Part shown: one piece after another, positions 1 through 33,056 of the stretch
Numbering within the stretch: the first letter of the stretch is position 1
Layout of the letters: each line of letters begins with the position of its first letter
Assembly (NCBI GenBank): GCA_945897865.1
Contig: CAMDHJ010000021.1
Location: 1 to 33,056, forward strand
Length of the DNA stretch: 33,056 nt
Source: Tepidiphilus sp. J10
Lineage (GTDB): Bacteria; Pseudomonadota; Gammaproteobacteria; Burkholderiales; Thiobacillaceae
Direction: 5' to 3'
The notes under the pieces: model-generated
Databases searched by the model: none
Told to the model about the DNA's origin: nothing
The model's input: the letters and a program-made list of their open reading frames with translations, nothing else
Program-made: the position numbers and the translations under genes

Positions 1-435
1 CTGTGGCCCAGTTGCGCCGTGATGGTCAGCACGACCTTCGGCGATGAGATGCATGTCATGCAGTCGCTCGAAGCGGGCGCCGCCGGTTATCTGTTGAAGG
101 ACAGCACCCCGGCCAGCATGGTCAACGAAATCCGCGATCTGAATTCAGGTGGCAGCCCGATCAGTCCGCTGATCGCGCGGCAGGTGCTGACGCGATTTCG
201 CACGGGGCTGCGTCCGCCGCGTGAAGCGGACGAGGCAGTGACCTTGTCGGAGCGGGAAAGGGAAACGCTGGATCTGATTACGCGCGGCTTTTCCGCCAAG
301 GAGATCGCCGCGTTGATGCAGGTCTCGCAACATACGGTGCAGACCTATGTGCGCCGCATCTACAGCAAACTCAAGGTCACCTCTAAAAGCGAGGCGATTT
401 TTGCGGCGAGCAAGCTCAGAGTGATGCATGACTGA
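1..435 (+). CDS. LuxR/NarL-family response regulator, 5'-truncated
   Basis: The frame is open from base 1, so this is the 3' part of a longer gene. The first ~35 codons read as the end of a receiver domain (VSTTFGDE, then AGAAGYLLKDS with the conserved Lys of the last beta strand). The C-terminal ~65 residues are a LuxR-type HTH (LSERERETLDLI, then AKEIAALMQVSQHTVQTYV). The family binds promoter DNA after phosphorylation of a receiver Asp, which lies outside the window. Its last 8 bases overlap the start of the histidine kinase, so the two are translationally coupled and almost certainly a cognate pair. An ATG at 22 and a GTG at 19 lie inside the receiver fold and are not the true start. Target genes are unknown. 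Confidence 0.93.
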   Translation: MWPSCAVMVSTTFGDEMHVMQSLEAGAAGYLLKDSTPASMVNEIRDLNSGGSPISPLIARQVLTRFRTGLRPPREADEAVTLSERERETLDLITRGFSAKEIAALMQVSQHTVQTYVRRIYSKLKVTSKSEAIFAASKLRVMHD

Positions 436-2368
436 AAGCAGGTCGCGCTGGGCAAGATTTTTCAGCCTGTTGTCAGCGTTTCTGATCGCACTTTCCGCAT
501 CGGCTTGTGCGGCAGACAAGGTGCTGGAAGCTAGCCGGCTTGATCAGGGGGTGGTTTGGCTGGGCCAATATTTTGCCGTCCTCGAAGATCCCGGCCAGGC
601 ACTGACGCTGGCCGATGTGTTGAGACCCGAGGTCGCACGTCGTTTCGCCGTTTCACAGGCAACAAGCTATGGCTTTTCCCGCTCGGCCTTCTGGCTGCGC
701 CTGCCTTTACGCAATGCTTCCGACCATCCTGTCGAGCGGATGCTGGAAATCCGCTTTCCACTCATCTCAAGCATTCAGTTTTATCGACCGATGGCCGACG
801 GGAGTTATCAAGCCCTGGTCACCGGCAATGCCACACCTTTCTCCACGCGCCCCTACCCCAACCGGCTATTTGTTTTTCCCTTGACCCTGCCGGCGTATTC
901 GGAGCAGGTGGTTTACCTGCGGCTTCAGTCCGTGGGGGCCATGATTGTTCTGGCCAAGCTATGGGAACCGCAGACTTTTCACGACCACGAACGGATCGAC
1001 TATATCGCTCAGGCCTGGTATTTCGGCATTGCCACGGCGATGATCCTGTTCAACTTACTGCTCTTCATCGCTTTGCGGGATGTCGTATATCTGCTGTATT
1101 CCGGATTCGCCATCAGCAAGGTACTCGCCATTTTTGGAACCAATGGTTTGGCCAAGGAATTTTTCTGGCCAGACACCACGCTGTGGTCGAACATGGCCGT
1201 CGGCATCAGCTATGCGGTCATGCTTGCAGCCTGGCTGATGTTCATGCAGCGCATGCTGAACACCCGTGACAACGTCCCGCGTATGGATTGGGTCATCAAA
1301 GGGTTTATCGGCATCCTTCTGCTTTTTGTGTTCGGGCTGGCTTATTCCTACCCAATCTTCATCTTGCCCGCCACGCTGTTTTATTTCGCCACGGGAATCA
1401 TGATTTTGTTCGTTAGCTTCTACTGTGCGGTATTCCAGCGGCAGCGTATGGCCATGTTCTTTTTGCTCGCTAGTGGCGTGTTCATGACTAATGTCCTCAT
1501 GACCTTGCTGTTCGCGAATAATCGGGTGCCCAGCATCATTTTTTCCATGTACCAGTCGCAACCTGCCCCGGTCACCTACGCATTGCAAATTGGTTCGGCC
1601 ATGGAAATGCTGCTATTGGCGTTTGCGCTGGCCTATCGCTTCAACCTGATCCGCAGCCAGGCGATTCAGGATGTGAATCAGGTCAATGCCAGCCTCGCCG
1701 CGCGCCTGGCTGCGCGCGAGGCCGAATTGACGCAAAGCCATGAAAAGCTGCGCGGGATCGAACACCGTCAGACACTGAGCGATGAACGTCAACGCCTGAT
1801 GCAGGATATGCACGATGGTCTGGGCTCGGCGCTGATCAGTGCGTTAAGGGTGGTTGAAAACGGCAAGATCGGCGAGGGCGAAGTGGCGCAGGTGCTCAAG
1901 GGCTGCATCGATGACCTCAAGCTGGCTATCGATTCGATGGAGCCGGTGGAGCGAGACCTGCTGCTGTTGCTTGCAACGCTACGCTATCGTCTGGCGCCGC
2001 GTCTTGAGAGCACAGGGATTTCGCTGCACTGGGAGGTTCAGGACGTCCCCGAACTCGACTGGCTGGACCCGAAAAACTCGCTGCATATTCTGCGCATCCT
2101 GCAGGAAGCGTTCACCAACATCATCAAGCACACCCAGGCCAGCGAGATTCACGTTGCTACGCGCATCGAAAAAAATGGCGTGGTTGTCATTATCAGCGAC
2201 AACGGCAAGGGATTCGATATGGAGAGCGCACTGCAAAACGGCGGCAAGGGCTTATCGAATCAACTGAGGCGCGCAAAGTCTATCGGCGCAAATATCCATT
2301 GGACCTCAACCCATGAGGGCACCTGTTTGAGTCTGTGGCTGCCGCAATTTGCCATTGAACTCGTCTAG
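428..2368 (+). CDS. 7TMR-DISM sensor histidine kinase (NarX/UhpB-like kinase core)
   Basis: A 646-residue inner-membrane sensor kinase, partner of the regulator it overlaps by 8 bases. Residues 1-29 form a signal peptide ending near ASACAAD. Residues ~40-185 are an extracytoplasmic 7TMR-DISMED2-like beta domain (SAFWLRLPLRN). Residues ~190-405 hold about seven hydrophobic helices (7TMR-DISM_7TM). A coiled-coil linker covers ~410-455. The HisKA_3-type dimerisation region contains the phospho-acceptor His462 in MQDMHDGLG. The HATPase_c domain shows an N box (EAFTNIIKH, Asn564) and a G1 box (DNGKGF, Asp591). The family senses extracellular carbohydrate-like or small ligands, but the ligand here cannot be read from sequence. 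It looks intact. Confidence 0.93.
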   Translation: MTESRSRWARFFSLLSAFLIALSASACAADKVLEASRLDQGVVWLGQYFAVLEDPGQALTLADVLRPEVARRFAVSQATSYGFSRSAFWLRLPLRNASDHPVERMLEIRFPLISSIQFYRPMADGSYQALVTGNATPFSTRPYPNRLFVFPLTLPAYSEQVVYLRLQSVGAMIVLAKLWEPQTFHDHERIDYIAQAWYFGIATAMILFNLLLFIALRDVVYLLYSGFAISKVLAIFGTNGLAKEFFWPDTTLWSNMAVGISYAVMLAAWLMFMQRMLNTRDNVPRMDWVIKGFIGILLLFVFGLAYSYPIFILPATLFYFATGIMILFVSFYCAVFQRQRMAMFFLLASGVFMTNVLMTLLFANNRVPSIIFSMYQSQPAPVTYALQIGSAMEMLLLAFALAYRFNLIRSQAIQDVNQVNASLAARLAAREAELTQSHEKLRGIEHRQTLSDERQRLMQDMHDGLGSALISALRVVENGKIGEGEVAQVLKGCIDDLKLAIDSMEPVERDLLLLLATLRYRLAPRLESTGISLHWEVQDVPELDWLDPKNSLHILRILQEAFTNIIKHTQASEIHVATRIEKNGVVVIISDNGKGFDMESALQNGGKGLSNQLRRAKSIGANIHWTSTHEGTCLSLWLPQFAIELV

Positions 2369-2577
2369 GAGCCTGTCGGACGTTGGAATCGTCAGCGTTT
2401 TCTTGCCAGCGCCTTCCGCCGCATACAGGCCTCCGTCACGCCGTCATTTTCTGCCGCCAAATCTCTACGGATTTACGCTGCCGGCAACACAGCCGGCAAG
2501 CACGCTGTATAAACCCAAAAAACCAACGCACATCCGCATGCCAGCCCGAGAAACCTTGCAAACCTTGTGCCTCCGCC

Positions 2578-3561
2578 ATGAGCAAAACACAGACCGCACA
2601 CGCCGCTGACGATCCGCTCGCCTGGCTAAAGACCAAACCATCTCTAGCCGCCCTTCGCGAAAACTACCCGGAAATATGGCAAGAGGTGGAGAGCGATCTG
2701 ATGACAGCCCAGGCTGAGAACAATCCCGCGCGCTTGCACGCATTACTGAATCCGGCGCAAAAACACAATGTCGGGAAGAAGCCGAGCCAGCGTGAACAAG
2801 CAATCCTTGTGCGATCCGCCATCAAGCAACGAATGACCGCGCTGGCGGTAGAACGTCACGCACTGGCCCTGGTTACAGGCCAAAGTAGAGGTAAGGTCAG
2901 CGGCAAGGTTCGTTTCAATCTGTTCAACGGCCTGCTCGCGCAACGCCTGCTCTTCAAACGAGGCTTCGAGCGCAAACCAGTTTCAATGTTCTGGTTCAAA
3001 CTGCTCTGGCCGCTGATCTGGCAGAAAAGTTTTCTGATGCCGCTGGTAGAACGCAAAGGCATCTACTGCTTCTACTCCAAGCCATTGATTGATCAACTGG
3101 CAAGCTTGATCGGCAATAGAAAAAGTCTTGAAATTGCTGCCGGTGACGGCACGCTGAGCCGTTTCCTGCAAGCCCGTGGCGTTCAAATCACCGCAATCGA
3201 TGACCATAGCTGGCCAGACAGGATCGAATACCCAGACTCGGTAATCCGCATGGATGCCGAAACGGCTTTGCGAAAGTACGCCCCCCAGGTCGTCATCTGC
3301 TCCTGGCCACCGGCGCAAAACAGCTTCGAGCGCGAAGTCTTCCGCACCCCCAGCGTCGAGCTGTACATCGTCATCGCCAGCCAACACCGCTTTGCCAGCG
3401 GCAACTGGGCAGACTACGAAGCCCAGAATGACTTCGACCTTGACCAAAACGAAGAACTTAGCCGCTTGGTACTACCACCCGAATTAGGTTCAATGGTGAG
3501 CGTATTCACGCGCGCAAAGGGTTGTCGACCAACCGATAAAGCACACGCCCTGTTAGCTTGA
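2578..3561 (+). CDS. SAM-dependent methyltransferase-like protein
   Basis: A 327-residue soluble protein. Residues 183-197 (SLEIAAGDGTLSRFL) form a class I Rossmann methyltransferase motif I, followed by an acidic strand end (AIDDHSW, ~206-212) and a CSWPP segment (~241-245) in the motif IV position. The N-terminal ~160 residues are helical and unrecognised. I chose ATG 2578 (MSKTQTAH) because the open frame upstream, from about 2383, reads as low-quality Arg/Cys-rich sequence without family features. No clear ribosome site precedes it. The substrate is unknown. The last ~13 residues (after TRAK) are the antisense of an HTH gene fragment, so the native C-terminus has probably been replaced by a rearrangement. 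About 210 bp of unassigned sequence precedes the gene. Confidence 0.75.
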   Translation: MSKTQTAHAADDPLAWLKTKPSLAALRENYPEIWQEVESDLMTAQAENNPARLHALLNPAQKHNVGKKPSQREQAILVRSAIKQRMTALAVERHALALVTGQSRGKVSGKVRFNLFNGLLAQRLLFKRGFERKPVSMFWFKLLWPLIWQKSFLMPLVERKGIYCFYSKPLIDQLASLIGNRKSLEIAAGDGTLSRFLQARGVQITAIDDHSWPDRIEYPDSVIRMDAETALRKYAPQVVICSWPPAQNSFEREVFRTPSVELYIVIASQHRFASGNWADYEAQNDFDLDQNEELSRLVLPPELGSMVSVFTRAKGCRPTDKAHALLA

Positions 3562-3664
3562 GAAACTTGGGACCGATGCCGTCGCAGCGCCAGCGTTCCA
3601 GAGTTTCCTCACTGACATGCCTGCACTGGGCATGGTTTCTTTGGTTGAGGTGAATGACTTCCAT
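3506..3664 (-). pseudogene. Remnant of a small HTH (excisionase/MerR-like) regulator
   Basis: Reading leftward from an ATG at 3664, the 52-residue product contains HVSEETLERWRCDGIGPKFL and LKLTGRVLYRLVD. This pattern is typical of short helix-turn-helix (HTH_17-like) proteins of Proteobacteria. After RLVD the family sequence stops and the frame ends seven codons later inside the 3' end of the methyltransferase gene. A family member would normally run on after the RVLYRL strand, so this is a 3'-truncated copy. It is divergent from the HipB-like gene at 3828. Whether the fragment is still made is unknown. Confidence 0.6.
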
Positions 3665-3798
3665 GGCAGTGCTCTGAACGGGTTGGTGGGAGTCCAAGAA
3701 GACGCTGTTCAGTCCGCAAGCCGAGCGATGCCACTGCGCCGATCTATCCGCCGCAGTTCTTGCGGACATTTAGACCAATATTCTCCGCATGCCTCAGA

Positions 3799-3818
3799 AG
3801 TTTCCCTAACGGGAAACT
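3799..3818. promoter_or_regulatory. Palindromic operator upstream of HipB-like gene
   Basis: A perfect inverted repeat with 8-bp arms, AGTTTCCC and GGGAAACT, separated by TAAC, lies 9 bases before the ATG of the HipB-like repressor. HipB-type antitoxins bind such inverted repeats to repress their own promoter. Position and symmetry support autoregulation, but binding is inferred. Confidence 0.6.
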
Positions 3819-3827
3819 AACAAGACC

Positions 3828-4028
3828 ATGACATCCATTCGCTCACATCAACAACTCGGCGACGCAGTTCGTGCCGCCCGTAAACAACTCGGGCTGACGC
3901 AGCCGCAGTTGGCCCTGGCGGCGGGGGTGGGTGTGCGCTTCATCGTCGATCTTGTAGCAGGCCAGCCCACCTTGCGACTGGAAAACGTGCTGCGGGTCAT
4001 TGATGCCCTGGTGGAGAACTCCAACTGA
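3828..4028 (+). CDS. HipB/Y4mF-like HTH antitoxin, orphan
   Basis: A 66-residue XRE-type HTH protein. The helices QLGDAVRAARKQLGLTQPQLALAAGVG and the tail RFIVDLVAGQPTLRLENVLRVIDAL match the HipB/Y4mF antitoxin class that normally partners a HipA-like kinase. No hipA follows: downstream comes a 9-bp tandem repeat and then a DUF2058 gene. The product also ends soon after RVIDAL with an unrelated VENSN tail, so a rearrangement may have removed the toxin. A palindromic operator sits just before the start. It may survive as a solitary repressor or a relic. Confidence 0.8.
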   Translation: MTSIRSHQQLGDAVRAARKQLGLTQPQLALAAGVGVRFIVDLVAGQPTLRLENVLRVIDALVENSN

Positions 4029-4070
4029 GTCAAGGCTTCGATGGCAGATCGCCCCACCGACAATTTGCTA

Positions 4071-4097
4071 TTCTTGTTTCTCTTGTTTCTCTTGTTT
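4071..4097. repeat. Three tandem 9-bp units
   Basis: Three near-identical copies of a CTCTTGTTT unit (the first begins TTCTTGTTT) lie head to tail in the spacer between the orphan antitoxin and the DUF2058 gene. A pyrimidine-rich slippage repeat is the simplest reading. It begins 85 bases before the downstream ATG, so copy number could alter the leader of that gene. Confidence 0.6.
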
Positions 4098-4155
4098 CCC
4101 TTTGCCGGCGGAGATTCTGACTGGCTCAACACCCCTAATTTTCGGAGCAGCACAT

Positions 4156-4692
4156 ATGGCTTCCATGCAGGACCAGTTCTTGAAAGCCGGACTGATCAAC
4201 CAGAAAAAAATCAAACAGGCCCACCAGGAGAAGAGCAAGCAGAAGAAAGTCGAGCGCCAGACCGGCACGCAAGTTGTCGATGAAGCTCGTCTGGCCGCAC
4301 TCGAAGCCCAACGCAAGAATGCCGAGCGGGCTCGCGAACTCAATGCCCAGCGGGATGCAGCCGCCACCCAAAAGGCAATCCAGGCGCAAATCACTCAGAT
4401 GGTGCAGCAGAATCGCCAGAGCAAGGGCAACGGAGATATCGCCTTCAATTTCACCAACGGCAACAAAATCGAACGCATGTATGTGTCGGCCGCAGTACAT
4501 GCACATATAACGGCTGGACGCCTTGTGATCGTCTGCCTAGGCAGCAACGCCGAATTGGTCCCAAAAATCATCGCCGACAAGATTGCCGAACGCGATGCGT
4601 CGCTCGTCATTCGGGTGAACAAACCCCTCTCCGAGGTCGATGTGGACGATCCGTATTCTGACTTCCAGATCCCGGACGATTTGATGTGGTAA
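4156..4692 (+). CDS. DUF2058 (YaiL-like) protein
   Basis: A 178-residue protein of the DUF2058 family. The N-terminus MASMQDQFLKAGLINQKK is the family signature, followed by a charged Lys/Gln/Glu-rich helix to ~residue 95. The C-terminal domain contains FNFTNGNKIERMYVSAA. Family members are described as nucleoid- or polynucleotide-associated, with no firm function. The ATG at 4156 is preferred over upstream in-frame starts because the family starts here and GGAG at 4144-4147 is well placed. A weak hairpin (GGCAGT/ACTGCC, 4720-4743) follows the stop but lacks a T-run. Confidence 0.88.
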   Translation: MASMQDQFLKAGLINQKKIKQAHQEKSKQKKVERQTGTQVVDEARLAALEAQRKNAERARELNAQRDAAATQKAIQAQITQMVQQNRQSKGNGDIAFNFTNGNKIERMYVSAAVHAHITAGRLVIVCLGSNAELVPKIIADKIAERDASLVIRVNKPLSEVDVDDPYSDFQIPDDLMW

Positions 4693-4872
4693 CCCTTGAG
4701 GCCAAGCCTGCGCAGCAAGGGCAGTCCATCGATAAAAACTGCCGGAAAAAAACTACCGAAATTGACGCGCAGTGACGCCGCCCACGCGACGTTCACCCCA
4801 CAAATCAAACCCCGTTTCCCAGCTCGGTAGCCTATTGTTGAAGTGACAATGAATCCAACGAGGAGGCCGAAA

Positions 4873-5319
4873 ATGTTCAAGAACATTTTGGTACCGGTAG
4901 ACGGAACTGAACTTGCCCGCACAGCCGTTGAAAATGCATGTCGGTTTGCGAAGGATACGGGTGCACGGTTGACGTTCTACTTCGCGAAATTCGAATATTT
5001 TCCTTCCTACATTGGCGGTGAAGTAGTGCTCGCAGACGCCACCGTTGATGAGGCACTCACCGCCGCGATGGAAAGCCGGGCGGAAGCGATTTTGGATGAG
5101 GCCGGACAGATTGCAGGCGATGCCGGGGTGGGGTTCGACAAAATCTGCGATTTTTGCAACTCGCCCCACACTGGAATCATTGCAGCGGCCAACCGCCAAG
5201 GTTGCGATCTCATCTTCATGGCTTCACATGGTCGGCGCGGCGCCAGCGCGTTGCTGCTTGGGTCGGAAACACAGAAGGTGCTGACCCATTGCAAGCTCCC
5301 TGTGCTGGTCTATCGTTGA
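4873..5319 (+). CDS. Universal stress protein (UspA family)
   Basis: A 148-residue single-domain UspA protein. It has the N-terminal strand MFKNILVPVDGTELA and the C-terminal nucleotide-binding stretch ASHGRRGASALLLGS, which fits the G-2x-G-9x-G(S/T) pattern except that the first Gly is Ala, a common variant. ATP binding is likely but not certain. A strong Shine-Dalgarno AGGAGG at 4861-4866 fixes the start at 4873. The gene stands alone and is followed by 260 bp of repeats before hsp20. Likely a cytoplasmic stress-response protein. Confidence 0.92.
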   Translation: MFKNILVPVDGTELARTAVENACRFAKDTGARLTFYFAKFEYFPSYIGGEVVLADATVDEALTAAMESRAEAILDEAGQIAGDAGVGFDKICDFCNSPHTGIIAAANRQGCDLIFMASHGRRGASALLLGSETQKVLTHCKLPVLVYR

Positions 5320-5329
5320 TGCAATAGAG

Positions 5330-5368
5330 GTTCAGTACAGGGGTTCAGTACAAGTGTTCAGTACGGAA
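5330..5368. repeat. Three direct 13-bp repeats
   Basis: The core GTTCAGTAC occurs at 5330, 5343 and 5356, spaced exactly 13 bp, directly after the uspA-like gene. The units differ only in the last 3-4 bases. Too few copies for an origin iteron set. Function unknown. Confidence 0.7.
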
Positions 5369-5392
5369 TGGGTTGGACGGGTTTGCTTCCCA

Positions 5393-5476
5393 CTTTGTAA
5401 AGGGGGATCGAGGGGGATTTAACAACGGTGGCCTAAGCGGATGTCTCATAAATCCCCCCAGCCACCCTTTTCAAAG
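5393..5476. repeat. Imperfect long inverted repeat (G-run/C-run hairpin)
   Basis: The left arm 5393-5420 (CTTTGTAAAGGGGGATC, then GAGGGGGATTT) pairs imperfectly with the right arm 5450-5476 (AAATCCCCCC, then ACCCTTTTCAAAG) across a ~29-base loop. Such CCCTTTxxxAAAGGG palindromes are common dispersed repeats in Betaproteobacteria. The loop edge contains CGGATGTCTCATAAAT (5438-5453), which matches the end of the palindromic element at 8106 at 15 of 16 bases. It may act as a terminator or transcript stabiliser between uspA and hsp20. Confidence 0.65.
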
Positions 5477-5580
5477 GGGGAGTAGGTATGGCAATGCTTA
5501 AGTCAGTGCCATTCGGTTCAGAACGCAGTTCTTTCCCACGTTTTCTCATTGAATTTTGATTTTTAAAATGGGGGTTAATC

Positions 5581-6096
5581 ATGCTCGATACGTTAAAGCA
5601 GGCTGGCAAGAACATCGGCCGGGAGATCAATCGCGCCTGGGAAAACCTTTCCGAAGGCTGGCGTGAATTGCTCACCCGCAGCAGCGAATCGCTAACTCAT
5701 TTCAAACGCGACCATGGCGCGGATGATCGGGTGGAAACATCGTCCAGCAGTGCCCCCGCCGCGTTCCCGCGCTGGAGCCTGCTGGCTGGCGAGGTGGAGG
5801 AAACTGGCAAAGACGTGGTGGTGCGCGTCGAACTGCCCGGCATGGACAAGGACGATTGCAGCATCACCATCGAAGGCAACACGCTCTTCATCGCCGGAGA
5901 AAAGCGCTTCGAAAGCGAAACCATAGACAGCACTTACCACATCATGGAACGCGCCTATGGCGCTTTCCAACGTGCCATTCCATTGCCGCGAAATGTGGAT
6001 ATCGACAAAGCCGAGGCAGGATACAAAAACGGTGTGCTGACCATTCGCCTGCCCAAGGTCGGCACGGAGACGGCAAAGACAATTCCAGTCTCCTGA
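5581..6096 (+). CDS. Small heat-shock protein (Hsp20/alpha-crystallin)
   Basis: A 171-residue holdase chaperone. Residues 1-65 are a variable helical arm. The alpha-crystallin domain spans ~68-165, with VVVRVELPGMDKDD (79-92) and the diagnostic GYKNGVLTIRLPK near its end. A short tail ends TIPVS. The family binds unfolding proteins as oligomers in the cytoplasm. GGGGGTT just before the ATG serves as Shine-Dalgarno. The A/T-rich leader could pair with it, but no known RNA thermometer fold was recognised. I did not find a convincing sigma-32 promoter. No partner gene follows within 120 bp. Confidence 0.92.
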   Translation: MLDTLKQAGKNIGREINRAWENLSEGWRELLTRSSESLTHFKRDHGADDRVETSSSSAPAAFPRWSLLAGEVEETGKDVVVRVELPGMDKDDCSITIEGNTLFIAGEKRFESETIDSTYHIMERAYGAFQRAIPLPRNVDIDKAEAGYKNGVLTIRLPKVGTETAKTIPVS

Positions 6097-6220
6097 GCCG
6101 AAAAACCTGTTTGTCGCCGGCTCCCCGGCAATCAGGCCGCCAAACCGGGAGCTGGAAATTCCGGTCTGCGCCACTGCAGGCTCACACTGATTCCAGCCGC
6201 AAGATGAATGACAATGGGGT

Positions 6221-8089
6221 ATGACCACCTCCCCACCCAGCCGACCTGCATCTCGGTCCGAAGCTCGACCCGACTCTCGGCCTGCCATTCCGCAGTCAAG
6301 TCCGCCACCTGGTTCGCGAACCCCTCCCCGTTCACTCGCTACACTGAAAGCGCTTTGGCCCTTCCTGCGTCCCTATCGGGCACGCCTGGCACTTGCATTC
6401 GCGCTGCTCATTCTGGCGTCCGCCACCATCCTGCTGGTACCGCTGGCGTTTCGTGACCTGATCGATTTCAGCTTTGGCGCAGAAATTCAGCACCGCGATG
6501 GCCTGCTTGGCGACTTGAGCCTGAACGGACATTTCCTTGCCCTGTTCGGCTTGGCCGTGACTTGGGCGCTGGCGGTTGCAGGCCGCTTTTACACCGTGTC
6601 CTGGGTCGGCGAGCGGGCCACGGCGGATCTGCGCAACGCCGTCTATGCGCGGGTATTGAAGCAATCGCCACAATTTTTCGAGACCTTGCAGACCGGTGAA
6701 GTGCTGTCGCGCCTCACCGGCGATACGACGCTGATTCAAACCGTGGTCGGCAGTTCGATTTCGATGGGTTTGCGCAGCTTGTTCCAATTCATCGGCGGCA
6801 TGGCGATGCTGGCCTACACCAGCCTCTATCTGTTCTCCCTCAACCTGGGCCTGATGGTCTTGTTGATCCTGCCGATTCTGGTCATCGGCCGCAAAGTCAG
6901 AAAACTCTCGCGCGAATCGCAGGACCGCATCGCCGACACCGCCGCGCTGGCCGGCGAAATCCTCAACGCCATGCCCACCGTGCAAGCCTTCACGCAAGAA
7001 ACACGGGAAACACAGCGCTACATCGAGCGCACCGAAACCAGTTTTGTCACCGCCATCCTGCGCACGCGGGTTCGCGCCGCGCTCACCGGCCTGATTATCA
7101 CCGCCGTCATGGGCACCATCATCTTCGTGCTCTGGATTGGCACCCATCAGGTTGCCGAAGGCGCCATGACCGGCGGCGAACTGGCTTCCTTCGTGATCTA
7201 CGCCGCGTTGGTTGCCGGCGGCGTCGGCACGCTGGCTGAAGTCTGGGGCGACATCATGCGCGCCGCCGGTGCCACCGAACGCTTGCTCGACCTGCTGCAC
7301 GCCGAAGCCGCCATCCAGGAATCCGCCAGCCCGTTGACGCCAGCCCAGCCGGCGCGGGCCGCCATCCGCTTCGACCATGTCAGCTTCCGTTATCCCGCAC
7401 GTCCGCACACCAACGCGCTGGACAAGATCGACCTCGACATCGCCCCTGGCGAAAGCGTCGCCCTGGTCGGCCCCTCCGGCGCCGGTAAAACCAGCCTGTT
7501 CCAGCTGTTGCTACGCTATTACGACGTATCCGAAGGCGGCATTCAGCTCAACGGCCAGGACATCCGTCAGTTGCGCCTGGGTGATTTGCGACAAAGCATC
7601 GCCATCGTGCCGCAAGACCCGGTGATCTTTTCCGCCAATGCGCTGGAGAACATCCGCTATGGCCGCGCCAGCGCCAGCGATGCCGAAGTGCTGCAAGCCG
7701 CCAAGGCTGCGCTGGTCGACGAATTCATCGAACGCCTGCCGGACGGCTACCAGACCTTCCTCGGCGAACGCGGAACCCGACTTTCCGGCGGCCAGCGCCA
7801 ACGCATCGCCATCGCCCGCGCCATGCTGAAAGGAGCACCGCTGCTGCTGCTTGACGAAGCCACCAGCGCGCTCGATGCGGAATCGGAAGTTCTGGTCCAG
7901 CAAGGCCTCAGCGCAGCGATGCGGGGACGCACCACGCTGGTGATCGCACATCGCCTGGCCACGGTGCAAAAAGTCGATCGCATCGTGGTCATGGATCAAG
8001 GCCGCATTGTCGAGACCGGTACCCCGGCAGATTTGCGCAACCAAGGCGGGCTGTACGCCCGGCTCGCCGCGCTGCAACTGGATCGGTGA
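6221..8089 (+). CDS. MsbA-like ABC exporter (fused permease-ATPase)
   Basis: A 622-residue half-transporter. Residues 1-40 are a Pro/Ser/Arg-rich cytoplasmic extension. Residues ~45-340 carry the six-helix ABC transmembrane domain (QFFETLQTGEVLSRLTGDT in the first intracellular loop). The nucleotide-binding domain follows, with Walker A GPSGAGKTS (417-425), Q-loop Gln465, signature LSGGQ (521-525), Walker B LLLLDE (541-546) and switch His577. All catalytic residues are present. The protein should work as a homodimer in the inner membrane. It belongs to the MsbA-related lipid/drug exporter group, but the substrate cannot be assigned. GGGG just before the ATG may act as ribosome site. Monocistronic, followed by a palindromic mobile element. 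Confidence 0.92.
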   Translation: MTTSPPSRPASRSEARPDSRPAIPQSSPPPGSRTPPRSLATLKALWPFLRPYRARLALAFALLILASATILLVPLAFRDLIDFSFGAEIQHRDGLLGDLSLNGHFLALFGLAVTWALAVAGRFYTVSWVGERATADLRNAVYARVLKQSPQFFETLQTGEVLSRLTGDTTLIQTVVGSSISMGLRSLFQFIGGMAMLAYTSLYLFSLNLGLMVLLILPILVIGRKVRKLSRESQDRIADTAALAGEILNAMPTVQAFTQETRETQRYIERTETSFVTAILRTRVRAALTGLIITAVMGTIIFVLWIGTHQVAEGAMTGGELASFVIYAALVAGGVGTLAEVWGDIMRAAGATERLLDLLHAEAAIQESASPLTPAQPARAAIRFDHVSFRYPARPHTNALDKIDLDIAPGESVALVGPSGAGKTSLFQLLLRYYDVSEGGIQLNGQDIRQLRLGDLRQSIAIVPQDPVIFSANALENIRYGRASASDAEVLQAAKAALVDEFIERLPDGYQTFLGERGTRLSGGQRQRIAIARAMLKGAPLLLLDEATSALDAESEVLVQQGLSAAMRGRTTLVIAHRLATVQKVDRIVVMDQGRIVETGTPADLRNQGGLYARLAALQLDR

Positions 8090-8105
8090 GCAATCTGAGC
8101 CGGTA

Positions 8106-8275
8106 TTAACCCGGATGTTTCATAAATACTCGCGTGCCCTCGCTGGTCCCTTGTCCGCACTGGAAAGTTTCGCTCAGTCGGGCGTATGAATAACTACGCC
8201 GCTCCTTCGCGAAATTCCCATTGCAAACAAGGGCCGGCGCGATCATCACGAGAATTTATGAAACATCCGGGTTAA
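8106..8275. mobile_element. 170-bp palindromic MITE-like element with TTAA ends
   Basis: Perfect 22-bp terminal inverted repeats (8106-8127 and 8254-8275) contain CCCGGATGTTTCATAAAT, and both outer ends carry TTAA. The interior continues as an imperfect palindrome. A central hairpin GGCGTA/TACGCC (8181-8200) is centred at 8190.5, exactly the centre of the outer repeats, so the whole element folds on one axis. It is too short to code. Shape and TTAA flanks fit a non-autonomous element mobilised in trans. IS1380-family elements have CC-ended repeats and 4-bp target duplications, so that family is my best guess for the source. Confidence 0.7.
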
Positions 8276-8360
8276 CAGGGCGTCGTTTTACTTGCCGTCC
8301 CCACAACGGCCGCGCCGTAAGTGGGTGCTCCTGCGAAGCGGAGATTAGCCGGATTCACGT

Positions 8361-8783
8361 TCAACCATCGTTCCAGGGATTGACAAGCGCCAAGCCAGGG
8401 ATGGCCTTGAAGTCATCGGTATTTCGCGTTGCCAGCGGCATGTTGTGCGCCAGAGCGATAGCAGCGATTTGGGCGTCTTGCGTGCTAATTGGACGGCCGA
8501 TATGGCGCCGCTCGGCGACGATGAGGGCGAAGTGCTCAGCTGCCAGCGAGTCGAATGGCAAGCAGCGCGCCGCGAAATCTTCTTCGAACATCTGTCGGGC
8601 AGCAACGGCCAGTACATCGCGTCGTTTTCCATCCGGCAACAGCGCAATGCCGAGGCTGATTTCGGCCTGGGTGATTGCGCTCACCTGCGCCCCGCTCGAC
8701 TGAGCATTGACCCAGGCAACCACTGCAGGATTGGGCTGAGGGCGCATCAATTCAGATAGCACGTTGGTATCGAGCAAAATCAT
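8361..8783 (-). CDS. vapC: PIN-domain toxin, VapC/FitB type
   Basis: A 140-residue PIN ribonuclease. Acidic active-site residues are in place: Asp5 (MILLDTNVLSE), Glu41 (QAEISLGI), Asp103 (STQDAQIAA) and Asp123/124 (NTDDF). VapC toxins cleave tRNA or rRNA with Mg2+, and the target here is unknown. The gene overlaps the upstream antitoxin by 4 bases (ATGA), giving the usual antitoxin-first coupled order. It lies between a palindromic MITE and an Rnf operon, i.e. a small acquired insert in a conserved region. Confidence 0.92.
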   Translation of the reverse strand: MILLDTNVLSELMRPQPNPAVVAWVNAQSSGAQVSAITQAEISLGIALLPDGKRRDVLAVAARQMFEEDFAARCLPFDSLAAEHFALIVAERRHIGRPISTQDAQIAAIALAHNMPLATRNTDDFKAIPGLALVNPWNDG

Positions 8784-9034
8784 GCCCCGTCAACCTCGGC
8801 GAAGTCAGGCAGGGCTCGGTCGGGCAGCCGTGACGCTTCCATTTCCACGCCACCCAGCGCGCCGAAGCGACGTTGAAGACGCGTGCCCAGGCCTTCGCTG
8901 GGTACGGAAGGGTTGACCGCCTTGCGCAGCAGTTGCCGGGCTTCTTCTTCCATCGAGATGCCGTGGCGTGCCGCTTGTAAACGAAGATTGGTCTTTGTGG
9001 TTTCGTCCAGATTTCGGATCATCAGCGTTGCCAT
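8780..9034 (-). CDS. FitA/VapB-like ribbon-helix-helix antitoxin
   Basis: An 84-residue antitoxin. The N-terminal MATLMIRNLDETTKTNLRLQ and HGISMEEEARQLLRKAV form the FitA-type ribbon-helix-helix DNA-binding fold. The C-terminal ~35 residues (LGGVEMEASRLPDRALPDF) would wrap the PIN toxin. ATG at 9034 was chosen because the family begins MATLMIRNL; upstream in-frame codons are not family-like. AGGGG lies a few bases before it. Complex-dependent autorepression is expected but no clear operator was found upstream. Confidence 0.9.
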   Translation of the reverse strand: MATLMIRNLDETTKTNLRLQAARHGISMEEEARQLLRKAVNPSVPSEGLGTRLQRRFGALGGVEMEASRLPDRALPDFAEVDGA

Positions 9035-9146
9035 GGGATCGCCCCTTTTGAATGCAATGCTAGCAGTGTATGCAAATGCCAAACTTGGCTCAACAGCATG
9101 TGATGGATGCGCGAACATTTATCCAAAATCCGGCAGTTGTCCGCGT

Positions 9147-9220
9147 TGTAGGAGCGTCCGCTTGCTGCGCGAGCATTGGGGCGAGTTGTGGTACTGGGCC
9201 CGCAAGCAGAGCCTCCTACA
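9147..9220. repeat. REP-like inverted pair in a gene-free spacer
   Basis: TGTAGGAG at 9147-9154, followed by TCCGCTTGCTGCGCGA, is mirrored by GCAAGC and CTCCTACA at 9203-9220. The arms resemble the GTAGGAGC...GCTTGC REP family known in Pseudomonas and other Proteobacteria, arranged as a doublet. The surrounding 9035-9453 has no gene. Apart from this pair and the operator at 9411 I see only unassigned sequence in it. Confidence 0.6.
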
Positions 9221-9410
9221 GCGTATTCCACCTCTCCCGACAGGTGAATGCGGAAATCGGCCTCTCGCCAGTATTCAGGCGGCTTCACGGAGAAATATCT
9301 GCGCTCAACTGAGTTTTCCAAGTTTATGAAATGTACGTATTTGGGGCTTTTCAACACTGCATTGTCAGATTTTGAGACCTGACGAAGCCGCGCATCCCTT
9401 GTAATATCCA

Positions 9411-9435
9411 CTACCCGACAAATTCAGTCGGGTAT
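9411..9435 (+). promoter_or_regulatory. IscR type-1-like operator before the CDGSH gene
   Basis: A 25-bp palindrome with perfect 8-bp arms TACCCGAC (9412-9419) and GTCGGGTA (9427-9434) around AAATTCA. Compared with the IscR type-1 consensus as I recall it from E. coli work, 23 of 25 positions agree, including the YYGAC...GTCRR core and A/T-rich centre. It ends 18 bases before the start of an iron-sulfur protein gene, with AGAGG between. IscR with its [2Fe-2S] cluster represses at such sites. Binding here is inferred. Confidence 0.65.
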
Positions 9436-9453
9436 TAACGAGAGGATGCAAAC

Positions 9454-9693
9454 ATGAGTGAACCCGTTGTCGCCGGCAAAGACCCCATCGAGGCCAACCT
9501 GGAAGCCGGAGAATATTGGTGGTGTAGTTGTGGCAGATCAAAAAACCAGCCGTATTGCGACGGCTCGCATGCCGGTACCGATCTCAAGCCGATGCCGTTC
9601 AAGGTGGAGACTTTGACCCAGGTCTGGTTGTGCACCTGCAAACACACGGCCAACCCGCCCTATTGCGATGGCGCTCACGAGTTGCTGGACTGA
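9454..9693 (+). CDS. Dual CDGSH-type iron-sulfur protein
   Basis: A 79-residue cytoplasmic protein with two CDGSH motifs: CSCGRSKNQPYCDGSH and CTCKHTANPPYCDGAH. Each supplies three Cys and one His for a [2Fe-2S] cluster, so it should bind two clusters. It lacks a membrane anchor, unlike mitoNEET. Ribosome site AGAGG at 9441-9445. An IscR-like palindrome immediately upstream and the Rnf genes 73 bp downstream suggest a role in iron-sulfur or redox homeostasis, possibly in one transcript with rsxA-E. Physiological function of bacterial CDGSH proteins is poorly known. Confidence 0.92.
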   Translation: MSEPVVAGKDPIEANLEAGEYWWCSCGRSKNQPYCDGSHAGTDLKPMPFKVETLTQVWLCTCKHTANPPYCDGAHELLD

Positions 9694-9766
9694 TGCCGGC
9701 GTTGTCCGCGCCCCATGGGGTAGCGGATAATCACGGCGAAATATCTCGCTCCTGCTCAAACCCCCA

Positions 9767-10342
9767 TTGGAAAACTACCTACTCATCCTTATCGGCACGG
9801 TGTTTGTGAACAACATCGTGATGTCGAAAATTCTTGGGCTTTGCCCATTCATGGGGGTTTCGCGCAAGCTTGAAACCGCCATCAGCATGGGCGCGGCCAC
9901 GACTTTCGTGTTGACGCTGGCTTCCGGCGCGAGTTTCCTGATCGATACCTATCTGCTCGGCCAGGATCTTTCTTATTTGCGCACCCTGTCGTTCATCGTG
10001 GTGATTGCCGGCATCGTCGGCTTCACTGAAATGTTCATCAAGAAGACTTCGCCGGTGCTGTTTCGTGTGCTTGGCATCTACCTGCCGTTGATCACCACCA
10101 ATTGCGCGGTGCTCGGCATTCCGCTGCTGAATGTGCGCGAGCAGCACAATTTCCTTGAATCGCTGTTCTTTGGCCTGGGTGGCGCCTTCGGCTTCACGCT
10201 GGTGCTGGTGCTGTTTGCCGCGATGCGTGAACGGCTGGAAGCGGCGGATGTGCCGAAACCGTTCCAGGGTGTCAGCATCGCGATGATTACCGCAGGTTTG
10301 ATGAGCCTCGCGTTCATGGGTTTTGCCGGATTGATTCGATAG
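9767..10342 (+). CDS. rsxA: Rnf/Rsx electron transport complex subunit A
   Basis: A 191-residue inner-membrane subunit with six predicted helices. It matches RnfA throughout ([35 protein letters not shown]). NNxV and GLCPFMG carry the conserved residues near the membrane-embedded iron-sulfur site shared with RnfE/NqrD/NqrE. The start is an unusual TTG at 9767: family members begin with a residue or two before YLL, and no ATG or GTG is available at that place. No Shine-Dalgarno is visible, so initiation may depend on coupling or be weak. First gene of rsxABCDGE; stop overlaps rsxB start (TAGTG). Confidence 0.93.
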
Positions 10343-10890
10343 TGATCAGCGCGATATTGGTGATGGCGGCTATAGGTCTGGTGCTGGGTGGCATCCTCGG
10401 CTGGGCATCGATCAAATTCCGCGTTCAGGACGATCCGCTTGTCGAAAAAATCGACGCGATCCTGCCGCAGACGCAATGCGGCCAATGCGGCTTTCCCGGT
10501 TGCAAACCTTATGCTGAGGCCATCGCCAAGGGCGAGGCGGACATCAACCTGTGCCCGCCAGGCGGCGCCGATGGCGTCAACCGTCTGGCTGAATTGCTGG
10601 GTGTCGAACCGAAACCGCTTGGCGAGGGCCTGGAAGCGAAACCCAAATCGGTCGCCGTCATCGATGAAAACACCTGTATCGGCTGCACGCTTTGCATACA
10701 GGCCTGCCCGGTCGATGCCATCGTCGGCGCGGCGAAGCAGATGCATGTCATCGTCGCTTCACAGTGCACCGGCTGCGAACTCTGCTTGCCGCCCTGCCCG
10801 GTCGATTGCATCAGCATGCAGGTGATAAAGGAAGACGTGGTGAACTGGAAATGGCGTTATCCAATCCACATGATGAAGCGCGTGGCATGA
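10342..10890 (+). CDS. rsxB: Rnf/Rsx electron transport complex subunit B (ferredoxin)
   Basis: A 182-residue polyferredoxin anchored by an N-terminal helix (residues 3-22). A 4Fe-4S domain uses Cys46, 49, 54 and 71 ([14 protein letters not shown]...LCPP). Two CxxCxxCxxxCP ferredoxin motifs lie at 112-122 and 142-152. It relays electrons between RsxC and the membrane subunits, or to partners such as SoxR-reducing and nitrogenase-linked ferredoxins in other species. Start is GTG, sharing one base with the rsxA stop. Confidence 0.95.
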
Positions 10891-10908
10891 GTGCATGAGA
10901 ATCAGGTC

Positions 10909-12561
10909 ATGAATCCCAAGTTGTTTACCTTCAACGGCGGCGTACATCCGGCAGGCCATAAAACCGAATCGTGTACCACGCCGATTCGCAGCATGCCGTT
11001 ATTGCCCAAATACGTAGTGCCGATGCGGCAGCACATCGGTGAACCGGCGCGACCAGTGGTGGCGGTGGGCGACCGGGTGTTGCGCGGCCAAATGATCGGC
11101 GCGGCGGAAGGCTATGTCTCTACCGCTGTCCATGCGCCGACTTCCGGCCGCGTCGTCGCCATCGAAGCCAGCGCGGTGCCGCATCCTTCCGGCCTGTTTG
11201 ATCTGGCGGTAGTGATCGAAGCCGATGGCGAAGATCAGGCCATCGCATTTCAGCCGATCGACTGGCGTTCGCTCGACCCTTCCGCGCTACGCAACCGGAT
11301 GCGCGACATGGGACTGGCCGGGCTTGGCGGCGCGGTGTTCCCGAGCTACATCAAACTGAATCCGGGCGGCCAGAAGATTCATACCCTGATACTCAACGGC
11401 GCCGAATGTGAACCGTGGATCACCTGCGACGACCGCTTGATGCGCGAACGTGCACCGGAAATGCTGCGCGGCATCGAGATCATGCAGCATGCGCTGGGCT
11501 GCTCGAAGGTCATCATCGGCATCGAAGACAACAAGCCGGAGGCGCTGACGGCGATGCGCGCGGCCGCACCGGTGGGGATTGAAGTTGTCGCGGTGCCGTC
11601 CTTGTATCCCGGCGGCGGCGGCAAACAACTCACCTATACGCTGACCGGCGTCGAAACCCCGACTGGAGGCCGCTCCACCGATGTCGGCATTCAGGTATTC
11701 AACGTTGGCACCGCCTACAGCCTTTACCGCGCGGTAGAACTCGGCGAACCGCTGATTTCGCGCATCGTCACGGTCACCGGCCATATCGCCCAGCCTGGCA
11801 ATTTCGAGGTGCGCATCGGCACACCATTGACTGACCTGATCGCTGCGGCGGGCGGCATGCTGCCGGGAGCAAGCGGTGAAATCGTCGGCGGACCGATGAT
11901 GGGATTCGACTTGATGGATCTGGCCGCACCGGTGACCAAGGCGGTGAACTGCCTGATCATCAAGAATCCGGCGCTATTCCCGCCGAAGCCGATCGAACTG
12001 TCTTGCATCCGTTGCGGCGAGTGCGCCCGCGCCTGCCCAGCCGATCTGCAACCGTTCGAGATGTACTGGTACAGCCGGGCGAAGAATTTCGGCCACGCGC
12101 AGAGTTACAACCTGTTCGACTGTATCGAATGTGGTTGCTGTTCCTACGTCTGCCCAAGCCATATTCCGCTGGTGGATTATTTCCGTTTCGCGAAGAGCGA
12201 AATCTGGGAACGCGAACGTGAAAAACGTGCGGCTGATCTGGCCCGCATCCGGCATGAATTCAAGACCTTCCGGCTGGAACGGGAAAAACAGGAAAAGGCG
12301 GAGAAGTTCGCCAAAGCGGCGGAAAAGAGCAAAGCCGCCGCCGCCGGCGCCACCGATGCAGCCGCGCCGGCGGATCCGGATGCCGAAAGGAAAAAAGCCA
12401 TTCTGCAAGCCGCACTCGAACGCGCACAAAAGGCCAAAGCACAGGTAGCGCCCCAGAATACGGAAAACCTGCCGCCGCGCGTGCAGAAGGAAATCGACGC
12501 AATCGAGGCGCGCCGCGCCACGGTCGAAGCAAAAACGGAATCCACGCCCAACCATGAGTAA
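10909..12561 (+). CDS. rsxC: Rnf/Rsx electron transport complex subunit C
   Basis: A 550-residue peripheral subunit that takes the NADH/ferredoxin side of Rnf. The sequence starts with the RnfC N-terminal barrel (FNGGVHPAGHKTES), then the Gly-rich nucleotide/FMN region (GLAGLGGAVFPSYIKL, 136-150; NGAECEPWITCDD, 163-175). An SLBB-like segment lies near 303-316. Two 4Fe-4S motifs use Cys366/369/372/376 and 405/408/411/415. The last ~120 residues are a charged Ala/Lys/Glu coiled coil, variable in the family. Start is ambiguous: a GTG at 10891 abuts rsxB, but the family N-terminus fits ATG 10909. A REP-like repeat separates it from rsxD. Confidence 0.94.
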   Translation: MNPKLFTFNGGVHPAGHKTESCTTPIRSMPLLPKYVVPMRQHIGEPARPVVAVGDRVLRGQMIGAAEGYVSTAVHAPTSGRVVAIEASAVPHPSGLFDLAVVIEADGEDQAIAFQPIDWRSLDPSALRNRMRDMGLAGLGGAVFPSYIKLNPGGQKIHTLILNGAECEPWITCDDRLMRERAPEMLRGIEIMQHALGCSKVIIGIEDNKPEALTAMRAAAPVGIEVVAVPSLYPGGGGKQLTYTLTGVETPTGGRSTDVGIQVFNVGTAYSLYRAVELGEPLISRIVTVTGHIAQPGNFEVRIGTPLTDLIAAAGGMLPGASGEIVGGPMMGFDLMDLAAPVTKAVNCLIIKNPALFPPKPIELSCIRCGECARACPADLQPFEMYWYSRAKNFGHAQSYNLFDCIECGCCSYVCPSHIPLVDYFRFAKSEIWEREREKRAADLARIRHEFKTFRLEREKQEKAEKFAKAAEKSKAAAAGATDAAAPADPDAERKKAILQAALERAQKAKAQVAPQNTENLPPRVQKEIDAIEARRATVEAKTESTPNHE

Positions 12562-12581
12562 CGCCATCCATTCCCCGCACA

Positions 12582-12669
12582 GTCATACCGGCGCATGCCG
12601 GTATCCAGCAAGCACGCGCCGGCTGCGTCTGGAAGCAACGCACTGGACCCCGGCCTGCGCCGGGGTGAC
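12582..12669. repeat. REP-like repeat pair inside the rsx operon
   Basis: Left unit GTCATACCGGCGCATGCCGG (12582 on, to TATCCAG at 12608) and right unit CTGGACCCCGGCCTGCGCCG (12643 on, to GTGAC at 12669) form inverted 27-bp arms, each itself palindromic. This is the widespread GTCATTCCGGCG...CCAG repeat of Proteobacteria. It fills the only sizeable gap of the operon. The right edge runs directly into GGAG, the ribosome site of rsxD. Confidence 0.8.
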
Positions 12670-12679
12670 GGAGCCCTGA

Positions 12680-13717
12680 ATGATCGGCTCGCCCTACATC
12701 CTCGGTCGCAATTCCACCTCGGCGATCATGCTCAAGGTGATGCTGGCGCTGATTCCCGGCATCGTCGCGCATGCCTGGTTGTTCGGACCCGGCATCTGGG
12801 TCAGCCTGCTGTTGTGCAGCGCTTTCGCAATCGGCTTTGAAGCCTTGCTGCTGTTGCTGCGCGGCCTGCCGCTAAAACCCTTTCTGAGCGACAACTCGGC
12901 GTTGCTGACCGCCTGGCTGCTGGCGCTATCGTTGCCGACACTGGCGCCCTGGTGGCTGTATGCCATCGGCATCGGCATTGCCATCGTGGTGGCCAAACAA
13001 CTCTACGGCGGCCTTGGTCAGAATCTGTTCAACCCGGCAATGGTCGGATATGCCGCCCTGATCGTCAGTTTTCCGGTTTACATGACGCAATGGGCGGCAC
13101 CGGTTGCGCTGGCCGACCATGCTTTGACACTGTGGGATGCGTTCGATGTGGTCTTCGCCGGCCAGAGTTCGATCAGCGCCGACGCCTACACCTCGGCAAC
13201 CGTGCTGGATACCTGGAAAACCCAGGTGCGACTGAATACGCCGGCCGAATCGATCCTCAACCAGCCGATTTTTGGCTGGGCCGCTGGCCGGGGGCACGAA
13301 ATCGTCGCGCTGATGTATCTCGCCGGCGGCCTGTTGCTGCTCAGTCTCAAGCTGATCACCTGGCACATCCCGCTGGCTTTCCTGCTCGGGCTCACCGCCA
13401 CGGCCGGTGTGCTGCATCTGATCGACCCGACACAACATGCCAGTCCGCTGCTGCATCTACTTTCCGGCGGTGCCATGCTGGGCGCCTTCTTCATCGCCAC
13501 CGACCCGGTATCGGCGGCATCTACCCCACGTGGCAAGCTGATCTATGCCGGTCTGGCCGGATTTTTGATCGCAATCATTCGCGGCTTCGGCAGTTTCCCG
13601 GATGGCGTTGCATTCGCGGTCTTGCTGATGAACATGTGCGTGCCGTTTATTGACGACTACACGCAGCCGCGCGTTTTCGGCCATCCACGCAAACGACCCA
13701 AGCCGAGCAAACCATGA
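12680..13717 (+). CDS. rsxD: Rnf/Rsx electron transport complex subunit D
   Basis: A 345-residue multi-pass membrane subunit of Rnf. It begins SPYILGRNSTSAIMLKVMLALIPG as in RnfD and carries about nine to ten hydrophobic helices. YTSATVLDTW (170-179) is the covalent FMN site, with Thr174 the expected attachment residue, modified by ApbE (no apbE gene is in the window). GQNLFNPAMVGY is a further conserved loop. GGAG at 12670-12673, at the edge of the REP-like repeat, precedes ATG 12680. The stop overlaps the rsxG start (ATGA). Confidence 0.94.
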   Translation: MIGSPYILGRNSTSAIMLKVMLALIPGIVAHAWLFGPGIWVSLLLCSAFAIGFEALLLLLRGLPLKPFLSDNSALLTAWLLALSLPTLAPWWLYAIGIGIAIVVAKQLYGGLGQNLFNPAMVGYAALIVSFPVYMTQWAAPVALADHALTLWDAFDVVFAGQSSISADAYTSATVLDTWKTQVRLNTPAESILNQPIFGWAAGRGHEIVALMYLAGGLLLLSLKLITWHIPLAFLLGLTATAGVLHLIDPTQHASPLLHLLSGGAMLGAFFIATDPVSAASTPRGKLIYAGLAGFLIAIIRGFGSFPDGVAFAVLLMNMCVPFIDDYTQPRVFGHPRKRPKPSKP

Positions 13718-14391
13718 CCCCGGCGATCCGAGAAACCATTGCCACCGCGCTCACCCTGCTGGTGATTTCGGTGATTGGCGCCAGCCTGCTTGCCGGTGCC
13801 TACACCCTCACCCGTCCAACCATTGAACGAAGCGAAGAAGCCGTCAAACTTGCGCTGGTGGCGCAAACCCTGCCGACCGACAGTTTCGACAACAACCTGA
13901 TTCGCGATGCGCAAGTATTGCCCGCCGACCCGCAACTCGGACTCAGGCGGCCCGGCCTGGTCTATGTGGCGCGTAAACAAGGGATAGCCAACGCAGTGGT
14001 GCTGGAAACCATCGCGTCGGACGGTTATGCAGGCGAAATCAGATTGCTGATCGGCATTCAGGCCAATGGCCAGATCAGCGGCGTGCGCGTCACCGGCCAC
14101 ATGGAAACGCCCGGCCTGGGTGATTACATTGAAATCGGCCGCAACCCCTGGATCACCCAATTCAACGGCAAGAGCCTGACCAACCCCGCCGATGTCGGGT
14201 GGAAAGTGCGCAAGGATGGCGGCGCCTTCGATTACCTCGCCGGCGCCACAGTCACCCCGCGCGCCGTCATCAAGGCGATCAATAAAGCATTACATTATTT
14301 CGAGCACCATCAGGCGGCGCTGCTTGCGCCAGTCAACACCGGCGGCGCGGAAATGCTACCCAAAGAGGCAAACCACCATGTCCAGCCCTGA
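13714..14391 (+). CDS. rsxG: Rnf/Rsx electron transport complex subunit G
   Basis: A 225-residue subunit with one N-terminal membrane helix (residues ~8-32) and a periplasmic FMN-binding domain. DYLAGATVTPRAVIKAI holds the flavinylation motif, with Thr179 the expected covalent FMN site. HMETPGLGDYIEIG is the conserved loop of the FMN-binding fold. The start overlaps the rsxD stop by 4 bases and the end overlaps rsxE by 14, so translation is tightly coupled. The C-terminal ~20 residues are unconserved. Confidence 0.94.
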   Translation: MTPAIRETIATALTLLVISVIGASLLAGAYTLTRPTIERSEEAVKLALVAQTLPTDSFDNNLIRDAQVLPADPQLGLRRPGLVYVARKQGIANAVVLETIASDGYAGEIRLLIGIQANGQISGVRVTGHMETPGLGDYIEIGRNPWITQFNGKSLTNPADVGWKVRKDGGAFDYLAGATVTPRAVIKAINKALHYFEHHQAALLAPVNTGGAEMLPKEANHHVQP

Positions 14392-15097
14392 TGCCACCCT
14401 GGCGCCGGATTCAGCCACACCGGAAATCAAACCTGGCGCACCCTCACACGGCCTGATCTCGCAGGAAACCCGCGACATCATCGTCAACGGCCTGTGGACG
14501 CAGAACCCCGGCATCGTGCAATTGCTCGGCCTGTGTCCGTTGCTGGCGATCAGCAACAACATCATCAACGCGCTCTCACTCGGCCTGGCAACGACGCTGG
14601 TAATGGCAGTGTCGAGCGGGTCAGTCGCGCTGGTACGTAATTTCATCCCGCATGAAATCCGCATTCCCGCCTTCGTTCTGATCATTGCCGCGCTGGTGAC
14701 CATCGTCGAACTCGCCATGCACGCCTGGGTGCCGGCGCTGTACATCTTGCTCGGCGTGTTCATCCCGCTGATCACCACCAACTGCATCGTGCTGGCTCGC
14801 GTCGAAGCGTTTGCCTCAAAACGCTCCACCACGCATTCCGTCCTCGACGCCACCATGATGGGTCTCGGCCTCACCGCCGTGCTGGTGGTGCTCGGCGGCA
14901 TGCGCGAAGCGATCGGCAAAGGCACGCTGTTTTCCGGCATCGACCTCGCGCTCGGCCCGATCGCCAAGGACTGGGTGATTCCGCTCGCCCACGATTACAA
15001 CGGCTTTCTGCTGGCGATTCTGCCGCCCGGTGCCTTCATCGGCCTCGGCTTGCTGATCGCGTTGCGCAACCGCCTGTTGATGCGCGACAAAAGCTGA
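14378..15097 (+). CDS. rsxE: Rnf/Rsx electron transport complex subunit E
   Basis: A 239-residue membrane subunit paralogous to RsxA. A ~30-residue cytoplasmic N-terminus precedes six helices. NGLWTQNPGIVQLLGLCPLLAI and PLITTNCIVLARVEAFA are the signature loops, with the Cys residues that hold the membrane-embedded cluster. ATG 14378 follows AGAGG by a normal spacing and gives the usual family N-terminus; longer in-frame starts lie inside rsxG. Followed after 17 bases by nth, the same order as E. coli rsxABCDGE-nth. Confidence 0.94.
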   Translation: MSSPDATLAPDSATPEIKPGAPSHGLISQETRDIIVNGLWTQNPGIVQLLGLCPLLAISNNIINALSLGLATTLVMAVSSGSVALVRNFIPHEIRIPAFVLIIAALVTIVELAMHAWVPALYILLGVFIPLITTNCIVLARVEAFASKRSTTHSVLDATMMGLGLTAVLVVLGGMREAIGKGTLFSGIDLALGPIAKDWVIPLAHDYNGFLLAILPPGAFIGLGLLIALRNRLLMRDKS

Positions 15098-15114
15098 TCG
15101 CGCCAGAATCAGCA

Positions 15115-15747
15115 ATGAACGCTCAGCGCCGCCGCGAAATCTTTCAACGCCTGCAGGCCGCGAATCCGCACCCGACCACCGAACTGGTACACCAGTCCGC
15201 GTTTGAACTGCTGATTGCCGTGATGCTGTCGGCGCAAGCCACCGACAAGAGCGTCAATATCGCCACCGCCACGCTGTTCCCGGTGGCCAATACGCCGGAA
15301 AGCATGCTGACCCTGGGCGAGGACAAGCTGAAGCAGCACATCCGCAGCATCGGCTTGTATCCGACCAAGGCAAAAAACGTCATCGCCACCTGCCAGATCC
15401 TGCTCGACAAGCACGCTGGTGAGGTGCCGCGTAACCGCGAATCGCTGGAAGCCCTGCCCGGTGTCGGCCGCAAGACCGCCAACGTGATCCTCAACACCGC
15501 GTTTGGCGAACCGACCATCGCCGTCGATACGCATATTTTCCGCGTCGCCAACCGCACCGGGCTGGCGCCGGGCAAGACCGTGCAGGAAGTCGAAGCCAAA
15601 CTGCTGCGCCATGTGCCGGCCGAATTCAAGCTGGACGCGCATCACTGGCTGATTCTGCTCGGCCGCTATGTCTGCAAGGCGCGCAAACCGGAATGCGCTG
15701 ATTGCGGCATCCGCGACCTGTGCGATTTCAGGGATAAAACCGCATGA
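15115..15747 (+). CDS. nth: Endonuclease III (DNA glycosylase/AP lyase)
   Basis: A 210-residue base-excision repair enzyme that removes oxidised pyrimidines. The helix-hairpin-helix LPGVGRKTAN gives catalytic Lys120, and VDTHIFRV gives Asp138. The [4Fe-4S] cluster ligands are Cys187, 194, 197 and 203 (C-x6-C-x2-C-x5-C), at the same numbers as in E. coli Nth. The gene ends the rsx operon, 17 bases after rsxE, and overlaps the FIST gene by 4 bases (ATGA). Confidence 0.96.
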   Translation: MNAQRRREIFQRLQAANPHPTTELVHQSAFELLIAVMLSAQATDKSVNIATATLFPVANTPESMLTLGEDKLKQHIRSIGLYPTKAKNVIATCQILLDKHAGEVPRNRESLEALPGVGRKTANVILNTAFGEPTIAVDTHIFRVANRTGLAPGKTVQEVEAKLLRHVPAEFKLDAHHWLILLGRYVCKARKPECADCGIRDLCDFRDKTA

Positions 15748-16826
15748 AAGCCGCCTCGGGCCTGGTCCAAGGCCGCCACGCCGATGCCGAACTGGTGGCA
15801 CAAGCCGTGCGCATGGCGATGCAAAAAGCCGAACTCGAGATCGCGCAATCGGTGGTGTTGTATTTGAGCAGTGATTTTGCGCATGACCCACAAGCCGCGA
15901 TCGCCGCCGCCGCGCGCGCCGGCCAGTGCACCCAGGTTGTCGGTTGCACTGCGGCCGGCGTGTTCAACGAAACTGACTGGGTGCTGGATGCTCCTGCCGC
16001 CGCCGCGCTGGTGCTGGGAGATGGCGTCAACCTGCAACCAATCCAGGCAGGCGTGGCGCCGGTGCTGACATATTGCGCCCCCAACGCGCTCGACTTCACT
16101 TGGCTGCAGTCCGGTCCGGCCCGTTTTGGCGGCGTCTCCGGCGATGCCACCGGCCAGGGACCGTTTTCGGTCTGGCAAAGTGGGCGCGTGCAAACCGACG
16201 GCCGCTGCGGCCTTTCGGTCCAAGGCGCGCAATTGCAGGTCGATTTTTCCCAAGGCGTTCATCCGCTGACTCAGCCTGCCCGCCTCGACAAGGTGGCTGG
16301 CCATGATGTGCAGATCATCGGCGGCATCAAGGCGCTGACCAGCCTGGCACATGAACTGCCGCTCAGCGTGCGGGCGCCGGAGCGTATCCCGACGCATCTG
16401 CTGATGGCTGGCGTTCCTTATGGCGATCCGGAAAATGCCATCAAGGAAGGCCGTTTCCATCTGCTGCCGGTGATCGCGGTGAACAGCGACGATCAATCGG
16501 TCACCATCGCCAACCAGTTGGAACCCGGCACGCCTTTATTCTGGGCACTGCGCAAGCCGAAAGCGGCGGCGGATGACATGGCGGCGATGCTGACCCGGAT
16601 GACCGCGAACAAAACGGAAAAGCCCCAGTTCGGGCTGATGTTTCCTTGCATGGGACGCGGCCCGATGTTCTACGGTGGCGAAGATCGCGATCAGAAAATC
16701 CTCGCCGAACGCTATCCCGGCCTGCCGTTCATCGGCTTCTACGGCAATGGCGAAATCGCCCAATTCGACGGTGCCAACCGGTTGCTGCAATACAGCACCG
16801 TGCTGGCGCTGGGCTACACCAACTGA
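15744..16826 (+). CDS. FIST N/C-domain sensory protein
   Basis: A 360-residue protein with a FIST N domain (~30-220: SVVLYLSSDFAHDP, QVVGCTAAGVF) and a FIST C domain (~225-350: PLSVRAPERIPTHLLMAGVPYG, FPCMGRGPMFYGGEDRD). FIST domains are proposed to bind small ligands such as amino acids and usually sit in signal-transduction proteins. Here the module stands alone with no kinase or cyclase domain, as in many betaproteobacteria. No signal peptide. Its ATGA overlap with nth implies co-expression with a repair enzyme, a link whose meaning is unknown. Confidence 0.9.
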   Translation: MKAASGLVQGRHADAELVAQAVRMAMQKAELEIAQSVVLYLSSDFAHDPQAAIAAAARAGQCTQVVGCTAAGVFNETDWVLDAPAAAALVLGDGVNLQPIQAGVAPVLTYCAPNALDFTWLQSGPARFGGVSGDATGQGPFSVWQSGRVQTDGRCGLSVQGAQLQVDFSQGVHPLTQPARLDKVAGHDVQIIGGIKALTSLAHELPLSVRAPERIPTHLLMAGVPYGDPENAIKEGRFHLLPVIAVNSDDQSVTIANQLEPGTPLFWALRKPKAAADDMAAMLTRMTANKTEKPQFGLMFPCMGRGPMFYGGEDRDQKILAERYPGLPFIGFYGNGEIAQFDGANRLLQYSTVLALGYTN

Positions 16827-16842
16827 AAACCAACAAGCCACC

Positions 16843-17274
16843 ATGTTCAATCCCAGCCGCGACCAGGTGCGAGACTTCTTCTTTAGTGCCTGGCATAAAT
16901 TTAATAGCAGACAGACGCTGACCGATCTTGAGAAAATTGCCGTCGAACACATCACTCGGCATCCTGAATACCACGCCATCCTGGCGCAACCCGAGCGTTT
17001 CCAGCAGCAGGAATGGCGGCCCGAAGCGGGCGAAACGAATCCTTTTCTGCACCTTTCCATGCACCTGTCGATCAGCGAACAACTTTCCATCGACCAGCCC
17101 GCCGGCGTCAAAATGCGCTATCTCGCGCTCGCCGAGCGGCTGGGCGACGAACACGCCGCGCAGCATGAAGTCATGGATTGCCTGGCGGAAATGATCTGGC
17201 AGGCGCAACGCAACAACCAGCCGCCGGACGCGCTGGCCTACCTTGAATGTCTGGACAAGAAATGTCTTTGCTGA
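16843..17274 (+). CDS. DUF1841 family protein
   Basis: A 143-residue soluble protein of DUF1841, seen mainly in Beta- and Gammaproteobacteria. Recognisable parts are MFNPSRDQVRDFFFSAWHKF at the start, AVEHITRHPEYH, and NPFLHLSMHLSISEQLSIDQP with conserved His residues. Function is unknown. ATG 16843 gives the family N-terminus; the longer open frame upstream lies within the FIST gene. Its end overlaps the SulP gene by about 13 bases, so the two are likely co-translated. Confidence 0.88.
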   Translation: MFNPSRDQVRDFFFSAWHKFNSRQTLTDLEKIAVEHITRHPEYHAILAQPERFQQQEWRPEAGETNPFLHLSMHLSISEQLSIDQPAGVKMRYLALAERLGDEHAAQHEVMDCLAEMIWQAQRNNQPPDALAYLECLDKKCLC

Positions 17275-19679
17275 AAAACCTGAAACTCGAGCGCTTCGAC
17301 AACTTCCTCGCCTGCAACATCTGGCTATACCAGTTTCTGCCCTTCTTGAAATGGCAGCACCGAGTTAATCGCGACAGCCTCAAGGCCGACGGCATCGCCG
17401 GCTTCACTGGCGCCTTGATCGTGCTGCCGCAGGCGGTCGCCTTCGCCACCATCGCCGGCCTGCCGCCGGAATACGGCCTGTATGCCGCCATGGTGCCGAC
17501 CATCATCGCCGCGCTGTTCGGTTCCAGCTGGCATCTGGTTTCCGGCCCCACCACCGCGATTTCCATCGTCGTCTTTGCCTCCGTATCGCCCTATGCCGAG
17601 CCAGGTTCGCCCGAATTCATCGGCATGGTGCTCACCCTCACCTTCCTTACCGGCCTGTTCCAGTTACTGATGGGCCTGGCCAAGATGGGCGCGTTGGTCA
17701 ATTTCATCTCGCATACCGTGGTGATCGGCTTCACCGCCGGCGCGGCCTTGCTGATCGCCGCCAGCCAGGTAAAGAACTTCTTCGGCCTTGACATCGAACG
17801 CGGCGCGCCGGCCTATGAAGTGGTGCGCCAACTGCTGATCCAGATCGGCGACATCAACCCGTATATCGTCACCGTCGCCGTGGTTTCCCTGATCTCCGGC
17901 CTGCTGGCGCGCAAATACCTGAAACAGGTGCCCTACATGATCGTCGCCATGGTGATCGGCGGCATCGTCGCGGCCATGCTGGATCGCACCTTCGGCAATG
18001 CGGTCACCCAGATCAAGACGGTCGGCGCCCTGTCCGCCAGCCTGCCGCCGCTGTCGATGCCGGATTTCTCGCTCGCCACCTTGAAAGTCACCTTCTTCTC
18101 GGCATTGGCGGTGACCGTGCTGGCGCTGACCGAAGCGGTATCCATCTCACGTTCGATCTCGATCAAATCCGAGCAGCACATCAACGGCAATCAGGAATTC
18201 ATCGGCCAGGGTTTATCGAATCTGTTCGGTAGTTTCTTTTCCAGCTACGCCTCCAGCGGCTCGTTCAACCGCAGCGGCGTCAACTACGAATCTGGCGCCC
18301 GCACACCACTGGCGGCGGTGTTTTCGTCACTGATCCTGCTTATCGTGTTGTTCCTGGTCGCGCCGCTGGCCGCCCACCTGCCGATTCCGTCAATGGCCGC
18401 CGTGCTGTTCCTGGTCGCCTGGAACCTGATCGACTTCCACCACATTAGCGCCATCCTCAAAGCGCACCGCGAGGAAGCCGTAGTGCTGGGGGTCAGCTTC
18501 TTCGGCACCGTGATCGATCTCGAAAAGGGCATCTTCATCGGCATCGTCACTTCGCTGATCTTCTATCTGTCGCGCACCTCCAAGCCAGCTATCCGCTCGC
18601 TGGTGCCTGATGCGCGCGATGTCGACAACCCGCGCCGAAAATTCATCGTTGAAACCGGCGCCGAACCGGATTGCCCACAACTCAAACTTCTGCGCCTGGA
18701 AGGCTCGATCTTCTTCGGCGCGATCGAACACATTCAGCAAACCTTTGTCGCCGTCGATGAACATGTGCCAAGCCAGAAGAACCTGCTGCTGTTCTCCAAA
18801 GGCATCAACAACATCGATCTGGCTGGCGCCGAAATGCTGGCGCATGAAGCCGTGCGCCGACGCAAGCTGGGGGGCGCGCTGTATCTCTGCGGTGTCCGGG
18901 AAGCTACCTGCAGCATGCTGAAAAAGGGCGGCTACGAAGCCGACATCGGCCCAGAAAACGTATTCAGTCACAAGCCAGATTCGATCGCCGGCATCTACCC
19001 GAGGCTCGATAGCGAAACCTGCCGTAACTGCAAATCACGCATCTTCCGCGAATGCCGGGAACAACTGCCCAATGGCGAGGCCCGTCCAGCGGAAAAAGCC
19101 CTACCGCTGCCGGATGTGCCCAACCTTGGTTACCAGCGCTTGACCGCAATCGTTCCCCGCAGCGGCGACGACGGCAATACTGGTCTCGCCGACGGCAGCC
19201 AGTTGCCGAAACACGCGCCGCGCATCGAAGCGATCGGTGCGGTCGAAGAACTGAACAGCCAGATCGGCGTCCTGATCGACACCGCCATGCCCGAGGAAAA
19301 CCGGGTTGTATTGCGAGAAATCCAGCACGACCTGTTCAATCTGGGCGCTGAACTGGCCTGGCCGGAGGTTTCGCAAATTGAAGAAGAACACGTCCTCAAT
19401 CTGGACCAAACCTTGGCTCGACTCAACGCCGGCCTACCGCCGCTGACCGAATTCGTCCTCCCCGGCGGCACCCCCGCCGCCGCCCAGGCCCATGTCTGCC
19501 GCACCATCTGCCGACGCGCCGAACGCCGCCTGACCCAGCTGGCGGAGAAGGAATTGTTGTCGCCCAGACTCGGCCAATATCTCAATCGCCTGTCCGATCT
19601 GCTGTTTGTGCTGTCGCGCCGGATCAACCGCAACGCCGGGCAACATGAACCGGTCTGGCGCGGGCCGACGTCACGCTGA
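17262..19679 (+). CDS. SulP anion transporter-STAS fused to PduO-type cobalamin adenosyltransferase
   Basis: A single ~805-residue frame with three parts (numbers from ATG 17262). Residues ~35-440 are a SulP transporter: VLPQAVAFATIAGLPPEYGL, GPTTAIS, and EAVSISRSISIKSEQHINGN. Residues ~470-585 are a STAS domain. A tail with CRNCKSRIFREC follows. Residues ~625-795 match a complete ATP:cob(I)alamin adenosyltransferase of the PduO/MMAB type: RSGDDGNTGLADGS (ATP loop), GAVEELNSQIG, CRRAERRL (catalytic Arg/Glu) and YLNRLSDLLFVLSR. SulP proteins move sulfate, bicarbonate or dicarboxylates; PduO enzymes make adenosylcobalamin. ATG 17262 is preferred for its GGACAAGA leader, but ATG 17247 is possible. 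No stop or frameshift separates the parts. Confidence 0.9.
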   Translation: MSLLKNLKLERFDNFLACNIWLYQFLPFLKWQHRVNRDSLKADGIAGFTGALIVLPQAVAFATIAGLPPEYGLYAAMVPTIIAALFGSSWHLVSGPTTAISIVVFASVSPYAEPGSPEFIGMVLTLTFLTGLFQLLMGLAKMGALVNFISHTVVIGFTAGAALLIAASQVKNFFGLDIERGAPAYEVVRQLLIQIGDINPYIVTVAVVSLISGLLARKYLKQVPYMIVAMVIGGIVAAMLDRTFGNAVTQIKTVGALSASLPPLSMPDFSLATLKVTFFSALAVTVLALTEAVSISRSISIKSEQHINGNQEFIGQGLSNLFGSFFSSYASSGSFNRSGVNYESGARTPLAAVFSSLILLIVLFLVAPLAAHLPIPSMAAVLFLVAWNLIDFHHISAILKAHREEAVVLGVSFFGTVIDLEKGIFIGIVTSLIFYLSRTSKPAIRSLVPDARDVDNPRRKFIVETGAEPDCPQLKLLRLEGSIFFGAIEHIQQTFVAVDEHVPSQKNLLLFSKGINNIDLAGAEMLAHEAVRRRKLGGALYLCGVREATCSMLKKGGYEADIGPENVFSHKPDSIAGIYPRLDSETCRNCKSRIFRECREQLPNGEARPAEKALPLPDVPNLGYQRLTAIVPRSGDDGNTGLADGSQLPKHAPRIEAIGAVEELNSQIGVLIDTAMPEENRVVLREIQHDLFNLGAELAWPEVSQIEEEHVLNLDQTLARLNAGLPPLTEFVLPGGTPAAAQAHVCRTICRRAERRLTQLAEKELLSPRLGQYLNRLSDLLFVLSRRINRNAGQHEPVWRGPTSR

Positions 19680-19706
19680 TTCATTCGCACACAAACGGGT
19701 GGTCAT

Positions 19707-19722
19707 GCGAATAAATTCGCAC
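19707..19722. repeat. Short palindrome between convergent genes
   Basis: TGCGAAT-AA-ATTCGCA is a perfect 7-bp inverted repeat followed by CCTACAGG. It lies between the SulP fusion gene and the convergent Cys-rich gene. It resembles remnants of a dispersed GTGCGAATxxATTCGCACCTAC repeat. A T-run follows 27 bases later, so a bidirectional terminator role is possible but weak. Confidence 0.4.
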
Positions 19723-19760
19723 CTACAGGCCGATCAACCGCAATTTTTTGGATGACACAT

Positions 19761-20006
19761 TCACAAGATTTGTTTATGTGAAACGGCATCCTTGCGGGTG
19801 ATCTCGACAATCTGCGCATCCTCCGCAGGGGTAGAACCGCATCCACCGCCGGGCCGACTCCCCGGCGTCACGCCGCACCGGCCACTGCGGCAACTGCCGG
19901 GCGCAGCGGCTTCAATGCCACCTTCACCCATGCTCTTCAATAGCCAATAGATGAAACCAACCCCAATCAGCAGCAACACCACGGCTGCCACAACAGCTAT
20001 CCACAT
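19761..20006 (-). CDS. Small Cys-rich single-pass membrane protein
   Basis: An 81-residue protein I do not recognise as a named family. Residues 2-24 are one hydrophobic helix (MWIAVVAAVVLLLIGVGFIYWLL). Then comes GSCRSGRCG (Cys39, Cys44) and GGGCGS (Cys56), and a charged tail. The three Cys could bind metal or form disulfides; topology is unclear. GGAG is well spaced before ATG 20006, supporting a real gene. It is divergent from the MoxR gene across 164 bp and convergent with the SulP fusion. Confidence 0.7.
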   Translation of the reverse strand: MWIAVVAAVVLLLIGVGFIYWLLKSMGEGGIEAAAPGSCRSGRCGVTPGSRPGGGCGSTPAEDAQIVEITRKDAVSHKQIL

Positions 20007-20170
20007 GTTCGATACTCCATTTCAAATTGGAAATCAGGGCTAATCAGATCACGCATTCTGATGCAACGCGCTCCAAGATTAAAAAACTCCTCCGCAGGGA
20101 AAAAACAAGTCGCCAAGTGAAACCTTCGTAAGGCGGTTTAGTATCACGCCCAAATCATCCCAGACAAAAA

Positions 20171-21097
20171 ATGACATCCAAACCCACTCCTGCTTTGCTC
20201 CGCGCCCTCGACCAGATCAACCAGATCGTACTTGGCAAATCCAACCAGGTCCGGCTTTGTCTGGCTTGCCTGCTGGCACGTGGCCACCTGCTGATCGAGG
20301 ATGTCCCCGGTGTCGGCAAAACCACGCTGGCGCATGCACTGGCGAGAACGCTTGGACTCGATTTTCACCGCATCCAATTCACCAGCGATTTGCTGCCGGC
20401 CGACATCCTCGGCGCCGCGATCTACGACAAGGACAGCGGCAGCTTTACCTTCCACGCAGGGCCGATTTTTGCGCAGGTGATTCTGGCCGACGAGATCAAC
20501 CGCGCCAGCCCGAAGGCGCAAAGCGCGCTGCTGGAAGCCATGGAAGAAGGCCAGGTCAGCATCGAAGGCGAAACTCGGCCGCTGCCAACGCCGTTCTTCG
20601 TCATCGCCACGCAGAATCCCAGTGACCAGATCGGCGCCTTTCCGTTACCGGAATCCCAACTCGACCGCTTCCTGCTGCGTATCCGCCTCGGCTTTCCCGA
20701 CCACGCGGCGGAACGCGCCTTGCTGCGCGGCGAGGATCGACGTGATCTGCTGGCGGCGTTGCCGGAAGCAATCAGCGCCGAAGCCTTTGTCGAACAACAA
20801 CAGCGCGTGCAGCAAGTGCATGTTTCCGATGCGCTGCTGGACTACCTGCAAGCGCTGATCGCCGCCAGCCGTTCGGATGCCCGCTTCATCGCCGGCCTGT
20901 CGCCACGCGCCGGCCTTGGCCTGTTGCACGTCGCGCAAGCCTGGGCCTACCTGGATGGACGCGACTTCGTGCAACCGGAAGATGTGCAAGCCGTACTGCC
21001 GGCGCTGACCCCGCATCGGCTGTTTCCGTCAGTTGGCCTGACTCAACCGGACGCCGATTGGGCAGCGCGGATCCTGCTGCAAGTTCCTATACCCTGA
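20171..21097 (+). CDS. MoxR-family AAA+ ATPase
   Basis: A 308-residue AAA+ ATPase. Walker A is DVPGVGKTT (44-52), Walker B VILADEIN (103-110), sensor 1 VIATQNP, with the family block SPKAQSALLEAMEEGQVSIEG. The C-terminal lid contains DARFIAGLSPRAGLGLLHVAQAW. MoxR ATPases act as chaperones or metal-insertion factors, usually with a DUF58/VWA partner encoded next door. Here the next gene is a dienelactone hydrolase 73 bp away, so the usual partner is missing from this locus. TAGTAT at 20141-20146 could be a -10 box. No clear ribosome site. Confidence 0.93.
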   Translation: MTSKPTPALLRALDQINQIVLGKSNQVRLCLACLLARGHLLIEDVPGVGKTTLAHALARTLGLDFHRIQFTSDLLPADILGAAIYDKDSGSFTFHAGPIFAQVILADEINRASPKAQSALLEAMEEGQVSIEGETRPLPTPFFVIATQNPSDQIGAFPLPESQLDRFLLRIRLGFPDHAAERALLRGEDRRDLLAALPEAISAEAFVEQQQRVQQVHVSDALLDYLQALIAASRSDARFIAGLSPRAGLGLLHVAQAWAYLDGRDFVQPEDVQAVLPALTPHRLFPSVGLTQPDADWAARILLQVPIP

Positions 21098-21106
21098 TTT
21101 TCCTGC

Positions 21107-21138
21107 TGTTGACGTTGTTGTCGTCGTTGTCGTTGCTG
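21107..21138. repeat. Low-complexity GTTG/TCG tract
   Basis: A run built of GTTG and TCG triplets (TGTTGACGTTGTTGTCGTCG and on) sits between the MoxR stop and the ribosome site of the hydrolase gene. Likely a slippage tract. AAAGGAGA at 21157-21164 after it is the strong Shine-Dalgarno of the next gene. Confidence 0.5.
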
Positions 21139-21170
21139 CAATACCCAACCACCCATAAAGGAGACTCCAC

Positions 21171-22091
21171 ATGAATAATCCGACCCAAATCGATAGCACT
21201 CATTTCGATAACAGTGAATACGACAGCCTGGTTCCGCCACCCCTGCCGCATACCCGGCGTGGCTTCCTGGTCACCGCCCTGGGAGCCGGCTTCGCGCTCG
21301 CCGTGCAACCGGTGATGGCACAGACAGCAATTACCACCGCCGGCGATGGCCTGCTGGCGGGTGAAATATCCGTGCCGACTGGCGACGGCGTCATGCCTGC
21401 CTATCGCGCACAGCCGGCAGCAGATAAACAAGGCGGCAACTTTCCAGTCATTCTGGTGGTGCAGGAAATCTTCGGCGTACACGAACACATCAAGGACATC
21501 TGCCGCCGCCTCGCCAAGCTCGGCTATCAGGCCATCGCCCCCGAGTTGTACGCACGCCAGGGCGACCCGCGCCAATACAACGCGATTCCCGACATCATCA
21601 GCAACGTCGTATCGAAAGTCCCGGACAGTCAGGTGATGCAAGACCTCGACGCCTGCGTTGCCTGGGCCGGCGCAAATGGCGGCGATACCAAACGCCTCGG
21701 CATCACCGGTTTCTGCTGGGGCGGCCGCATCACCTGGCTGTATGCCGCACACAATCCCGGCGTGAAAGCCGGCGTCGCCTGGTATGGCCGCCTGTTCGGC
21801 AGCGCCAGCGCGATGACCCCGAAACACCCGGTCGACATCGCCGGCAAACTCAACGGCCCGGTACTCGGACTCTATGGCGGACTCGATCAGGGCATCCCAC
21901 TCGACACGGTAGACAAGATGCAAGCCGCCCTGAAATCGGCCAGCAGCGAAGCAAGCCAGGCATCAACAATCCACGTCTACGACAACGCCCCACACGCCTT
22001 CAACGCCGATTACCGACCGAGCTATCGCAAGGAAGAAGCCGACGACGGCTGTAAACGCATGCAGAAGTGGTTCAAGCAGCACGGGGTTTGA
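21171..22091 (+). CDS. Tat-exported dienelactone hydrolase family protein
   Basis: A 306-residue alpha/beta hydrolase. A twin-arginine signal [19 protein letters not shown] (27-45), cut near VMAQTA, directs export of the folded protein to the periplasm. The DLH domain has the full triad: Cys182 in GFCWGG, Asp239 in GGLDQGIP and His275 in APHAFNAD, plus Glu99 in QEIFG. Family members hydrolyse dienelactone in chloroaromatic breakdown, but most exported homologues have unknown substrates, and no chlorocatechol genes are nearby. AAAGGAGA gives a strong ribosome site. Probably co-transcribed with the MoxR gene. Confidence 0.92.
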
Positions 22092-22128
22092 CGGATTTTA
22101 AACTTCGAACAACTCGGTCCAGCCTACG

Positions 22129-22458
22129 TTAGCCAACACAAGCCGGGCCGGGTTCCTGCAGCAACATTTTTGGCGTTCCTTCGCCAAACAAGCGCGCCAT
22201 GCCGATGCGCAAGCGGGCTTCATCATCAGCAGCCAGACGGCCCAGCACGCCGCGCACCAAACGCTGATCCAGCGTAAACAGCTTGAAGCGCACCTTGGAA
22301 GGCGCTGGCAAACCCGCCATTTCAAGGTCGAGGATCAGGCAATCCAGCGGCCACGGCGCATTCTCCGCGGATGTAATCATCGCCATCACGGCATGGCCGG
22401 CTGGTGCGTTGAAAGCCGCGGCGTCGGACAGCACCAGCGCCGGCTCAGAGTCCGGCAT
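22129..22458 (-). CDS. MazF/PemK-like toxin
   Basis: A 109-residue protein resembling a short PemK/MazF variant: PALVLSDAAAFNAPAGHAVMAMITS is the first barrel strand block, VRFKLFTLDQRLVRGVLGRL the later one. It lacks the usual N-terminal GDVWLVDF strand, so it belongs to the shorter subgroup or has a trimmed N-terminus. The family cuts mRNA. ATG 22458 was chosen because it overlaps the antitoxin stop by 14 bases and the longer frame above it lies in antitoxin sequence. The last ~15 residues (GTPKMLLQEPGPACVG) look like a read-on tail beyond the normal end. Confidence 0.75.
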   Translation of the reverse strand: MPDSEPALVLSDAAAFNAPAGHAVMAMITSAENAPWPLDCLILDLEMAGLPAPSKVRFKLFTLDQRLVRGVLGRLAADDEARLRIGMARLFGEGTPKMLLQEPGPACVG

Positions 22459-22675
22459 AAGCCGCCTCATCCGCCGCACCCGCCCATTCGGAAAGCGTGC
22501 CTTCCAGGGCGCGCAGGCATTCCAGATCAAATGGCTCGACTCGTCGCACCCTCACATCACCCGAAGGCAGCGTTTCCCAGGCTATCAGATCGCCTGGTTT
22601 GACCTTCAGCGCGGCGCGAATTTCTTGAGGAATCGTGGTCTGGCCTTTGCTGGTGATTTTAGTGATGGCAATCAT
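22445..22675 (-). CDS. AbrB/MazE-like antitoxin
   Basis: A 76-residue antitoxin. MIAITKITSKGQTTIPQEIRAALKVKPGDLIAWE is a SpoVT/AbrB swapped-hairpin DNA-binding domain. The C-terminal half (FDLECLRALEGTLSEWAGAADEAAYAGL) is the toxin-binding region. ATG 22675 is preceded by GAGGTTGG. It is upstream of and overlaps the MazF-like gene, the usual order. No distinct operator palindrome was found in the 100 bases before it. Confidence 0.87.
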   Translation of the reverse strand: MIAITKITSKGQTTIPQEIRAALKVKPGDLIAWETLPSGDVRVRRVEPFDLECLRALEGTLSEWAGAADEAAYAGL

Positions 22676-22791
22676 GTTCCAACCTCGAAGTAAGGATTGA
22701 ATGACGTTCTCACCGTAAGCCATTCCATCGGCATAGACAAACTGTGCTTATCAGGTGATGAGGAACGAGCGCCACCCGGTAGCGCCACCCC

Positions 22792-22869
22792 GTAGGATGG
22801 GCGAAGCGCAATGCGCCCATCATTCGTGCGCTGGATGATGGGCGCGCCTTCGGCTTCGCCCATCCTACG
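22792..22869. repeat. Nested inverted repeat (GTAGGATGGGC family)
   Basis: Outer arms CGTAGGATGGGCGAAGC (22792-22808) and GCTTCGCCCATCCTACG (22853-22869) are perfect 17-bp inverted repeats. Inner arms GCGCCCATCAT and ATGATGGGCGC are also perfect. Together they fold into one ~78-base hairpin. This is a dispersed intergenic repeat type of Betaproteobacteria. It lies just after the peptide-binding lipoprotein gene and before the MazE-like gene, so it may end that transcript. Confidence 0.8.
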
Positions 22870-22915
22870 ACTTGGGTACAAACGGATAAGCACGAGACAA
22901 ACTACGAATCAGCGT

Positions 22916-25099
22916 TTATCCACTCGCCGCAGTAGCCTGCAATCGGCGTCGATACGCCGCCACCGCCGGCCAGATCGCGGCAACCAGCAGAATCACGGTC
23001 ACGCCCACCGGCCACCAGACCGGACGATTCCATTCGGCTTGATAAGCGGCGCGTGCGGCCGGATCGATGCGGCGGTACTTGAGCGTGTTGTGCGCCATCA
23101 GATTCGGTTTGGCGTTCTGTACCCAGGCATGGCGCAAACCAAAGCTTTTCGGATGAAAGGCAAATATCCAGGGCGCATCATCGCGCGTCAGCTTGATCAT
23201 CTGGTCGATCACGGCCTGCCGCTGCGGGCCGTTGTCCATGTCTTTCATGCGTTCAAACAGACGGTCGAACTCCGGGTTCTGGTAATTTGCCGCGTTCTCG
23301 CCGCCTGTCCCCACCTTCTTGTTTGGGCCGTAAAGCAGGAACAGAAAGTTTTCCGGATCGGGGTAATCGGCGTTCCAGCCCCATTCGAAAATCTGCTCGC
23401 TGCCCTTGCTCATCTTGTCCTGGAAGCGGTTGTAGTCGGTGGCGCGGATGACCAGTTGGATGTTCAGCTTGGCAAACTGTTTGCGGAACCAGTCCATGCG
23501 GCTTTTTGCTTCCGGTCCACTGGCGGGGGTATCGAAATAGAGCGTCAATGGCTGGCCGGTTTTGCTGTCGCGCCCGTTCGGGTAGCCTGCCTCAGCCAAG
23601 AGGCGTTTGGCCAGATCCAGCGGATGGCGTTGCAACTTGCCATCCTGCCACTTAAACACTACCGGATTGACCCCTGCTTCGCCTTCCTTGTGTCCGAAAA
23701 TGCCGGGCGGCAGCGGCCCTTGTCCCGGCAAACCACGCCCGTTGAGAAAAATGGAGATGAATTCGTCGTAATCGATGGCAATCGACAATGCCTGCCGCAG
23801 TTTGCGCGAACGTTCCGACAAGCCCCCCACCACCGGGTCGAGCATATTGAACCCCATGTAGCTGAGCGACGGCCGCGCGGCGGTGGACAGCAGAATGCCG
23901 CGTTGACGCATGTCGGGTGTCAGGTCGGGTTCACCGTCGGCGTTCATCCGAATCGCCTGGTCGAAGCTGTCTGAACTGACGCCGGAAGCGTCGTAATAAC
24001 CCTGCAGGAATTTGTTCCAGTAAGGCACATCCTCCTTTTCCAGCGAAAAAATCACGGTATCGGCCAAGGGCAAACGTTTGCCGGCATCAGCCAGCAAACC
24101 AGCCTCTGCATCTCCCGGGTCGCCTTCTGCCGGATAAAAATCATCACGGTAATACGGGTTCTTTTCCAGCCGCATGACCCGGTTTGGATCGTTCTCTGCC
24201 AGGTAGAAAGCGCCGGTACCGACGGGTTGCCAATCCAGTGTGAAGTTGCGTTCCGCCATGCCCGGCTGGCGATAGAAACGTTCCGCCTCTTCTGGCACCG
24301 GCGCGAAGAACGGCATGCCCAGCCAGTAAATGAACTGCGGATATTTGCCCTTGATGCGGATGCGATAGGTGGTTTTGTCCACCACATAAGCGCCGGGGAA
24401 ATCGAATTTGCCAATATCGAGGTATGCGTCTTTTGGCACATCTTTGGCCGCCTCGCCTAACGATTTCGCCAAATCCTTCAGGCCGATGATGGTGTCCGCC
24501 ATCAAACCCAGAATCGGCGACTGCACACGCGGATGCGCGAGACGCCGAATCTGATACACATAATCAGCGGAAGTCAGCTCACGCGTTCCGGTTTCAGCAA
24601 AATCTTCGAACCGATCAAGCGCATCGAGTTCTTCCGGCTTGATCGGGATATAACGCGGTCTGCCTTGCGCATCCTTGGCGAAAGCTGGATGGGGTTGATA
24701 ACGAATGCCCGGCTTGATTCGAATCTCATATTCCGAAACCGCGATCTTCGAAACCTCGGCATTCGCCGGCAATTCACGTCCCTGGGCATCGAAATATCGC
24801 ACGCTGGGCATCGCACTAGCCGTCTCCGGTTCAAGCTGATAGGGCCGTTTCAGATAGTGATATTGCAGCGGCGGCTCATAAATATTGCCAAGGAAAATGT
24901 ACTCATTTTCGCTGTAGGAACGCGCCGGATCGAGGTGCTTGGGACGCTCGCTGAAAGCGGAGTAGACAATCGACTTGCCAGCCTCGGCAGCGGGGTATGG
25001 GCTGTTGACCTGCTGGGAGCAGGCGGAGAGGAGGAATGGAAAAACAAGCAAACCAACCAAACGCCATTGCATGCGTGCCATATGAAATATCGATGTCAT
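22916..25099 (-). CDS. Peptide-type ABC transporter substrate-binding lipoprotein
   Basis: A 727-residue SBP_bac_5 (OppA/DppA-like) protein. A lipoprotein signal ends in LLSAC (Cys27). Family features include SERPKHLDPARSYSENEY, GTGAFYLAENDPNRVMRLEKN, LRQALSIAIDYDEFI and WGWNADYPDPENFLFLLYG. It is longer than typical OppA (~540) because of inserts, and it ends with an extra hydrophobic helix (VWWPVGVTVILLVAAIW, ~695-711) before RRRLQ, unusual for a lipid-anchored protein. ATG 25099 overlaps the tacT stop (ATGA); ATG 25081 and 25072 are alternatives. No permease or ATPase genes lie nearby, so its transporter must be elsewhere or lost. Confidence 0.88.
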   Translation of the reverse strand: MTSIFHMARMQWRLVGLLVFPFLLSACSQQVNSPYPAAEAGKSIVYSAFSERPKHLDPARSYSENEYIFLGNIYEPPLQYHYLKRPYQLEPETASAMPSVRYFDAQGRELPANAEVSKIAVSEYEIRIKPGIRYQPHPAFAKDAQGRPRYIPIKPEELDALDRFEDFAETGTRELTSADYVYQIRRLAHPRVQSPILGLMADTIIGLKDLAKSLGEAAKDVPKDAYLDIGKFDFPGAYVVDKTTYRIRIKGKYPQFIYWLGMPFFAPVPEEAERFYRQPGMAERNFTLDWQPVGTGAFYLAENDPNRVMRLEKNPYYRDDFYPAEGDPGDAEAGLLADAGKRLPLADTVIFSLEKEDVPYWNKFLQGYYDASGVSSDSFDQAIRMNADGEPDLTPDMRQRGILLSTAARPSLSYMGFNMLDPVVGGLSERSRKLRQALSIAIDYDEFISIFLNGRGLPGQGPLPPGIFGHKEGEAGVNPVVFKWQDGKLQRHPLDLAKRLLAEAGYPNGRDSKTGQPLTLYFDTPASGPEAKSRMDWFRKQFAKLNIQLVIRATDYNRFQDKMSKGSEQIFEWGWNADYPDPENFLFLLYGPNKKVGTGGENAANYQNPEFDRLFERMKDMDNGPQRQAVIDQMIKLTRDDAPWIFAFHPKSFGLRHAWVQNAKPNLMAHNTLKYRRIDPAARAAYQAEWNRPVWWPVGVTVILLVAAIWPAVAAYRRRLQATAASG

Positions 25100-25593
25100 T
25101 GGGTTTGAACAGCTTCCAGGGTAGCAAGCGGCAGGAAAAGACATAACGGTTGATCGACACAAGACAGGAATCCCAAACCAGCATAGAACGCTTTTGCCTT
25201 CTCGTTCTTGGCATCGACCAATACCGCGTAAAGCCCTACCCGTTGCGAGAATTCGCGTGCCAGATGCAGCGCAAATGAAAGCAATTCCTGGCCGATACCG
25301 CGCCCTTGATGCCGACTATCCACCGCCAAACGCCCAATCCGTAGAACCGGCGCGGGATAGCGCGGCAGTTTCAGCGTGGCGGGAAATTGTTGCGTCGCCA
25401 CCTGGCCCGCGCTCAGCTTGACAAAACCGGTTACGGACACGCCATCATCCGCCAAAGCCACAAAAGTTTTGCCAAAGCCACGCCGCTGTTGCTGGCCAGC
25501 CAGGCGCTGCAGAAATTCATTCAATGCAGGCTCACCGCAATCGAAACAGGCTCGATCATGCCGCGCGGCCAGCAATTCAATCCGTGCCGGCAC
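25096..25593 (-). CDS. GNAT acetyltransferase toxin, TacT-like
   Basis: A 165-residue GNAT enzyme. RLAVDSRHQGRGIGQELL (88-105) is the acetyl-CoA-binding loop, and FYAGLGF (136-142) supplies Tyr137, the general-acid position in TacT/AtaT toxins. The N-terminal FDCGEPALNEFLQRLAGQQQRRG is typical of the toxin subgroup. These toxins acetylate the amino acid of charged tRNA and halt translation. It starts right after the DUF1778 antitoxin stop, and its own stop overlaps the start of the lipoprotein gene by 4 bases. Confidence 0.9.
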   Translation of the reverse strand: MPARIELLAARHDRACFDCGEPALNEFLQRLAGQQQRRGFGKTFVALADDGVSVTGFVKLSAGQVATQQFPATLKLPRYPAPVLRIGRLAVDSRHQGRGIGQELLSFALHLAREFSQRVGLYAVLVDAKNEKAKAFYAGLGFLSCVDQPLCLFLPLATLEAVQTQ

Positions 25594-25860
25594 TCAACGC
25601 CGCGCCATCAGTTCGCGCAACGCCGGGTTCGGCGGCGGCGGGTTTTCGCAGGCGGCGACGAAGGCCTCGAAATCGCGTTGCGACAACATCAGCGTGTCGT
25701 TATCCGCCACGATGCGCCGCGCCGCCTCGTAGGCGTTTTGCAGCATGAAGCCGGAAACCGATGTCCCCATCAACGCGGCGGCGCGCTCGATCAAGGCCTT
25801 GGCTTCCGGACTGGTACGAAGATTGATGCGGGTGGATTCGGTGTGGGTTGGTGTGGTCAT
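25594..25860 (-). CDS. DUF1778 antitoxin, TacA-like
   Basis: An 88-residue ribbon-helix-helix antitoxin of the DUF1778 family. RINLRTSPEAKALIERAAALMGTSVSGFML is the DNA-binding fold; the tail DNDTLMLSQRDFEAFVAACENPPPPNPAL is the toxin-neutralising peptide typical of TacA. ATG 25860 (MTTPTHTEST) was chosen because GGAG lies 8-9 bases upstream; a longer in-frame start at 25881 would sit inside the operator. The TacT-like toxin begins at the next base after the stop. Confidence 0.9.
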   Translation of the reverse strand: MTTPTHTESTRINLRTSPEAKALIERAAALMGTSVSGFMLQNAYEAARRIVADNDTLMLSQRDFEAFVAACENPPPPNPALRELMARR

Positions 25861-25880
25861 GTGGTAACTCCGAAAATTCA

Positions 25881-25909
25881 TGCGTCAAAGTGTACGTCAA
25901 TTTGACGCA
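25881..25909 (-). promoter_or_regulatory. Inverted-repeat operator of the TacAT module
   Basis: TGCGTCAAA (25881-25889) and TTTGACGCA (25901-25909) are perfect 9-bp arms. A third CGTCAA half-site at 25895-25900 forms a second palindrome, CGTCAATTTGACG (25895-25907). On the minus strand a TACACT -10-like box overlaps the array, with TTGGCT 16 bases upstream of it. Multiple RHH half-sites before tacA fit conditional cooperative autorepression. Confidence 0.6.
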
Positions 25910-26181
25910 CAGCCAAGCGCCCGCCGGAACACCTCCGCCACGTATTCCGGCGTTTCCTTCTGGAAAAGCACATGACGATCGGCGAAGCCTTTCCAGTCAG
26001 CCAGTTCTGCGGGCTGGAATGCTTCAAGCGTGTTGAGCAGGCTGGGAAGCAGGTCGTGTTCCAGGAAGCGTTCCACCTCGTCGCGCTTGGTATTCATGAC
26101 GAGGTAGATGCCGAAATCGAGATCGGCCTGGTCCATCTGGAATATTTCCCGCAATTTGGCGATGAACTGATGGCGCGGCAA
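25897..26181 (-). pseudogene. N-terminal fragment of a DNA methyltransferase (type III Mod-like)
   Basis: The frame reads PRHQFIAKLREIFQMDQADL, then DFGIYLVMNTKRDEVERFLEHDLLP. I recognise this as the N-terminal segment of large adenine-specific methyltransferases of type III-like restriction-modification systems, normally of several hundred to ~1000 residues. After LLPS the similarity is lost and the frame ends at ~94 residues. The only start is a TTG at 26181 without ribosome site. It sits between the DUF3368 gene and the tacAT operator. Probably a relic of a deleted restriction locus. Confidence 0.55.
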
Positions 26182-26195
26182 GACGGTGTATTCGG

Positions 26196-26699
26196 CTACT
26201 CGCCGACGTCGCGTAGTACGGCGTCGATCAGGGCTTGGCGCAAGTAGATGCCGTTGTCTTGTAAGCAATCGATATAGGGTTTGAGCGGTCCAATCAATCC
26301 AGCCTTCTTCGCGCGCCGCAAGATGCCCAGGGTACCGATGCGATCCACGCCGAATCTCTCCGCTACCCGCCGCGCCTGGGCATCGTCCAGCAATACGGTG
26401 CTGCCGGGTAGCTTCATCGCCAAGGCAATGGCTTCGGCTTCTCCGCGATCCACCAGGATGTTCAAGGTACTCAGGGAGAAAGTATCGGCATGGCATATTT
26501 CGAGCCAGTTCGCTTGGCTGACTTCATGCGAACCTGGCATGCCGGCACCCTGAACGGTGATTTCATCCCACACGGTTTGGGGTATGACGACCCGTCGATA
26601 CAGCCGGCGAAGCAAATCGAGTTGACCAATGATGGTCAGTGCTATGAGCGGTCCGCTATCGCCAATGATAGTGGACTGCAGGTTGCCGATTTCAGGCAT
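26196..26699 (-). CDS. DUF3368 PIN-like toxin
   Basis: A 167-residue protein of DUF3368, a PIN-fold group proposed as toxin nucleases. Asp14 in IIGDSGPLIAL, Glu/Asp in DRGEAEAIALA and Asp in VLLDDAQARRVAERFG are the acidic sites of the fold. LGILRRAKKAGLI near the C-terminus is characteristic. It overlaps the UPF0175 gene by 8 bases. UPF0175-DUF3368 pairs are widely predicted toxin-antitoxin modules, but few have been tested. Confidence 0.87.
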   Translation of the reverse strand: MPEIGNLQSTIIGDSGPLIALTIIGQLDLLRRLYRRVVIPQTVWDEITVQGAGMPGSHEVSQANWLEICHADTFSLSTLNILVDRGEAEAIALAMKLPGSTVLLDDAQARRVAERFGVDRIGTLGILRRAKKAGLIGPLKPYIDCLQDNGIYLRQALIDAVLRDVGE

Positions 26700-26943
26700 C
26701 TCGCAACTCGTCGGCGATCTGATCGTCGTCCAGATTGATGACTGGAATATTCAGTCGACCGAGTTCGAACATGAAGCGCAGTTTGTCCATACCGCAGAAG
26801 TCGGCGGCTTTGCCCAAGGTGAGACGGTGGGTTTCAAACAGCTTGGCGGCGAGAAGGAAGGCAAGTTCTTCTTCCAGTGCCTCCGGCGCTTTTCCGGAAA
26901 GGACCAGCAGGTCGTCGGGATAGGGCAATGACAGGGTGTGCAT
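26692..26943 (-). CDS. UPF0175 family antitoxin
   Basis: An 83-residue HTH-like protein of UPF0175. Signature parts are LPYPDDLLVLSGKAPEALEEELAFLLAAKLFE and RLTLGKAADFCGMDKLRFMFEL. Family members are predicted antitoxins paired with DUF3368 PIN-like proteins, as here. ATG 26943 is favoured over GTG 26949 because AGGAG lies 8 bases before the ATG but only 2 before the GTG. Confidence 0.86.
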   Translation of the reverse strand: MHTLSLPYPDDLLVLSGKAPEALEEELAFLLAAKLFETHRLTLGKAADFCGMDKLRFMFELGRLNIPVINLDDDQIADELRDA

Positions 26944-27034
26944 GGTCACTCTCCTGTTGGGCGCTGTGCGCGAATCATTGAATGCGGCTTGAATAGATAG
27001 ATGGTATTCACAAGATCATTGGACTTTCCAGAAA

Positions 27035-27433
27035 TTACAGCCTGATCTCACTCAGCAAATCCGGATGCCGATCCAGCACCCTGAGCAGCTTGACCAGGGC
27101 CAGGGGCGGTTTGGTCTTGCCGTTTTCATATCGGGAGAAGGCGTTGACTCCGCCACCAAACAGTTCGCCGGCTTCGCGCTGGTCCAGATCCAGTTTTTTG
27201 CGGACGCTGGCGATGAAGGCCGGATCGACAAATGCGGCATTCACCTGTCGCTGGTATTGGCCGATCAATTCGCTGTATCGATCGCCCTGCATCCGGTCCA
27301 GGATGGCTTCTCCGCAGGCCGGGCAGAAGTCACCCGTCACTTCGGGAATGAGGGTGCTCTCGCCTTTGTAGGCGTAGGCCAAATCGCGGGTGTCGTGGAT
27401 CAGTTCGGCGGCACCGCAAGAGGGACATTTCAT
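27035..27433 (-). CDS. mqsA: MqsA antitoxin/repressor
   Basis: A 132-residue antitoxin close to E. coli MqsA. The N-terminal zinc domain has CPSC and CPAC pairs (Cys3, 6, 37, 40 with this start, the same numbers as E. coli). The C-terminal XRE HTH carries VRKKLDLDQREAGELFGGGV and FSRYENGKTKPPLALVKLLRVL. It neutralises MqsR and represses its own promoter. AAGGAG (27442-27447) is 8 bases before ATG 27433 but only 2 before ATG 27439, so the shorter start is preferred. Toxin-first order, unusual for toxin-antitoxin operons but normal for mqsRA. Confidence 0.93.
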   Translation of the reverse strand: MKCPSCGAAELIHDTRDLAYAYKGESTLIPEVTGDFCPACGEAILDRMQGDRYSELIGQYQRQVNAAFVDPAFIASVRKKLDLDQREAGELFGGGVNAFSRYENGKTKPPLALVKLLRVLDRHPDLLSEIRL

Positions 27434-27435
27434 GT

Positions 27436-27738
27436 TCATAACTCCTTGAACGATACGATCAGTACGCCTTCGACGACGGTGAGCTTCACATACGCCTCAT
27501 CGCCCCTGGCGGTTTTGGCGTGGTACACGTCTTGCCAAATCTGGTGATCGGCGTGGGTGGTCATGCTTTTGTAGAAGTTGGCTGGCGTGAGTGCGAGGAT
27601 GACTTCGCACATGCCATCCAGGTCGTTGATGCCAAGATCGCGGGCGCCGTTGTAGGCACTGACCGAGGCTTTGACCTGACCGGCTTCTATCAGGGCTTTG
27701 ACAACCTTCAGCTTGTAATGGGCTACACGCTTTTCCAT
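27436..27738 (-). CDS. mqsR: MqsR mRNA interferase toxin
   Basis: A 100-residue RelE-fold RNase that cuts mRNA at GCU in E. coli. DLDGMCEVILALTPANFYKSMTTHADHQIWQDVY and VLIVSFKEL align with E. coli MqsR. The expected catalytic residues Lys57, Gln69, Tyr83 and Lys98 (E. coli 56, 68, 81, 96) are present. The gene precedes mqsA. No ribosome site is visible before ATG 27738, which may keep toxin output low. The operator lies immediately upstream. Confidence 0.94.
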   Translation of the reverse strand: MEKRVAHYKLKVVKALIEAGQVKASVSAYNGARDLGINDLDGMCEVILALTPANFYKSMTTHADHQIWQDVYHAKTARGDEAYVKLTVVEGVLIVSFKEL

Positions 27739-27748
27739 GGGCGATGAT

Positions 27749-27780
27749 TAACCTTGTTGGTTATTTTAGCAAGTAGGTTA
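27749..27780 (-). promoter_or_regulatory. mqsRA operator-promoter
   Basis: TAACC-TTGTT-GGTTA (27749-27763) matches the E. coli MqsA operator layout TAACC-N5-GGTTA. A weaker second copy (TTAGC-N5-GGTTA) is at 27766-27780. Between them, on the minus strand, TAAAAT (27763-27768) is a good -10 box, with TTGCGT about 15 bases upstream. MqsA binding here would block the promoter. Confidence 0.65.
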
Positions 27781-27885
27781 ATGACGCAAACACTGCCTCA
27801 AACGCCACATCAAGCTACCGCCCAGCGGATGGTGAACAGCCGCTGAGTGCGGCTGGCCCGGTGCAATCTCTTTGCCAGGACAGCC

Positions 27886-27976
27886 CGTAGGGCGAAACGC
27901 AATAACGCCTTCCGCCAACGCTCGGTGCATGTGGCGGAAGGCGCCGGCAAGAAGCCGCCGGCTTTTCCACCCTACG
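27886..27976. repeat. Inverted repeat in the mqsR-purA spacer
   Basis: Outer arms CGTAGGG (27886-27892) and CCCTACG (27970-27976) enclose perfect 11-bp inner arms CGCCTTCCGCC (27906-27916) and GGCGGAAGGCG (27933-27943). It shares the CGTAGG end with the repeat at 22792. The 27781-28154 spacer has no gene; apart from this, the repeat at 27988 and the terminator I see nothing in it. Confidence 0.65.
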
Positions 27977-27987
27977 TGCCGAACATG

Positions 27988-28036
27988 GTAGGGTGCGCCA
28001 TGCGCACCATCCAGCGGTGCACACGGCGCACCCTAC
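27988..28036. repeat. Second inverted repeat (GTAGGGTGCGCC)
   Basis: Perfect 12-bp arms GTAGGGTGCGCC (27988-27999) and GGCGCACCCTAC (28025-28036), with GTGCGC-CAT-GCGCAC inside the left part. Of the common GTAGGGTGCGC intergenic type. It lies 11 bases from the previous repeat, so the spacer carries two related elements in tandem. Confidence 0.7.
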
Positions 28037-28087
28037 GGAATCAATGGCTGGTTGCCTCGTACGCTGAACCGGCGCATCCAAAGCGAA

Positions 28088-28106
28088 GGGGCGGTGAAAC
28101 CGCCCC
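28088..28106 (-). terminator. Probable terminator of the hflX-purA operon
   Basis: GGGGCGGT-GAA-ACCGCCCC is a perfect 8-bp GC-rich hairpin with a 3-base loop, 48 bases past the purA stop. On the minus strand it is followed by TTCGCTTT, a weak U-tract. Placement at the operon end supports termination. Confidence 0.65.
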
Positions 28107-28154
28107 TGGGTTGCTGCGGCGCCCGCCGAAGCAGCGGGTGCGTTACTGCTACGA

Positions 28155-29471
<1,317 letters not shown>

Positions 29472-30626
29472 TTACTGAACTTGCCAGCCTTCAGCCGTCT
29501 TCACCAATCTTCGGTCACATCCGCTGTCCGCCGCGTCTGCCGCCAGCCCAGGCAATTCCACCACCACCCGCTCGCCGGCAGCGCGTAGTTGCGCCATTCT
29601 GGTCCGCAGCATTGCATCATCCGAACAGGGCGCGAGGATGCCGCCGCGCGGCGCGGGCTCCGCCAGACAATCAATGATCTGACGTAAATCGAGCGAGAAA
29701 CCGGTAGCCGGGCGACTGCGTCCGAACACACTGCCGGCACCGTCATAGCGACCACCCAATGCCACTGCGCTGGCCTGGCCACCGGCGTAGGCGGCAAAGG
29801 TCACCCCATTGTGGTAGCCGTCGCCGCGCAGGTCGGACAAATCAACAGCCACGCTGATATTGCCGAAAGCATTTCCGGCGGCGAGCAATTGGGTGAGTTC
29901 ATCCAGCGCCTGGATGATCGCCGGCTGATCAGGCAATACCAACCGCGCCTGCTGGAGGGCCGTGACATCGCCATACAAACCGGGCAATTGGCAGAATGCA
30001 TCACGCCAGGGGGCATCGAGTGCGGCACTCAGGGCTGCGACTTCCGGCACATCCTTGCCGCGCAATGCGGCAAACATGGCGGCAGCCTGCATTTCGTTCA
30101 ATTCTGCCCCTGATGCCAACGCCTGGAACAGACCGGCATGTCCGAGGCTGAGACGGGCATCCGGCACGCCGGCAATCGTCAGTGCGGCTATCAACAGTTC
30201 CTGAATCTCCAGATCCGATTCGATACCCGCATGACCAAACAGCTCGGCGCCGAGCTGGAAAGGTTCCCGACTGGTCAGGAATCCGGCCGGCTTGGTGCGC
30301 AGCACCGGGCCGGCATAACACAGGCGGGTCGCACCGTCATGATTGATCAGGTGGGCATCGATACGCGCGGCTTGCGGCGTCATGTCGGCGCGCACGCCAA
30401 GCATGCGGCCGGACAGGCCATCGACCACCTTGAAGGTTTTCAAATCAAGATCACGCGCCGCGCCGGTGAGCAGAGAATCCAGGTACTCGACCAACGGCGG
30501 GTAGACCAGGTCGTAACCATAACTGTCGAACAAATCGAGCAGACGGCGGCGCAATGCCTCCGCCTGACGGGCATAAGGCGGCAGGATATCTTCGACGTAT
30601 TCAGGAAGGAGCCAGGCTGGGGGCAT
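29472..30626 (-). CDS. hisZ: ATP phosphoribosyltransferase regulatory subunit
   Basis: A 384-residue paralogue of histidyl-tRNA synthetase catalytic domain that lacks aminoacylation function. It forms the hetero-octamer with short-form HisG and gives it feedback control by histidine. Family features: WLLPEYVEDILPPYARQAEALRR, GVRADMTPQAARIDAH, RLCYAGPVLRTKP and GGRYDGAGSVFGRSRPATGFS. Adjacent to purA, as in many betaproteobacteria, and 8 bases after the DUF2065 gene. Its presence predicts a short HisG elsewhere. Confidence 0.95.
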   Translation of the reverse strand: MPPAWLLPEYVEDILPPYARQAEALRRRLLDLFDSYGYDLVYPPLVEYLDSLLTGAARDLDLKTFKVVDGLSGRMLGVRADMTPQAARIDAHLINHDGATRLCYAGPVLRTKPAGFLTSREPFQLGAELFGHAGIESDLEIQELLIAALTIAGVPDARLSLGHAGLFQALASGAELNEMQAAAMFAALRGKDVPEVAALSAALDAPWRDAFCQLPGLYGDVTALQQARLVLPDQPAIIQALDELTQLLAAGNAFGNISVAVDLSDLRGDGYHNGVTFAAYAGGQASAVALGGRYDGAGSVFGRSRPATGFSLDLRQIIDCLAEPAPRGGILAPCSDDAMLRTRMAQLRAAGERVVVELPGLAADAADSGCDRRLVKTAEGWQVQ

Positions 30627-30633
30627 CAGATAT

Positions 30634-30825
30634 TTATTGAGTCAAAAACAAAAGCAACAAACCGGCCAGCATGGAAACCAGCCCCATGAAACGCAACTGG
30701 CCATCACTGAACTGGATCATGCGGGTGAAAGCCTCACGCCATGCGGTGGGAGACAAGAAGGGCAAGATGCCCTCCATGACCAACATCAACGCCAACGCGG
30801 GCAGGAAGATATCGCCCAGACTCAC
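30634..30825 (-). CDS. DUF2065 small membrane protein (YjeT-like)
   Basis: A 63-residue inner-membrane protein with two hydrophobic helices (FLPALALMLVMEGILPFL and MGLVSMLAGLLLLFL) around SPTAWREAFTRMIQ. This is DUF2065, which routinely follows hflC. Function unknown; a link to the HflKC-FtsH complex is suggested only by position. The start is GTG (30825); GCGAG lies immediately before it and no clear Shine-Dalgarno is seen. Gap of 15 bases from hflC, 7 bases to hisZ. Confidence 0.9.
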   Translation of the reverse strand: MSLGDIFLPALALMLVMEGILPFLSPTAWREAFTRMIQFSDGQLRFMGLVSMLAGLLLLFLTQ

Positions 30826-30840
30826 CTCGCACCCAGCGGT

Positions 30841-31716
30841 TTACTTGCCACCGCCACGCGGCGATTTCATATAGCGGAAGAACTCAGAATTCGGTTGCAG
30901 CACCATCACATCATTTTTGCTGGAAAAGCTCTGTTTGTAGGCTTCCATGCTGCGATAGAACGCATAGAACTCGGGGTTCTTGCCAAATGCTTCGCTATAG
31001 ATCGCAGACGCGCGGCCATCGCCCTCACCCTTGGTGCGCTGCGCATCGCGATAGGCTTCGGCGATGATCACTTCGCGTTGCTTGTCGGCATCGGCGCGAA
31101 TCTTTTCCGCTTCCGCCGAACCGGTGGAACGCAACTCGTTGGCGACGCGTTTCCGCTCGGCTTCCATCCGGCGATACACCGACTCGCTAACTTCAGCCGG
31201 CAGGTCGACACGCTTGATGCGCACGTCCATCACTTCGACACCGAAACGCTTCGAATCGATATCCGCCGACTTGCGCAAGGCTTCCATGACATCGTCACGC
31301 TTGCCGGAAACCACGTCATGCACGGTGCGCTTGCCGAATTCGGCGCGCATGCCGTCGTTGACGGTCTGCGACAGGCGGTTCTCCGCACGGCGTTCGTCGC
31401 CGCTGAAGCTGACGTAGAACTTCTCGACATCATTGATCCGCCACTTGACGTAGTAATCCACCAGCACGTTCTTCTTTTCCGAGGTGATGAATCGCTCCGG
31501 ATCCGCCGGATCCATGGTCAGGATGCGCGTCTCGAAATAGCGGATGTTCTGAATCAGCGGCAGTTTGAAATAGAGGCCAGGATCTTTCTTGATCGAAACG
31601 ACTTCACCCAACTGGAAGACCAGGGCTGCCTGACGTTGATCAACAGTAAACAAAGACAGCGACAGGAAGAACAGAACGCCAACCAGACCGACAACGATTG
31701 CAGCATGATTTTTCAT
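30841..31716 (-). CDS. hflC: HflC, FtsH protease modulator
   Basis: A 291-residue SPFH/prohibitin-family protein. One N-terminal membrane helix (residues ~4-23) precedes a periplasmic SPFH domain (FTVDQRQAALVFQLGEVV, GLYFKLPLIQNI). A charged coiled coil (RRMEAERKRVANELRSTGSAEAEKIRADADKQREV) drives oligomerisation. With HflK it builds the large cage around FtsH and controls proteolysis of membrane proteins. The start shares one base with the hflK stop (TAATG). Confidence 0.96.
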   Translation of the reverse strand: MKNHAAIVVGLVGVLFFLSLSLFTVDQRQAALVFQLGEVVSIKKDPGLYFKLPLIQNIRYFETRILTMDPADPERFITSEKKNVLVDYYVKWRINDVEKFYVSFSGDERRAENRLSQTVNDGMRAEFGKRTVHDVVSGKRDDVMEALRKSADIDSKRFGVEVMDVRIKRVDLPAEVSESVYRRMEAERKRVANELRSTGSAEAEKIRADADKQREVIIAEAYRDAQRTKGEGDGRASAIYSEAFGKNPEFYAFYRSMEAYKQSFSSKNDVMVLQPNSEFFRYMKSPRGGGK

Positions 31717-32945
31717 TATCGGACCTCGCGATCACGGGCACGGAAGGCATCGCGCGAGCGGAACAGATCTTCGTTTCGCGTCGGTGTCGTGCTGTCCTGG
31801 CGTTGTGCGGCCTGCTCGACTTGCTGCGGGTTGGTCTGTCCGGTCAAGGCACTTTGAGTCATGTTCATCAGTTTATCCAACGGCAGATAGAGCAGATTGC
31901 CGCCTTGTTTGTCATCCACCATCACCTTGGTGGTATTGGAAAGCACTTGCTGCATGGTGTCCTGATAGAGACGTTCCCGCGTCACTTGCGGGGACTTGGT
32001 GTATTCCACCAGCACCTGCTTGAAGCGTGACGCCTCACCTTCAGACTGCGCAACCACCCGTTCCTTGTAGCCTTGCGCTTCTTCCAGCAAGCGGGAAGCG
32101 ACACCGCGCGCTTTCGGAATCACATCATTGGCGTAGGACTGGCCCTCGTTCTTGAAGCGCTCGCGATCCTGACCGGCTTTCACGGCATCGTCGAATGCGG
32201 CCTGGACCTGTTCCGGCGGTTGCGCGTTCTGCATGTTCAACTTGCTGATCTGGATACCGGTCTTGTAACGGTCAAGAATATCCTGCATGAGTTTGGTGGC
32301 GCGGGAAGCGATGTCGGCACGACCTTCGTACAACACATAATCCATCTTGCTCTTGCCGACGATCTCGCGCATTGCCGTTTCGGCGGCATGTTTCACCGCT
32401 TCATCCGGGTGCCGGTTGGCGAACAGGTAATCTTCCGGATCCTTAAGCAGGTACTGCACGGAGAACTGTAGATCGACGATGTTTTCGTCATCGGTCAGCA
32501 TCAATGCTTCATGCAACACCTTGGATTTCACATTGTTCTTGTAACCGACTTCCACCGTGCGCACCTGCTCGACGTTCACTACCTCGACAGTTTCCACCGG
32601 ATACGGCAAGTGCCAGCGTGGTCCAGGCATTGTGGTTTCGGCAAACTTGCCGAAACGCAATACCACACCGCGTTCACCGGCATCGATGATGTAGAAACCG
32701 GAAGCCAGCCAGACCACGACAGCCAGTCCGATCAGCAGTCCTGCGCCACCCGGAATTTTGAATTCACCCTGAAAACCACCGCCAACACGCGGCGGCTCAT
32801 CACCACCGCCACCACCGGATTTCTTGCCGAAGATTTCATTCAAACGTCGATTGAAATTCTTCCAGAGTTCGTCAAGATCAGGCGGGCCACCTGCGTTCTT
32901 CTTGCCGCCGCCCTGATTACCCCACTGCGGGTCATTCCAGGCCAT
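31716..32945 (-). CDS. hflK: HflK, FtsH protease modulator
   Basis: A 410-residue partner of HflC. A Gly-rich cytoplasmic N-terminus (MAWNDPQWGN, then GGGKKNAGG and KKSGGGGGDE) leads to one membrane helix (~68-87). The SPFH domain follows (IIDAGERGVVLRFGKF, PGPRWHLPYPVETVEVVNVEQ), then a coiled coil and a Gln/Arg-rich tail. ATG 32945 was chosen because the family begins MAWNDPQWG; the open frame above it lies inside the end of hflX. It overlaps hflX by 14 bases. Confidence 0.96.
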   Translation of the reverse strand: MAWNDPQWGNQGGGKKNAGGPPDLDELWKNFNRRLNEIFGKKSGGGGGDEPPRVGGGFQGEFKIPGGAGLLIGLAVVVWLASGFYIIDAGERGVVLRFGKFAETTMPGPRWHLPYPVETVEVVNVEQVRTVEVGYKNNVKSKVLHEALMLTDDENIVDLQFSVQYLLKDPEDYLFANRHPDEAVKHAAETAMREIVGKSKMDYVLYEGRADIASRATKLMQDILDRYKTGIQISKLNMQNAQPPEQVQAAFDDAVKAGQDRERFKNEGQSYANDVIPKARGVASRLLEEAQGYKERVVAQSEGEASRFKQVLVEYTKSPQVTRERLYQDTMQQVLSNTTKVMVDDKQGGNLLYLPLDKLMNMTQSALTGQTNPQQVEQAAQRQDSTTPTRNEDLFRSRDAFRARDREVR

Positions 32946-33056
32946 TCTGATTGGTTTCCACATAGCTTTGAGAAAGTTCGGCATTCTGAGTTGCCAGTAA
33001 TTGGATTTCATGTTGTTGATCACGAGCAAACTCTGTAAGGGCTTCCCGAAGCAACT
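32932..33056 (-). CDS. hflX: HflX GTPase, C-terminal end only
   Basis: The window edge cuts this gene. The visible 40 residues read LLREALTEFARDQQHEIQLL, then ATQNAELSQSYVETNQNGLE, and a TGA inside the first codons of hflK. LLREAL.EFAR matches the last helix of the HflX G domain (usually preceded by GEGLD), and hflX is the gene normally found directly upstream of hflK. Known HflX is a ribosome-splitting GTPase for stalled 70S. Assignment rests on this short tail and on context. Confidence 0.7.
   Translation of the reverse strand, partial: LLREALTEFARDQQHEIQLLATQNAELSQSYVETNQNGLE

Follow-up and report, generated by a model that had tools for sequence, protein, structure and literature searches.

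The window analyzed here, a stretch of 33,056 nucleotides from Tepidiphilus sp. J10 (contig CAMDHJ010000021.1), carries a single gene that joins a SulP membrane domain and a STAS domain to a PduO-type ATP:corrinoid adenosyltransferase (ATR). The open frame runs without interruption from 17247 to 19679 on the + strand. Translation from ATG 17262 gives 805 residues, and the alternative start, ATG 17247, gives 810. The 5′ start of the gene overlaps the 3′ end of a DUF1841 gene. The features of the locus, in order, are as follows.

15115–15747, + strand: nth-like endonuclease III gene, a frequent neighbor (from neighborhood comparison)
15744–16826, + strand: FIST-domain gene, a frequent neighbor (Pfam)
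16675–17274, + strand: DUF1841 gene (PF08897, 1.1e-58), a conserved neighbor directly upstream; coordinates are those of the frame, and the true start possibly lies further in
17262–19679, + strand: whole fusion gene, 805 residues plus stop from ATG 17262
17379–18488, + strand: SulP transport domain (Pfam Sulfate_transp, PF00916), residues 40–409, 4.5e-87, 292.7 bits (cut-off 23.2)
18684–18968, + strand: STAS domain (PF01740), residues 475–569, 8.2e-07, 29.2 bits (cut-off 22.6)
19014–19085, + strand: conserved C-terminal tail of SulP, carrying C587, C590 and C598 and ending in LPNGEAR at residue 608 (tail alignment)
19086–19136, + strand: variable linker from the SulP tail to the PduO core, residues 609–625 (tail alignment)
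19137–19676, + strand: PduO-type ATR domain, residues 626–805

Genes of the rnf group also lie upstream of the fusion, together with nth and FIST.

The order of a membrane domain followed by STAS, both over their Pfam cut-offs, is that of the SulP/SLC26 superfamily. The C-terminal half passes both curated models of the PduO-type ATR family: Cob_adeno_trans (PF01923) matched residues 630–787 of the 805-residue form (4.2e-53, 180.4 bits versus a cut-off of 24 in Pfam) and NCBIfam TIGR00636 (PduO_Nterm) scored 177.3 bits against a cut-off of 108.45. Pfam and NCBIfam thus confirm the original prediction that SulP, STAS and a full PduO/MMAB domain share one frame, and the ATP loop and CRRAER segment that it named are present. 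No cobalamin riboswitch reached the Rfam gathering score in the window or in seven related loci.

The fusion is conserved in two genera

A search for the same architecture in other genomes, as the original prediction had proposed, found 11 genomes, of 117 in the family, that encode SulP–STAS–PduO as one frame (G320, G410, G411, G412, G414, G415, G416, G418, G425, G495 and the window's own genome, G000). Within these 117 genomes the fusion is confined to two genera; the PF01923 domain itself is present in 37. A twelfth copy (L155, in G413), truncated where its contig ends but retaining the SulP tail, was used in PduO comparisons only. None of the 11 fused frames contains an internal stop, and the stop or frameshift between the STAS and PduO parts that might have undone the proposal was found in none of them. 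The other ten copies are 77–95% identical to that of the window. In the ten pairs compared, dN/dS ranged from 0.02 to 0.25 for the SulP half and from 0.10 to 0.34 for the PduO half; as all values are below 0.35, both halves of the fusion are under purifying selection.

Peptide patterns located 60 loci in a named genome collection, ten of them fusions, from the same genomes as the 11 above (L063–L071 and L084 are duplicates of genomes already in the set and were counted once). To look for fusions outside the order, residues 561–805 were compared with 369 genomes of the class, and 215 gave a match. Among the matches listed, the query was covered from its first residue by the window's own row only, and 12 matches (all nine others listed that start before query residue 40, plus three) had no SulP match nearby in the stretch examined. 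Plasmid sequences gave 1085 matching records, none covering 80% of the fusion. One of these 12, G775, holds a 1063-residue frame in which PduO is the sole Pfam domain. Searches of an open-access paper library, which say nothing on the content of domain databases, yielded no report of a SulP protein or sulfate transporter joined to a PduO-type ATR, in keeping with the earlier statement that such a fusion was not known. The fusion is a real, new architecture built from two known families.

The ATR half was also inspected for signs that it is translated alone. Four of the 11 fused copies (L139, L140, L146 and L152, in G320, G415, G410 and G411) lack any ATG, GTG or TTG in the stretch that begins 45 codons before the PduO core's first codon and ends 7 codons behind it. 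With no usual start codon nearby, the PduO domain of these four genomes is probably made solely within the fusion. In the window, neither the GTG of the linker (residues 609–625) nor the TTG just after it is preceded by a Shine-Dalgarno-like motif, and L151 alone has an internal ATG with GGAGG upstream. General separate translation of PduO was rejected, since the fused copies share no conserved internal start.

The SulP half resembles SLC26 transporters

The transporter half matched SLC26 structures in the PDB, the best being Prestin (7v73, 5.2e-68), with a further match to 6ki1 (1.7e-39), named there a low affinity sulfate transporter. It shares with BicA, DauA, Prestin and SLC26Dg the usual order of Sulfate_transp and then STAS. 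It differs from them in its extra tail and ATR domain and in its scores against the specific models. At 353.3 bits it lies below the cut-off of TIGR00815 (380.45), so it is not filed as a sulfate permease, and it also falls below the NCBIfam equivalog cut-offs for BicA (186.6 versus 880) and DauA (237.5 versus 614). The window's genome encodes a second SulP protein of the same kind, 53% identical, on a different contig.

RuBisCO is present in 18 of 19 chosen genomes. SulP proteins fused or adjacent to carbonic anhydrase, predicted to import bicarbonate, are described for A. ferrooxidans and other bacteria, a SulP protein of a sulfur bacterium other than the present ones among them (PMC6458275). 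On these two grounds, bicarbonate is a fair guess as the transported anion, and we put it no higher. Of the substrates first proposed, bicarbonate is thus reasonable, while propionate and dicarboxylate found no support. The carbonic anhydrase proteins resemble the window's in that an anion transporter has a fused or neighboring enzyme; here, however, the partner is a corrinoid enzyme that does not act on the supposed anion. A second comparison is offered by L162 (862 residues), a member of the same SulP clade with a PduO gene nearby, in which a Usp domain takes the place of PduO at the same position.

Probable origin of the fusion from neighboring genes

Among the matches listed, both positions are available for 45 unfused genomes of the order; a SulP match occurs in 92 genomes, two fused genomes are omitted from the count and genomes of the same family are not independent. 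SulP lies within 10 kb of PduO in 23 of the 45, from nine families, and in all 23 pairs SulP is upstream of PduO on the same strand. About 0.25 genomes of 45 would be expected to show such proximity with genes at random places, a value that is somewhat low because one SulP match was entered per genome, for G028 and G236 the one nearer PduO. In the remaining 22 genomes the distance on a shared contig is greater (6) or the two genes are on separate contigs (16). Many of these loci share more than SulP and PduO, as nth, DUF1841 and pairs of small genes that cluster with cytochrome c often accompany them. Since rnf, nth, FIST and DUF1841 often stay alongside, inherited gene order can explain some or all of the SulP–PduO proximity, and for that reason proximity was rejected as proof of a functional link.

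At four of four junctions from one further genus in the family (L123, L124, L126 and L129; those of L127 and L130 lie outside this count), the sequence reads TGATG, with one base common to the stop of SulP and the start of PduO. In another genus (L125 and L128, two of two), the PduO frame crosses the SulP stop and a GTG there is the likely start. A large sensor kinase lies between SulP and PduO in G231 (L131).

Alignment of the SulP tails shows where the join occurred. All eight unfused SulP relatives aligned end in the form CRxCxxRxFxECxxxLPxG, stopping within a few residues of the position of the fusion's LPNGEAR, and in the fused copies this tail leads through a variable linker into the PduO core. 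The CxxC...C tail noted earlier is therefore present (C587, C590, C598) but is no product of the fusion, and the idea of a new metal site created by the join was rejected, as the cysteines belong to the ordinary C-terminus of these SulP proteins.

In phylogenetic trees, the fused PduO halves form one clade (support 99/98), and next to it fall unfused PduO genes from the family which follow DUF1841 or FIST. The fused SulP halves form one group with support of only 81/57. Its sisters are three SulP genes of the same genus (G088, G201 and G417), and because these genomes, with the closest unfused SulP, have no detected PduO, the transporter and the ATR are separable. The fusion most likely arose from neighboring genes. 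The join would have been made once, in the line of the window's genus and one neighboring genus, through loss of the SulP stop. Even if the join is neutral, the relatives display its stages, from near neighbors to overlapping genes to a single protein.

The fusion may also be neutral. Two unrelated housekeeping genes, neighbors in an old gene order, might simply have lost the intervening stop, leaving halves that each work alone and a join without function; we give this slightly less than an even chance. It is compatible with a working ATR and so overlaps with the reading that we prefer below. The presence of rnf–nth–FIST–DUF1841 block genes at many loci fits it, as proximity may be inherited order, as do the restriction of the fusion to two genera of the family and the 22 of 45 listed genomes of the order without the two genes inside 10 kb. 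PduO also tends to lie against any gene that precedes it: G291 yielded no SulP of the fusion's clade, and in this genome it is the DUF1841 gene that the predicted start of PduO overlaps. However, the fused state has been kept over 11 genomes with identity as low as 77%, four of the copies retain no usual start codon near the PduO start, and SulP and PduO also overlap in two other genera, all of which count against neutrality.

Adenosyltransferases and clients of adenosylcobalamin

In the 117 family genomes, CobA-type and PduO-type ATRs mostly stand in for one another: 8 genomes have both, 29 PduO only, 72 CobA only and 8 neither, while the 23 genomes of the window's genus divide into 5, 7, 11 and 0. 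The seven PduO-only genomes of the genus comprise five with the fusion, one with the cut fusion and one with a separate gene. Relatedness among the genomes inflates any test of this complementarity, the CobA calls in G411, G201, G422, G469 and G488 come from fragments alone, and absence of CobA is uncertain because many of the genomes are metagenome bins.

G410 (100% complete) and G415 (99%) carry the fusion; no CobA, second PduO or internal start was found in them, and in each a class II ribonucleotide reductase scores over the model cut-off. This model matched all 28 chosen genomes, 26 of them over the cut-off; in G000 and G412 the enzyme appears as below-cut-off pieces only, those of G000 on separate contigs. 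Most of the 28 show a second, weaker ribonucleotide reductase match in another long frame, so that a further ribonucleotide reductase may often be present beside the class II enzyme. Adenosylcobalamin (AdoCbl) probably has a client in class II ribonucleotide reductase. CobS occurs in 7 of 19 chosen genomes, including G415 and G418, both without CobA. The client first proposed, methylmalonyl-CoA mutase, was not supported: it is present in 2 of the 117 genomes, is missing from G000 and among fused genomes occurs in G410 only. The proposed role in AdoCbl supply fared better, with the fused domain the only ATR found in several relatives. As it is the only ATR found in G410 and G415, beside class II ribonucleotide reductase, the fused domain most likely still makes AdoCbl, and the simplest reading is that it serves as the cell's ATR in both.

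The window's own organism differs. The suggested check for another cobA or pduO in this genome returned no second PduO, and one CobA. The neighbors of this CobA, a TonB receptor and a FecCD permease, resemble a B12 uptake system. With CobA present, G000 does not need the fused ATR.

Catalytic residues and the window's own copy

The closest solved structures are 2zhy and 2zhz, from B. thailandensis. The window's ATR is a full domain, aligning to 2zhy over residues 4–178 (3.4e-54), and it keeps the catalytic Arg/Glu/Ser set of PduO/MMAB enzymes. It differs from them in its position on the C-terminus of a membrane transporter and in three unusual residues. In human MMAB, Arg186, Arg190, Glu193 and Arg194 hold AdoCbl and ATP, with Ser217 supporting (PMC9262797); all five are matched by spacing in the window, compared by eye, and the Arg/Glu set is kept in the other fused copies as well. 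In Salmonella, PduO is instead paired with a heme-binding domain at its C-terminus (PMC4923194).

Among 37 unfused sequences, 54 columns are conserved at ≥97%, and at five of them the window has another residue. Two of the five (E52 and R116) are usual in fused copies. The other three, T10P, R25Q and D40E in 2zhy numbering (P632, Q647 and E662 of the window), are its own and bear on the conserved N-terminal ATP loop and VDELN motif, of which the loop SGDDGNTGL is present. Of the 11 other fused copies of PduO, ten are unaltered at these three positions and one, G414, has T10A. Given P632, Q647 and E662 and the presence of CobA, full ATR activity in the window's organism is unsure, and its fused ATR may be weakened or partly relaxed.

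An alternative confined to this organism goes further, in that CobA would have taken over and the PduO half would be a passenger losing activity. That the three changes are absent from all other fused copies is consistent with such decay, and G414, which like G000 has CobA, shows its own set (T10A, N100T, S156A and D157E). The Arg/Arg/Glu/Arg/Ser set is nevertheless intact in the window, and dN/dS of its PduO half against the nearest relative is still low (0.116). G320 and G425 likewise have CobA, yet their changes are ones frequent in fused copies; the sole exception, G19S in G425, recurs in G415, a genome without CobA. Decay, which overlaps with the explanation preferred below, seems to us possible and on balance unlikely.

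A proposed bifunctional membrane protein

The explanation that we favor, with somewhat better than even confidence, is a bifunctional membrane protein in which a SulP/SLC26 transporter with its STAS domain is joined at the C-terminus to a working PduO-type ATR. Held on a linker of 16–24 residues behind the SulP tail, the ATR would transfer adenosyl from ATP to cob(I)alamin. Its product AdoCbl would serve class II ribonucleotide reductase and, in genomes that have them, mutases; several relatives would have no ATR but this one. The transporter would work for the most part independently of the ATR, and its anion, in bacteria that bear RuBisCO as these do, is perhaps bicarbonate. The join itself would mainly tie the expression levels of the two halves and place the ATR at the membrane. 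The probabilities given to the alternatives overlap with one another and with this explanation, and do not sum to one.

Assembly of such a protein raises a question of symmetry. PduO-type ATRs are described as trimers (PMC9262797), and SLC26 transporters as dimers (PMC6497670). The two symmetries differ, which could hamper assembly of the fusion.

The ATR domain might instead act as a regulator, its occupancy by ATP and cobalamin, or its trimerization, gating SulP through STAS, as Usp add-ons might. The placement of the PduO add-on behind STAS and the tail suits this idea, as does the Usp domain at the same position in the one relative tested (L162), and the 23 of 45 listed genomes with SulP within 10 kb upstream of PduO could be read in its favor. 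A sensor, however, has no need of the catalytic Arg/Glu set, which is kept in the window and other fused copies, or of the ability to substitute for CobA, as PduO does in several genomes, and three close SulP orthologues manage without any PduO. We regard gating by the ATR as improbable. An artefact of assembly or sequencing can be dismissed almost entirely: although the window's assembly is fragmented (247 contigs, 86% complete), the identical frame in ten other genomes and purifying selection on either side of the join refute it for the architecture as a whole.

A broader and quite doubtful proposal is that across much of the order SulP and PduO work together as a unit: a membrane-held ATR, fused or co-translated, whose ATP/cobalamin state would set the import of an anion, perhaps bicarbonate, and so coordinate cofactor supply for DNA precursors with carbon uptake. 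In that case the fusion, by combining SLC26 dimers with ATR trimers, would tie three of the former to two of the latter, as a hexamer or a membrane array. Apart from this proposal, an anion transporter with a permanent tie to an enzyme that activates B12 would join membrane transport to cofactor metabolism in a new way, and would offer a simple handle on the SulP-near-PduO neighborhood, for whose recurrence in nine families we know of no reason. The tie is directly testable, since G410 and G415 seem to have no adenosyltransferase to rely on but the fused domain.

Possible mosaic structure of the fusion gene

Over most of the length of its SulP part, the fusion gene of the window is 93-98% identical in nucleotide sequence to its nearest relative, locus L150 of genome G412, whereas from residue 561 onward (window 18942-19676) identity to the same locus falls to 66-94%. 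The two halves also differ in their phylogenetic partners, the window copy pairing with G412 in the SulP tree and with G414 in the PduO tree. Together, this drop in identity and the differing tree positions suggest that recombination has occurred inside the gene.

SulP and PduO genes in other settings

The surveyed loci also hold the following features:

L162, 7046-9631: SulP-STAS-Usp protein
L142, 6333-8468, and L165, 8826-10961: second SulP type, about 712 aa
L131 (genome G231), 5310-8492: hybrid sensor kinase, 1061 residues
L179 (genome G775), 1371-4559: open frame, 1063 aa
L138 (genome G291), 9109-10291: PduO and DUF1841-type genes
Window, 8364-8783, minus strand: PIN-domain gene

The SulP-STAS-Usp protein belongs to the same SulP clade as the fusion and carries Usp as another C-terminal add-on; a PduO gene lies some distance after its gene. 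The second SulP type, in which the Sulfate_transp match is in two pieces, adjoins the first SulP in several loci.

In L131, the gene for the hybrid sensor kinase separates SulP from PduO. The 1063-aa frame has PduO at its end as the single Pfam domain found in it, and is perhaps no more than a long open frame. In L138, PduO is predicted to begin before the DUF1841-type gene has ended, so that the two overlap, and no SulP of the fusion clade was found in G291, a genome of the window's genus. The PIN-domain gene, near the rnf cluster, is possibly one half of a toxin-antitoxin pair.

Start codon at the PduO half

The head of the PduO half in L151 (genome G495) keeps an ATG with GGAGG upstream, a combination absent from the PduO core start of the other ten fused copies. 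This ATG is possibly a relic start from a formerly separate gene.
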